Shown here: in pieces, positions 1 to 52,887 of the stretch | Layout: the number at the start of each line of letters is the position of its first letter | Numbering within the stretch: the first letter of the stretch is position 1 | Assembly: GCF_021732705.1 (NCBI RefSeq) | Contig: NZ_JAKFUM010000016.1 | Coordinates: 1 to 52,887 of the forward strand | Direction of reading: 5' to 3' | DNA length: 52,887 nucleotides | Source: Nevskia sp. | GTDB taxonomy: Bacteria > Pseudomonadota > Gammaproteobacteria > Nevskiales > Nevskiaceae | The notes under the pieces: model-generated | What the model was told of the DNA's origin: nothing | What the model saw: only the letters and a program-made list of their open reading frames with translations | Databases searched by the model: none | Translations under genes and position numbers: made by a program

Positions 1-1091
1 CGACACGCCCTCGCCTGCTGCGCGCCTACCTGTGGATGGGCTTGGGCTTCCTGACCAAGGGACCGATCGCCGTGGCGCTGCCGGTGATCATCAGCGCCGT
101 GTTCTACGCCACGCAGCGTCGACCGCTGGACTGGCTCAAGGCCGCGTTCGATCCGTTCGGCTGGCTGGTGTTCCTCGCCGTCGTCGCGGTCTGGATGGCG
201 CCGCTGGCCGCGACCGGCCAGACCGATTTCTTCTTCCACTTCCTGTTCGACCACAACCTGACCCGCTACGGCTCGACCCTGCAGGGCCACGGCGGCAAGC
301 GCTGGTACTACGCCGCGGCGCTGCCGTTCATCGTCATGCCGTTCACCGCGCTGCTGCCGGGCGTCTTCGCGCGCGTCCGCCGACCGGATCCGCTTGATAC
401 CTATCTGCTGCTGTGGTTCGCGTTCGTGTTCGTGTTCTTTTCGTTCTCGGGCACGCAGTTGCCGCACTATCTGCTGTACGGCTGCACGCCGCTGTTCATC
501 CTGTTCGGCCGCGCCTGGGACCGGCTGCCGGCCAAGGTCTGGACGCTGCTGCCGGTGCTGCTGTTCACCTTGCTGCTCGCGAGCCTGCCGTGGGTGCTGC
601 CGCAGATTCCGATCGACCCGAGCCGCCCGTACGAAGCCGGCATCCTGTCGCTGGCGGCCAGTTCGTTCGAGCGCGACTACACGATCCTCAGCGTCATCGT
701 TCTCGCGGTGATCGTCACCCTGCTCGTCCGGCGCTCGGTGCCGGCGTGGCAGGCGCTGCTCGGCTCCGGGCTGGCGCTGTCGATGCTGGTCTGGTTCGGC
801 GTGGTGCCGGTGCTGGCCGCCGCACAGCAGGTGCCGACTCAGGAAGCGGCCGTGCGCGCCAAGGAAATCGGTGCGATGACCGTCAGCTATCGCACTTATC
901 TGCCGACGTTCAGCGTGTACCGCGGCGCCGTCACCCCGAACCGCCTGCCGGAACCCGGCGAACTGGTGTTCGTGAAGCTGGACCGGATTCCGGACCTGCA
1001 GCGCGACCTCGGCGCCAGCGTGACCTTGATCCCGGAGTTCAAGAAAGGTGGCGTGGCGCTATTGCTGCGTCAGGCAGAAAACCGGCCTTAG
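1..1091 (+). CDS. ArnT-like membrane glycosyltransferase, C-terminal part (5' truncated)
   Basis: The frame is open from the left edge (first full codon at 3), so the true start lies outside the window. About 362 codons are visible, nearly all in hydrophobic segments typical of the ArnT/dolichyl-phosphate-mannose mannosyltransferase superfamily (GT-C fold), which moves a sugar from an undecaprenyl-phosphate carrier to lipid A or another envelope acceptor on the periplasmic side. Family-like stretches are LTKGPIA near the visible start and the periplasmic loop FFHFLFDHNLTRYGS around codon 75, followed by GKRWYY. The catalytic N-terminal loop is not in the window, so donor and acceptor cannot be named. 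The next protein gene on this strand starts 515 bp downstream. The family call is good; the ArnT name is used loosely. Confidence 0.8.
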   Translation, partial: TRPRLLRAYLWMGLGFLTKGPIAVALPVIISAVFYATQRRPLDWLKAAFDPFGWLVFLAVVAVWMAPLAATGQTDFFFHFLFDHNLTRYGSTLQGHGGKRWYYAAALPFIVMPFTALLPGVFARVRRPDPLDTYLLLWFAFVFVFFSFSGTQLPHYLLYGCTPLFILFGRAWDRLPAKVWTLLPVLLFTLLLASLPWVLPQIPIDPSRPYEAGILSLAASSFERDYTILSVIVLAVIVTLLVRRSVPAWQALLGSGLALSMLVWFGVVPVLAAAQQVPTQEAAVRAKEIGAMTVSYRTYLPTFSVYRGAVTPNRLPEPGELVFVKLDRIPDLQRDLGASVTLIPEFKKGGVALLLRQAENRP

Positions 1092-1346
1092 TCGACGTTC
1101 GCAGCGCAAGCGGTATGCCGCGATGGCGCAGACACCGTCCGTGCACGCCCATCACCGACGCGCTGGGCGTGGTCCCGTCGGCCGGCGGCATGCACCCGTT
1201 TGCCGGCGAGACCGCAGCCTCTGGTGGGGCCGCGCCATTGATCGTTCAGCGAACGCGGCAACCCGAGCTTGAAGACCACGCTGGCGGCAACGAAGGCTCC
1301 ACGGATCGAACGCACGACCCGGCCGCCGACCGACCGCTCGATCGCG

Positions 1347-1376
1347 AAAACGACAACGGCCCGCCTGAGCGAGCCG
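1347..1376 (-). terminator. Probable intrinsic terminator of the SRP RNA gene
   Basis: On the minus strand an 8-bp stem (CGGCTCGC / GCGGGCCG, one G-U pair) with a TCAG loop at 1357-1376 is followed by a T-rich stretch ending in TTTT. It lies 24 nt beyond the 3' end of the SRP RNA, as expected for its terminator. Confidence 0.55.
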
Positions 1377-1399
1377 TGGTGGTTGCTGCAAATTCTGAA

Positions 1400-1505
<106 letters not shown>

Positions 1506-1606
1506 AGCGCGGATTGTCGTCTCGTGCCACCCAAAGCTCAAGCATAATTTGCGTTGGCCGCCGTCTTGCAGCCAATTGACTCTGCTCGTTTTTTGACCAC
1601 CCGACC

Positions 1607-2965
1607 ATGACCCTGCGCCTCCCCTGCTTCAAGGCTTACGACATTCGCGGCCGCGTGCCGGATGAATTGAATGTCGATGTCGCCTATCGACTCGGCCTGG
1701 CCTATGCCGCCGCGTTCAGCCCGAAGCGCGTCGCGCTCGGCCGCGACGTGCGCCTGTCCAGCGGTGAACTGCTCAACGCGCTGGCGCACGGTCTGGTCGA
1801 GGGCGGTGTCGAAGTCGTCGACATCGGCCTCGGGGGCACCGAAGAGGTCTACTTCGCGTCGTTCCAGCCGGGCATCGACGGCGGCATCATGGTCACGGCC
1901 AGCCACAACCCGATGGACTTCAACGGCATGAAGCTGGTCAAGGGCGGTGCGATCCCGATCTCCGGCGACACCGGCCTGCGGGCGCTGGAAGAAGCCACCG
2001 CGGCCTCGACGGCCAAGGCGCCATCCGGCGAAGCCAAGCGCACCCATCACGACTACCGCCCGGACTACGTCGAGCACCTGCTCGGCTATGTCGATCCGAA
2101 GGTTCTGAAACCGCTGAAGATCGTCGTCGATGCCGGCAACGGCTCGGCGGGTCTGGTGATCGACGCGCTGGAGCCACATCTGCCGTTCGCGTTCATCAAG
2201 ATCCATCACGAGCCGGACGGCACGTTCCCGAACGGCATCCCCAACCCGCTGCTGCCGGAGATGCGCTCGGCGACCTCCGCAGCGGTGATCGAGCACGGTG
2301 CGGACTTCGGCGTGGCCTGGGACGGCGACTTCGACCGCTGCTTCCTGTTCGACGAGAAGGGCGGCTTCATCGAGGGTTACTACATCGTCGGGCTGCTCGC
2401 CGAAGCGATGCTGAAGCTGGAGCCTGGCGCGAAGATCATCCACGACCCACGCCTGACCTGGAACACGGTCGACATGGTCGAAACGGCCGGCGGGCGACCG
2501 ATCCAGTCGAAGACCGGCCACGCCTTCATCAAGGAGCGCATGCGCCTCGAGAACGCGATTTACGGTGGCGAGATGAGCGCCCATCACTACTTCCGCGATT
2601 TCGCCTACTGCGACAACGGCAACATCCCGTGGCTGCTGGTGGCCGGGCTGATCTCGGCGAGCGGCAAGACCCTGTCGCAACTGGTCGAGGACCGTCAGGC
2701 CAAGTTCCCGGCCTCGGGCGAGATCAACCGCAAGGTCGCCGATGTGAAGGGCACGATCGCGAAGGTCGAAGCCGTCTATGCCGGCCTGCCGGGCGCGCGG
2801 GTCGAGAAGGTCGATGGCCTCTCGATCGCCTTTGATCAATGGCGCTTCAACCTCCGCGGCTCGAACACCGAGCCGGTGCTGCGCCTGAATGTCGAGTCGC
2901 GCGCCAATCCGGCGCTGATGGACGCGAAGACCGCCGAGCTGCTGGCGCTGATCGACGCCGCGTGA
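1607..2965 (+). CDS. Phosphomannomutase/phosphoglucomutase (AlgC/ManB type)
   Basis: A 452-aa cytoplasmic alpha-D-phosphohexomutase that interconverts hexose 6- and 1-phosphates, supplying GDP-mannose or UDP-glucose precursors for envelope polysaccharides. All four family signatures are present: phosphoserine loop TASHNP at 97-102 (catalytic Ser99), Mg2+-binding DGDFDR at 239-244, sugar-specificity loop GEMSAHHYF at 321-329 and phosphate-binding RGSNTEP at 417-423. GEMSAHHYF is the form seen in phosphomannomutase/phosphoglucomutases such as AlgC, and the length is normal. The ATG at 1607 starts the conserved FKAYDIRG block within ten residues; no strong ribosome binding site is visible. It is followed after 70 bp by a sulfatase-fold envelope enzyme on the same strand, so a shared transcript is likely. 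Dual PMM/PGM activity is inferred. Confidence 0.93.
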
Positions 2966-3035
2966 GCGCCGCAGCCGCGTATCGGGCGCAATTCCGCCGC
3001 GAAAGCTCGCGTACCGCCACCGTCGGACGCATCCG

Positions 3036-4760
3036 ATGAACGAGGCCGCAAGCCGCGCGACGGTCGTCGCGCGCCGGATGCTGTTCGCGCTGCGCTGGCT
3101 GCTGGCGGCCGGCGCGATCTACGTCTCGGTGCAGTACAGCGACGATGCGCTGTGCGTGCCGATCAACCTCAGTCTGTTCCTCGTGCCGTTCACCGTGATG
3201 CTGGCGCTGACCGGGCGCTGGGTCTGGAGCCTGTCGATCGCGTCCGCGGTCGCGCTGTTCGTCTACGGCATGGGCGAGTTGAAGCTCAAGTACTTCTACA
3301 CGCGGCTGATCGTGGCCGACTGGGCCTTCATTTCCGAGCCGGCGAACTGGACCATCGTGCGCCAGTATCCGCGCATCTACGGCGTGCTGAGCCTGTTCGT
3401 GTTCGGCGCCAGCTTGCTGGTGATCGATGCGGTCTGGGCGGCGCGGCGCCAGAAGCCGGTCGCAGCCAAGCTGCGGCTGGCGTCGCTGGCGCTGGCGATC
3501 GGACTCGTCGGCCTGCTGTACCAGTCGCGACACCATCACCAGTGGGAAGTCTGGCTTGACGATGCCGACTGCGGCCCCGGGCATCGCTGCGGTGTGCTCG
3601 GCCGGCTGCTGTTCTCGTTCCAGATGTTTTCGTTCGAGCTGCCGACGCACGCCGGCGATCCATCGATCTTCATCGCGCGACGCGGCCAGCTGCCCGTGGT
3701 CAGCCCCGATGAAGCGCCGCAGACGCCGGACATCGTGCTGTGGCTGAACGAATCGACCTTCGACGTCCGCAATTTCAAGCTGCCGGGGGCCAGGCTGCCG
3801 AAGCTCGCGATGTTCGACCCGAGCCCGCAGACACGCGCGAGCGGCCTGCTGCGCACGCACACGTTCGGCGGCAAGACCTGGCTGTCGGAGTTCTCGGTGC
3901 TGACCGGGCTGGTGCCGGACGACTTCGGCGCGCGCCGCAGCCTCGTGTTCACGACGATCGGCCCGAAGACCGAGACCAACCTGTTCAAGCTGCTGAAGGC
4001 ACAGGGCTATCGCACCGTGGTGCTGATGCCGACGTTCAAGCGCTTCTACGGCGCGGGGCGCACCTACGAAACGATGGGTGCGGATACCGTGCTGACCCTG
4101 CGCGATTTCCACGAGTACGATCGCTTCCCGGGCGACGAATGGGACATCGCCGACACCGACCGCATGGGGGCAGCCGCGCAGAAGATCATCCGCGAGCACC
4201 GTGCCGGCCCGAACGGCGCGCAGCCCCTGTTCGTCTATCTGCTGTCGGTCAAGGAACACGCGCCGTATTCGAAGTTCACGCGCATCCAGTACAACCTCGA
4301 CAAGACCGGCATTCCGAAGAACCTTGCCGCGCGGCTGACGGACTACATCGGCCGCCTGGTGACGCTGGATCAGGCCATCGCCGACATGGACCAGTTCCTG
4401 TTCGACAAAGGCGCACGGCCTGCCGTGTTCGCGTGGTTCGGCGACCATCAGGCCTATTACGAGCAGGATTCGCCGCCGTACCGTTTCGATTTGCCGGAAC
4501 CGAAGAACGTCACGCAATTTCAGGTGCGCAGCAATCTGGTCGTGCCGAAGATCCCGAAGATGAAGTTGATGGACATCGCCTTCATGCCGAGCCTCGTCAC
4601 CGACATCGGCGGCGTCGCGAAGGACGAGTATTTCAGCGCGCTGTCGGCCATGCGCCAGCTCTGCGACGGCGCGCTCGACGATTGCCCGGACAAGGCCCTG
4701 GTCGACAGCTACAAGGCGCAGGCCTTCAGCCGCGAGGTGGGACTGTTCTCGACGGAGTGA
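3036..4760 (+). CDS. Inner-membrane sulfatase-fold transferase (LtaS/EptA-like)
   Basis: 574 aa. The N-terminus has about five hydrophobic helices (roughly 14-30, 45-60, 65-80, 115-135, 148-163), followed by a soluble alkaline-phosphatase-fold domain that should face the periplasm. Key motifs: LNES at 237-240 (metal), GGKTWLSEF at 278-286 with Thr281 as probable nucleophile (as in the LtaS/EptA group, which use Thr instead of formylglycine), and WFGDHQAYY at 467-475 (metal Asp/His). Such enzymes move phosphoethanolamine or phosphoglycerol from phospholipids to lipid A, glycans or other acceptors. The substrate here is unknown. It sits 70 bp downstream of the phosphomannomutase, consistent with glycan decoration. 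A true sulfatase is unlikely, since the Cys/Ser-x-Pro-x-Arg motif is missing. Confidence 0.8.
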   Translation: MNEAASRATVVARRMLFALRWLLAAGAIYVSVQYSDDALCVPINLSLFLVPFTVMLALTGRWVWSLSIASAVALFVYGMGELKLKYFYTRLIVADWAFISEPANWTIVRQYPRIYGVLSLFVFGASLLVIDAVWAARRQKPVAAKLRLASLALAIGLVGLLYQSRHHHQWEVWLDDADCGPGHRCGVLGRLLFSFQMFSFELPTHAGDPSIFIARRGQLPVVSPDEAPQTPDIVLWLNESTFDVRNFKLPGARLPKLAMFDPSPQTRASGLLRTHTFGGKTWLSEFSVLTGLVPDDFGARRSLVFTTIGPKTETNLFKLLKAQGYRTVVLMPTFKRFYGAGRTYETMGADTVLTLRDFHEYDRFPGDEWDIADTDRMGAAAQKIIREHRAGPNGAQPLFVYLLSVKEHAPYSKFTRIQYNLDKTGIPKNLAARLTDYIGRLVTLDQAIADMDQFLFDKGARPAVFAWFGDHQAYYEQDSPPYRFDLPEPKNVTQFQVRSNLVVPKIPKMKLMDIAFMPSLVTDIGGVAKDEYFSALSAMRQLCDGALDDCPDKALVDSYKAQAFSREVGLFSTE

Positions 4761-4765
4761 ACCGG

Positions 4766-4795
4766 TCGCAGGTCCGGATTGATCCAGACCTGCGA
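4766..4795. terminator. Hairpin between convergent genes
   Basis: A perfect 9-bp inverted repeat (TCGCAGGTC / GACCTGCGA) with a 12-nt loop lies in the 46-bp gap between the convergent sulfatase-like gene and the cysteine desulfurase gene. There is no T tract on either side, so it may act as a bidirectional but inefficient or factor-assisted terminator. Confidence 0.45.
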
Positions 4796-4806
4796 TCGCC
4801 TTGCCT

Positions 4807-6744
4807 TCAGCCGCGTCGACGCGTCTGCGCCAGCCGCCGCACCGTGTCGGCGAGCAGGTCGAGTTCCTCGAACGTGTTGTAGAAGGCCAGACTCGGCCGC
4901 ACCGTGAACTCCAGCCCGAAGCGGCGCAGGATCGGCTGCGCACAGTGATGGCCGGTGCGCACCGCGATGCCTTCTTCGGACAATGCCTGCCCGACTTCGT
5001 TGGTCGTGAAACCGTCGAGCACGAAACTCATCACGCTGGTCTTGTGGGCGGCGGTGCCGATCATGCACAGCCCCGGAATCCGGCACAGCAGATCGGTGCC
5101 GTACTCCAGCAGGTCATGCTCCGCGCGGGCGATGTTCTCGATGCCGATGCGCTCGACGTAGTCGATCGCCGCACCCAGCCCCACCGCATCGGCGATGTTG
5201 CCGGTGCCCGCTTCGAAGCGCGCCGGCGGGCCGTGGTAGACGGTCTTCTCGAAGGTCACGTCCTGGATCATGTTGCCGCCGCCCTGGTACGGCGGCGTGT
5301 GTTCGAGGATTTCCTTCTTGCCGTAGACCACACCGATGCCGGTCGGCCCGAACACCTTGTGGCCGGAGAACACGAAGAAGTCGGCATCCAGCGCCTGCAC
5401 GTCGACCTTCATGTGCGACACCGACTGCGCGCCGTCGATCAGCACCTTGGCACCCGCCCGATGGGCGAGATCGATGATCTCCTTGACCGGCACCACGGTG
5501 CCGAGCGCGTTCGAGACCTGCGTCACCGAGACGATCCGGGTCCGGTGATTCAGCAGCTTCTGGTATTCGTCGAGCCGCACCTGACCGGTGTTGTCGACCG
5601 GGATCACCCGCAGCACCGCGCCCTTCTCGGCCGCCAGCATCTGCCAAGGCACGATGTTGGCGTGATGCTCCAGATGCGAGATCACGATCTCGTCACCTTC
5701 GCCGATGTTCTGCTTGCCCCAGCTCTGGGCGACCAGATTGATCGCTTCCGTGGTGCCGCGAACGAAGATGATCTCGTCCGGCGTCGAGGCGCCGATGAAC
5801 CTCGCGACCTTCTTGCGCGCGGCCTCGTAGGCATCGGTCGCCCGCGCCGCCAGTTCGTGCGCGGCGCGATGGATGTTCGAGTTCTCGTGCGCGTAGAAGT
5901 ACGCGATGCGGTCGATGACCGACTGCGGCTTCTGCGTCGTCGCGGCGTTGTCGAGCCAGACCAGCGGCTTGCCGCCGTTGACCTTGGTCGACAGGATCGG
6001 GAAATCGCGGCGAATCGTCGCGACGTCGAAGATGCCGCGGCCCGGTGCGACCTTCGGCGTGGGTGCCGGTTGGGCGGCGCCGAGATCAGCGAAATAAAAG
6101 CTCGGCGCGGACGCACTCGAAGGCGATGACGGTGCCGATGGCGTCGCCAGCGGCGTCGCCGGAACCCGCGTCGGCGTCGACAGTCCGAACCGATCGGACA
6201 GGCCATCGAGCTTCAGCGGCGGCGCTGCCGGCACGCCACTCGTCGACGAGGCTTCGCCGAGGAAGTAGTACGGATTGCTCGGCGGCTGGACCGCGGACGG
6301 CACGGCGGCGTCGGACAGGTTCGGCGTCGGCGCCGCACCCGGAATCAGCGCCGCGAAAGCTTCCGGCACGCCCGCGAAACCGCTGCCGCCTTTCGGCAGC
6401 GCCGGCAGCACCGTGCTCTGCAGACCATGCAGATCCGGCGTCTGCGCCTGCGTCGGCAGCACGCGCGGCGTGATGAACGACGGCGGCGCGGCCAGTTCCG
6501 CGGCACCCGGCTGCGTCGTCCGCATCGGCGGCGTCATCGGCAGGGTGGTCGCCACCGGCAGGGGATTGTTGTGACCGGCCACCGGAATGCCGCCCGGCGG
6601 CAATGGCGAAGCGAGGTTGATGGGGCCGCGCGGCGCAGCCGGTGCCTGAGCCAATGCCGGTTCAGCGCCGGGCAGCGCACTGAACATCGCATTGGCCATG
6701 GCCTGCAACGCGGCGGGGTCGAGACCGCTGCCCGAGACACTCAT
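4807..6744 (-). CDS. Cysteine desulfurase, encapsulin family 2A cargo
   Basis: 645 aa in two parts. Residues about 235-645 are a SufS-like (group II) PLP-dependent cysteine desulfurase: HLEHHAN at 357-363, DGAQS at 437-441, PLP lysine in SGHK (Lys463) and catalytic cysteine in RTGHHC (Cys601). It removes sulfur from L-cysteine as a persulfide, giving alanine. Residues 1 to about 235 are Pro/Ala/Ser/Thr-rich and look disordered, with aromatic islands NPYYFLGE (157-164) and SFYFADL (215-221). Stand-alone SufS proteins of about 410 aa lack this part; a long disordered N-terminus is the cargo-loading domain of desulfurases packaged in family 2A encapsulins. The shell gene ends 15 bp upstream, which supports this. 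GAGG precedes the ATG at good spacing. It is the last gene of the operon. Confidence 0.93.
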   Translation of the reverse strand: MSVSGSGLDPAALQAMANAMFSALPGAEPALAQAPAAPRGPINLASPLPPGGIPVAGHNNPLPVATTLPMTPPMRTTQPGAAELAAPPSFITPRVLPTQAQTPDLHGLQSTVLPALPKGGSGFAGVPEAFAALIPGAAPTPNLSDAAVPSAVQPPSNPYYFLGEASSTSGVPAAPPLKLDGLSDRFGLSTPTRVPATPLATPSAPSSPSSASAPSFYFADLGAAQPAPTPKVAPGRGIFDVATIRRDFPILSTKVNGGKPLVWLDNAATTQKPQSVIDRIAYFYAHENSNIHRAAHELAARATDAYEAARKKVARFIGASTPDEIIFVRGTTEAINLVAQSWGKQNIGEGDEIVISHLEHHANIVPWQMLAAEKGAVLRVIPVDNTGQVRLDEYQKLLNHRTRIVSVTQVSNALGTVVPVKEIIDLAHRAGAKVLIDGAQSVSHMKVDVQALDADFFVFSGHKVFGPTGIGVVYGKKEILEHTPPYQGGGNMIQDVTFEKTVYHGPPARFEAGTGNIADAVGLGAAIDYVERIGIENIARAEHDLLEYGTDLLCRIPGLCMIGTAAHKTSVMSFVLDGFTTNEVGQALSEEGIAVRTGHHCAQPILRRFGLEFTVRPSLAFYNTFEELDLLADTVRRLAQTRRRG

Positions 6745-6759
6745 GGGAGCCTCGGCGCC

Positions 6760-7686
6760 TTACTTGTAGGTATCGGGATAGTCGTGGAACTTGTTGATTT
6801 CCACATCTTCCAGCACCGCCAGCGCGTCGTCGGTCAGCACCGCCAGCGAGCAGTACAGCGAAATCAGATACGAGGCGACCGCATGGTCGTCGATGCCCAT
6901 CAGGCGCACCGACAGGCCCGGGCTCTGCTCGCCCGGCAGCCCCGGCTGGAACAGGCCGATCACGCCCTGCCGCTTCTCGCCGACGCGCATCAGGATGATC
7001 TTCGACTTGCCGTCGGCGATCGGCAGCTTGTCGCTCGGAATCAGCGGCACGCCGCGCCAGGTGATGAACTGCGAGCCGAACAGGCTGACCGTCGGCGGCG
7101 GCACGCCACGGCGGGTGCACTCGCGGCCGAATGCGGCAATCGCCAGCGGATGGGCGAGGAAGAACGCCGGCTCCTTCCAGACCTTGGTCAGCAGTTCGTC
7201 CATGTCGTCCGGCGTCGGCGCACCCGTCAGTGGATACACGCGCTGCGATTCGGCGACGTTGGCCAAGAGGCCGTAGTCCGGGTTGTTGATCAGCTCGGAT
7301 TCCTGGCGTTCCTTGATCGTTTCGATGATCAGGCGCAGCTGTTCCTTGATCTGGTCGTTCGGGCTGGAATACAGGTCCGACACGCGGGTGTGGATGTTCA
7401 GGCGCGTGGCGACCTGCTTCAGCCAGTATTCGCGGGGGTTTTCCTCGTAGTCGACGAAGGAGTTCGGCAGCTGGCCGGACTCGGTCACCGAACAGGCGGT
7501 GCGGATGTCGGCCGGGTTCTTCACCTTGTTGACGCGGAACACGCCGGCTTCGACCGGCTGCCACTGCAGCAGATGCGTCAGCCAGCGCGGCGTGATGTTC
7601 GAGTACTGCGCAACGGTCTTGGTGGTGTTGGCAAGCTTGCGCGCGGCAGCGTCGCCAAGGGTCGGCAGGAGTTCGGTATCAGCCAT
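6760..7686 (-). CDS. Family 2A encapsulin shell protein (SrpI-like)
   Basis: 308 aa with HK97 phage-capsid ancestry, expected to self-assemble into an icosahedral protein shell around the desulfurase encoded 15 bp downstream. Recognised from the overall SrpI-type sequence: N-terminal arm with ARKLANTTKTVAQYSNITPR, a central region with SLFGSQFITWRGVPL and SDKLPI, and the C-terminal VLEDVEINKFHDYPDTYK. Length matches the family. The ATG at 7686 has AGGA about 8 nt upstream. Family 1 encapsulins (about 265-280 aa, ferritin-like or peroxidase cargo) do not resemble it. The 102-bp gap to the upstream XRE gene could hold a second promoter, but no convincing -35/-10 pair is seen. The neighbours (serine acetyltransferase, rhodanese, desulfurase) point to cysteine and sulfane-sulfur storage or transfer. 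Confidence 0.93.
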   Translation of the reverse strand: MADTELLPTLGDAAARKLANTTKTVAQYSNITPRWLTHLLQWQPVEAGVFRVNKVKNPADIRTACSVTESGQLPNSFVDYEENPREYWLKQVATRLNIHTRVSDLYSSPNDQIKEQLRLIIETIKERQESELINNPDYGLLANVAESQRVYPLTGAPTPDDMDELLTKVWKEPAFFLAHPLAIAAFGRECTRRGVPPPTVSLFGSQFITWRGVPLIPSDKLPIADGKSKIILMRVGEKRQGVIGLFQPGLPGEQSPGLSVRLMGIDDHAVASYLISLYCSLAVLTDDALAVLEDVEINKFHDYPDTYK

Positions 7687-7788
7687 CGGGGATCCTCGTC
7701 AGATCGGTTCGGGAATAAACTTAGATTGAACCGGCATGAACGAAGGGTCGACGGGACATAGTCCTCAGGCTGCGACTTTTTTGTTCGA

Positions 7789-8016
7789 TCAACTGGCCTG
7801 ATCGATTCGAATCAGTTCTGAGGCCGGAATGCCCAGTGCCGCCGACAGCTTTTCCAGCGTCTGCAACGTCGGGCTGACCGCCCCGCGCTCGATGTCGCCG
7901 ACGTAGCTGCGATCGAGCCCGGCAGTCGAAGCCAGCCGTTCCTGCGACCAGCCGAGCCGTTGCCGATGCTCGCGCAGCGTGCGGGCGAGTGCCTGCTGCA
8001 GGCTGACGGAACTCAT
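7789..8016 (-). CDS. Small XRE-family transcriptional regulator
   Basis: 75 aa consisting almost only of one Cro/C1-type helix-turn-helix: LREHRQRLGWSQERLASTAG forms helices 1-2, and LDRSYVGDIERG forms the recognition region, followed by SPTLQTLEKLSAALG. The ATG at 8016, 11 nt after the acetyltransferase stop codon, is preferred; a TTG at 8031 would overlap that stop and add five residues. The gene sits between the acetyltransferase and the encapsulin shell gene on the same strand, so it is probably co-transcribed and may regulate the operon. There is no sensor domain, so any signal would act directly on the DNA-binding domain or through a partner. The XRE family call is firm; the target is inferred. 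Confidence 0.85.
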   Translation of the reverse strand: MSSVSLQQALARTLREHRQRLGWSQERLASTAGLDRSYVGDIERGAVSPTLQTLEKLSAALGIPASELIRIDQAS

Positions 8017-8027
8017 CGTCGGTGCAC

Positions 8028-8954
8028 TCAAGCGCTGGACGCCTGTTCCGAACGCGCCTGCGTGATCTGGCTGCCCAGCGGCACGCTGCGGGTCAGCCAG
8101 ACATTGCCGCCGATGCTCGACCCGCGGCCGATGGTGATGCGGCCGAGGATGGTCGCGCCGGCGTAGATCACGACATCATCCTCGACCACCGGATGTCGCG
8201 GCTGCCCCTTGACCAGACTGCCGTCTTCCGCGGCCTCGAAGCGCTTGGCGCCGAGCGTCACCGCCTGATACAGCCGCACGTGATCGCCGATCACCGCCGT
8301 TTCGCCGATCACGACGCCGGTGCCGTGATCGATGAAGCAGTACTTGCCGATCGAAGCGCCCGGATGGATGTCGATGCCGGTTTCCGAATGCGCCAGTTCG
8401 GCGACGATCCGCGCGAGCAGCGGCAGGTCGAGTTCGTACAGTCGATGGGCGATGCGGTGGTGAATCAGCGCATGGATGCCCGGGTAGCACAGCAGCACTT
8501 CGTCGACGCTGCGCGCGGCCGGATCGCCCTGGAACGCGGCCTCCGCGTCGGTATCGAGCAGCGTGCGCACCGTCGGCAGGCTGCGCGCGAACTCGGCGAT
8601 GCGCGCCTGCGCCTTCTGCAGCGCCTCGCCCGGCCGGTGCTCGCCGTGATCGCGCCGACGGCTGGCCAGTTCCAGCCGTGCTTCCTCGACCAGTCCGTTC
8701 AGCGCGCGGTCCAGCGCATGGCCGACGAAGAAGTCCTCGCCTTCGCGCTTCAGGTCCGATGGCCCCAGCCGCAGCGGAAACAGCGCCCCGCGCAGCAGGC
8801 GCAGCAGTTCGCGCACGCGCTCCGGCGACGGGAATTCGCGATCGCCGGAATCACGATCGCGACTGCTGCGATGGCGCCAGTCCTCGCGCGCCTCGCGCAG
8901 TTCGCGCACGATCGTCGGCAGATCCCAGTGCGGGCCCGACTCCGCGACACTCAC
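8028..8954 (-). CDS. epsC: Serine O-acetyltransferase (EpsC-type)
   Basis: About 308 aa. Makes O-acetylserine from serine and acetyl-CoA, the first committed step of cysteine synthesis. An N-terminal helical region (about 1-190) is followed by a left-handed beta-helix of hexapeptide repeats, with catalytic-site sequences IDIHPGA (His197), FIDHGTG (207-213) and VIGETA (215-220), ending without the long C-terminal tail of CysE. EpsC-type acetyltransferases are standard companions of family 2A encapsulins. The start is uncertain: GTG at 8954 has AGGA nine nt upstream and begins just after the rhodanese stop codon (8960), while GTG at 8975 would add seven residues and overlap the rhodanese gene by 16 bp with no clear binding site. 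I prefer 8954. It supplies the precursor of the cysteine consumed by the desulfurase. Confidence 0.92.
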   Translation of the reverse strand: MSVAESGPHWDLPTIVRELREAREDWRHRSSRDRDSGDREFPSPERVRELLRLLRGALFPLRLGPSDLKREGEDFFVGHALDRALNGLVEEARLELASRRRDHGEHRPGEALQKAQARIAEFARSLPTVRTLLDTDAEAAFQGDPAARSVDEVLLCYPGIHALIHHRIAHRLYELDLPLLARIVAELAHSETGIDIHPGASIGKYCFIDHGTGVVIGETAVIGDHVRLYQAVTLGAKRFEAAEDGSLVKGQPRHPVVEDDVVIYAGATILGRITIGRGSSIGGNVWLTRSVPLGSQITQARSEQASSA

Positions 8955-8959
8955 CGGAA

Positions 8960-9430
8960 TCAGTCCTGCAGCCACGGCAGGCCGTGATGCCGCCAGCCGT
9001 TGGCGTGGCCGCGCTGGCCGTGCTCGTCGAGATCACCCTCGAAGCCTTCCTGCACGTAGGCGATCTGGGTGAAGCCGGCCTTCGGCGCCACATCCACCGC
9101 CAGCGCCGAACGCTTGGCGCTGCGGCACAGCAGCAGCGTGGGCCGATGCAGGCCGACCTTCGCTTCCAGCTCACGCGCGAATCGCGGATTGCGGGTCAGC
9201 GCGGTGCCGGTCGCCCACGGCACATGCAGGCTGTCCGGCACGTGGCCGACGAACTTGCGTTCCTCGGCCGTGCGGACATCGACCAGCACCACGGCGCCGG
9301 AACGCACCAGCTGCCAGGCTTCCGCCGGGGCCACGCTGCCGCCGTTCGGAACCACGGGCTCTGGCGATGGACCGGATGGAGACGGGCTTGCGCCGTCCTG
9401 GGGACGAACCGTGTGACTGTCGAACGGCAT
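8960..9430 (-). CDS. Single-domain rhodanese (sulfurtransferase)
   Basis: 156 aa. After a short Pro/Ser-rich N-terminus comes one rhodanese domain (about 31-150): VLVDVRTAEER at 49-58 and the active-site loop CRSAKRS at 102-108, Cys102 carrying the persulfide. It would accept or donate sulfane sulfur, plausibly taking it from the encapsulated desulfurase or detoxifying it. The ATG at 9430 has GGAGG five nt upstream, a strong site that fixes the start; the open frame continues further upstream but without rhodanese similarity. First gene of the encapsulin operon, so the operon promoter should lie in 9431-9575. The region after residue 130 (DLDEHGQRGHANGWRHHG) resembles rhodanese-like proteins that end with a Gly/His-rich segment. 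Confidence 0.9.
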   Translation of the reverse strand: MPFDSHTVRPQDGASPSPSGPSPEPVVPNGGSVAPAEAWQLVRSGAVVLVDVRTAEERKFVGHVPDSLHVPWATGTALTRNPRFARELEAKVGLHRPTLLLCRSAKRSALAVDVAPKAGFTQIAYVQEGFEGDLDEHGQRGHANGWRHHGLPWLQD

Positions 9431-9534
9431 GGGACCTCCGGAATCGGGCGCGCCGACGCGTTCAGTCGAGTCTGGCGCAGGAAGCCGAGACTTTAGGGCG
9501 GTTGCAGCGGTTCGAGAAGGAATAAGAGCTGATA

Positions 9535-9546
9535 CGGGAATTCCCG
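9535..9546. promoter_or_regulatory. Perfect 12-bp palindrome upstream of the encapsulin operon
   Basis: CGGGAATTCCCG is a perfect inverted repeat without spacer in the 145-bp gap between cytochrome b561 and the rhodanese gene, about 105 bp before the rhodanese start codon. A palindrome of this size suits a dimeric helix-turn-helix protein, and the operon encodes an XRE regulator. No clear -35/-10 pair could be assigned around it. Operator function is inference. Confidence 0.35.
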
Positions 9547-9575
9547 GATCGAATAACCCATCGACGTCCGACGCC

Positions 9576-10124
9576 TCAGGCCTCGCGCCCCGGCAGCATC
9601 CGCGCCATCGTGTTGTCGCGCTTGACGTAGTGGTGATACAGACCGGCCAGCGCATGCAGGCCGATCAGGAAATAGCCGATGGTGCCGCCGGTTTCATGCA
9701 GTTCCTCGACGACTTCGGCCAGTTCCTTGTCGGACGCCACCAGTGGCGCGATCGTGAACAGATTGAAGTACGGGATCGGGTCGCCTTCGAAGCTCAGGAT
9801 CAGCAGGCCGCCGATCGGCATGCCGATCATCAGACCGTACAGCGCCACGTGCGCGGCCTTCGACGCCAGATGCTGCCAGCGCGGCAAGGCCGGGGTGATC
9901 GTCGGTGCCGGGCCATTGGCAAAGCGGGCTGCCAGCCGCAGCCAGACCACCGCGAACACGGTGAGCCCGAACGAGAAGTGCAGCGTCTTCACCAGCAGGC
10001 GGGTATCGCTGCCTTTCGGGAACTCGGTGCGGACGAGAATGAAGAAATAGGTCGCGACGATCAGCAGCAGGGTCAGCCAATGCAGGGCGATCAGCGGCGT
10101 GCTGTAGCGGGTTCGGGCAGTCAT
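9576..10124 (-). CDS. Cytochrome b561 family protein
   Basis: 182 aa, four transmembrane helices: about 11-31, 47-66, 88-111 and 145-165. Histidines expected to ligate two b-type haems are His15 (LIALHW), His49 (KTLHFSFG), and those in the last helix (GLHALAGLYHHY, His157 and His164). Proteins of this family carry electrons in the inner membrane, often accepting them from quinol; YodB/YceJ-type proteins reduce superoxide or serve small periplasmic partners. The ATG at 10124 directly precedes the conserved TRYSTPLIALHW, with GGAG upstream; upstream extensions of the frame lack family similarity. Same strand as the encapsulin operon, but 145 bp away, so probably a separate unit. Confidence 0.9.
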   Translation of the reverse strand: MTARTRYSTPLIALHWLTLLLIVATYFFILVRTEFPKGSDTRLLVKTLHFSFGLTVFAVVWLRLAARFANGPAPTITPALPRWQHLASKAAHVALYGLMIGMPIGGLLILSFEGDPIPYFNLFTIAPLVASDKELAEVVEELHETGGTIGYFLIGLHALAGLYHHYVKRDNTMARMLPGREA

Positions 10125-10395
10125 CGGAAAAGCTCCATCCGGTGGATCGGGCAGCGACACATCAATGAGGGAACGGCAGCGTGCCCGTCGTTGCATGGAC
10201 ACGGCGTGAACGCAAGGTGAGCAGTCCGTCAATGAACGCATGCCGCGCAGTGTCGATCCGTCTGCTGACGTACGCGGACCACCGCGGTGCGGACGGCCTG
10301 TGCTGCGATTGACGCGCCGGCGGTGAACGCGGGCCAACCGGACGGGTGAGGCCGGCAACCAGCAAACCGGCCCGGAAAGACCCGATCAGACTCGA

Positions 10396-10893
10396 TCAGG
10401 CGACTGGCGGCTTCGGCGCCCGCGGCCGCGCGGCAATCGCGAAGCCGTGGCCGTGCTCGAGCAGGTACTCCAGCCACTTCGCGAGCATGTGGTTGCGGCC
10501 CCACTGGTCGTCGAGATAGTCGTGGGCCTGGGTGTCGCCGAACATCTGCGCCAGCCATGTCGGCCGCTTGCCGCAGTCCAGCGCTTCGGCCACCTTGGCA
10601 TCGCGATAGACCTTGATCCAGAGATCCGGCTCCAGCCGGCGCTCGCCGTTGGCATCCTTGAACTTGTAGGTCAGGCGCAGTTCGGCGGTGTACGGCGCGC
10701 GTTCGACCACCGTCAGCACCAGCGGCAGGTCGGTCGGCGATTTCGACACGGCCCGCTCGAACGGCAGATTCAGCTCCGGCACCAGCCGTTCCAGCAGCAG
10801 ATAGCTGCGCTCGTACAGATCGACCAGATGGGCGATCCGGCGCGGTTGGCCGCAACAGGGGCAATAGGGTGAATGGGTGGTGTCGGCGTGCAT
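10396..10893 (-). CDS. DUF1249 (YqiB-like) protein
   Basis: 165 aa, cytoplasmic, no signal peptide. It shares with E. coli YqiB the conserved blocks LYERSYLLLERLVPEL (25-40), RAPYTAELRLTYKF, LWIKVYRDAKVAEAL and the C-terminal NHMLAKWLEYLLEHGHG. An extra CPCCG motif at 11-15 near the N-terminus could bind a metal together with later histidines; E. coli YqiB lacks it. The family has no assigned biochemical function. It is divergent from phosphoglucomutase, the two start codons lying 82 bp apart. The 271 bp between this gene and cytochrome b561 (10125-10395) hold no open frame or hairpin I would defend. Confidence 0.85.
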   Translation of the reverse strand: MHADTTHSPYCPCCGQPRRIAHLVDLYERSYLLLERLVPELNLPFERAVSKSPTDLPLVLTVVERAPYTAELRLTYKFKDANGERRLEPDLWIKVYRDAKVAEALDCGKRPTWLAQMFGDTQAHDYLDDQWGRNHMLAKWLEYLLEHGHGFAIAARPRAPKPPVA

Positions 10894-10975
10894 GCGGCGG
10901 ACTATAAGATACCGGCGCAGTGGTCACAAACCCTCATTCCTGCGGGTTTTCCTCCCCTTTTCGACCCCTTTGTCA

Positions 10976-12607
10976 ATGCCCATCCGCGAACTTCCGACGA
11001 AGCCCTACACCGACCAGAAATCCGGCACTGCCGGCTTGCGCAAGAAGGTCGCCGTGTTCCAGCAGCCGCACTATCTCGAGAACTTCCTGCAGTCGATCTT
11101 CGACGTCGAAGCCAGTCTCAAGGGCAAGACGCTGATCATTGGCGGCGACGGTCGGTATCACAATCGCGAGGCGATCTACACGGCGATCGCGATGGCCGCC
11201 GGCAACGGGATCGCCAAGGTCATCGTCGGCCAGGGCGGCATCCTGTCGACACCGGCCGCGTCGAACCTGATCCGCGTGCACAACGCGGCCGGTGGCCTGC
11301 TGTTCACCGCCAGCCACAACCCGGCCGGGCCGGATGGCGACTTCGGCATCAAGTTCAACATCGCCGGCGGCGGTCAGGCGCCGGAAGCGCTGACCGGCAA
11401 GCTCTACGAAGTCAGCCGCCAGATCACGCGTTACCGGATTTTCGAAGGCGCGAACGTCGATCTTGATCGCCGCGGCAGCCAGCAGTTGGGCGACACGCTG
11501 ATCGACGTCGTCGACAGCGTCGACGACTACGCCAGACTGCAGCAGAGCCTGTTCGACTTCGACAGGATCCGGGACTGGTTCAAGCGCGGTGGCCGCATCA
11601 CCTTCGATGCCATGCACGCGGTGACCGGGCCCTACGCGCGGCGCATCCTCGTCGAACAGCTCGGCGCGCCGGAGTCCAGCGTGATCAACGCGATGCCGCT
11701 CGAAGACTTCGGCGGGGGCCATCCGGACCCGAACCTGATCTACGCCAGGCATCTGCACGACCTGGCGCTGAGCCCGGACGCGCCGGATCTGATCGCCGCC
11801 AGCGATGGTGACGGCGACCGCAACATGATCCTCGGCCGCGGCCTGTTCATCTCGCCCGGCGATTCGCTGGCGATGCTCGCGGCCCATCTCGACAAGCTGC
11901 CCGGCTACAAGGGCGGCCTGAAGGGCCTGGCGCGCTCGATGCCGACCTGCCGTGCGGTCGATGTCGTGGCCAAGGCGCTGAAGGTCGAATGCTTCGAGAC
12001 GCCGACCGGCTGGAAGTTCTTCTGCAATCTGCTGGATGCCGGCCGCCTGACGCTGTGCGGCGAAGAAAGCTTCGGCACGTCCAGCAGCCACACGCGCGAG
12101 AAGGACGGCCTCTGGGCCGTGCTCGCCTGGCTCAATGTCGTCGCCACGACCGGCCTGTCGGTGCAGCAGATCGCCAGCCAGCACTGGGCGCGCCACGGCC
12201 GTCACTACTACGTGCGGCACGACTACGACGAACTGCCGGTGGCCAGCGCGAACACGGTGGTCGACACGCTGCGCAAGGCGCTGCCGGCGCTGGTCGGCGT
12301 CACTCACGGCGACTGGACGATCACGCAGGCCGACGAGTTCGGCTACACCGACCCGGTCGACGGCAGTGTCGCCACCGGCCAGGGCCTGCGCATCGTCTTC
12401 GGCGATGCCGCGCGCATCATCCTGCGGCTGTCCGGCACCGGCACCGAAGGCGCGACGATCCGCCTGTATCTCGAACGCTACGAGACGGCCGCCGACAAGC
12501 TCGCCTGGACAACGACCGATGCGCTGGCGCCGATCGCGGCAATCGCCGACAAGCTCGTGCGGATCAACGAACTGACTGGCCGCAAGGGTCCGAGCGTCGT
12601 GACCTGA
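10976..12607 (+). CDS. pgm: Phosphoglucomutase (alpha-D-glucose)
   Basis: 543 aa. Interconverts glucose 1-phosphate and glucose 6-phosphate, linking glycolysis to glycogen, UDP-glucose and cell-envelope sugars. Signatures: TASHNPAGP at 111-119 (phosphoserine Ser113), DGDGDRN at 277-283 (Mg2+), GEESFGTSSSH at 362-372 (sugar loop of true phosphoglucomutases) and LRLSGTGTEG in the last domain. The GEESFG loop and the extra length distinguish it from the phosphomannomutase at 1607, so the window encodes two non-redundant members of the superfamily. The ATG at 10976 begins the conserved PTKPYTDQKSGTAGLR; upstream frame extension overlaps the divergent gene's start and is not used. No clear ribosome binding site is seen. 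Confidence 0.95.
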   Translation: MPIRELPTKPYTDQKSGTAGLRKKVAVFQQPHYLENFLQSIFDVEASLKGKTLIIGGDGRYHNREAIYTAIAMAAGNGIAKVIVGQGGILSTPAASNLIRVHNAAGGLLFTASHNPAGPDGDFGIKFNIAGGGQAPEALTGKLYEVSRQITRYRIFEGANVDLDRRGSQQLGDTLIDVVDSVDDYARLQQSLFDFDRIRDWFKRGGRITFDAMHAVTGPYARRILVEQLGAPESSVINAMPLEDFGGGHPDPNLIYARHLHDLALSPDAPDLIAASDGDGDRNMILGRGLFISPGDSLAMLAAHLDKLPGYKGGLKGLARSMPTCRAVDVVAKALKVECFETPTGWKFFCNLLDAGRLTLCGEESFGTSSSHTREKDGLWAVLAWLNVVATTGLSVQQIASQHWARHGRHYYVRHDYDELPVASANTVVDTLRKALPALVGVTHGDWTITQADEFGYTDPVDGSVATGQGLRIVFGDAARIILRLSGTGTEGATIRLYLERYETAADKLAWTTTDALAPIAAIADKLVRINELTGRKGPSVVT

Positions 12608-12665
12608 AGCCGTTGCTGCCGCCGTGCCGCCGTCACCACCGCCACCCGTGAAAGGACTACAGCCG

Positions 12666-13040
12666 ATGACCCTGACCGATACCGCCCTCGCCTTCATGTC
12701 CCGCTGGCCGGATCCGGCCCGCTTCCTGCCGTCGATCGGCGAGTACTTCGCCGACGACTGCCTGTACGAGAACATCGGCCTGTCGATGACCCGCGGGCCA
12801 ACGGAGGCCATCGCATTCTTCGAAGCGTTCATGAAGCAGGTGCCGCTGGTCGCGATCAAGGTCGATCTGCTGGCCATCGCGGAAGCCGGTGACGCCGTGC
12901 TGACCGAGCGCGTCGATCACTTCGTGGCCGCCGACGGCAGCACGCTGATGTCGATCCCGCTGATGGGGATCATGAAGTTCCGCGACGGCAAGCTGTACGA
13001 GTGGCGCGACTACTTCGACACCAAGCCGTTCCGGCCGTGA
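12666..13040 (+). CDS. SnoaL/limonene-epoxide-hydrolase-like protein
   Basis: 124 aa with the small cone-shaped NTF2-like fold: YFADDCLYENIGLSM (27-41), an ERVDHF strand (about 80) and the terminal MKFRDGKLYEWRDYFD. The Arg/Asp pattern (ERVD, WRDYFD) resembles limonene-1,2-epoxide hydrolases, in which an Asp-Arg-Asp set activates water to open an epoxide. Related SnoaL-like proteins have other roles, so the substrate is unknown. The ATG at 12666 has AAGGA about nine nt upstream. It starts 58 bp after phosphoglucomutase on the same strand and may be co-transcribed, though no functional link is evident. Confidence 0.8.
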   Translation: MTLTDTALAFMSRWPDPARFLPSIGEYFADDCLYENIGLSMTRGPTEAIAFFEAFMKQVPLVAIKVDLLAIAEAGDAVLTERVDHFVAADGSTLMSIPLMGIMKFRDGKLYEWRDYFDTKPFRP

Positions 13041-13082
13041 GGCGACGGCGCACGCTGCGTTGACCGGCGGCGCAGACGCCCG

Positions 13083-14333
13083 TCAGCGCGCTCGGACCGG
13101 CGCCCGCAGCCACACGTTTTCGACGCGCGATGGGCCACGCGAACGGTCGAGCGCGAGCACTAGCGCGGCGCAGCCGAGCGCCGACAGCGCGAAGCCGGCG
13201 CCGAACGCGGTGACATAGCCGAAGGCATCGCCGATCGCCGCCGCGACGAACGCGGCGATGCCCTGCGACACGACCACGGCGCAGGCCAGCAAGGTGTAGT
13301 CGGTGCTGGCGTGCTCGGGGTCGGAGGCATCCATCATCAGCGTGAACAGCGCGACCGTCGCCATGCTGCCGAACAGGTGCTCGGCGATGCAGGTGGTCCA
13401 GACCAGCGCGGCGTTGTCGATCTGTTGCGCTGCGAAGACGTAGAGCAGCAGGCTCAGGCCCTGGGCCACGCCGCACCACAGCACGGCTCTCCGCCGGCCG
13501 AGCGAGAACGCCAGCGCGCCCCCGATTGCCGCGCCGGCGATGCTCATGATCGAGCCGAACGTGCCCTTGATCAGCGCGATCGATTCGGTCGAATAGCCGC
13601 CATCCTTCAGCATCGGCCCGACCAGCGACGAGGTCATGGCATCGCCGAGCTTGTAACCGCAGACCAGCACCAGCAGCACGGCCATGCCCTTCACGCGCAG
13701 ACGCGGCAGCCAGCCCGCCGCGAGCGTCGACACCGGCGGCCGGGGCGGACGCCCCGTGTCCGCAGCGGGCTCGCGATGCAGCAGCACCGGCAGGCAGGTC
13801 AGCGCCAGCAGAAGCGACATGCCGAGACACATCGCGGCCCAGCCATGGCGGGCATAGACCCACAGCAGCAGGCCGCCGCCGAGCACCATGCCGATGCGGT
13901 ACGCGCCGACCTGAATGCCGTTGCCAAGCCCGCGCGCCTGCGTGTCGAGCAGGCGCACGGCGAGGCCATCGGTCGCCACGTCCTGCATCGCCGCCAGCGC
14001 ATTGAACAGGAACACGGCGACGAACACGGCCGTGAAGCCTTGCGCCGGATCGATCAGCGCCAGCAGCGCCGCCCCGATGGCCGCGGTGAACTGCAGCGGC
14101 ACGATCCAGCCGCGCCGCGTGCCGACGTGATCGACCAGCGGCGCCCACAGGAATTTCAGCGCCCATGGCAGAAACAGCAGGCTGGTGGCGCTGATCGCCT
14201 TCAGCGACGCGCCGTTCTCGCGCATCAGCACCGGCAGCGCCTGGGTGAAGAAGCCGTAGGGCAGGCCCTGGGCGATATAGAGACTGGTGAGCAGCAGCAG
14301 CGGGGCCGTGGCGGGCCGGGAAATCGCGTTCAT
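13083..14333 (-). CDS. MFS transporter, AmpG/RhtX-like (PAT family)
   Basis: 416 aa with about twelve hydrophobic segments and no signal peptide. The N-terminus YIAQGLPYGFFTQALPVLMRENG, then LLFLPWALKFLWAPLVDHVGTRRGW, is typical of AmpG-like peptide/acetyl-CoA/drug transporters and the RhtX/FptX siderophore carriers. These import muropeptides or siderophores across the inner membrane. It lies 55 bp downstream of an acid phosphatase and a TonB-dependent receptor on the same strand, so it could be the inner-membrane step for whatever the receptor imports, but muropeptide recycling is an equal alternative. Substrate not assignable from sequence. Confidence 0.85.
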   Translation of the reverse strand: MNAISRPATAPLLLLTSLYIAQGLPYGFFTQALPVLMRENGASLKAISATSLLFLPWALKFLWAPLVDHVGTRRGWIVPLQFTAAIGAALLALIDPAQGFTAVFVAVFLFNALAAMQDVATDGLAVRLLDTQARGLGNGIQVGAYRIGMVLGGGLLLWVYARHGWAAMCLGMSLLLALTCLPVLLHREPAADTGRPPRPPVSTLAAGWLPRLRVKGMAVLLVLVCGYKLGDAMTSSLVGPMLKDGGYSTESIALIKGTFGSIMSIAGAAIGGALAFSLGRRRAVLWCGVAQGLSLLLYVFAAQQIDNAALVWTTCIAEHLFGSMATVALFTLMMDASDPEHASTDYTLLACAVVVSQGIAAFVAAAIGDAFGYVTAFGAGFALSALGCAALVLALDRSRGPSRVENVWLRAPVRAR

Positions 14334-14388
14334 GCCGTCAGCCTACCCGGACGACGGTCAGCTTGTCCGGCATCGGTGGCGGCTGCGC

Positions 14389-15366
14389 TCAGGGCTTCAG
14401 CGTGGTGGCAAACGGCACTCGGTTTTCGGCGTCGACCAGTTCCACCGTCAGCGCGTTCGGCGTCAGCGCCAGCGCCATGAAGCCGGCACTGGCCACGGCA
14501 AACAGTCGACCATCCTTCGGATCCGGCACGCCGAGCGCGCGGGTTTCCGAGCCGGCACCGGACACCAGATAGGTCACCGTGCCACCCGGGCGGCGGATCA
14601 CCTGCAGATCGTGCTCATGGCCGGCGACGTATGCCTGCACCTTGTACTTTTCGAACAGCGGGACCAGCGCGGTTTCCAGTTCCTTCTGGATGCCGCCACC
14701 CGCCGCCTTCTTGCGCTTGCCCACGGTATAGATCGGATGATGGCCGACCACGATCTTCCAGCGCGCGGGCGACTGGGCCAGCTCGGTCTCGAGCCAGCGC
14801 AACTGGGCAGCCGGGTCCTGGTCGGCCACCGCGTACTTGTCCGGCTGCTGCCGGTAGTCGTCGATCATCGGCGAGGTGTCGATGAAGAAGAACTGCGCCT
14901 GCACGCTGCCGTCGTCTCCGACCTTCCAGCGCTTGCTGTAGTAGCGCGCCGGCAACTGCCAGCGGCGACTGACCTTGGTGTAGTCGACTTCCGCCTGCGG
15001 GTTGCCGCGGTAGTCGTGATTGCCGAGCACCACGTTCCAATCGACGTGCAGCGCGTGGTCGCTGTAGACGTCCTCGAACGAGGCATGCCAGTGCGGATCG
15101 CTGACGCTGGCAACGCCGGACGGATAGAAATTGTCGCCGGTGGAGACGATGAACTCCGGCTCCAGCTTGCGCGCCGCCGCCGCCAGTCGCCCGGCGGTCT
15201 CGCTTTGCCCTTCCTGCCCGTGGCGACCCCAGTCGCCGATCACGAGCACGTGCAGCGCGTCCTTGACCGGCGTCACCGGTGAGGTCGGCGGGGTGACGGG
15301 ACCGGCAGTCGCGAGGCCGGCGACGCTCAGGACAAGGATTGCGGCAATCGTGTGGATCGGTGTCAT
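14389..15366 (-). CDS. Secreted purple-acid-phosphatase-like metallophosphoesterase
   Basis: 325 aa. A signal peptide (about 1-21, hydrophobic IAAILVLSVAGLA, cut near ATAG) sends it to the periplasm or beyond. The mature protein has the complete metallophosphoesterase set: GDWG 44-47, GDNFY 77-81, GNHDY 115-119, GHHPIY 208-213 and GHEHD 249-253. The tyrosines in GDNFY and GNHDY and the GDWG form fit the tartrate-resistant acid phosphatase branch, with a di-iron centre that hydrolyses phosphomonoesters at low pH. It begins 25 bp after the TonB receptor gene and two genes from phoD, so a role in releasing phosphate from organic phosphorus is likely. Confidence 0.9.
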   Translation of the reverse strand: MTPIHTIAAILVLSVAGLATAGPVTPPTSPVTPVKDALHVLVIGDWGRHGQEGQSETAGRLAAAARKLEPEFIVSTGDNFYPSGVASVSDPHWHASFEDVYSDHALHVDWNVVLGNHDYRGNPQAEVDYTKVSRRWQLPARYYSKRWKVGDDGSVQAQFFFIDTSPMIDDYRQQPDKYAVADQDPAAQLRWLETELAQSPARWKIVVGHHPIYTVGKRKKAAGGGIQKELETALVPLFEKYKVQAYVAGHEHDLQVIRRPGGTVTYLVSGAGSETRALGVPDPKDGRLFAVASAGFMALALTPNALTVELVDAENRVPFATTLKP

Positions 15367-15391
15367 CGGGCGATGAGGGTGTGAGCGGCGA

Positions 15392-18196
15392 TCAGAAATT
15401 CAGCTTGATACCCAGCTCGGCGGTGATGCCGTACTGCTCGAACTGCGACGCCTGCCGATCGGAGCCGAAATAGGCGTAGAACGGCTCGTCGGTGATGTTG
15501 ACGACATTGACATAAAGTCGCGTGGCATCGGTGATCTGGTAACCGCCGGTGAAGTCGATCTGCAGATGCGAGTCGGCGTAGCGATCAAAGCCCGGATCAT
15601 CGAATTCCTCGACCGAATCGAGAAAGGCGCTGCGATAGGTTGCCGAAATTCGGCCACTGAAGCCGTACTTCTCGTAGCCCAGGGCCACGTTGCCGATCCG
15701 GTCGGACTGCCGCGGCAGCGCCAGCTTGTCGTCACGGAACGGCAGCGTCGCTTCGCTGTGGGTCCAGGTGACGTTGGCCGACACCAGCATGCCATCGAGT
15801 GGCGCGGGCAGGAACTTCAGCGACTGCGTGTAGCCCAGTTCCAGTCCGTAGACATCGGCGGCGTCGCCGTTGACGGCCTGAAACACTTCGTCGAACGCTT
15901 CGAAGCCGGGGCTGCCGGCAACATCGGCAATGACGATGAAGTTGTTGATCCGCTTGTAGAAAGCGCCAGCCTGAATGACACCGAGGCTGCCCGGGTAGTA
16001 CTCGAAGCCCAGATCGACATTGCGCGAGCGCAGCGCTTTCAGGTTCGGATTGCCGACTTCGGCGCGACGCTGGATCTCGCCATCGTCCTCCTCGATCTCG
16101 ATCAGCTGGCGCGGTGCGGCGTCCTCGTAACCCGGGCGCGCCAGCGCCTCGGTGTAGGCCAGTCGGCCGATCAGGCGCGGGTCGAAGCGGTAGCGGAAGT
16201 GCAGCGACGGCAGCACCGCCACCGAATTGCGGCGGGCGTTGAACGGCGCGAACTGCGGATCACCGTCGCCGGTCGCTTCGTCGATGGTGATCGCCGTGCC
16301 GCGGGCGCGGTAGCGGGTGAACTCGACGCGGGCACCGCCGAGAACGCGCAGATCGCCGAAGTTGGCGACGGCCAGTCCGTAGCCGGCGACGATGTCTTCG
16401 TCGATGCGGTAGTCGGCGCCACGCGAATCGACCGCCGAGGACGTGCCATCGAGGTCGAAGCCGCTACGGCCATCGTTGAAGAAGCGGCGGAACGCGCCCG
16501 GGTCGACTTCCGGACCGTAGTCGCCGAACGGATAGCGCCGGTTGTCGCGCGCGAAGCCGCTCAGGCTCACGTCATCGTCGCCGAAGCCGTCGTAGACGAA
16601 GGCATCGAGCTCCGCGGTCTTCTTGCGCAGGCGCAGCTTGCTGCCGATCTGGACATGGCCGTTGACGTCACCGAAGACCAGATCGTGCCGCAGGTTCAGC
16701 GCGATGCTGGTTTCGCGTTCCTCGGTGCTGGAATCCTCCAGCGTGATCTCGTCGAGCACGAAGCTGGCCGGATCATCGTTGGCGACGCCGAACAGGCGGG
16801 GGCGACGCCGGCTTTCGGCGAGCGAGTAGCCGAGATCGAGGCCCTCGCCCACGAAGGAGCCGCTGAGGTTGTTGCGGTTCTTCTCGTTGGCCAGCGAGTG
16901 GGCGACCACGTAGTCGAGCTTCCAGTCGTCGAAGCGATGCTTGGCGCCCAGCGCTGCGGTCAGGATCGCCTGCGTCTCGATCCGCGCGCGCAGGTTGCGC
17001 TCCTGCGTGGCGCCGGAGAACTGGCCGCCATTGTCGTCGAGCGCGGTGATGTCGCCATCATCGAAGACATACACGCTGGACTGCCGCGTTTCGTCATCCT
17101 CGAAGCGGCTGAACAGCGTGCGCAGATAGAACGCGTGGTCGGCGCTCGGGCGCCAATCGAAGTTCAGCGATGTCGACAGCCGCTCGCGGGTCACGCGGTA
17201 GTCGCGCTGCTCGGCTTCGGCGATGCCCGGCACCTCGCCATTGTCGGTTTCCAGCAGTGGAAAGCCCGCAGTCTCGACATTGTCTGAACCGAAGCGGCGC
17301 CGGAAGTAGCTGACGCCGGCCGACACGCCGAAGTCGTCCTTGGCATCCAGCGACAGCAGGCGCGTGGCCGTCGCCGCAAGACGGGGGCTGAGCTTTTCGC
17401 GCTGCTCGTTGTAACTGCCTTCGGTGCGCAGGCTGACCGAATTGCCGCGATCGAAGGCGGTGGCGGTCTTGATCTCGATATTGCCGCCGATGCCGTCGCC
17501 ATCGAGGTCCGGCGTCAGCGTCTTGGTGACTTCGAGGCCTTCGAGCAGGTCGTTCGCGACAACGTCGAGGTTGACCGACCGCGTGTCGCCTTCCGGGCTG
17601 CCGACGCGCACGCCGTTGATGGTCGCCGTGTTCAGCGCCGGATCGAGCCCGCGGATGACGACGAATCGGCCTTCGCCCTGATCACGCGCCAGCGACAGAC
17701 CGGGCAGACGCTGCAGCGACTCGGCGACGTTCTGGTCCGGGTACTGGTTGATCGCATCGAAGTCGACGACGGTCTTGATGTTGTCGGCCGCCCGCTGACG
17801 GTTCAGCGCACCGGCCTGCCCGGCAAGCTGACCGACGATCAGCACCTGCTTGAGCTTGACCGCGGCATCGCCGAGCACGAAATCACGTTGGACCTCGGTG
17901 CCATCGGTGACGGTGACGGCTTCGCTCGACTCCGGTGCGCCGAGATACTGCGCGGTCAGCGTGTAGGCGCCGGCCGGCACGCCGGCAAAGCGGAAGCGGC
18001 CATCGCGGTCGGCCGCGGCTTCCCGGCCCAGTTCCCGAATGCGGACCAGCGTGCCCTGCAGCGCGCTGCCGCTGTCGCCGGCGACGCTGATTCGGCCGCT
18101 GATGGTGCCATCGGCCTGCGCAGTGACGACACCGCTGCCCAGAAGAACGGCCGCCAGCCATCGCCGCGCCGGCGGCGCGCAATCCTTGCCCATCAT
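15392..18196 (-). CDS. TonB-dependent outer membrane receptor (Xanthomonas-Caulobacter type)
   Basis: About 934 aa. A signal peptide (RRWLAAVLLGSGVVTAQA) is followed by a carboxypeptidase-regulatory-like beta-sandwich (about 30-105: GTISGRISVAGDSG, DRDGRFRFAGVPAGAYTL), a TonB-box-like stretch (LKQVLIVGQ), the plug (AADNIKTVVDFDAINQYPDQ, NVAESLQRLPGLSL, FVVIRG) and a 22-strand barrel ending in aromatic LNF, the usual BAM signal. The plug is typical of receptors that import saccharides or other nutrients in Xanthomonas and Caulobacter. ATG at 18196 and 18193 are both possible; a GGGGAT-type site precedes them. It lies between phoD and an acid phosphatase gene on the same strand, suggesting uptake of a phosphorus-containing nutrient. 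The ligand is inferred only. Confidence 0.93.
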   Translation of the reverse strand: MMGKDCAPPARRWLAAVLLGSGVVTAQADGTISGRISVAGDSGSALQGTLVRIRELGREAAADRDGRFRFAGVPAGAYTLTAQYLGAPESSEAVTVTDGTEVQRDFVLGDAAVKLKQVLIVGQLAGQAGALNRQRAADNIKTVVDFDAINQYPDQNVAESLQRLPGLSLARDQGEGRFVVIRGLDPALNTATINGVRVGSPEGDTRSVNLDVVANDLLEGLEVTKTLTPDLDGDGIGGNIEIKTATAFDRGNSVSLRTEGSYNEQREKLSPRLAATATRLLSLDAKDDFGVSAGVSYFRRRFGSDNVETAGFPLLETDNGEVPGIAEAEQRDYRVTRERLSTSLNFDWRPSADHAFYLRTLFSRFEDDETRQSSVYVFDDGDITALDDNGGQFSGATQERNLRARIETQAILTAALGAKHRFDDWKLDYVVAHSLANEKNRNNLSGSFVGEGLDLGYSLAESRRRPRLFGVANDDPASFVLDEITLEDSSTEERETSIALNLRHDLVFGDVNGHVQIGSKLRLRKKTAELDAFVYDGFGDDDVSLSGFARDNRRYPFGDYGPEVDPGAFRRFFNDGRSGFDLDGTSSAVDSRGADYRIDEDIVAGYGLAVANFGDLRVLGGARVEFTRYRARGTAITIDEATGDGDPQFAPFNARRNSVAVLPSLHFRYRFDPRLIGRLAYTEALARPGYEDAAPRQLIEIEEDDGEIQRRAEVGNPNLKALRSRNVDLGFEYYPGSLGVIQAGAFYKRINNFIVIADVAGSPGFEAFDEVFQAVNGDAADVYGLELGYTQSLKFLPAPLDGMLVSANVTWTHSEATLPFRDDKLALPRQSDRIGNVALGYEKYGFSGRISATYRSAFLDSVEEFDDPGFDRYADSHLQIDFTGGYQITDATRLYVNVVNITDEPFYAYFGSDRQASQFEQYGITAELGIKLNF

Positions 18197-18351
18197 CAGA
18201 ATCCCCGTCGAAAGGTTCGCTGCACGTCCGTGTCGCAATGGCTTGCGACCCATGGCCGCAGCGCGACATCGATTTCGAACGGAGCCTAGTCAGCGGAGAT
18301 GACGAGGAAATGAATCGCGCTGCGTTCTGCAGCACGATCGCGAACACGGCT

Positions 18352-18383
18352 CCGTCCCGGCCTCGCATCGGAGGCCGGGACGG
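18352..18383 (-). terminator. Strong hairpin after phoD
   Basis: A perfect 13-bp inverted repeat (CCGTCCCGGCCTC / GAGGCCGGGACGG) with a 6-nt loop starts 9 bp past the phoD stop codon. There is no T tract, so it may attenuate rather than stop transcription from phoD into the TonB receptor gene, or stabilise the phoD mRNA end. Confidence 0.5.
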
Positions 18384-18392
18384 GAGTCGCCA

Positions 18393-20084
18393 TCAGGGCG
18401 CCGGGGCCGGCGGGTTCGCCCGCGGTGTGCTGACCGTGCCGCGCCGCAGCCGGTTCTGGCCACGCGTGGTCTGGAACACGGCGCCGAGCGTCTGGCCGCT
18501 GCTGCGGGTATCGACGGTGTCGATGAACCACATCTCGTTGCTGACGCGCTGCGGCGTGATGTCGAGCAGCATGTAGCCGCGGCGGTCGAGGTTGATGTAC
18601 TTGAAGTGCGGGTTGTTGACCCGCAGCACCGGCGCCAGCGGCCCCAGATTGTCGAGGCCGGCCGACGTCACCGAGGTGCAGACAAACTCGACCGCGAGCG
18701 AACCTTCGCCGGTGAGCGCGTTGTAGCCCCCGAAACGAGGCCCCAGCAGACGGTTCGGATCCGGCGTGATGTCGGCCGCCCACGAGCAATGGATGTCGCC
18801 GGTCAGCACGACGACATTGTTGACGGCGGCATTGCTGCTGTCGCCGGCCAGCGCGTCGTACAGGCGATCGCGAACCGGGCTGTAGCCGTCCCACTGGTCG
18901 ACATTCAGGAACTGGCTCAGCGTCGTCGCGTTCGGCAGGCCAACGACCTTCAGCTGCGCGAACATCACGCCCTGCCCGATCAGCTTCCAGCGCTCCTGCG
19001 GTGCCGCGCGCAGGCCGGTGATCAGCCACTCTTCCTGCGTCTGGCCGATCAGCTGGCGCGTCGGATCGAGGAACGGACCGGTCTGGCGGAACACGCCGAG
19101 GCCCGCCTGCGGTACCAGCGGCACGTTCAGCGGCAGCTGCTCGGCGCGCGCGCCGACACGTTCTTCCAGCATGAACAGGTCGGCGAGATTGCCGATCGAG
19201 AACGAGCGGTAGTTGCGCCGCAGGTCGTTGGCGTCCGGCACGCGCGTCGGCATCCACTCGTAGTACGCCTGCAGCGCGACCGCAACGCGGGTCGCCCAGT
19301 CGCCTTCGGTATCGGGCTGATGGTTCTCGGCGCCGCCGACCCAGGCATTGTTCGCGAACTCGTGGTCGTCCCAGATCGCGATGATCGGATGCTGGCGATG
19401 CAGTTCCTGCAGTTCCGGTTCGCGCTTGTACTGACCGTGGCGCTGGCGGTAGTCGGCCAGCGTCAGGATTTCATGCGCCGGCTCGTACGTGCGGGCATTG
19501 CCGTAGTCGCCGTTGCCGTATTCGTAGATGTAGTCGCCGAGGTGCAGCACGAAGTCCAGGTCGGTGCGCTCGGCGATGCGGGCATAGGCATTGAAGAAGC
19601 CGTGCGCCAGGCTCGAGCACGAGGCCACGGCAACGCGCAGGCGATCGACATTGCCGGTCGGCAAGGTCTTGGTGCGGCCGATCGGCGACGTGACGTTGCC
19701 GACGTTGAAGCGGTAGTAGTACGTGCGGCCCGGTTCGAGGCCGCCGACATCGAGCTTCACCGTGTAATCGCGGCTGGCATCGGTGATGAAGGTGCCGGTC
19801 TGCACCAGCGCGGTCAGCGCCGGATCGGTCGCGACCACATAGCTGACGGCGCACGGCGCCGTGCCCGGCGTGGTCACGCGCGTCCACAGGATCACGCGAT
19901 CGTTCAGCGGATCACCGCTGGCGACGCCATGAACGAACGACAGTGCCCCGGCGGCGTGCGCGGCGTTCCCGCCCTCGGGCAGCAGCGGCAGCGCGCTGGC
20001 GGCCAGACCGGCCGCGGCGGACTTCAGGAAATGACGGCGATCGACACCCGAACGCTTGCCCGCCAGACGGCGCTTGTGACCCAT
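18393..20084 (-). CDS. phoD: Alkaline phosphatase D, Tat-exported
   Basis: 563 aa. A twin-arginine signal (DRRHFLKSAAAGLAASALPLL, motif at 15-21) exports it folded. A fibronectin-like N-terminal domain (PhoD_N; RVTTPG, LEPGRTYYYRFNVG) precedes the PhoD metallophosphatase domain with VASCSS, FVLHLGDYIYEYG, IAIWDDHEFANNAW and LTGDIHCSW, the set that binds Ca2+/Fe3+ and cleaves phosphomonoesters and diesters. The ATG at 20084 has GGGAG about eight nt upstream; the 13-residue upstream extension has none. The upstream region carries a Pho-box-like sequence, and a TonB receptor and an acid phosphatase follow on the same strand. Expected to act in the periplasm or outside during phosphate limitation. 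Confidence 0.95.
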   Translation of the reverse strand: MGHKRRLAGKRSGVDRRHFLKSAAAGLAASALPLLPEGGNAAHAAGALSFVHGVASGDPLNDRVILWTRVTTPGTAPCAVSYVVATDPALTALVQTGTFITDASRDYTVKLDVGGLEPGRTYYYRFNVGNVTSPIGRTKTLPTGNVDRLRVAVASCSSLAHGFFNAYARIAERTDLDFVLHLGDYIYEYGNGDYGNARTYEPAHEILTLADYRQRHGQYKREPELQELHRQHPIIAIWDDHEFANNAWVGGAENHQPDTEGDWATRVAVALQAYYEWMPTRVPDANDLRRNYRSFSIGNLADLFMLEERVGARAEQLPLNVPLVPQAGLGVFRQTGPFLDPTRQLIGQTQEEWLITGLRAAPQERWKLIGQGVMFAQLKVVGLPNATTLSQFLNVDQWDGYSPVRDRLYDALAGDSSNAAVNNVVVLTGDIHCSWAADITPDPNRLLGPRFGGYNALTGEGSLAVEFVCTSVTSAGLDNLGPLAPVLRVNNPHFKYINLDRRGYMLLDITPQRVSNEMWFIDTVDTRSSGQTLGAVFQTTRGQNRLRRGTVSTPRANPPAPAP

Positions 20085-20111
20085 GATCTCTCTCCCTTTG
20101 ATGACGCTTTT

Positions 20112-20145
20112 ATTGTTGTGCACCGTGTTGACGGTGTCGTGACAC
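20112..20145 (-). promoter_or_regulatory. Possible Pho box and -10 upstream of phoD
   Basis: On the minus strand GTGTCAC-GACA-CCGTCAA (20145 to 20128) has the two-heptamer, 11-bp-period layout of a PhoB site (consensus CTGTCAT, four bases, CTGTCAT); TGTCA and GTCA cores are kept, flanks differ. A weak -10 (AACAAT, 20117-20112) follows ten bases later, the usual spacing for PhoB-activated promoters without a -35. It lies about 45-60 bp before the phoD start codon. Confidence 0.4.
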
Positions 20146-20197
20146 GATCTTGCGCTTGCCGACGCGCCGCTGCCAACGGCAAAAATCGCCCCGGGTC

Positions 20198-21019
20198 CTA
20201 GCGCCGCAGATTCTTTTCCTGCATCACCATCGCCGCGATTTCCTCGATCGACATGCTGGCCGAGTTCAGTTGCGGGATGTTGTGGCGTCGGTACAGCTGC
20301 TCGGCCTGCCGCAGTTCATACGCGCACTGCGCGAGCGAGGCGTACTTCGAACCCGGCCGACGCTCGCTGCGCACCTGCTGCAGCCGCTCCGGGTCCGAGG
20401 TCAATCCGAACAGCTTGCTTTCATGACCGCGCAGCGCCTTCGGCAGCTTCAGGTTCTCGAGATCGTCCTCGGTCAGCGGGAAATTGGTCGCGAACACGGC
20501 GTGCTGCAGCGCCAGATACAGCGTGGTCGGCGTCTTGCCGCAGCGGCTCGGGGCGATCAGCACGACGTCGGCTCGGCCGATATCGCGCACACTCTGGCCG
20601 TCGTCGTGCTCCATCGCGAAGTTCATGGCGTCGATGCGGGCGTTGTAACGGCCGTGATCGCTCATGCCATGCGCGCGTCCCTGCGCGTGGCTCGACTTCA
20701 CGCCAAGCTCGGCCTCGACCGGCGCGATGTAGGTATCGAACAGGTCGAGAAACATCGCGTTGGCGCTGCGCAGGATCGCGCGCACTTCCTCGTTGACCGT
20801 GGTGCTGAACACGATCGGCCGTCGGGTTTCCGTGGCTGCGACGTGATTGATATAGTTCAATGACACGCGCGCCTTGTCCGGCGTGTTGATGAAAGGCAGC
20901 GTAATCTTTTTGAATTCAACATCTTCGAACTGCGTCAGCAAGGTCCCGCCGAGCGTCTCCGCGGTGATGCCGGTGCCGTCCGAAACGAAAAAGACAATTT
21001 TCTGAGTGCCGTCCGTCAT
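20198..21019 (-). CDS. ppsR: PEP synthase regulatory protein (bifunctional kinase/pyrophosphorylase)
   Basis: 273 aa, DUF299 family. It switches PEP synthase off by ADP-dependent phosphorylation of a threonine next to the catalytic histidine, and on again by Pi-dependent removal. Signatures: FFVSDGTGITAETLGGTLL at the N-terminus and the P-loop-like APSRCGKTPTTLYLA at about 156-170. The ATG at 21019 has GGGGGAG eight nt upstream; a GTG nine bases earlier is possible. Its target gene, ppsA, lies close by at 21429 on the opposite strand, with a small exporter gene between them. This divergent ppsR/ppsA arrangement is common in gammaproteobacteria and makes the assignment secure. Confidence 0.95.
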   Translation of the reverse strand: MTDGTQKIVFFVSDGTGITAETLGGTLLTQFEDVEFKKITLPFINTPDKARVSLNYINHVAATETRRPIVFSTTVNEEVRAILRSANAMFLDLFDTYIAPVEAELGVKSSHAQGRAHGMSDHGRYNARIDAMNFAMEHDDGQSVRDIGRADVVLIAPSRCGKTPTTLYLALQHAVFATNFPLTEDDLENLKLPKALRGHESKLFGLTSDPERLQQVRSERRPGSKYASLAQCAYELRQAEQLYRRHNIPQLNSASMSIEEIAAMVMQEKNLRR

Positions 21020-21069
21020 CCCGGGCACTCCCCCGTCTCCACCCCTTTCCTGACTTTCGAAGCCATCCC

Positions 21070-21390
21070 ATGTCCTGGTTTTATCTGGTGCTGGCCGGTC
21101 TGCTGGAGATCGGCTTCACAACCGCGTTGAAGATGTCCAACGGCTTTTCGCTGGAGCGTCCGAAATACATTCTGGTGTTCACCGCGTTCGCGCTGTCCAG
21201 CTTTTTCCTGCTGAACCTGGCGATGCGCGGCATCTCGCTCGGCACGGCCTATGCAGTATGGACCGGCATCGGTGCCGCCGGCACGGCGATCGTCGGCGTC
21301 TACTGGTTCAACGATGCGCTCAGCACCTCGCAGGTGTTCTTCCTGGCGATGCTGATCGTGTCGATCATCGGTCTCAAGTTGGTATCCTGA
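21070..21390 (+). CDS. gdx: SMR-family exporter, Gdx/SugE-like
   Basis: 106 aa, four transmembrane helices, dual-topology antiparallel dimer expected. The proton/substrate glutamate is Glu13 in [11 protein letters not shown], and the third helix carries [19 protein letters not shown], the guanidinium-exporter (Gdx, formerly SugE) form rather than the EmrE form. Gdx exports guanidinium in exchange for protons. Oddity: the usual tryptophan after the glutamate (LLEVxWA in E. coli) is Phe16 here, and [11 protein letters not shown] follows. No guanidine riboswitch fits in the short upstream gap (51 bp to ppsR). It ends 38 bp before ppsA on the same strand, so the two may share a transcript. Substrate not proven. 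Confidence 0.88.
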
Positions 21391-21428
21391 AAGACCCCTC
21401 ACCCGCACTCAGGCAGGAATCCGCGTAC

Positions 21429-23801
21429 ATGGCGACACCGACGGTTCTGTGGTTCAAGCAGCTGGGCATGCACGACGTCGAACTCGTCGGCGGCAAGAAT
21501 TCTTCGCTTGGCGAGATGATCCAGCACCTGACCAAGCTGGGGGTGTCGGTGCCGGACGGTTTCGCGACCACCGCACAGGCGTATCGCGAATTCCTCAGCC
21601 ACGAGGGTCTTGCCGATCGCATCAACGCCCAGCTCGACGATCTTGACGTCGATGACGTGGTCAAGCTGGCCAAGGTCGGCAAGAACATCCGCGAGTCGGT
21701 CATGAAGGCGCCGTTCCCGAAGGCGCTGGAAGCGGAAATCCGCACGGCCTATGACCAGTTGCTGGCCGAAGCCGGGGTCGAGATCTCGGTTGCCGTGCGC
21801 TCGTCGGCCACTGCCGAAGACTTGCCGGATGCCTCGTTCGCCGGCCAGCAGGAAACTTTCCTCAACGTTCGCGGCATCGACGATGTGCTGGCGAAGATGA
21901 AGGAAGTGTTCGCCAGCCTGTTCAACGACCGCGCGATCGCCTACCGCGTGCACAAGAACTTCGATCACTCGAAGGTGGCGCTGTCCGCCGGCGTCCAGCG
22001 CATGGTCCGTTCGGATGTGGGTTCCTCCGGCGTGATGTTCACGATGGACACCGAATCCGGCTTCCGCGATGCCGTGTTCATCACGTCGAGCTACGGCCTC
22101 GGCGAAGCCGTCGTGCAGGGCGCGGTCAATCCGGACGAGTTCTACGTCTACAAGCCGGCGCTGGCCGCGGGTCGCCCCGCGATCCTGAAGCGCGGTCTTG
22201 GCGAGAAAGCCAAGAAGATGGTCTATGCCGACCCGGCCGGCGGCAAGGCCGTCGAGTTCACGTTGGTGGCCGATGCCGATCGCCGCCGGTTCTCGCTGAC
22301 CGATGCCCAGATCACCGATCTGGCCCGTCAGGCGCTGATCATCGAGAAGCACTACCAGCGGCCGATGGACATCGAATGGGGCCTCGATGGCACCGACGGC
22401 AAGCTGTACATCCTGCAGGCGCGCCCGGAAACGGTGCAGTCGCGCGCCGGCGGCAGCCGCCTGCGCCGCTACAAGCTGAAGTCCAAGGGCAAGGTGCTGA
22501 TCGAGGGCCGCGCCATCGGCCAGAAGATCGGCGCCGGCCGCGTCCGCTTCCTGAACTCGATCGAGCAGATGGAACGCGTGCAGCCGGGCGACGTGCTGGT
22601 CACCGACATGACCGATCCCGACTGGGAGCCGGTGATGAAGCGCGCCAGCGCCATCGTCACCAACCGCGGCGGCCGTACCTGCCATGCGGCGATCATCGCC
22701 CGCGAACTCGGCATTCCGGCCGTGGTCGGCACCGGCAACGCGACCAGCGTGCTGAAGGACGGCACCGACGTCACCGTGAGCTGCGCCGAGGGTGATACCG
22801 GCTTCGTCTACGAAGGCCACGTCGACTACGCCGTCGACGAGATCGAGCTGGACAAGATGCCGGAGATCCCGGTCAAGATCATGATGAACGTCGGCACGCC
22901 GGAGCAGGCCTTCGACTTCGCGTCGCTGCCGCACAAGGGTGTCGGCCTCGCCCGCCTCGAATTCATCGTCAACCGCCAGATCGGCATCCACCCGCAGGCG
23001 CTGCTGGAACTCGACAAGCAGCCGGCCGATCTGCGCCGGATCATCGATCCGATGATCGCCGCCTACCCGTCGCCGATCGACTATTTCTGGATGCGCATGG
23101 CCGAAGGCATCGCGATGATCGCGGCGGCCTTCGCGCCGGAGCCGGTGATCGTGCGCCTGTCCGACTTCAAGTCGAACGAGTACGCGAATCTGGTCGCCGG
23201 CAGCCGCTACGAGCCGCACGAAGAGAATCCGATGCTCGGCTTCCGCGGCGCCTCGCGCTACATCTCCAAGGACTTCCGCCCGTGCTTCGATCTCGAATGC
23301 AAGGCGCTGAAGTACGTGCGCGACGAGATGGGCCTGACCAACGTGCAGGTGATGGTGCCGTTCGTGCGCACGCTGGCCGAAGCCAAGGGCGTGTCCGACA
23401 TCCTCGCCGCCAACGGCATGAAGCGCGGCGACAACGGCCTGAAGCTGATCATGATGTGCGAGCTGCCGAGCAATGCCGTGATGGCCGACGAGTTCCTCGA
23501 ATACTTCGACGGCTTCTCGATCGGCTCCAACGACATGACCCAGCTGACGCTGGGTCTGGATCGCGATTCCGGCCTGGTCGCGGCCGGCTTCGACGAGCGC
23601 GACCCGGCGGTCAAGAAGATGCTCAGCATGGCGATCAGCGCCTGCAAGCGCGCCAACAAGTACGTCGGCATCTGCGGTCAGGGCCCGAGCGACCACCCTG
23701 ATCTCGCCAAGTGGCTGCTCGATCAGGGCATCGAGTCGATGAGCCTGAATCCCGACACCGTGGTCGAGACCTGGCTGTTTCTCGCCGGCCAGAAAGCCTG
23801 A
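21429..23801 (+). CDS. ppsA: Phosphoenolpyruvate synthase
   Basis: 790 aa, the normal length. Makes PEP, AMP and phosphate from pyruvate and ATP, the entry to gluconeogenesis. An N-terminal ATP-grasp domain ([30 protein letters not shown]) precedes the swivelling phosphohistidine domain with [14 protein letters not shown] (His419; E. coli His421) and a C-terminal TIM barrel binding pyruvate ([30 protein letters not shown] with the conserved cysteine). The threonine before the catalytic His-containing motif (RTCH) is the expected PpsR target. The ATG at 21429 has AGGAA nine to ten nt upstream; the longer open frame upstream only overlaps the exporter gene. ppsR is divergent and close by. Confidence 0.97.
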
Positions 23802-23809
23802 GGCTTGCG

Positions 23810-24460
23810 ATGCGCGTGGCGATGAAGCGGCTCCCGGTCATCGCCACGCTGCTGTTGCTGTTCGCGTTCACCGCGACGGCGCGCGACGACCGGCCACGCG
23901 GCACGGCCGGCATTTTCGATTACTACGTGCTGAGCCTGTCGTGGTCGCCCGAGTACTGCGCGACGACGCGGCGCGACGATGAGCTGCAGTGCGCCCGGCC
24001 CTACGCCTTCGTCGCGCACGGCCTGTGGCCGCAGAACGAGCGCGGCTGGCCGCAGGACTGCGAATCCCGCGAGCGCGTGCCGGATGCGACGATCAACCGG
24101 CTGCTGCCGATCATGCCGAGCAAGGGCCTGATCATTCACGAGTGGCGCAAGCACGGCACCTGCAGCGGGCTTGGCGCCGATGGCTATTTCGCAGCGCTCG
24201 AACGCAGCTATCGCGCGATCCGTATCCCGGATCGCTACCAGCGGCTGCCGCAAACCCTGACCGTTGACGCCGCGCGCCTGCGCAGCGATCTGCTGCAGGC
24301 CAATCCGGCGCTGCGTTCGGACGGCGTCGTGCTGCAGTGCGCCGGTCGCTATCTGCAGGAAGTGCGCATTTGCCTCGATCGCTCGCTGTCTCCGCGTGCG
24401 TGCGGGCGTGACTTGCGCAATCGCTGCGGAGACTCGCTGGTGCTGCGCCCGGTGCGCTGA
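23810..24460 (+). CDS. Secreted ribonuclease T2 family enzyme (RNase I-like)
   Basis: 216 aa. A signal peptide (MKRLPVIATLLLLFAFTATA; second ATG at 23822) exports it. Both catalytic segments are intact: CAS I FVAHGLWPQ with His70, and CAS II IIHEWRKHGTCSG with Glu111 and His115. These act as general base/acid in cleaving RNA via a 2',3'-cyclic phosphate. Cysteines at 50, 61, 84 and 118, with more near the C-terminus, fit disulfides in the periplasm. The ATG at 23810 lies 8 nt after the ppsA stop codon with GAGG in front. Like E. coli RNase I it probably degrades extracellular or leaked RNA, providing nucleotides and phosphate. Read-through from ppsA is likely. Confidence 0.92.
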   Translation: MRVAMKRLPVIATLLLLFAFTATARDDRPRGTAGIFDYYVLSLSWSPEYCATTRRDDELQCARPYAFVAHGLWPQNERGWPQDCESRERVPDATINRLLPIMPSKGLIIHEWRKHGTCSGLGADGYFAALERSYRAIRIPDRYQRLPQTLTVDAARLRSDLLQANPALRSDGVVLQCAGRYLQEVRICLDRSLSPRACGRDLRNRCGDSLVLRPVR

Positions 24461-24479
24461 CGTACCGGACGTCTGTCGT

Positions 24480-25733
24480 TCAGCGCAGCACGGCTACCGT
24501 GCGCAGCGCCGCACCCGTTTCGGCAGCAAGACGCGGCTGCGGAATCGAGACCGGAAGACGCAGATGGAACTGGGTGCCGGTCTCGTCGGATGTCGCCCAG
24601 ATATGGCCGCCGTGATAGGCGGCAATCTTGCGGCAGATCGCGAGGCCGATGCCGGTACCGTCGTACTCCTCGGGTGAATGCAGCTTGCGGAAGATCGCGA
24701 AGATGCTTTCGAGATGTTCCTGCGCGATGCCGATGCCGTTGTCGGCGACGACCAGTTCCCAGTGGTCGCCGGCATCGGCCAGATTGCCGGCCGCATCGGT
24801 GATGACGCCGGTCTGGCGCTCGATCGTCAGCGTGACGCGCGGACGCACGTCCGGCCGCTGGAACTTGATGGCATTGCCGATCAGGTTCTGCAGCAACTGC
24901 ACCAGCAGGCCGTGATTGGCCTCGATTTCCGGGAGCGCCCCGAACACGATCTCGGCCCCGCTGCGATTGATCGCACTCTGCAGGGCCTTGATCGCGCGGG
25001 TGACGCTGTCGGCCAGCGGCTTGCGCTCGAAGCGTGCATCCTCGGCGCGGCCGACGCGCGACAGCGCCAGCAGGTCCTGGATCAGCAGCTGCATCTGGCG
25101 CGCGCCCTTGTCGATGTAGTCGAGGAACTCCAGCGCGTCGCCGTCCAGCTTGTCGCGATGACGCCGGGTCAGCAACTGCGAAAAGCCGGAAATCGTCCGC
25201 AGCGGCGCCTGCAGGTCATGCGAGGTGATGTAGGCGAACTGCTCGAGTTCCTTGACGGCCCGATTCAGCTCCTCGAGCGAGTGCTTCAGTTCCCGCTCGG
25301 CCTGCTCGCGCGTCGCGACTTCCTCGCGCAGCCGCTGGTTGGCCTCGGCCAGTTCCTCCGGCGAGCGCATCGCCAGCAGCTTCGGCACCAGCGGGATGAT
25401 GGCGATGGCCGTTGCCAGCGACACCGCCGCCGTCAGCGCCTTCTCGATGCCCTGCAGGTAGTAGATCGGCTTCCAGACGGTGATGATGCCGAGGATGTGG
25501 CTGAGTCCGCACAGCACGATGAAGGCCGCGAACAGCACCAGCACCCAGCCGAGCGACAGCGGCGTTCGCCGCTTGCGGATGAACCACAGCAAGGTCGCCG
25601 GGATCATCAGATAGGCGACCGCGATGATCGCGTCCGACACCACGTGCAGCCAGATCAGGTCCGGCCGCAACTGGAAGCAGACACCGTGAGGAAGCAGGCC
25701 CGACGCGCCGACGGCATCCAGCAGTATCGACAT
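24480..25733 (-). CDS. Histidine kinase with ETR1-like (ethylene-receptor-type) membrane domain
   Basis: 417 aa. Three transmembrane helices (about 30-52, 62-85, 98-118) form the sensor. Its residues line up with the copper/ethylene-binding domain of plant ETR1: Asp34, Tyr41 and Pro45 in helix 1 (ETR1 Asp25, Tyr32, Pro36, identical spacing) and Cys75/His79 in FIVLCGLSH of helix 2 (ETR1 Cys65/His69, the copper ligands). ETR1's GAF domain is absent; a coiled coil (127-165) leads straight to a HisKA domain (SHDLQAPLR, His172) and a HATPase domain with N-box NLIGNAIKF (283-291), DNGIGI (331-336) and GTGIGLAI (359-366). It should bind copper and perhaps ethylene and phosphorylate the receivers encoded 7 bp and further upstream. 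Ethylene binding is inferred from alignment by eye. Confidence 0.88.
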   Translation of the reverse strand: MSILLDAVGASGLLPHGVCFQLRPDLIWLHVVSDAIIAVAYLMIPATLLWFIRKRRTPLSLGWVLVLFAAFIVLCGLSHILGIITVWKPIYYLQGIEKALTAAVSLATAIAIIPLVPKLLAMRSPEELAEANQRLREEVATREQAERELKHSLEELNRAVKELEQFAYITSHDLQAPLRTISGFSQLLTRRHRDKLDGDALEFLDYIDKGARQMQLLIQDLLALSRVGRAEDARFERKPLADSVTRAIKALQSAINRSGAEIVFGALPEIEANHGLLVQLLQNLIGNAIKFQRPDVRPRVTLTIERQTGVITDAAGNLADAGDHWELVVADNGIGIAQEHLESIFAIFRKLHSPEEYDGTGIGLAICRKIAAYHGGHIWATSDETGTQFHLRLPVSIPQPRLAAETGAALRTVAVLR

Positions 25734-25740
25734 GCGAAGC

Positions 25741-27489
25741 CTACGACAGGAATGTCGGTGGGCCGATGCGCCAGCGCATCGGCAACTCGGCCGCGATCAG
25801 CGCCTCGCACAGCGCATCGCCCTGCAGATAGCGGCAACCCAGCGTGCGCAGCTGCTGGCGGCGACCATCATCGTCGACACCGGTTGCAATCAGGTCGAGG
25901 CTCAAGCTGGTCGAGGCGCCGATCGCGGCCGTCACCGCGCGACGCACGCTGCCGCCCGGGCGATCGGTCGGCAGCGTCGCCACGACATCGCGCCCGATCT
26001 TGATGCCGTCGAGCGGCATCGTGCTGATGGCGAGCAAGCCGTCGGCACCGCTCAGATAGTCGTCGAGTACGACACCGTAGCCTTCGTCGCGGAACAGGCG
26101 CAGGCGCGACAGCAGTTCCGGCGTGGCGTCGGCCAGAACTTCGGCCGGCACTTCCAGCCGGATGTCCTGCGGCGGCAGATTGCGCGCGGCGAGTTGGTCG
26201 CGCAGGAAACTCGCGAGATCGGGCTGCTCCAGCAGCACCGAATCGAGGTTCAGCCCCAGCGATGGCAGATCGAAACCGCCGTCGCGCCAGACCCGAAGCT
26301 GGCTCAACGCGGTCCGGATCAGCGTGAAGCCGGCTTCGCGGCGGGTATCGAGCGATGCCGTGCGGTAGGCGATGGCATCGCTGGCCGACCACAGCACTTC
26401 GACGCCGACGAAGCGCTGCTCGCGCAGGTCGAACCACGGCTGGTACAGCGGCACCAGCGCATCCAGCGGCGAGCCGGACCAGAGCCGCTCGGCGCCGATG
26501 CTGGCCGGATGCGCGGTCACCTGCCCTTCCCAGACGCAGACGCCGCCACCGGCACGCAGGGCGCGGAACATCGCCTGTTCGGCGTGTTCGACCAGCTCAT
26601 CGAGCGTTTCGCCGTCGCGCGGGTAGACCGCCACACCGATGAACGGCACCAGTTGCAGCGGCGCGGCATCGATGGTTCGCAGCATTTCGTTGAAGCGCCG
26701 GGCCACGATCACGGCATCGAAGTTGACGTCGGTCGGCACCAGGATCGAGACGAACTCGCCGCCGCCGGTCGCCGCCACGGTATCCGACTTGCGCACGCTC
26801 TCGGCCAGCAGCGTGCCGATCCGGCGGATCAGCGCATCGGTGGCGATTCGGCTGGCGTCATCACCGCCGGCCGGGAGGCCATCGATGCCGACATAGACGA
26901 TGCCCAGTTCGCAGCCGGTGCGTTCGGCGAAGGCAATCGCGCGCCGGGCACGATCCTCGAACAGCGGACGGTTCGGCAGGCCGGTGACCGGGTCCTGACT
27001 GGCGCTGGCGAACGATTCCTGACGCGCGGTGTTGAGCTGCACCAGTTGCCGATGGTTCTGCACGGCGAAGCGGATGCGGCGCAACAGCAGGCCGGCGTCG
27101 TAACGGCCCTTGACCAGGTAGTCCTGCACGCCGAGCTGCATCGTCTGCTGCGCCATGTCATCGCTGTCGAAGCCGGTCAGCACGACCATCGCGACATCGG
27201 GATCGACCGCGCGCAGCGCCTCGATCGTCGCCACGCCCTGGCCGTCCGGCAAGCCGAGATCGACCAGCACGCACGAGAATTCCATGCGGTTCAGTGCCTG
27301 CGTCGCGTCGGACAGCCGCCGCACGACCTGCATCATCACCTCGCCGCGCTGGATCGCATCGCGCAGGTGCTCCTGCAACAGACGCGAATCGGCGGGCGAA
27401 TCCTCGATCAGCAGCAGCGCCAGCGGCTCAAGCCGTTCGACGGCATTGAGATTGTCGTCATCGGAATCGATCGGCCAGTCAGCACTCAT
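25741..27489 (-). CDS. Receiver protein with degenerate GGDEF and EAL domains
   Basis: 582 aa. REC domain (about 22-145): acidic pair Glu29/Asp30, phospho-acceptor Asp77 in VLVDLGLPDG, LTGF at 104-107 and Lys127, all intact. A GGDEF-like domain (about 160-320, starting DPVTGLPNR) has GGGEF at 242-246, so the metal-binding acidic residue of GGDEF/GGEEF is glycine. The EAL-like domain (about 340-570) has EVL (364-366) in place of EAL, DDYLSG (476-481) in place of DDFGTG and a QGDALCEAL end in place of QGYLFGRP, with IKI kept. Loss in both domains suggests a c-di-GMP binding or protein-interaction output rather than synthesis or hydrolysis; weak EAL activity cannot be excluded. It overlaps the upstream receiver gene by 4 bp and precedes the ETR1-like kinase by 7 bp. 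Confidence 0.9.
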   Translation of the reverse strand: MSADWPIDSDDDNLNAVERLEPLALLLIEDSPADSRLLQEHLRDAIQRGEVMMQVVRRLSDATQALNRMEFSCVLVDLGLPDGQGVATIEALRAVDPDVAMVVLTGFDSDDMAQQTMQLGVQDYLVKGRYDAGLLLRRIRFAVQNHRQLVQLNTARQESFASASQDPVTGLPNRPLFEDRARRAIAFAERTGCELGIVYVGIDGLPAGGDDASRIATDALIRRIGTLLAESVRKSDTVAATGGGEFVSILVPTDVNFDAVIVARRFNEMLRTIDAAPLQLVPFIGVAVYPRDGETLDELVEHAEQAMFRALRAGGGVCVWEGQVTAHPASIGAERLWSGSPLDALVPLYQPWFDLREQRFVGVEVLWSASDAIAYRTASLDTRREAGFTLIRTALSQLRVWRDGGFDLPSLGLNLDSVLLEQPDLASFLRDQLAARNLPPQDIRLEVPAEVLADATPELLSRLRLFRDEGYGVVLDDYLSGADGLLAISTMPLDGIKIGRDVVATLPTDRPGGSVRRAVTAAIGASTSLSLDLIATGVDDDGRRQQLRTLGCRYLQGDALCEALIAAELPMRWRIGPPTFLS

Positions 27490-28001
27490 GACGCGACTCC
27501 GGCCGCAAGCGGCACATCGGGTTTTGGCGGCAGCACGACGAGGCGCAGCCAGAAGTCGCGCAGTGCTTCGGCCAGACGGAAGAAATCGCCGAGATCGACC
27601 GGCTTCGACAGATAACAGTTGGCATGCGCGTCGTAGCTGGCGGTGATGTCGCTTTCGGCGGTGGAGGTGGACAGCACCAGCACCGGCGTGCGTCGCAAGG
27701 CGGGGTCCTGCTTGATCGTTCGCAACACTTCGCGGCCATCCATGCCCGGTAGATTGAGGTCCAGGAGGACGATGTCGGGCTTGCGGCAGCCCCCATATTC
27801 GCCCTCGCTGCGGATCGCCCGCAGCGCGCGTTCGCCGTCACCGGCGATCAGCAGTTCGTGCGGCAAACCGGTTTCGCGCAACACTTCCTGCATCAGTCGG
27901 ACATCGGCAATGCTGTCCTCGACCAGCAGGATGATGGCGACGCGCGGTGTCGTGCCGGTGACGACCGGCACTTCAGCGACAGAGCTGTTGGAATTCGGCA
28001 T
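27486..28001 (-). CDS. Stand-alone response regulator (Rcp1-like receiver)
   Basis: 171 aa, essentially one CheY-like receiver: Glu28/Asp29 in LLVEDSIAD, phospho-acceptor Asp81 in LLDLNLPGMDGREVL, LSTS at 110-113 and Lys133 in LSKPVDL. The fit is closest to single-domain regulators paired with phytochrome-like or hybrid kinases (Rcp1 type). There is no DNA-binding or enzymatic output, so it probably works by phosphotransfer or by docking. The ATG at 28001 starts a short non-conserved leader; the frame upstream of it is non-coding. The stop overlaps the start of the GGDEF/EAL gene (ATGA). First gene of a three-gene signalling operon that ends with the ETR1-like kinase. Confidence 0.9.
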   Translation of the reverse strand: MPNSNSSVAEVPVVTGTTPRVAIILLVEDSIADVRLMQEVLRETGLPHELLIAGDGERALRAIRSEGEYGGCRKPDIVLLDLNLPGMDGREVLRTIKQDPALRRTPVLVLSTSTAESDITASYDAHANCYLSKPVDLGDFFRLAEALRDFWLRLVVLPPKPDVPLAAGVAS

Positions 28002-28340
28002 GACCTGACCTGTCTGAGCGATGCGCCTGCCGCTGGCGGGGCACCTGGTTTTATCGATCCGGATCGCGCAACGTGCGCCATGCGATCCGTCCGGTTCGTG
28101 CAGCTTCGGCAATTTAAGCGTCGGCCCGACAATGTCATGGGTTTTCATACCGATGGCGTCCCCGTGCAGACAGACGGCGAGCGTGACCACGCCATGATTC
28201 CCGCGACAGTCAGGCCGCGACAGCTTGCGCCGCCCGAGATGAATTGCGGTTGAACGTCGATGCGGCCGACGCAAAGGCCGCGTGACGGGGTCGCCAGCGG
28301 CTAGACTGCGCCGCCCGTTTCCGATCCCTCCCGATATCCG
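28002..28340. other. Divergent intergenic region
   Basis: 339 bp between the divergent signalling operon and the EamA transporter. It should hold both promoters, but no pair of good hexamers was found; TAGACT at 28302-28307 could be a -10 for the transporter. A hairpin at 28260-28283 (GCGGCC, loop GACGCAAA, GGCCGC) is the only clear structure. No small open frame with a ribosome binding site is seen. Confidence 0.5.
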
Positions 28341-29222
28341 ATGTCCAGCGATCTTCGCCGCGGTGCGATGTTTGCCGTGGCGGCCGCGGCCGCAATGGCC
28401 GTGGCGGCAACCTGCGTCAAGGGTGCGTCGGCGACGGTTCCGGCAGCGATGGTGGTGTTCTGCCGCTCCGCCTTCGGCCTGCTGATGCTGCTGCCGTGGC
28501 TGCTGCGCGAGGGCCGCTCGGCGTTCGTCACCCGGCGCTTCGGCGGTCATCTCTGGCGCAGCGGGTTCGGACTGGTCTCGATGGTCGGATACTTCTATTC
28601 GATCAGTCACCTGCCGCTGGCCGAAGCGGTGCTGCTGACCTACACGATGCCGCTGTTCGCACCGTTCATCGGCTGGTTCTGGCTGGGCGAGCGCCCTCCG
28701 GCGTCGGCACTGCCGGCGGCACTGATCGGGCTGGTCGGCATCGGGCTGATCGTGAAGCCGGGCAGCGCCGGACTGGCCTCGACGGCAGCGATCATCGGCG
28801 CGTTCTCGGGCATCACGGCGGCGGCGGCGATGATCGGCATCCGGCGCATCAGCGACACGGAACCGGCCTCGCGCATCGTCTTCTATTTCATGCTGCTGGC
28901 GACCATGGTCACGGCCTTGCCGGCGCACTGTGCCTGGCAGGCCCCGACACTTCCGGCGTGGGGCTGGCTGGTCGGCGTCGCCGCGTTCGCCACGCTCGGT
29001 CAGTTGCTGCTGACCTTGGCCTACGGCGCCGCGCCGGCAGCGTCGATCGGGCCGTTCACCTACACCTCGGTGATCTTCGCCGGTGCCCTCGGCTGGGCGA
29101 TCTGGGGCGAAGCGCCGGACGTCTGGTCGATCGCCGGAATCGTGCTGGTGATCGGGTCCTGTCTGCTGACCTTGATCCCGCGACGCGGGCCACCGGCGTC
29201 CGCGCGACCGATCGATGCCTGA
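28341..29222 (+). CDS. EamA-family transporter (DMT superfamily)
   Basis: 293 aa with about ten hydrophobic helices in two repeated EamA halves of five, the arrangement of drug/metabolite exporters such as RhaT, YdcZ or S-adenosylmethionine carriers. Typical segments are [49 protein letters not shown] and, in the second half, [17 protein letters not shown]. The sequence ends in a short cytoplasmic basic tail. The substrate cannot be deduced. It precedes uvrB by 68 bp on the same strand with no visible terminator; no functional link is implied. Confidence 0.9.
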
Positions 29223-29290
29223 GCGCGCGCGATAGCCCGCGGTCCTCAGGCCGGGTAACCTGTGCAGTCCCCTTTTCCGGCGCGTCTGCC

Positions 29291-31372
<2,082 letters not shown>

Positions 31373-31412
31373 GCCGGTTTGCCGTCCGGCAATCGTGCGG
31401 TCGGGAAAACGC

Positions 31413-31442
31413 TTGCACTGCCGGGAGTTGCTCCGGTATTAT
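31413..31442 (+). promoter_or_regulatory. Promoter of tRNA-Val
   Basis: TTGCAC at 31413-31418 and TATTAT at 31437-31442 with an 18-bp spacer, 12 bp before the tRNA. The -10 matches five of six consensus bases, the -35 is partial. Confidence 0.6.
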
Positions 31443-31454
31443 TTCTGACTACGC

Positions 31455-31531
31455 AGGCGCGTAGCTCAGCTGGTTAGAGCACCACCTTGACATGGTGGGG
31501 GTCGATGGTTCGAGTCCATTCGCGCCTACCA
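31455..31531 (+). tRNA. tRNA-Val (GAC anticodon)
   Basis: 77 nt including an encoded CCA end (31529-31531). The acceptor stem AGGCGCG pairs with CGCGCCT; the D-arm TAGCTCAGCTGGTTAGAGC is canonical; the anticodon stem CCACC/GGTGG holds the loop TTGACAT with anticodon GAC; the T-arm is GATGG-TTCGAGT-CCATT, with a G-T pair. Anticodon GAC decodes valine GTC/GTT codons. Confidence 0.97.
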
Positions 31532-31555
31532 ACACATTTGGTAAAAGCTTCATCG

Positions 31556-31586
31556 AAAACCCCGGCACTGCCGGGGTTTTTTGTTT
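31556..31586 (+). terminator. Intrinsic terminator after tRNA-Val
   Basis: AAAACCCCGG, a 5-nt loop (CACTG) and CCGGGGTTTTTT: a 6-bp GC stem flanked by A and T runs, 25 nt past the tRNA. The A run allows a partly bidirectional function. Between this and the methyltransferase start (31815) about 230 bp contain nothing I can support beyond presumed promoter sequence. Confidence 0.85.
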
Positions 31587-31814
31587 TCGGCATGCAAGTC
31601 GGCGCGTCACCGTGCCCTTGGTCACAATAGATACGATTTGACCATGCCAAAACGCGTCCGATCGTTCGATTGCCGTTGTCACTGACGATAAACTTCCGCG
31701 GCAAGGTGTCGGTAAGGGAAGCGACAGTATCCCTTGCGAATCAGTGACTTTAACGCCGGATGGCACGGTTCGCGCCGCCATCCAATCGACAATCATTGCA
31801 GTTCGAGGACAATC

Positions 31815-32504
31815 ATGCGGGCCTTCCTTCGCACTTGGTATTACCGCGTCATTGCGTGGATCGCACGCTTGCTGACCCCGTTCCGCTACGCGTCCTACCT
31901 GCGCAAGCAGTCATCGCCTCGGCTGCAGATTGGCGCCGGGCCGAGCTTCACGGAAGGCTGGCTCGTCACTGACATCGAACCCCCTCGGCTGCAGGTGGGC
32001 TATCTCGATGCGACCAAGCGCTACCCGTTCCCGAGCGCCCGCTTCGATTACGTGCACAGCGAGCACATGATCGAGCACGTGCCGTGGGAAGGCGGTCTGG
32101 CCATGCTGAAGGAATGTCGGCGCATCCTGAAGCCGGGTGACACCATCCGGATCGCCACGCCGGACCTGAAAGTCCTGCTTGACCTGTACTACAACCCGGA
32201 ATCGGCCGACGCCGATCGCTACGTCAAGTGGATGTGCAAGCTCGCGCTGCCGAACGTGCCCAAGCAGCACGCGATCTTCGTGATCAACAAGGCCGTGCGG
32301 GCCTGGGGTCACCAGTTCTTCTACGATGCGATGCTGCTGACAGAGACCCTGCAAAGCGCCGGCTTCGTCGACGTCCGTCAGGTGAAGCCCGGCCAGTCGG
32401 ACGACCCGAACCTTCGCGGCATCGAACAGCACGGCCGCAACATCGGCGACGAGTGGATCAACCAGTACGAAACCATGGTGTTCGAAGCCCGGGTGCCCGG
32501 CTGA
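31815..32504 (+). CDS. SAM-dependent methyltransferase (class I)
   Basis: 229 aa. The N-terminal 25 residues are hydrophobic and basic (WYYRVIAWIARLLTPFRY), perhaps a membrane-surface anchor. The Rossmann methyltransferase core follows: glycine-rich LQIGAG at 37-42, acidic Asp53 for the ribose, FDYVHSEHMIEHVP (78-90) and the strand-5 region LKPGDTIRIATPDLKVLLDLYY. The HMIEHVP and ATPDL forms are common in methyltransferases next to polysaccharide or LPS genes, but no such gene adjoins it here, so the substrate is open. The ATG at 31815 has GAGG seven nt upstream. It lies between a tRNA terminator and the infC promoter, as a single-gene unit. Confidence 0.85.
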   Translation: MRAFLRTWYYRVIAWIARLLTPFRYASYLRKQSSPRLQIGAGPSFTEGWLVTDIEPPRLQVGYLDATKRYPFPSARFDYVHSEHMIEHVPWEGGLAMLKECRRILKPGDTIRIATPDLKVLLDLYYNPESADADRYVKWMCKLALPNVPKQHAIFVINKAVRAWGHQFFYDAMLLTETLQSAGFVDVRQVKPGQSDDPNLRGIEQHGRNIGDEWINQYETMVFEARVPG

Positions 32505-32538
32505 CGCCACGCGTCAATGGCCGATATCGGCGCCGGGC

Positions 32539-32567
32539 TTGTCTAGCGGCGACCGCATTCCTATAAT
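32539..32567 (+). promoter_or_regulatory. Sigma-70 promoter of the infC operon
   Basis: TTGTCT (32539-32544), 17-bp spacer, perfect TATAAT (32562-32567). Transcription would start near 32574, leaving a leader of about 60 nt before infC that can fold a short GCGGG/CCCGC hairpin around 32581-32605. Confidence 0.8.
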
Positions 32568-32635
32568 GCCGCTCTTTTCTGCGGGCGACCTGTCGTCGAC
32601 CCGCTTTGTTCATTGGTTTTTTGGGGGATACGCGT

Positions 32636-33154
32636 ATCAGCGCGGAACGTCAGGATCGCCGTAACGAGGAAATCAACGTACCCCGTGTACGTGTCATCGG
32701 TGCGGATGGCTCGCAGGTCGGCATCATGCTCACGCGTGACGCGATCGCGAAGGCCGAGGAAGCCGGGCTTGACCTGGTAGAGGTATCGCCGAATGCAGAC
32801 CCACCGGTCTGCAAGATTATGGATTACGGCAAGTACATCTATCAGAAGGACAAGCAGACTCAGGCTGCCAAGAAGAAGCAGAAGCAGATTCAGGTCAAGG
32901 AAGTGAAGTTCCGTCCGACGACCGAGGAAGGCGACTTCCAGACCAAGCTCAAGCACTGCAAGGAATTCCTTGAAGAAGGCGACAAGGTCAAGATCGTTAT
33001 CCGCTACAAGGGTCGCGAACTGGCGCATCAGGAATTGGGTTTCAGGCTGATTGACCGCCTGAAGGCCGAACTCGATGAACTGGCGCTGGTCGAGCAGCAC
33101 CCGAAGCTCGAAGGCAAGCAGGCCATCATGGTGATGGGCCCGCGCAAACATTAA
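32636..33154 (+). CDS. infC: Translation initiation factor IF-3 (rare ATC start)
   Basis: 172 aa. IF-3 binds the 30S subunit, blocks premature 50S joining and checks the start codon. N-domain SAERQDRRNEEINVPRVRVI, linker YIYQKDKQTQAAKKKQKQIQVKEVKFRP, and a C-domain ending QAIMVMGPRKH are all conserved. No ATG, GTG or TTG fits the family N-terminus. ATC at 32636 does: it follows a GGGGG ribosome binding site (32623-32627) by eight nt and gives the usual short N-terminus. Non-canonical AUU/AUC/AUA starts are the known basis of infC autoregulation, because IF-3 rejects them. A TTG at 32606 in frame has no ribosome binding site. First gene of infC-rpmI-rplT. Confidence 0.93.
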   Translation: MSAERQDRRNEEINVPRVRVIGADGSQVGIMLTRDAIAKAEEAGLDLVEVSPNADPPVCKIMDYGKYIYQKDKQTQAAKKKQKQIQVKEVKFRPTTEEGDFQTKLKHCKEFLEEGDKVKIVIRYKGRELAHQELGFRLIDRLKAELDELALVEQHPKLEGKQAIMVMGPRKH

Positions 33155-33211
33155 TCAGTAGTCGCCCCTCGCGGATGGCGGCCGTAACACGAACACATTG
33201 GAGCCGTAGAC

Positions 33212-33409
33212 ATGCCGAAGCTGAAGACCAACAAGGGCGCCGCCAAGCGCTTTTCCCGCACCGCGAAAGGCGGCTTCAAGCGCTCGAGCGCGTTCAAGCG
33301 CCACATCCTGACCAAGAAATCGCCCAAGCGCATCCGCGACCTGCGTGGGCCGACGATGGTGCATGCCTCGGACAACAAAGAAGTCCGTCAGCTGCTCCCG
33401 TACGCCTGA
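33212..33409 (+). CDS. rpmI: Ribosomal protein L35
   Basis: 65 aa, very basic. The start [14 protein letters not shown] and the end [15 protein letters not shown] are diagnostic for L35 (bL35), a late-binding 50S protein. The ATG at 33212 has TGGAG about eleven nt upstream. It sits 57 bp after infC and 92 bp before rplT in the conserved operon, where in E. coli L20 represses translation of rpmI-rplT through an mRNA structure. I cannot confirm that structure here. Confidence 0.98.
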
Positions 33410-33501
33410 ACCTTCGGGTTCACTGGCGTCACCTAGTGGTAGAAGCGTCGCTTACATAGAAGATTCGCTCAGCGAACAAGACAATCGAAAGGTAATTACC
33501 G

Positions 33502-33861
33502 ATGGCACGAGTCAAACGCGGCGTTACTGCCCGCGCCCGTCACAAGAAGATTCTGAAGAAAGCCAAGGGCTACTACGGCGCCCGCGGCCGCGTTTTCCGC
33601 GCTGCCAAGCAGCAGGTCATCAAGTCTGGCCAGTACGCCTACCGCGATCGCCGGGTCAAGAAGCGCGAATTCCGCGCGCTCTGGATCCAGCGCATCAACG
33701 CGGCCACGAACGAGCTGGGCCTGTCGTACTCGAAGTTCATCCACGGCCTGTCCCTGGCTGAAATCCAGATCGACCGCAAGATGCTGTCCGACATCGCGAT
33801 TCACGACAAGCCGGCGTTCGCCAAGCTCGTCGAACAGGCGAAGGCCAAGCTCGCCGCCTAA
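33502..33861 (+). CDS. rplT: Ribosomal protein L20
   Basis: 119 aa. Binds 23S rRNA early in 50S assembly and, in relatives, represses its own operon. Conserved blocks: [57 protein letters not shown] and the C-terminal [15 protein letters not shown]. The ATG at 33502 has AAAGG ten nt upstream. Ends 18 bp before a terminator-like hairpin that separates it from pheS. Confidence 0.98.
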
Positions 33862-33879
33862 GCGATCGGGTTGCAAATC

Positions 33880-33913
33880 GGGGGAGCGGCGTCATTCGCC
33901 TCTCCCCTTTTTT
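33880..33913 (+). terminator. Terminator or attenuator between rplT and pheST
   Basis: GGGGAG-C-GGCG, loop TCATT, CGCC-T-CTCCCC (33881-33907), followed by six T. It is a textbook intrinsic terminator, 27 nt before the pheS start codon. In E. coli pheST is controlled by attenuation, so this could be the attenuator, but no Phe-rich leader peptide is visible. Confidence 0.85.
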
Positions 33914-33940
33914 ATTGTGCAAGCTGGCTGGAATCACCGC

Positions 33941-34954
33941 ATGAACGCGATTGCTAACCCGAATCTCGACGACCTGCTGACGCAGGCGCAGGCCGACATT
34001 GCCGCCGCCGCTGATCCGCGCGCGATCGAAGCGCTCCGCGTCGACCTCCTTGGCAAGAAAGGCCGGGTCACCGATCTGCTGAAAAGCCTCGGCGGCATGG
34101 CGCATGAACAGCGCAAGGCCTTCGGCGAGCAGGTCAACAAGGTCAAGGAACAGTTGTCGGCGCAGCTCGAAGCGCGCGCCCGCGCGATCGCCGATGCCGA
34201 ACTGGCGCGTCGCCTCGCGTCCGAAACGATCGATGTCACCCTGCCCGGGCGCGGCGAACCGGCCGGCGCACTGCATCCGGTGTCGCGGACCATCCGCCGC
34301 ATCGAGCAGATCTTCAACGCGATGGGCTTCGAATCGGTGCAGGGTCCGGAAATCGAGGACGATTGGCACAACTTCCAGGCCCTGAACATTCCGGAATCGC
34401 ACCCGGCGCGGGCCATGCAGGACACGTTCTATGCCCTGAACGGCGCGCGCCTGCTGCGCACCCACACCAGTCCGGTGCAGGTGCGCACGATGCTCGACCG
34501 CAAGCCGCCGATCCGTATCATCTGCCCGGGCCGCGTCTACCGCGTCGATTTCGATCGCACCCACAGCCCGATGTTCCATCAGGTCGAAGGCCTGTATGTG
34601 GCTGAAAACGTGGGCCTTGCCGATCTCAAGCACGATCTGACCACGTTCCTCAAGCTGTTCTTCGAGCGCGATGTCGAAGCGCTGTTCCGGCCTTCGTACT
34701 TCCCGTTCGTCGAGCCGGGCGCCGACGTCCACATCCGCTGGGGCGATCCCGAAAAGGGCACGCGCTGGCTGGAAGTGCTCGGCTGCGGCGTGATCCATCC
34801 GAACGTGCTGGCCGCCGTCGGCATCGACCCCGAGCGCTACACCGGCTACGCCTTCGGCATGGGCGTCGAACGCCTGACGATGCTGCGCTACGGCGTCGAC
34901 GACCTGCGCCTGTTCTTCAACAACGATCTGCGGTTTCTGGAGCAGTTCAAGTGA
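33941..34954 (+). CDS. pheS: Phenylalanyl-tRNA synthetase alpha subunit
   Basis: 337 aa. The catalytic subunit of the alpha2-beta2 class II synthetase. An N-terminal coiled coil that grips tRNA-Phe (about 10-85, [20 protein letters not shown]) is followed by the catalytic domain: [19 protein letters not shown], motif 2 ([24 protein letters not shown] region) and motif 3 [18 protein letters not shown]. The ATG at 33941 is preferred over a GTG at 33917 eight codons upstream, which lies in the terminator flank. Its stop overlaps the pheT start (GTGA), implying translational coupling of the two subunits. Confidence 0.97.
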
Positions 34955-37311
34955 AACTTTCAGAGAACTGGCTGCGCGAATGGGTCAACCCGCCGGCCAC
35001 GGCCACCGAACTCGCGCACAAGCTGAACATGGCCGGCCTCGAGGCCGAAGCGGAAGCCATGCTGGCCGTGCTGCCGCAAGGCATCGTCGTCGGCAAGATT
35101 CTCAGCGCCATCCCGCACCCGCAGGCCGATCGTCTGCGCGTCTGCGAAGTCGACGCCGGCACCGGCGAGGTGCTGCAGATCGTCTGCGGCGCCGCCAATG
35201 CCCGACCGGGGATTCTGGTTCCGGCAGCGCTGCCAGGTGCGGTGCTGCCGAACGGCACGCAGATCGGCAAGGCCGCGCTGCGCGGTGTCGAGTCGAGCGG
35301 CATGCTGTGCTCGGCCTCGGAACTCGGCCTCGCCGAAAAGTCGGATGGCCTGCTGGAACTGGACCTCAGCGCCAAGCCGGGCACGCCGATCGAAAAGCAT
35401 CTCGGTCTGGTCGACAACAGCATCGTGCTGGAGCTGACGCCGAACCGCGGGGACTGCCTCAGCATCGCCGGTCTGGCCCGCGAAGCCGCCGCGCTGTACG
35501 GCATTCCGGTCACGGCACCGCGGATCAAGCCGGCCGTGGTCGAACCGGAAACGCGCATCGGCGTCATCGTCGACGACATCAGCGGCTGCCCGCATTACGT
35601 CGGCCGAGTGGTCGAAGGGCTGAACGCGGCTGCCCGCACGCCGGACTGGATGAGCGAACGCTTGCGCCGCTCGGGCATCCGCACGATCCATCCAGTGGTC
35701 GACATCACCAATTACGTGCTGCTCGAACTCGGCCAGCCGATGCACGGCTTCGACGCCGCGCAGCTGAAGGGTGCGATCCGCGTCCGCCGCGCCAAGGCCG
35801 GCGAACAGCTCAAGCTGCTGAACGAGCAGACCATCACGCTCGACCCGCGCGACCTGCTGATCACCGACGACTCCGGCCCGCTGGTGCTCGCCGGCATCAT
35901 GGGCGGTGAAGCCTCGGGCTGCTCGTCGACCACGACCTCGATCTTCCTCGAAGCCGCCTGTTTCGAGCCGGTGTCGATCGCGACCAGCGGCCGCCGCCAC
36001 AAGCTGCTGTCGGATTCGCGCTATCGCTTCGAACGCGGCGTCGATCCGGCGCTGCAGCGGCAGGCGCTGGAACGCGCGACGGCGCTGGTGCAGGAAATCT
36101 GCGGCGGCAAGGCCGGACCGATCGTCGAGGTCGGCACCGCACCCGCACATGTCGCGGAGATCGCGCTGCGTCATTCGCAGGTCAACCGCCTGCTCGGCTG
36201 CGAGATTCCGGTGGTCCGCATCGTGCCGCTGCTGCAGAGCCTCGGCATGACGGTCACCCCGAGTGGCGCCGGCAGCTGGCAGGTGAAGGTACCGCCGCAT
36301 CGCTACGACCTGCGGATCGAAGCCGATCTGGTCGAGGAAATCGGCCGCCTGCACGGCTACGACAACATCGCGCCGGGCGCCTACGCCGCCGAACTGGCGC
36401 CGTTCTCGGCGAAGGAAACCACGCGCCAGCTCGACCGGGTCAAGGACGCGCTGATCGCCCGCGGCTATCAGGAAGTGGTCACCTACAGCTTCGTCGATCC
36501 GAAGATTCAGGTGCAGCTCGATCCGGAAACGCCGGGAGTGCTGCTCGACAATCCGATCGCCGAAACGATGGCGGTGATGCGCACGACGATCTGGAGCGGT
36601 CTGATCCCGACCTGGCAGTACAACCGTCAGCGCCAGCAGAAGCGCGCCCGGCTGTTCGAGGCCGGCGCGGTCTATGCGCTGGACGGCGAGGCCAACCGCG
36701 AGCAGGCAAAGCTGGCCGGTCTGATCGCCGGCCCGGCGTTGCCCGAACAATGGGGTGCGGCGGCGCGGCCGGTCGATTTCTTCGACGCCAAGGCCGATCT
36801 CGAAACCCTGTTCGGCACCTCGCTGCGCTACGAAGCCGGGCAGCACCCTGCCCTGCACCCGGGTCGCACGGCGTGCCTCGTGCGCGACGGCGTGGCCGTC
36901 GGCTGGCTCGGCGCGCTGCATCCGAAGCTGGCGGAAGCCTTCGACATCAGCGAAGCGCTGTACTTGTTCGAGCTCGACTGGGCCGCCGTCCGCGACATCG
37001 CGCTGCCGACGCCGGGCGGCGTGTCGGAGTTTCCGTCGTCGCGCCGCGATCTGGCATTCGTGGTCGACGAAGCGGTCTCCGCACAGGCGATCGCCGACGT
37101 CATCCGCGACACCGGCGGACCGTTGCTGAAGTCGGTCCAGAGCTTCGATGTCTACCGTGGCGCGAACCTGCCGGAAGGACGCAAGAGCGTCGCCTATGGC
37201 TTGATTTTTCAGGACTATTCACGCACGCTGAATGTTGAAGAAATCGACGCGGCCGCGCAGGCGGTGGCTGCTGGCGTTCATGCCCGACTGGGCGGATCGG
37301 TGAGGGAATAA
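34951..37311 (+). CDS. pheT: Phenylalanyl-tRNA synthetase beta subunit
   Basis: 786 aa, full length. Supplies the editing site that removes Tyr-tRNA-Phe and the tRNA anticodon-binding parts. Begins [15 protein letters not shown], then an EMAP-like tRNA-binding domain (about 40-150, [20 protein letters not shown]), the B3/B4 editing domain ([19 protein letters not shown] area), B5, a core-like domain and the C-terminal ferredoxin-fold anticodon-binding domain ([16 protein letters not shown] to ARLGGSVRE). Starts with GTG overlapping pheS by 4 bp. ihfA follows after 5 bp. Confidence 0.97.
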
Positions 37312-37316
37312 CAACC

Positions 37317-37613
37317 GTGGCGTTGACCAAAGCCGAGTTGGCCGAAGCGCTCTTCGAAGAGCTCGGCCTCAACAAGCGCGAAGCCAAGGAATTCGTCGAC
37401 TTCTTCTTCGAAGAGGTGCGCGAGCGGCTGGAGCACGGCGAAGAAGTGAAGCTTTCGGGCTTCGGCAACTTCGAACTGCGCGACAAGAGCCAGCGTCCCG
37501 GGCGCAATCCGAAAACCGGCGAGGAAATTCCGATCTCCGCACGCCGGGTCGTGACCTTCCGTCCCGGTCAGAAGCTCCGGCTGCGCGTGAGCGTTGATGA
37601 AGCCGACGCATAA
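37317..37613 (+). CDS. ihfA: Integration host factor alpha subunit
   Basis: 98 aa. One half of the IHF heterodimer that bends DNA sharply at specific sites in transcription, replication and recombination. [27 protein letters not shown] and the DNA-intercalating arm [26 protein letters not shown] (with the proline in NPKTG) match IhfA rather than HU or IhfB. GTG start at 37317, 5 bp after pheT, with GAGG 10-12 nt upstream. The pheT-ihfA linkage is standard in gammaproteobacteria. Its 3' end overlaps the start of the MerR gene by 17 bp. Confidence 0.97.
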
Positions 37614-37998
37614 GCTCGAGCCTCTGCCGGACATCCCGCGCAAGCGCTACTTCGCAATTGGTGAGGTCAGTGAGCTGTGCGGCGTCAAGGCGCATGTGCT
37701 CCGCTACTGGGAACAGGAGTTCCCGCAGCTGAAGCCAGCGAAGCGTCGTGGCAATCGTCGCTACTACCAGCACGACGATGTCGAAATGATCCGCCGCATC
37801 CGCAGCCTGCTGTACGAGCAGGGCGACACCATCGGCGCTGCCCGTCTGCGTCTCAAGGAGCAGCCACGGGTCGACACGATCGTGGCGGTGGTCGAGCCGC
37901 TGGTGCTGCCGACGACGGCAACCAACAGCAGCCGCCGGGCTGAGCTTCGCGACATCCGCACCGAGCTCGAATCGCTGCTCAACCGCTGGCCGGTCTGA
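37597..37998 (+). CDS. MerR-family regulator linked to ihfA
   Basis: 133 aa. An N-terminal MerR winged helix: [40 protein letters not shown] (about 18-57), then the arm and dimerisation helix ([27 protein letters not shown]). The C-terminus is short and has no cysteine cluster for metal sensing. Orthologues of this protein follow ihfA in many gammaproteobacteria, but no ligand is established for them as far as I know. The ATG at 37597 overlaps ihfA by 17 bp; a TTG one codon earlier is less likely. Probably part of the pheST-ihfA transcript. Confidence 0.93.
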
Positions 37999-38049
37999 CT
38001 CCGGCCGCAGCATCGCCGCCACACGAGCGGCGCGTTACAATCGTCTCAT

Positions 38050-38126
38050 CGGGGCGTAGCGCAGCCTGGTAGCGCACCTGCCTGGGGGGCAGGTGGTCGC
38101 AGGTTCAAATCCTGTCGCCCCGACCA
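38050..38126 (+). tRNA. tRNA-Pro (GGG anticodon)
   Basis: 77 nt with encoded CCA (38124-38126). Acceptor stem CGGGGCG/CGCCCCG, D-arm TAGCGCAGCCTGGTAGCGC, anticodon stem CCTGC/GCAGG with loop CTGGGGG (anticodon GGG), and T-arm CGCAG-GTTCAAA-TCCTG region. The C1-G72 pair typical of bacterial tRNA-Pro is present. A -10-like TACAAT lies at 38036-38041, with a poor -35. Confidence 0.97.
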
Positions 38127-38147
38127 ATCACCTGTTGTCTGCATTCG

Positions 38148-38176
38148 AATGGCCGCCGTTCACGGTGGCCATTTTC
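38148..38176 (+). terminator. Intrinsic terminator after tRNA-Pro
   Basis: AATGGCCGCC and GGTGGCCATT (38148-38157 / 38164-38173) form a 10-bp stem with one G-T pair and a 6-nt loop, followed by TT. It ends the tRNA-Pro transcript and faces the convergent acyl-CoA dehydrogenase gene, so it may serve both. Confidence 0.75.
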
Positions 38177-38239
38177 GTTGGCGCGTCGCCGACGCGTCCC
38201 ACGCGGCCCGTTGCGCGCCGATCGCAACCGGCGGGCGCC

Positions 38240-40033
38240 TCAACCGAACAATCGCGCCTCATCGAGCGCCACCGGTGCGATGGCCGCGGATCGCGCTGCA
38301 GCCAGATGGGCATCCGCTTGCGGCAGCAGTTGCGTGAGGTAATGGCGCGCGGTTTCGAGCTTCGACGCGTGGAACGGATCGGGCGCGTCGGCCTTCGGCA
38401 GCGCCAGCGCCGCCGCCTGGGCGAACAGGTAACCGAAACAAAGGTGTCCCAGCGCCTGCAGCATGTCGTGAGCGGCAGCATCGGAGGCATCGCGATGCCG
38501 GGACTGCGCGGCGACGATGTCGCGCAGCGTCTGCTCGTACTGGTCCGCCAGCGCCGCCACCGGTCTGGTGAACGGCGCCATCGCTTCGACACGGGCCTGC
38601 GTCGCGAGAAAGTCTCGGATGCGGCGCATCAGCTTGCCGAGCTTGGCACCGCCATCGCCGAGGATCTTGCGGCCCAGCAGGTCCCGCGCCTGCACGCCGT
38701 TGGTGCCTTCGTAGATCTGGGCGATGCGGACGTCGCGCACGCGCTGCTCGATGCCGTGATCGCGCAGGTAGCCGTGGCCGCCGAGTACCTGCAGCGCGAG
38801 GTTGGCATCGTCGAAGGCCTTGTCGCTGAGGAAGGCCTTGGTCACCGGCGTCAGCAGCGCCAGCAGGTCGGCGGCATCGCGGCGCTCGGTCTCGTCCGGA
38901 TGATGGCTTTCAAGGTCGCTGCACAGCGACATCCAGTAGCCGAGCATGCGGCCGCCTTCGATCCGCGCCTTCTGGGTCAGCAGCATCCGGCGCACGTCGG
39001 CGTGATGGATGATCGGGTCGGCCGGCAGGTCGGGCCGGCGCGCGCCGCTCGATGGGCGCATCTGCAGCCGCTCGCGGGCGTAGGCCAGCGCGGCGTCGTA
39101 GGCGCCCTGGGCGACCGCGATGGCCTGCACGCCGACATTCAGCCGCGCCTCGTTCATCAGGATGAACATCGCCGCGAGGCCCTGATGTGGCTGGCCCACC
39201 AGCCAGCCAACCGCGCCGTCGAGCGTCACCGAGCAGGTGGCGCTGCCGCGCAGCCCCATCTTGTGCTCGACGTGGGTGACAGTGAGGCCATTGACGGTGC
39301 CATCGGGCAGCCGCTTCGGCACCAGAAACAGCGAGATGCCGCGCACACCCGGCGGCGCGTCCGGCAGGCGCGCAAGCACCATGTGGACGATGTTGTCGGT
39401 CCAGTCGTGGTCGGCGCTCGAAATGAAGATCTTGCTGCCGCGAAGGCGGTACGCCGGCGTGTCCGGCAGATCCCGCTCGGGCGCGGGGCTGGCGGTGCTG
39501 CGCAGCAAGCCGAGGTCGCTGCCGCAATGGGCTTCGGTCAGCAGCATCGTCGTGGTCGCGGTGCCGTCGACGATGGCCGGCAGCCAGGCCGCCTGCAGCG
39601 CCGGCGAGGCGTGCTGGCTGACGATCTTGTAGACCCCGTGCGACAGGATCGGGAACATCGTCCAGCTCTGGTTGGCGCCGCACAGCAGTTCCACGATCGC
39701 CGTGTGCGCCAGCGCCGGGAAGCCCTGCCCGCCATGCGCCGTGCTGCAGCCGAGCGTCGGCCAGCCGCCGTGGACGTACTGGCGATAGGCGTCGGCGAAC
39801 CCGGTCGGCGTCTGCACCTGCCCGTTGACCAGCCGGCAGCCCTGCTCGTCGCCGATGGCGTTCAGCGGCGCGATCACGGTCTCGGCAAAACGGGTGGCGC
39901 CGTCGATCGTCTGATCGAGCAGCCCGGCGTCGATCTCGGCAAACACCGGCATCTGCCGATAGTGATCGGTGGCGCGAAGCAGATCGTGGATGACGAAGGC
40001 CATGTCGCGGCGCGGGGCACGGTAGGGAGCCAT
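38240..40033 (-). CDS. Acyl-CoA dehydrogenase (large, DmdC/FadE-like)
   Basis: 597 aa FAD enzyme that introduces a trans-2 double bond into an acyl-CoA and passes electrons to ETF. Order: an N-terminal extension (FVIHDLL), N-domain, middle domain with LLTEAHCGSDLG (164-175) and EHKMGLRGSATCSVTLDG (256-273), C-domain with LQVLGGHGYLRDHGIEQRVRDVRIAQIYEGTNGVQA; Glu442 is the expected catalytic base. An extra C-terminal helical domain (about 465-597) is characteristic of the group containing 3-methylmercaptopropionyl-CoA dehydrogenase (DmdC). Substrate unassigned. It is the last gene after the nitronate monooxygenase-like and PadR genes on the same strand (39-bp gap). Confidence 0.93.
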   Translation of the reverse strand: MAPYRAPRRDMAFVIHDLLRATDHYRQMPVFAEIDAGLLDQTIDGATRFAETVIAPLNAIGDEQGCRLVNGQVQTPTGFADAYRQYVHGGWPTLGCSTAHGGQGFPALAHTAIVELLCGANQSWTMFPILSHGVYKIVSQHASPALQAAWLPAIVDGTATTTMLLTEAHCGSDLGLLRSTASPAPERDLPDTPAYRLRGSKIFISSADHDWTDNIVHMVLARLPDAPPGVRGISLFLVPKRLPDGTVNGLTVTHVEHKMGLRGSATCSVTLDGAVGWLVGQPHQGLAAMFILMNEARLNVGVQAIAVAQGAYDAALAYARERLQMRPSSGARRPDLPADPIIHHADVRRMLLTQKARIEGGRMLGYWMSLCSDLESHHPDETERRDAADLLALLTPVTKAFLSDKAFDDANLALQVLGGHGYLRDHGIEQRVRDVRIAQIYEGTNGVQARDLLGRKILGDGGAKLGKLMRRIRDFLATQARVEAMAPFTRPVAALADQYEQTLRDIVAAQSRHRDASDAAAHDMLQALGHLCFGYLFAQAAALALPKADAPDPFHASKLETARHYLTQLLPQADAHLAAARSAAIAPVALDEARLFG

Positions 40034-40072
40034 GGGCAGGAATCCGGGCAGACGGTAGGTTGAGGGGACGGG

Positions 40073-40696
40073 TCAGTCGTGCCGGGCATCCGGCGTGCGT
40101 GCGCGTGGCGATGCCAGCGCGGTGGTCGACGCGACTTCCGCGGCATCCGCCGCGTCCGCCGGTGCGGCGTGGAGGCAGGCGATCGCCTCCTCGCACCAGG
40201 CGATCGTCGTGCGCTCGTTGAGAATGCCCATGCGCAGGCCGAGATAGCGCCCGCGCCGACGCGCCTGCAGGCGCGCCGGCTCCGGGTAGTGCTCGGCCAT
40301 GATCGATTCGTAGCGCGCCAGCCGCGCGACGTGCATCGCGCGGCGGCGCTCCAGTTCCGCCAGCAGCGCCGGCTGGTTGCCGGGTGCCAGCGCGAACAGC
40401 TTCACCAGCATCTCTTCCTTGAAGCTGGGCGGGTCGGTCGGCTCCGCCAGCCAAGCGTCGAGCGCGTGCCGGCCGTCATCGGTCAGTTCGTAGACGATGC
40501 GGTTCGGCCGCTCGCTCTGCTCGACCATCTGCGAACGCAGCCAGCCGACCCGCGCCAGCTTGTGCAGCTCCTGATAGATCTGCTGATGGCTGACCGGCCA
40601 GAAGAAGCCCACGGTCTGGTCGAAGCGCTTCGCGAGGTCGTAGCCGGAATGCGGCCGGTCGACCAGCGAGACCAGGATGGCGTGGGACAGCGCCAT
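40073..40696 (-). CDS. PadR-family transcriptional repressor
   Basis: 207 aa. An N-terminal winged helix: ILVSLVDRPHSGYDLAKRFDQTVGFFWPVSHQQIYQELHKLARVGWL (about 7-53), with the wing ERPNRIVYELTDDGRHAL, followed by a helical dimerisation domain (PF10400-like, about 90-175). This is the PadR layout of phenolic-acid and multidrug repressors. Between NMO and acyl-CoA dehydrogenase genes on the same strand (32- and 39-bp gaps), so it probably regulates its own operon. The palindromes over the promoter at 41726-41763 are the natural operator candidates. The ligand may be an aromatic or acyl compound handled by the neighbours; this is inference. Confidence 0.92.
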   Translation of the reverse strand: MALSHAILVSLVDRPHSGYDLAKRFDQTVGFFWPVSHQQIYQELHKLARVGWLRSQMVEQSERPNRIVYELTDDGRHALDAWLAEPTDPPSFKEEMLVKLFALAPGNQPALLAELERRRAMHVARLARYESIMAEHYPEPARLQARRRGRYLGLRMGILNERTTIAWCEEAIACLHAAPADAADAAEVASTTALASPRARTPDARHD

Positions 40697-40728
40697 GGAT
40701 GTCGATCAGCCGTGGCCGACGCTGACGA

Positions 40729-41694
40729 TCAGGCCGCCACCAGACGCTGGCGTGCGGCGGCGTACTCGCGATCGAGCCGGTCGACCAGGTCACCGGCCGA
40801 GCCGATCGACTTGACCGCGCCGATGCCCTGTCCGCAGCCCCAGATGGTCTTCCAGGCCTTGGCGTCGGTGTTGCCGCCGGAACCGAAATCCATCTTGCTC
40901 GGGTCCGATTCCGGCAGCTTGTCCGGGTCGAGCCCGGCGGCGACGATCGACGGCCGCAGGTAGTTGCCGTGCACGCCGGTGAACAGGTTCGAGTAGACGA
41001 TGTCGTCGGCACCGCAGTCGACGATGCACTGCTTGTAGCGCTCGTCGGCATTGGCTTCGTGCGTGGCGATGAAGGCCGAGCCGATGTAAGCCAGATCGGC
41101 ACCCATGGCCTGCGCGGCAAGGATCGAACTGCCGCAGGCGATCGAGCCGGACAGCAGCAGCGGGCCATCGAACCACTCGCGGATTTCCTGCACCAGCGCG
41201 AACGGCGACTGCGTGCCGGCGTGGCCACCGGCACCGGCGGCCACGGCGATCAGGCCGTCGGCACCCTTCTCGATCGCCTTCTTCGCGAACTTGTTGTTGA
41301 TGATGTCGTGCAGCGTGATGCCGCCGTACGAGTGGATCGCCTCGTTGACGTCGACGCGGGCGCCGAGCGAGGTGATGACGATCGGCACCTTGAACTTCAC
41401 GCACATCTCCAGATCGTGCTCCAGCCGGTTGTTCGACTTGTGCACGATCTGGTTGACCGCGTACGGCGCCGCCGGGCGATCGGGATTCGCCTGGTTGTGG
41501 CGGTCCAGTTCGTCGGTGATCCGCTGCAGCCACTTGCCGAGTTCCTGGGCCGGACGCGCGTTCAGCGCCGGGAACGAGCCGACGACGCCGGCCTTGCACT
41601 GGGCGATGACCAGATCCGGGTTCGAGATGATGAACAGCGGCGACGCCACGACCGGAATGCGGAGGCGGTTGTGAAACAGCGGTGGCAGCGACAT
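40729..41694 (-). CDS. Nitronate monooxygenase / 2-nitropropane dioxygenase family FMN enzyme
   Basis: 321 aa, TIM-barrel FMN protein. The start MSLPPLFHNRLRIPVVASPLFIISNPDLVIAQ, the FMN-phosphate loop AAGAGGHAG (152-160, His158 the usual catalytic-base position), LLSGSIACGSSILAAQAMGADLAYIGSAF and the CGQGIGAV end are typical. NMO enzymes oxidise toxic alkyl nitronates such as propionate 3-nitronate; other family members are enoyl reductases or of unknown role. The ATG at 41694 is chosen; a 20-residue upstream extension overlaps the promoter palindromes. First gene of the NMO-padR-acyl-CoA dehydrogenase operon. Confidence 0.9.
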   Translation of the reverse strand: MSLPPLFHNRLRIPVVASPLFIISNPDLVIAQCKAGVVGSFPALNARPAQELGKWLQRITDELDRHNQANPDRPAAPYAVNQIVHKSNNRLEHDLEMCVKFKVPIVITSLGARVDVNEAIHSYGGITLHDIINNKFAKKAIEKGADGLIAVAAGAGGHAGTQSPFALVQEIREWFDGPLLLSGSIACGSSILAAQAMGADLAYIGSAFIATHEANADERYKQCIVDCGADDIVYSNLFTGVHGNYLRPSIVAAGLDPDKLPESDPSKMDFGSGGNTDAKAWKTIWGCGQGIGAVKSIGSAGDLVDRLDREYAAARQRLVAA

Positions 41695-41725
41695 GCGGGA
41701 AGCCTTCTGGTGGAAATAGGCCTGC

Positions 41726-41763
41726 AGTCTATATGCGCAGTTTTGCGCATGCAATAAATTGCA
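41726..41763 (-). promoter_or_regulatory. Palindromic promoter/operator of the NMO-padR operon
   Basis: On the minus strand TTGCAT (41754-41749), 17-bp spacer, TAGACT (41731-41726) form a promoter 31 bp before the NMO start. Two inverted repeats lie over it: ATGCGC-N6-GCGCAT (41733-41750) within the spacer and TGCAAT-AA-ATTGCA (41750-41763) over the -35. The AT-rich stretch stands out from the GC-rich surroundings. The layout fits repression by a dimeric regulator, most simply the PadR protein of the operon. Confidence 0.6.
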
Positions 41764-41802
41764 TATTGATGCGCGAAGCGTGACCGCGCGACGGCGGCGG
41801 GA

Positions 41803-42930
41803 TCAGTAGAACGCCTTGCAGTTTCCGGCCGCCAGCGTCGCCAGCAGCTGGCGGATGTTCGGATCCCAGCTCAGCGACACGCCGCCGGGAATGCCCGTGG
41901 TGATGCCGGCCGACGCGCTCTGGCTGATCGGGCCGACGCGGGCGACATGGCCATCGCCGAACGTCGCCTGCGCCGAAATCGCGTACGACACCGGGAACTC
42001 GCAGGCCGGCACCGGAACCTGCGCGGTGACCACGGTCGCGCCCCGCGCCAGCGGCGGCAGGCTGCCGCTGACCGCCGGCTGTTCCTGCTCGACCGACTTC
42101 CTGTTTTTCGTCACGAGGCACACGGGCTGCACCATGTACGACACTGCCACGCTCAGCGGCGGCACCACGTTCAGCACGGCGCTGGCTTCCGGCTGCTTCT
42201 CGCAGCCGAGAAAGCGCGACTTGCGTTTCGGCACCACGTGCAGCACGTACGGCCCGGCGGCGAGGCCCGGCGGCAGGCGCAACTCCAGCCGCGACGGCGC
42301 CACCGCCGTGATCACCGGCTGCGCGGCCAGCGGCGCACCGGCCTCATCGGTCGCGGTGACGGCCGGGTCGTCGCACTTGCTGTCGTGCAGGTTGAGGCCG
42401 TTGACGACGACCGTTGCGTCCTTGACGTCACTGTTGACCGCGAACACCGCCCGGCGATCGGTGGTTTCGACCGACTGGATCACCGCCTGCGCCGAGTTCG
42501 ACGAGGCCTTCGCTGCGGCCAGCCGCGCCAGTGCCGTGGTCAGCGCCGCGGCCGTGGTCGTCGCATCGCTGTCGGTGCAGCCCGTGCTGGCGGACAGCCA
42601 GGCCTGTGTCAGCAAGGCTGCGGCCTGACCGCGCAGCACCTTGCCTTCGGATTCGTCGTCGATCTTGTCGAGCCGCTTGCCGGATTCGCCGCCGATGGCC
42701 TTGCGGATGCCCTCGACCAGCGTGCCGAGATGTCCGGCCGCCGCCGACAGCGAGCTGTCGGGCAAGGTAGCGGCGCGCGCCGCAAGGTCGCGCTGCGCAG
42801 CTTCGAGCTGCGTCAGCACGGTGCCGCCGGTCAGACGCGGGTCGGTCTGGGCGGCGGCCGGTGCGATGCCGCCAGCACAGGTCAGCGCCAGCGCCCATGC
42901 CAGCGCACGGACGCGGAAACGCTGGTTCAC
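41803..42930 (-). CDS. Secreted protein of unknown function
   Basis: 375 aa, not recognised. The GTG at 42930 overlaps the SapC stop (GTGA) and starts directly at a clear signal peptide (VRALAWALALTCAGGIAPAAAQ, cut after AAA or AAQ). The mature part has an N-terminal helical region (about 30-170, Ala/Leu/Lys-rich with heptad-like spacing) and then beta-rich segments with VFAVNSDVKDATVVVNGLNL and LELRLPPGLAAGPYVLHVVP that look like immunoglobulin-fold or IPT strands. Six cysteines (in TGCTD, SKCDD, LGCEK, PVCLV, PACEF, GNCKA) suggest disulfides. Position behind the giant repeat protein and SapC suggests a role in its export, anchoring or surface assembly. Confidence 0.75.
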   Translation of the reverse strand: MNQRFRVRALAWALALTCAGGIAPAAAQTDPRLTGGTVLTQLEAAQRDLAARAATLPDSSLSAAAGHLGTLVEGIRKAIGGESGKRLDKIDDESEGKVLRGQAAALLTQAWLSASTGCTDSDATTTAAALTTALARLAAAKASSNSAQAVIQSVETTDRRAVFAVNSDVKDATVVVNGLNLHDSKCDDPAVTATDEAGAPLAAQPVITAVAPSRLELRLPPGLAAGPYVLHVVPKRKSRFLGCEKQPEASAVLNVVPPLSVAVSYMVQPVCLVTKNRKSVEQEQPAVSGSLPPLARGATVVTAQVPVPACEFPVSYAISAQATFGDGHVARVGPISQSASAGITTGIPGGVSLSWDPNIRQLLATLAAGNCKAFY

Positions 42931-43709
42931 GCGGCGGCCCCGGTTCCTTCGCGCAGCGCCAGCCGATCGACGAGGTTCGAGAACGACTGCAGCGACGCGA
43001 AGTGGTGGTAGATCATTTCCAGCCACTCCTTGTCGTACAGCTCCATCCGGGCCTCGACCGGCAGCGCCCGCAGCGCGCCGCGCTCGACCACGCGCAGCCC
43101 GGACAGCGCGAACTGCCGGCCATTGCGCAGCCGCGCCTCGGCGTTCACCGACACCAGCAGCCCGAGTTCGCCGACGCGCTGCGCGAAGCGCCGGCCGAGA
43201 TCGACCTGCGCCTCGTAGTGCTGCAGGAATTCGACGATCTGGTTCAGCTGCGCCGTGCGCTCGCCACGCTCGGAGAACAGCGGCAAACCCGCGCTTTCAT
43301 CGAGCTCCGGGCTGCCGCTGTCGATCGCGACGATGTACGTCGCCACCGAATCCAGTGCCCCCGGTCCGCGTGCGAGCGTGAACGGATGACAGCGCAGATA
43401 GGCCGGCACATAGCGGCCCTGCCACTGGCCGTCGGCACCGACGAACAGGTTGCTCGACGCCGTCAGGCCGACCAGCGCTGCCAGATGCAGCGAGTCGCCG
43501 TCGCCGGCAAACACGATCGGGTACTCCTGCGAGGCCTTCGGCAATTCGCTGAAGCCGATCGGGATCGCGTTGCTGGCGGCAGCGAAGCGGTAGTCCTCCC
43601 GTGAACGCCGCCGCAGCCGGCGATGGCGCTCCGAATCGAGCGCTTCCAGGCGCTTGAAGAACAGCGGCAGCGTCCCCGAGCCCGACGCGGCCGGCAGCGG
43701 CTCATTCAT
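42927..43709 (-). CDS. SapC-family protein
   Basis: 260 aa, no signal peptide or membrane helix seen. Matches the SapC family (named after the Campylobacter fetus S-layer locus) in FRFAAASNAIPIG-like start, YPIVFAGDGDSLHLAALVGLTASSNLFVGADGQW, GRYVPAYLRCHPFTLA near residue 100-117, and the later block with LFSERGERTAQLNQIVEFLQHYEAQ. The biochemical function of the family is not established. It overlaps the upstream giant-protein gene by 8 bp and the downstream secreted-protein gene by 4 bp, so the three are translationally coupled. Because SapC was named at a surface-layer locus, a role in handling the large surface protein is a reasonable guess, no more. Confidence 0.85.
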   Translation of the reverse strand: MNEPLPAASGSGTLPLFFKRLEALDSERHRRLRRRSREDYRFAAASNAIPIGFSELPKASQEYPIVFAGDGDSLHLAALVGLTASSNLFVGADGQWQGRYVPAYLRCHPFTLARGPGALDSVATYIVAIDSGSPELDESAGLPLFSERGERTAQLNQIVEFLQHYEAQVDLGRRFAQRVGELGLLVSVNAEARLRNGRQFALSGLRVVERGALRALPVEARMELYDKEWLEMIYHHFASLQSFSNLVDRLALREGTGAAA

Positions 43710-46700
43710 CGTCGGACTCCTTCGCTTCGACCTGATCTTCCGGCAGGCGCATGCCCGACGGCACGATGCCGTACGAGCGGAAGCTGGCGCTGATCACGGC
43801 CGGATCGATGTACGAATCGCTGACGTTATTGGAGTTCTGCGCCGAGCCCGTCCCCGCCGCGATCTCGGCATTGAAGCCGCCCTCGCCGCCGATCCGCAAC
43901 AGGCGGCCTTCCGCGGTGCGCGCGCGGATGAACGCCGGCCGGCGCGTCGCGCTGATGGCGTCGACGAACTGCGTGTCGGTGCCGGTGATTCGGAGCGACT
44001 GACCGGCACCGGAGCCGCGCCGGCCGATGCCGCCGTTGCCGGCCGAGAAGCGCCCGGTGGTGTTGAACACCTCCGACACGCCGCCTTGCAGGATGTCGCC
44101 GTTCAGCACGTTGACGTAGGTGGAGAAGTTGCGTGCATCGAGACCGGCCAGGGTCAGCGTGATCGTGTTGACGATGCTGAAGTCGCCGCGCGAGACGAAG
44201 TTCATCAGCGTGCCGATCTCGTTCGGGTTGCGCTGGGCATCCGTCCCCAGGGTCACGGCGCCGCGCGACTCGCCGGTCAGCACATCGGCCAGGATGCGGC
44301 CGTTGACGCCTTCGACGATGGTGCCGGCCGAGTTCAAGGTCACCGTGCCGTTGGCGACCGTCACCGGGCGACCGGCACTCAGCGTGCCGTCGATCCGGAT
44401 GCCGCCGGCGGTCGTCGTCACGCCGAGATTGCCGGTGCCGCTGTCGACGATCGCACCATCGGCCACGGTCAGATCGCGGGCATTGCTGATCGCGAAGCCG
44501 TTGCTGCTGAACGAGCCGAGGTTGGCGATCTGGTTCGCGCCGAGCAGCGACACGCTGCCGGTGGCACTGCCGGTCAAGGTGCCGGCGGTGATCACCGCCC
44601 CCGCCGCTTCGGTGATGTTGCCGCCGGCATTCAGGGTCACCGTGCCGGTGCCGCTGTTCACCGCGGCATTGATCAGCACATTGCCGGCGCTGGCCGCCAG
44701 CCGCGTGTTGCCGGACGTGGTCACGGCACCGCCGACGGTCAGATCGCCGGCGGTCGAGGTCACCGACACGCCACCGCTGCCCGCCGTGCCGCTGATCGAC
44801 GCGCCGTTGGCTTCGGTGATGTTGACGCTGCCGGTGCCGGTCGACGTGAACGCGATGCGGCTGGCGTCGGTCACGATCGGCGCGTTGCCGGTGCCGACCG
44901 AACCGTTGGCGCCGCCGGCATTCAGCGTCACCAGATTGCCGCTGACCGTGCCGCCGGTACGGGCCAGGTTGCCCGCGGTCGCGGTCAGCGTGGTGTCGCC
45001 GGTGGTCGCGACATTGCCGGTCACGGTCAGATCACCGGTCGTCGTGGCGACGCTGATCGCACCGCTGCCAGTGCTGCCGCTGATCGCCGCGCCGTTGGCT
45101 TCGGCGATGTTGACGCTGCCGCTGCCGGTGCCGGTGAACGCGATCGTCGTCGCGTTGGTCTGGATCGCTGCACCCGGCGCGCCGATGGCGCCGTTGGTGC
45201 CGCCGGCGGTCAGCGTCACCGCATTGCCGATGACCGTGCCGGCCGCGCGCAGCACGCTGCCCGCATTCGCCGCCAGCGCAACGTTGCCGGTGGTGGCGAT
45301 GTCGCCGCCTACCGACAGGTTGCCGGTGGTCGAAGTCAGCGCGATGTTGCCGCTGCCCGTCGAGCCGCTGATCGTCGCGCCGTTGGCTTCGGTGATGTTG
45401 ACGCTGCCGCTGCCAGTGCCGGTGAAGGCGATGGTGCCGGCATCGGTCAGGATTGCGGCACCCGGTGCGCCGATCGACCCGTTGGCGCCACCGGCGGTCA
45501 AGGTCACGGTACCGCCGCTGACCGTGCCCGCCGTTCTCAGGATGCTGCCGGCGTTCGCGGTCAGCGAAGTGTTGCCGGTGGTAGCGACGTTGCCGCCGAT
45601 GGTCAGGTTGCCGGTGGTCGAGTTGACCGTGATCGCGCCGCTGCCGGTCGAGCCGCTGATCGACGCGCCATTGGCTTCCGTGATGGTGACGCTGCCACTG
45701 CCGGTACCGGTGAACGCGATGGTCGTCGCATCGGTCAGGATCGCCGCGCCCGGTGCGCCGATCGCGCCATTGGTGCCGCCGGCATTCAACGTCACCGTGC
45801 CGCCGCTGACCGTGCCTGCCGTCCGCAGGATGCTGCCGGCATTGGCGGTCAAGGTGGTGTTGCCGGTGGTGGCGATGTTGCCGCCGATGGTCAGATTGCC
45901 GGTGGTCGACGCGATATTGATCGCGCCGCTGCCGGTCGACGCACTGACTGTCGCGCCGTTCGCTTCGGTGACGTTGATGCTGCCGCTGCCGGTACCGGTC
46001 AGCGCGAGCGTGGTGGCGTCGGTCAGCACCGGCGCACCCGCCGCGCCGATGCTGCCGTTGGCGCCACCAGCCGCCAGCGTGACCGCGTTGCCGCTGACCG
46101 TGCCGGCGCTGCGCAGGATGCTGCCGTTGCTCGCCGTCAGCGCGGTGTTGCCGGTGGTCGCGATGTTGCCCGCGACGGTCAGATTGCCGAGCGTTTCGGT
46201 GACGGCGATGGTGCCGCCGCCGCTGGTGCCGGCCACGGAGACCCCGCCGGCCAGCGCGTTGCTGATCGCGACATTGTTGCTGCCGTTCGCGAACGTGATG
46301 GCGGCGACCTGGGTCTCGATCGCGTCGGCGCTGCCGATGCCGCTCGCAGCCGTTGCCGACAGTGCGCCGGCGCTGACGTTGACCGTCGCGCCGTTGCCGT
46401 CGACGATCGCGGCCGCCGAATTCAGCACCACGTCATTGCCGGCGGCGGTCAGGCTGCCGATCACCAGATCGCCGGCGCCGATCGTGCGCAGGCTCAGATC
46501 GTCGTCGGCGTCATTGCCGCCCGCCGTCGCTGCCGTGACGGTCAACGCGCCGCCGGTGTTGCTGATCGCGATGGCGCCATCCGCGGTCACGGCACTGGCC
46601 ACGGTCAGGGCCTGATTGCCGGTCTGATCGAAGCTGATCGTGCCGAGCCCGGTCGCCACGTTCGACACCGTCACCGCGCCGGTGGCGAGGCTGTCCAGAT

Positions 46701-49700
46701 CGATGTTGCCGTTGGTGCTGGTTGCGCCGATCGCGGAGCCGGTGAGGTCGAGCGCGCCGTTGGCGTCGTTGCCGATGCCGCTGCCGGCGACCAGGGCGAT
46801 GGTGCCGGCCACGACATCGGCCTCGGCGTCGGTGTCCGCCGCGGTGATCGCGCCTGCGGCGTTCAGTGTCGCGGTGGTGCCGCTGACCAGGTCGACGACG
46901 ATGTTGCCCGCCGTGGTGGTCAGGGTCACGCCGCCGCCGGTGGCGGCGACATCCGTCGCGGTCAGGGTGCCACCCGAGTTCACGGCGATGCTGCCGTTGA
47001 CCGTGTCGACATCGGTCAGGGTGATGGCGTCGGCTTCATTGACGACGATGCCGCCGGTGCCGGTGACACTGGCATCGAGCGATGCGACCGCCGTGCTCAG
47101 GCTGATGCCGTTGGCGGCGGTCGCCGTCAGGCTGGTGCCGCTGACCACGCCCGAGGTGCTGGTGATCGCGCCGTTCTGCGCCGTCAGCGTGGTGCTCGTG
47201 CCGCTGACGTTGCCGGCCAGGGTCAGGTCGCCCGCAGTCGTGGTCAGCGTGGTGCTGGCACCGCCATTGACCGGACCGGTCACGGTCAGCGCCTGCGCAT
47301 TGGTCAGGCTCAGGCCCGCCGCCGTGAAGGCGCCGAGCGTGGTGATCGCGTTTGCCTGCGTCAGCGTCGTGCTGCCGGTCGACGAGCCGCTCAAGGTGCC
47401 CGCCGTGATCACGCCACCGGTCTGGCTGATGCTGCCGGCGGCGTTCAGGGCCGTCGCGGTGCCGCTGACATTGCCGTTCAGCACCAGATTGCCGCTGGTG
47501 GTGGTCAGCGCCGTGCTGGCACCGCCGTCGACAGGACCGGTCACCGTCAGGGTCTGGGCATTGCTCAGGGCCAGCCCATTGGCGGTGAATGCACCGAGCG
47601 TGGTGATGGCGTTCGCCTGCGTCAGCGTGGTGCTGCCGGTGGACGATCCGGTCAGCGTGCCAGCGCTCAGCACGCCAGCGCTTTGCGCGATGTTCGCCCC
47701 GGACTGCAGGTCCACCGTCGTGCCGCTGACGTTGGCGGCCAGGTTCAGATCCCCGGCGGCGTCCAGCGCGATCGCGTCGCCGGTCAGCGCGCTGTTGATC
47801 TGCAACGCACCGGCCGTCGTCGTCAGGCTGATGTCGCCCGCCCCGCCGCCGATGGTCAGCGGACCGGTCACGACCAGCGCCTGGGCATTGCTCAGGCTCA
47901 GGTTCGCCGCGGTCACCGCACCGAGCGCGTCGATCCGATTTGCGCCATTCAGCGTGGTGTCGCCCACCGAACTGAGCGACAGCGTGCCGGCATCGACGAT
48001 TCCGGTCGTCTGGCTGATCGTGCCACCGGAGGTCAGGCTCACCGTGTTGCCGGTGATGGCGCCGGTCAGGCCGAGATCGGCCGCGGAGCTCAGCGCCACG
48101 TCGTCGCCGGTCAGCGGGCCGTTGATCGCCAGGGTTCCGGCGGTCGTCGTCAGGCTGATGTCGCCGGCCCCACCACCGATGACCAGCGGGCCGTTCACCG
48201 CCAGCGTCTGGGCATTGGTCAGGCTCAGGTTGGCTGCCGTCACCGCGCCCAGCGTGTCGATCAGGTTGGCGCCGTTCAGGGTGGTGTCGCCGCCCGAGCT
48301 GATCGTCAGCAAGCCGGTGTCGAGCACGCCCACCGACTGCGTGATCGCGCCGGCCGACTGCAGATCCAGTGTGTTGGACGTGATGTTGTTCGCGATGTCG
48401 AGTGCGGTTGCGGAGGCCAGCGCGATGTCGTCGCCGGTCAGCGCGGTATTGACTGCCAGCGTGCCGGCAGTGGCCTGCAACGTGATGTCGCCATTGCCGC
48501 CGCCGATGTTCAGCGGGCCATTGACGGCCAGCGACTGGGCGTTGCTGACCACCAGATTGGCCGCGGTGACGGCGCCGAGCGCGTCGATCAGGTTGTTGCC
48601 GTCCAGCGTGGCATCGCCGGTCGCGGTGATCGTCAGCGTGCCGGTGTCGATGACACCGGATGCGCCTTCGCTGACGGCACCGGCCGCGCTCAGCGTGGTG
48701 GTGACCGCGGTCACGACATTGTTGATCGCCAGATCACCGGCCGTTGTCGTCAGTGCGACGTTAGCCGTGGCGGTGACGGCGCCATCGACGCTCAGCGCCT
48801 GCGCGTTGCTCAGACTCAGGCTCGTCGCCGTGAAATTGCCGAGCGAGCCGATCAGGTTGGCGTTGTTCAGGGTCGTCGCGCCGCCCGAGCTGCCGCTCAG
48901 CGTGCCTGCGGCAATGGTGGTGCCTGCACCCTGCGTGATCGTGCCGCCAGCCGTCACACTGGCCAGCCCCGGCGTGCTGACGTTGCCGAGCAACAGATCA
49001 CCGACATCGGCCAACGTGATCGCGCTGCCGCTCGCCGACACGGCGCCGCCGAAGTTGTTGCCGACATTGCCGAGGGTGACGGCATTCGCGCCGGCGTTCA
49101 GCGTCGTGCTGCCGGCAATGCTGACCGGCCCGGTCTGCGTGATGGTGCCCCCGGCCGTCAACGCGAAGTTGCCGTTCGCGACATCGACATCCATCAGGCT
49201 GACCGCATTCGCTTCGTCGATGCCGATGCTGCCGGCGCCGGTCACGGCGAGATCAAGACTCCCGACGTTGGTATCGAGGTCGATGCCGGTGACGGCATCG
49301 GCCGTCAGCAAGCCAGCCGTGACGTTGGTCGTCGCGCCATTGCCGTCGGTGATCGCACGCCCCGCCGACAAACTGACATTGGCCCCGCTGATGGCACCGG
49401 CAACGAGGTCGCTGGCAGCACCGTTCGCGGTCAGGCTGGCATTGCCGCCGGTTGCCGCGACGCTGGTTGCAGTCAGCGTGCCGCCAGCCGCGATCGTGAT
49501 GCCACCGTTCGCCGTCGTGGCGCTGGTGACGGTCAAGGCGTCGGCTTCGTTGATGGCGATGCTGCCGGCGCCGGTGACGTTGGCTGTCAGCGTCGCGATC
49601 GCGGTGTCGAGCGTGATGCCGCTGGCGGCCGTCGCGTTCAAGTTCGCCACGGTGATGTCGGTGCCGGCCACGGTGTTGGCGATGGCGCCGCCGGTCGTCA

Positions 49701-52700
49701 GGCTCAGGTTCGCGCTGTTCGCCGGGCTGACCGCGCCTCGCACGGTGATCGTGCCGCTGCCGGCATTGCCGATCGCAAGCGTGCCAGCGGTGATCCGATC
49801 GAGTTCGGCATCGGTCAGGCTCAGCTCGCCCACCGTTTCAGCGCCCAGCGAAATCGCCGTGCCATTCGTCGATTGACGAATCGTGGCCGTGCCGGCACCG
49901 GCGTTGACCGAGCCCGCGCCGATGTCGATGGCGTCCGCCACCAGCGTCACGCCCGTGCCGCTGACCACGGTCGTGGCGATGCTGCCCGTGGCTCCGGTCG
50001 AGGTCAGCGAAACCGAGCCGCCGGTCGCGGCAACATCGACGGCCGCCAACGCGCCTGCTGCCGTGATCGCAATCGAGCCATTCGCCGTGTCGACGTCGGT
50101 CAAGGTGATCGCGTCGGCTTCGTCGATCGTCAGGCTGCCGGCACCGGTCACGCTGGCGTCCAGGCTCGCAATCGCCGTGTCGAGATCGATCCCGGTTGCC
50201 GCGGTTGCCGTCAGGCCGTCCGCGGTGACGTTGGTCACCCCGGCATTGGCATCGGTGATCGAGCCCGCCACCGCAACGAGGACCACGTCACCGGTGGTGC
50301 CGGCGTTGATGCTGCCGACACCGAGGTTGCCGGTGGTTGCGGTCAGGCTGATGTCGTTCGCATCACTGTCGGTCAGCGAAGCGACGCTGGTCGCCGTCAG
50401 CGCTCCACCGGCCGAGATCGTGATTGCGCCGTTCGCCGTCGTGGCCGTGGTGACGGTCAGTGCGTTCGTTTCGTTGATGTCGATACTGCCGGCGCCAGTC
50501 GTTGCCGCGACGAGGCTGGCGATGGTGGTGTCAAGGTCGATGCCCGTCGCGGCGTTCGCCGTCAGCACATCGGCGGTGACGTTGGTCGCAGCGCCGTTGG
50601 CGTCCGTGATGGCGCCGGTGGTGGCGCTCAGGTTGACGTCGCCAGCCGTTCCCGCGTTGACCACATCGATGCTCAGGTTGCCCGTCATCGCCGTCAGCGT
50701 GATGTCGTTGGCATCGCTGTTGGTGTTCGACATGGCACTGCCGACGGTCAGCGCGCCGCCCGAGGTGATCGTGATGCTGCCGTTCGAAGCGGTTGCACTG
50801 GTCACGGTCAGTGCGTCGGCTTCGTCGATGACGATGCTGCCGATGGCTGTCGTCGTCGCATTCAGCGTGGCAATCGTGGTGTCGAGGTCGATGCCGGTAT
50901 TGCCGCTCACCGTCAGGACATCGGCGATGACATTGGTCGCCGTTCCGTTGGCATCGGTGATGGCACCGGCGTTCGCGACCAGTGCGACGTCGCCGGCCGC
51001 ACCCGCATTCACCGTGCCGACAATCAGATTGCCGGCGGCCGCCTGGAGGCTGATGTCGTTGGCGTCGCTGTCGGTCGTCGAGACGACATTGGTCGCGGTC
51101 AGCGCGCCGCCCGACCTGATCGTGATCGCGCCGTTTGCCGTGGTCGCATCGGTGACGGTCAGCGCATCCGTGTCATTGATGTCGATGCTGCCGGCAGCGG
51201 TCGTTTCCGCATCGAGGCTGGCGATCGTCGTATCGAGATCGATGCCGGTCGCCGCATCCGCAGTCAGGACGTCGGCGACGACGTTGGTCGTCGCGCCATT
51301 GCCGTCGGTGATCGCACCCGCCACCGCCGACAGCGTGACATCGCCTGCCGTGCCGGCGTTGACCGTGCCGACGACCAGATTGCCGGTCGTCGCCGTCAGG
51401 CTGATGTCGTTCGCATCATTGTTGGTGGTGGACACGGCGCTGAGGACGGTCAGCGCGCCACCGGACGTGATCGCGATGCCGCCGTTCGCCGCCATCGCGC
51501 TGGTGACCGTCAGCGCATTCGATTCGTTGATGTCGATGCTGCCGGCGCCGGTCGTCATGGCATCCAGGCTGGCAATCGTCGTGTCGAGGTCGATCCCGGT
51601 TGCTGCCAGCGCCGTCAGCACATCGGCCGTGACGTTGGTTGCCGCACCATTGGCATCGATGATCGCGCCGGTCGTGGCCGTCAGCGTGACGTCGCCTGCC
51701 GCGCCCGCATTGACGGTATCGACCGTCAGGTTGCCGGTCGTCGCCGTCAGGCGGATGTCGTTGGCGTCGCTGTCGGTCGTCGAGACGACATTGGTGGCCG
51801 TCAGTGCGCCGCCGGCAGCAATCGTGATCGCGCCGTTCGCCGTCATCGCGCTGGAAACGATCAGCGCATTCGCTTCGCTGATGTCGATGCTCCCGACACC
51901 GCTCGTGGTCGCAGCCAGGCTGGCAATGGTCGTGTCGAGGTCGATGCCGGTGGCGGCCTGCGCGATCAGGGCATCGGCAGTGACATTGGTCGTCACGCCA
52001 TTGGCATCGGAGATCGCGCCCGTCGTCGCCGTCAGGCTGACATCGCCGGCCGCGCCAGCGTTGACCGTGCCGACGCTCAGGTTGCCGGTAGCCGCCGTCA
52101 GGCTGATGTCGTTGGCATCGCTGTCGGTCGTCGAGGTGACGCTGGTCGCGGTCAGTGCACCGCCAGCCGCGATCGTGATGCCACCGTTCGCCGTCGTGGC
52201 GCTGGTGACAGTCAGGGCGTCGGCTTCGTTGATGGCGATGCTGCCGGCGCCGGTGACGCTGGCTGTCAGCGTCGCGATCGCGGTGTCGAGCGTGATGCCG
52301 CTGGCGGCCGTCGCGTTCAAGTTCGCCACGGTGATGTCGGTGCCGGCCACGGTGTTGGCGATGGCGCCGCCGGTCGTCAGGCTCAGGTTCGCGCTGTTCG
52401 CCGGGCTGACCGCGCCTCGCACGGTGATCGTGCCGCTGCCGGCATTGCCGATCGCAAGCGTGCCAGCGGTGATCCGATCGAGTTCGGCATCGGTCAGGCT
52501 CAGCTCGCCCACCGTTTCAGCGCCCAGCGAAATCGCCGTGCCATTCGTCGATTGACGAATCGTGGCCGTGCCGGCACCGGCGTTGACCGAGCCCGCGCCG
52601 ATGTCGATGGCGTCCGCCACCAGCGTCACGCCCGTGCCGCTGACCACGGTCGTGGCGATGCTGCCCGTGGCTCCGGTCGAGGTCAGCGAAACCGAGCCGC

Positions 52701-52887
52701 CGGTCGCGGCAACATCGACGGCCGCCAACGCGCCTGCTGCCGTGATCGCAATCGAGCCATTCGCCGTGTCGACGTCGGTCAAGGTGATCGCGTCGGCTTC
52801 GTCGATCGTCAGGCTGCCGGCACCGGTCACGCTGGCGTCCAGGCTCGCAATCGCCGTGTCGAGATCGATCCCGGTTGCCGCGGTTGC
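43702..52887 (-). CDS. Giant repetitive beta-strand surface protein (5' truncated)
   Basis: An uninterrupted frame of more than 3,060 codons that runs off the right edge; the start, signal peptide and any TPS or S-layer anchor are outside. The visible protein is rich in Gly, Ala, Thr, Ser, Asn, Asp and aliphatics; I noticed no cysteine or tryptophan and only one lysine, near the C-terminus. Alternating patterns such as GSIAITAAGALAAVDV and TGNLTIGGNIATTGNT suggest a right-handed beta-helix as in filamentous haemagglutinins and large adhesins. Repeat families of 96, 87, 109 and 117 residues follow one another. The last about 290 residues (43702-44580) are less repetitive and end acidic (VEAKESDDE). 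No C-terminal autotransporter barrel or type I secretion glycine repeat is seen. SapC follows with an 8-bp overlap. Adhesin or S-layer-like role inferred. Confidence 0.85.
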   Translation of the reverse strand, partial: ATAATGIDLDTAIASLDASVTGAGSLTIDEADAITLTDVDTANGSIAITAAGALAAVDVAATGGSVSLTSTGATGSIATTVVSGTGVTLVADAIDIGAGSVNAGAGTATIRQSTNGTAISLGAETVGELSLTDAELDRITAGTLAIGNAGSGTITVRGAVSPANSANLSLTTGGAIANTVAGTDITVANLNATAASGITLDTAIATLTASVTGAGSIAINEADALTVTSATTANGGITIAAGGALTATSVTSTTDSDANDISLTAATGNLSVGTVNAGAAGDVSLTATTGAISDANGVTTNVTADALIAQAATGIDLDTTIASLAATTSGVGSIDISEANALIVSSAMTANGAITIAAGGALTATNVVSTTDSDANDIRLTATTGNLTVDTVNAGAAGDVTLTATTGAIIDANGAATNVTADVLTALAATGIDLDTTIASLDAMTTGAGSIDINESNALTVTSAMAANGGIAITSGGALTVLSAVSTTNNDANDISLTATTGNLVVGTVNAGTAGDVTLSAVAGAITDGNGATTNVVADVLTADAATGIDLDTTIASLDAETTAAGSIDINDTDALTVTDATTANGAITIRSGGALTATNVVSTTDSDANDISLQAAAGNLIVGTVNAGAAGDVALVANAGAITDANGTATNVIADVLTVSGNTGIDLDTTIATLNATTTAIGSIVIDEADALTVTSATASNGSITITSGGALTVGSAMSNTNSDANDITLTAMTGNLSIDVVNAGTAGDVNLSATTGAITDANGAATNVTADVLTANAATGIDLDTTIASLVAATTGAGSIDINETNALTVTTATTANGAITISAGGALTATSVASLTDSDANDISLTATTGNLGVGSINAGTTGDVVLVAVAGSITDANAGVTNVTADGLTATAATGIDLDTAIASLDASVTGAGSLTIDEADAITLTDVDTANGSIAITAAGALAAVDVAATGGSVSLTSTGATGSIATTVVSGTGVTLVADAIDIGAGSVNAGAGTATIRQSTNGTAISLGAETVGELSLTDAELDRITAGTLAIGNAGSGTITVRGAVSPANSANLSLTTGGAIANTVAGTDITVANLNATAASGITLDTAIATLTANVTGAGSIAINEADALTVTSATTANGGITIAAGGTLTATSVAATGGNASLTANGAASDLVAGAISGANVSLSAGRAITDGNGATTNVTAGLLTADAVTGIDLDTNVGSLDLAVTGAGSIGIDEANAVSLMDVDVANGNFALTAGGTITQTGPVSIAGSTTLNAGANAVTLGNVGNNFGGAVSASGSAITLADVGDLLLGNVSTPGLASVTAGGTITQGAGTTIAAGTLSGSSGGATTLNNANLIGSLGNFTATSLSLSNAQALSVDGAVTATANVALTTTAGDLAINNVVTAVTTTLSAAGAVSEGASGVIDTGTLTITATGDATLDGNNLIDALGAVTAANLVVSNAQSLAVNGPLNIGGGNGDITLQATAGTLAVNTALTGDDIALASATALDIANNITSNTLDLQSAGAITQSVGVLDTGLLTISSGGDTTLNGANLIDTLGAVTAANLSLTNAQTLAVNGPLVIGGGAGDISLTTTAGTLAINGPLTGDDVALSSAADLGLTGAITGNTVSLTSGGTISQTTGIVDAGTLSLSSVGDTTLNGANRIDALGAVTAANLSLSNAQALVVTGPLTIGGGAGDISLTTTAGALQINSALTGDAIALDAAGDLNLAANVSGTTVDLQSGANIAQSAGVLSAGTLTGSSTGSTTLTQANAITTLGAFTANGLALSNAQTLTVTGPVDGGASTALTTTSGNLVLNGNVSGTATALNAAGSISQTGGVITAGTLSGSSTGSTTLTQANAITTLGAFTAAGLSLTNAQALTVTGPVNGGASTTLTTTAGDLTLAGNVSGTSTTLTAQNGAITSTSGVVSGTSLTATAANGISLSTAVASLDASVTGTGGIVVNEADAITLTDVDTVNGSIAVNSGGTLTATDVAATGGGVTLTTTAGNIVVDLVSGTTATLNAAGAITAADTDAEADVVAGTIALVAGSGIGNDANGALDLTGSAIGATSTNGNIDLDSLATGAVTVSNVATGLGTISFDQTGNQALTVASAVTADGAIAISNTGGALTVTAATAGGNDADDDLSLRTIGAGDLVIGSLTAAGNDVVLNSAAAIVDGNGATVNVSAGALSATAASGIGSADAIETQVAAITFANGSNNVAISNALAGGVSVAGTSGGGTIAVTETLGNLTVAGNIATTGNTALTASNGSILRSAGTVSGNAVTLAAGGANGSIGAAGAPVLTDATTLALTGTGSGSINVTEANGATVSASTGSGAINIASTTGNLTIGGNIATTGNTTLTANAGSILRTAGTVSGGTVTLNAGGTNGAIGAPGAAILTDATTIAFTGTGSGSVTITEANGASISGSTGSGAITVNSTTGNLTIGGNVATTGNTSLTANAGSILRTAGTVSGGTVTLTAGGANGSIGAPGAAILTDAGTIAFTGTGSGSVNITEANGATISGSTGSGNIALTSTTGNLSVGGDIATTGNVALAANAGSVLRAAGTVIGNAVTLTAGGTNGAIGAPGAAIQTNATTIAFTGTGSGSVNIAEANGAAISGSTGSGAISVATTTGDLTVTGNVATTGDTTLTATAGNLARTGGTVSGNLVTLNAGGANGSVGTGNAPIVTDASRIAFTSTGTGSVNITEANGASISGTAGSGGVSVTSTAGDLTVGGAVTTSGNTRLAASAGNVLINAAVNSGTGTVTLNAGGNITEAAGAVITAGTLTGSATGSVSLLGANQIANLGSFSSNGFAISNARDLTVADGAIVDSGTGNLGVTTTAGGIRIDGTLSAGRPVTVANGTVTLNSAGTIVEGVNGRILADVLTGESRGAVTLGTDAQRNPNEIGTLMNFVSRGDFSIVNTITLTLAGLDARNFSTYVNVLNGDILQGGVSEVFNTTGRFSAGNGGIGRRGSGAGQSLRITGTDTQFVDAISATRRPAFIRARTAEGRLLRIGGEGGFNAEIAAGTGSAQNSNNVSDSYIDPAVISASFRSYGIVPSGMRLPEDQVEAKESDDE
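44760..46200 (-). repeat. 288-bp repeat array (five copies)
   Basis: The same short coding motif (ANGA region, read CGCCGTTGG on the plus strand with one variant) recurs at 44802, 45090, 45378, 45666 and 45954, exactly 288 bp apart. Each unit encodes 96 residues with NITEANGA, GSGAI, TGNL, ATTGNT, GTVSG and GAPGAAI segments. Limits are approximate. Confidence 0.85.
47150..47680 (-). repeat. 261-bp repeat (two copies)
   Basis: GAGCGTGGTGAT and its following bases recur at 47335 and 47596, 261 bp apart; the units encode 87 residues with STGSTTLTQANAITTLGAF and LTVTGPV. Limits are approximate. Confidence 0.75.
47700..48690 (-). repeat. 327-bp repeat array (three copies)
   Basis: Matching GATCxGxTT motifs at 47932, 48259 and 48586, 327 bp apart. 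Units encode 109 residues with TTLNGANxIDxLGAVTAANL and GGGxGDI segments. Limits are approximate. Confidence 0.8.
49482..50208 (-). repeat. Copy 1 of a near-identical block
   Basis: About 727 bp that recur at 52161-52887 with an offset of exactly 2,679 bp and only a few substitutions (for example GACGGTCAAGGCG against GACAGTCAGGGCG near 49530). The block encodes GSLTIDEADAITLTDVD through SGITLDTAIATLTA. Confidence 0.9.
50209..52160 (-). repeat. 351-bp repeat array (about five and a half copies)
   Basis: ATGTCGTT-type motifs at 50351, 50702, 51053, 51404, 51755 and 52106 are exactly 351 bp apart. Each unit encodes 117 residues with NAGAAGDV, TNVTADVL, TGIDLDTTIASL, GSIDI and DSDANDISLTA segments. 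Units differ at scattered bases, so they are not freshly copied. Confidence 0.9.
52161..52887 (-). repeat. Copy 2 of the near-identical block (runs off the window)
   Basis: Second copy of 49482-50208, 2,679 bp away. It reaches the right edge while still matching, so the full duplicated length is unknown and the 351-bp array may itself be repeated beyond the window. Confidence 0.9.

Follow-up and report, generated by a model that had tools for sequence, protein, structure and literature searches.

Functional bacterial ethylene receptors have already been published from Azospirillum (PMC11819568) and from Synechocystis (PMC5812497; PMC7700396). The AzoEtr1/AzoRR-etr1 system of Azospirillum brasilense, as far as it is described in PMC11819568, resembles the locus considered here in having a three-helix ethylene-binding domain (EBD) with the same seven residues and the same lysine (Lys98 here), a histidine kinase and an adjacent gene for a single receiver (REC) domain, and AzoEtr1 binds ethylene by this domain. 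Unlike the present receptor, AzoEtr1 includes PAS and has its REC gene downstream; the account of its gene neighbourhood in PMC11819568 does not mention a REC-GGDEF-EAL gene such as the one found here. A. brasilense responds to ethylene with lower c-di-GMP, through a pathway that the same paper calls unknown (PMC11819568). SynEtr1/UirS (Synechocystis slr1212) likewise combines an EBD with a histidine kinase, is followed by response regulators and is reported to bind ethylene, but it has a chromophore-binding GAF domain and senses light, whereas the EBD described below is joined straight to the kinase (PMC5812497; PMC7700396).

The plant receptors ETR1 and ERS1 share the membrane domain and the seven residues. 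They differ in the GAF domain placed between membrane domain and kinase, and in signalling mainly via a serine/threonine kinase (PMC6586836; PMC11819568). Two further systems bring receptor kinases together with c-di-GMP-type proteins. PcrK-PcrR of Xanthomonas campestris pairs a plant-hormone receptor kinase with a c-di-GMP-type response regulator, but senses cytokinin through a CHASE domain, and PcrR has phosphodiesterase activity (PMC7700396). GeiEtr2 of Geitlerinema is an EBD kinase grouped with a diguanylate-cyclase-domain gene, but it contains PAS-PAC-GAF and a C-terminal receiver (PMC6682694).

Here we analyse a stretch of 52,887 nucleotides from Nevskia sp. (hereafter the window; assembly GCF_021732705.1, contig NZ_JAKFUM010000016.1), which encodes an EBD-kinase in an operon with two response regulators. 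The protein is probably a copper(I)-dependent membrane ethylene receptor kinase, directly coupled, that signals via a single REC protein while its c-di-GMP branch decays.

Genomes and comparison sets

The relatives searched were 100 genomes, the organism's own and 99 others, mostly from its genus, family and order. From the 64 EBD places found, 60 (the own locus included) were read with their surroundings and form set 1; left out were G069 and G043, on short contigs, a 29-residue end fragment (G029:C169) and a match below cut-off (G087). Set 2, drawn from named genomes, comprises the best 80 of 558 loci, with 71 EBD-kinase rows, and overlaps set 1. Residues were counted in 125 different EBDs, after removal of identical cores and of matches shorter than 85 residues. 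The motifs of the c-di-GMP partner were read by alignment with solved GGDEF-EAL proteins and with the relatives' copies, using what we take to be the eight catalytic positions of EAL domains. The sequence used for the N-terminus of ETR1 is presumably the correct one, and the numbering of its known residues agrees. The seven ethylene-binding residues of ETR1 are in part those that we take Wang 2006 to list.

The receptor and its family

The features of the locus are collected in Table 1. A sequence-only reading of the window had proposed an ETR1-like copper- and ethylene-binding domain on this kinase, and the domain is real. Pfam ETR1_N (PF25487) matches residues 26-122 with 118.4 bits (cut-off 27; E 1.7e-34), and all copper and ethylene residues are kept: D34, Y41, I44, P45, I72, C75 and H79 align with D25, Y32, I35, P36, I62, C65 and H69 of ETR1 (7/7), and Lys98 with Lys91. 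Asp34, Tyr41, Pro45, Cys75 and His79 are where that reading had put them, with the spacing of ETR1. I35, P36, I62, C65 and H69 are named as ethylene-binding residues in PMC6586836, and D25, C65, H69 and K91 of ETR1 are named in PMC11819568. The seven residues are needed in ETR1; their presence in the window protein is no proof that it binds ethylene.

Table 1. Coordinates of the operon and of the domains encoded in it
Feature	Position	Strand	Details
EBD-histidine kinase gene	24480..25733	-	417 aa; ATG at 25733, stop ends at 24480; Pfam ETR1_N + HisKA + HATPase_c
ETR1_N / ethylene-binding domain	25368..25658	-	D34, Y41, I44, P45, I72, C75, H79, K98
Helical linker	25221..25361	-	aa 125-171, membrane-domain end to just before His172
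HisKA dimerisation/phospho-acceptor domain	25053..25247	-	aa 163-227; His172; 49 bits (Pfam)
HATPase_c domain	24546..24908	-	aa 276-396; 84 bits (Pfam)
REC-GGDEF-EAL response regulator	25741..27489	-	582 aa; REC motifs intact, GGDEF and EAL sites degenerate
Receiver of REC-GGDEF-EAL	27106..27414	-	aa 26-128; motifs IEDS, LVDLGLPD, LTGF, LVKG
Degenerate GGDEF domain	26548..27003	-	aa 163-314; RKSD (RxxD I-site) kept, GGGEF for GGDEF
Degenerate EAL domain	25804..26460	-	aa 344-562; Thr for Glu of AEG
Single-domain response regulator	27486..28001	-	171 aa; ATG at 28001; Rcp1-like; Pfam Response_reg
Sigma-70-like site	28111..28138	-	upstream of operon; 9/12, weak; 1 found vs 0.3 expected

With both an H-box histidine (His172) and HATPase_c, the protein is a HisKA-type histidine kinase; a spacer of 37 aa stands where plant-type receptors have GAF between membrane domain and kinase. 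The AlphaFold2 model (a metal-free monomer built on 32 homologues; mean pLDDT 85.5, pTM 0.64) has three N-terminal helices (aa 24-54, 62-87 and 91-112), whose membrane insertion is predicted. A profile of 24 EBDs found no solved EBD structure in the PDB up to E 1. Among solved structures, the best match to the kinase part comes from the bacteriophytochrome RpBphP2 (8f71, kinase domain), and the 50 of 482 fold-search matches listed are all histidine-kinase entries. Against the congeneric loci L039, L041 and L058, constraint within the receptor is strongest in the EBD, with pN/pS of 0.34, 0.24 and 0.24, as compared with 0.41, 0.39 and 0.39 for the kinase core and 0.37, 0.45 and 0.35 for the linker.

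Just before helix 1 there is also an H-x(1,2)-C motif (His16 and Cys19; aa 16-19, window 25677-25688), which recurs near the N-terminus in 114 of the 125 bacterial EBDs, while the cysteines of ETR1 in this region are different ones; the motif could conceivably form a further site for a metal or a disulfide.

The domain itself is widespread. ETR1_N matches 57 of the 99 relatives at E 1e-3 (56 over cut-off), 23 of 299 genomes across the phylum (the own genome among them) and, outside the window's class, 25 of 199 genomes in the order of G247 (24 over cut-off), as against 0 of 14 control genomes. Since 56/99 relatives carry it and matches extend through the phylum, ETR1_N in a gammaproteobacterium is not new, and the receptor extends a documented family as a further copy of a known domain. 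A six-frame search of its own genome found one copy. Among the best 80 of 558 named loci, the five most identical EBDs are those of three MAGs called Nevskia (87, 80 and 80%), of a locus called Lysobacteraceae (82%) and of one called Gammaproteobacteria bacterium (77%). With three of five called Nevskia, a genus of Nevskiales in the Gammaproteobacteria, the sequence-only reading's assignment of the organism to the gammaproteobacteria is supported. The equivalent of C65 is kept in 124/125 bacterial EBDs, that of H69 in 122/125, and all seven residues in 95/125.

Some variants stand apart. The EBD-kinases of a Stagnimonas aquatica contig (L051) and a Nevskiaceae MAG contig (L057) have Tyr for the copper-ligand His69, also lack the N-terminal Cys of H-x-x-C, and lie beside a partner gene with a changed GGDEF motif; judged by these replacements, they are candidate receptors that lost copper. 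Three further EBDs (L195, L197 and L199) sit on HWE-type kinases, with PAS in L195 and none in L197 and L199.

From membrane domain to kinase

The sequence-only reading had also held that the usual GAF domain is missing and that the sensor couples directly to the kinase through a coiled coil. The coupling is supported: in the AlphaFold2 model one unbroken helix (aa 125-191) leads from the membrane domain through the phospho-acceptor, and linker lengths mostly hold a coiled-coil register. The absence of GAF stands as an observation, as Pfam finds neither GAF nor PAS in the window kinase, but it is not unusual. In other genomes, where this architecture was to be sought, it proved common: the EBD-to-kinase spacer is at most 80 aa in 27/27 set-1 kinases (exactly 37 in 21) and in 29/71 of set 2 (best 80 of 558), where 5 more have 81-150 aa and 37 longer spacers, and AzoEtr1 is itself an EBD-PAS-kinase. 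Given the 27/27 in set 1, GAF absence was rejected as a special trait. In the Pfam tally of 32 proteins chosen from the shorter EBD-kinases GAF families are not found and PAS families match one.

Coiled coils tolerate insertions of whole heptads and a four-residue stutter (PMC6798134). From Pro117 to His172 the window kinase measures 55 residues, and every set-1 kinase measured (26 of the 27) differs from this by zero or a multiple of 7. A first linker set covered spacers up to 110 aa in sets 1 and 2, which share genes, and 53 of its 58 proteins were measured (L081, L143, L164, L116 and L138 had no anchor). The length differences in these 53 short-spacer kinases are -14, -7, 0, +7, +14, +11, +18, +25 and +39, so that 8/8 distinct non-zero values equal 0 or 4 modulo 7. 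In fresh loci (L169-L211), where six of the seven short-spacer proteins were measured (all but L175), two of four distinct lengths fall in the predicted classes (-3 and +4; P about 0.32 alone), the misses being -5 in L171 and +8 in L187/L188. Pooled, 10/12 lengths fit (P 1.3e-4, with classes picked after the first set had been seen), whereas lengths in long-spacer proteins scatter over all seven modulo classes. A strict 7n / 7n+4 rule was rejected on the 2/4 of the fresh loci; because only these fit, the linker register is a tendency, and supports the coupling without being a law.

The operon and its degenerate partner

The three genes lie on one strand in the order single REC, REC-GGDEF-EAL, EBD-kinase, an arrangement absent from the sequence-only reading. 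The first two overlap by ATGA, and the stop of the second lies 7 nt before the kinase ATG. The Pfam Response_reg match of the first protein comes from a longer reading of the same frame; its closest solved structure is Rcp1 (PDB 1i3c, E 4.2e-43), and it consists of REC only. With a RpBphP2-like kinase and an Rcp1-like regulator, a phytochrome-type pair therefore carries an ethylene-type sensor. No published description of this operon was found among the matches listed; subscription papers may show such EBD fusions. Elsewhere on the minus strand, judged by eye from their translations, the window encodes a TonB-dependent-receptor-like protein (15392-18253) and a PhoD-like phosphatase (18393-20123).

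The single REC gene accompanies 25 of the 27 set-1 EBD-kinases. Single REC and REC-GGDEF-EAL occur together at 17/27 loci, the remainder having REC and REC-EAL (2), REC only (6) or neither (2). In set 2 (best 80 of 558), all three genes are found in 12 of the 71 EBD-kinase rows and the REC-EAL form in one. Among these 13 loci, Saccharospirillum salsuginis (L139) provides the only one outside Nevskiales, as judged by record titles or matches to genomes of the same order, and the spacer of its kinase is longer. There the EBD-kinase comes first, followed by REC-GGDEF-EAL and REC, an arrangement different from that of the window, and the GGDEF and EAL motifs are intact.

The gene order had first suggested a live c-di-GMP output in the window, an idea that was dropped after the motif check and in view of uneven conservation. 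Where active diguanylate cyclases have GG[DE]EF, the partner protein reads GGGEF. Active EAL phosphodiesterases have all eight catalytic residues and an intact loop 6; here seven of the eight positions are kept (E, N, E, D, D, K and Q), AEG reads ATG, and loop 6 reads DDYLSGAD as against DDFGTGYS. The Glu of AEG is replaced in 19/19 set-1 operon copies, and GGDEF is intact in 10/17 three-domain copies and changed in 7/17 (the window included), the two REC-EAL copies having no GGDEF. Between the window and its congener L039 the receiver is 82% identical, the GGDEF domain 56% and the EAL domain 48%, beside 82% for the EBD and 77% for the kinase core. By these alignments the partner's receiver is kept while its enzyme parts drift.

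States of the partner gene cluster on a tree of the 27 EBD-kinases. Within the window's genus the gene is missing at two places, in L056 and in the group L058/L061/L063/L064; a shared origin of the GGDEF change with Stagnimonas falls on a weak branch (80/51). No close copy was found elsewhere in those five congener assemblies, where the best matches are 27-29% identical, while the search recovered its positive controls at 56% identity in G010 and, in two pieces, at 62 and 77% in G016. In the latter genome the REC-GGDEF-EAL gene is split into two frames of 127 and 498 aa (L041:4375-6115; counted among the 17 loci above), either by a frameshift in the gene or by an assembly error.

That the phosphorylated REC-GGDEF-EAL protein still makes or degrades c-di-GMP in this organism is improbable. 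Such a role would suit the presence of a REC-GGDEF-EAL or REC-EAL gene at 19/27 set-1 loci, the intact GGDEF motif in 10 of 17 partners, the same gene kinds with both motifs intact in Saccharospirillum, the RxxD site and seven of eight presumed EAL positions kept in the window, and, in Azospirillum, the fall of c-di-GMP under ethylene (PMC11819568). Against it stand the GGGEF, the ATG for AEG and the changed loop 6, enzyme domains less conserved than the receiver, and five congeners that have an EBD-kinase and no close copy of the partner. The degenerate middle gene and its loss at two places in the tree could mean that the whole system is vestigial and senses nothing any more. We regard this as very unlikely, since both the receptor and the single REC have kept their full length and their motifs, are under purifying selection (whole-gene pN/pS 0.20-0.42 against four congeners) and are retained where the middle gene is missing.

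Direct fusions to GGDEF and the nature of the signal

A second arrangement is common among the relatives: 28 of the 60 set-1 EBDs are fused to GGDEF, three of these also with EAL, and with the 17 + 2 operons 47/60 are fused to, or in an operon with, GGDEF/EAL. In the fusions GG[DE]EF is intact in 28/28 and the RxxD site in 27/28. Among 17 congeners the loci found are of the kinase form only in 7 and of the GGDEF form only in 8; one has both (G008, with a weaker kinase match) and one neither (G014), though draft genomes may miss genes.

The fusions (e.g. L046, L066, L068, L071, L072, L074 and L079) keep the copper Cys-His pair in 27/28. Asp25 is replaced in 20/28 (by His in 9 and Asn in 7), and in 16 of these 20 Lys/Arg91 is lost as well; from these replacements, a changed ligand or polarity is possible. 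Of the 125 EBDs, 99 keep both Asp25 and Lys/Arg91, 20 have lost both, one has Asp alone and five have Lys/Arg alone (Fisher P 1.5e-17, without correction for descent). Both are kept in 80/82 kinases against 9/30 GGDEF fusions, while Cys and His stay in nearly all. This pairing agrees with the polar D25-K91 bond, bearing on output, that is predicted in PMC11819568.

These counts bear on what the window receptor senses. Its copper site might respond to something other than ethylene, such as copper, CO, acetylene or redox/oxygen, the helical route to the kinase being unchanged. Cys and His are present in nearly all bacterial copies, yet Asp25, which is needed in ETR1, is replaced in 20/28 fusions, so the domain tolerates a changed ligand site; as a weak further pointer, the own genome has no ACC deaminase over cut-off (38 vs 392 bits). 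We nevertheless consider another signal rather unlikely here, since the window keeps Asp34 and all seven residues, Asp25 is kept in 80/82 EBD-kinases, and an ethylene-binding receptor, AzoEtr1, has the same seven (PMC11819568).

Proposed mechanism

In the ethylene-receptor reading that we prefer, Cys75 and His79 of helix 2 would hold Cu(I), which would bind ethylene as in ETR1, SynEtr1 and AzoEtr1. Binding would shift the three-helix bundle through the Asp34-Lys98 pair of helices 1 and 3, and the shift, to judge from sequence and model, would reach the kinase core by way of a single unbroken helix, without GAF or PAS domains as intermediates. His172 would then be autophosphorylated and its phosphate transferred both to the single REC protein, which resembles Rcp1, and to the REC-GGDEF-EAL receiver, the two partners that we infer from gene order; the direction of the response we likewise infer. 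The second protein is predicted from its motifs to be unable to make or hydrolyse c-di-GMP here, and would at most bind it or act as a phosphate sink. Being predicted enzymatically dead, it leaves the single REC protein as probably the working output.

Across Nevskiales we tentatively suggest, as a possibility, that the EBD serves c-di-GMP control as a plug-in gas sensor, connected in two ways, through the kinase operon with REC-GGDEF-EAL and by direct fusion to an active GGDEF. The two wirings would be nearly mutually exclusive in the window's genus, the window having the kinase form with a dying c-di-GMP enzyme, and the GGDEF fusions, with the copper Cys-His kept and Asp25 usually lost, may form a class of copper gas sensors whose ligand or polarity has naturally changed.

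Significance

The useful part of these results is comparative, and goes beyond another member of a documented receptor family. In the minimal ethylene-receptor-like kinases of this lineage the membrane domain is joined directly to the kinase and the linkers differ by whole heptads, and neighbouring genomes form a natural series of intact, degenerate and lost c-di-GMP partners. The operon is a candidate route for the ethylene-linked fall in c-di-GMP in Azospirillum (PMC11819568). Natural rather than engineered variants thus give access to two questions, the control of a kinase by an ethylene domain and the route of the signal to biofilm control.
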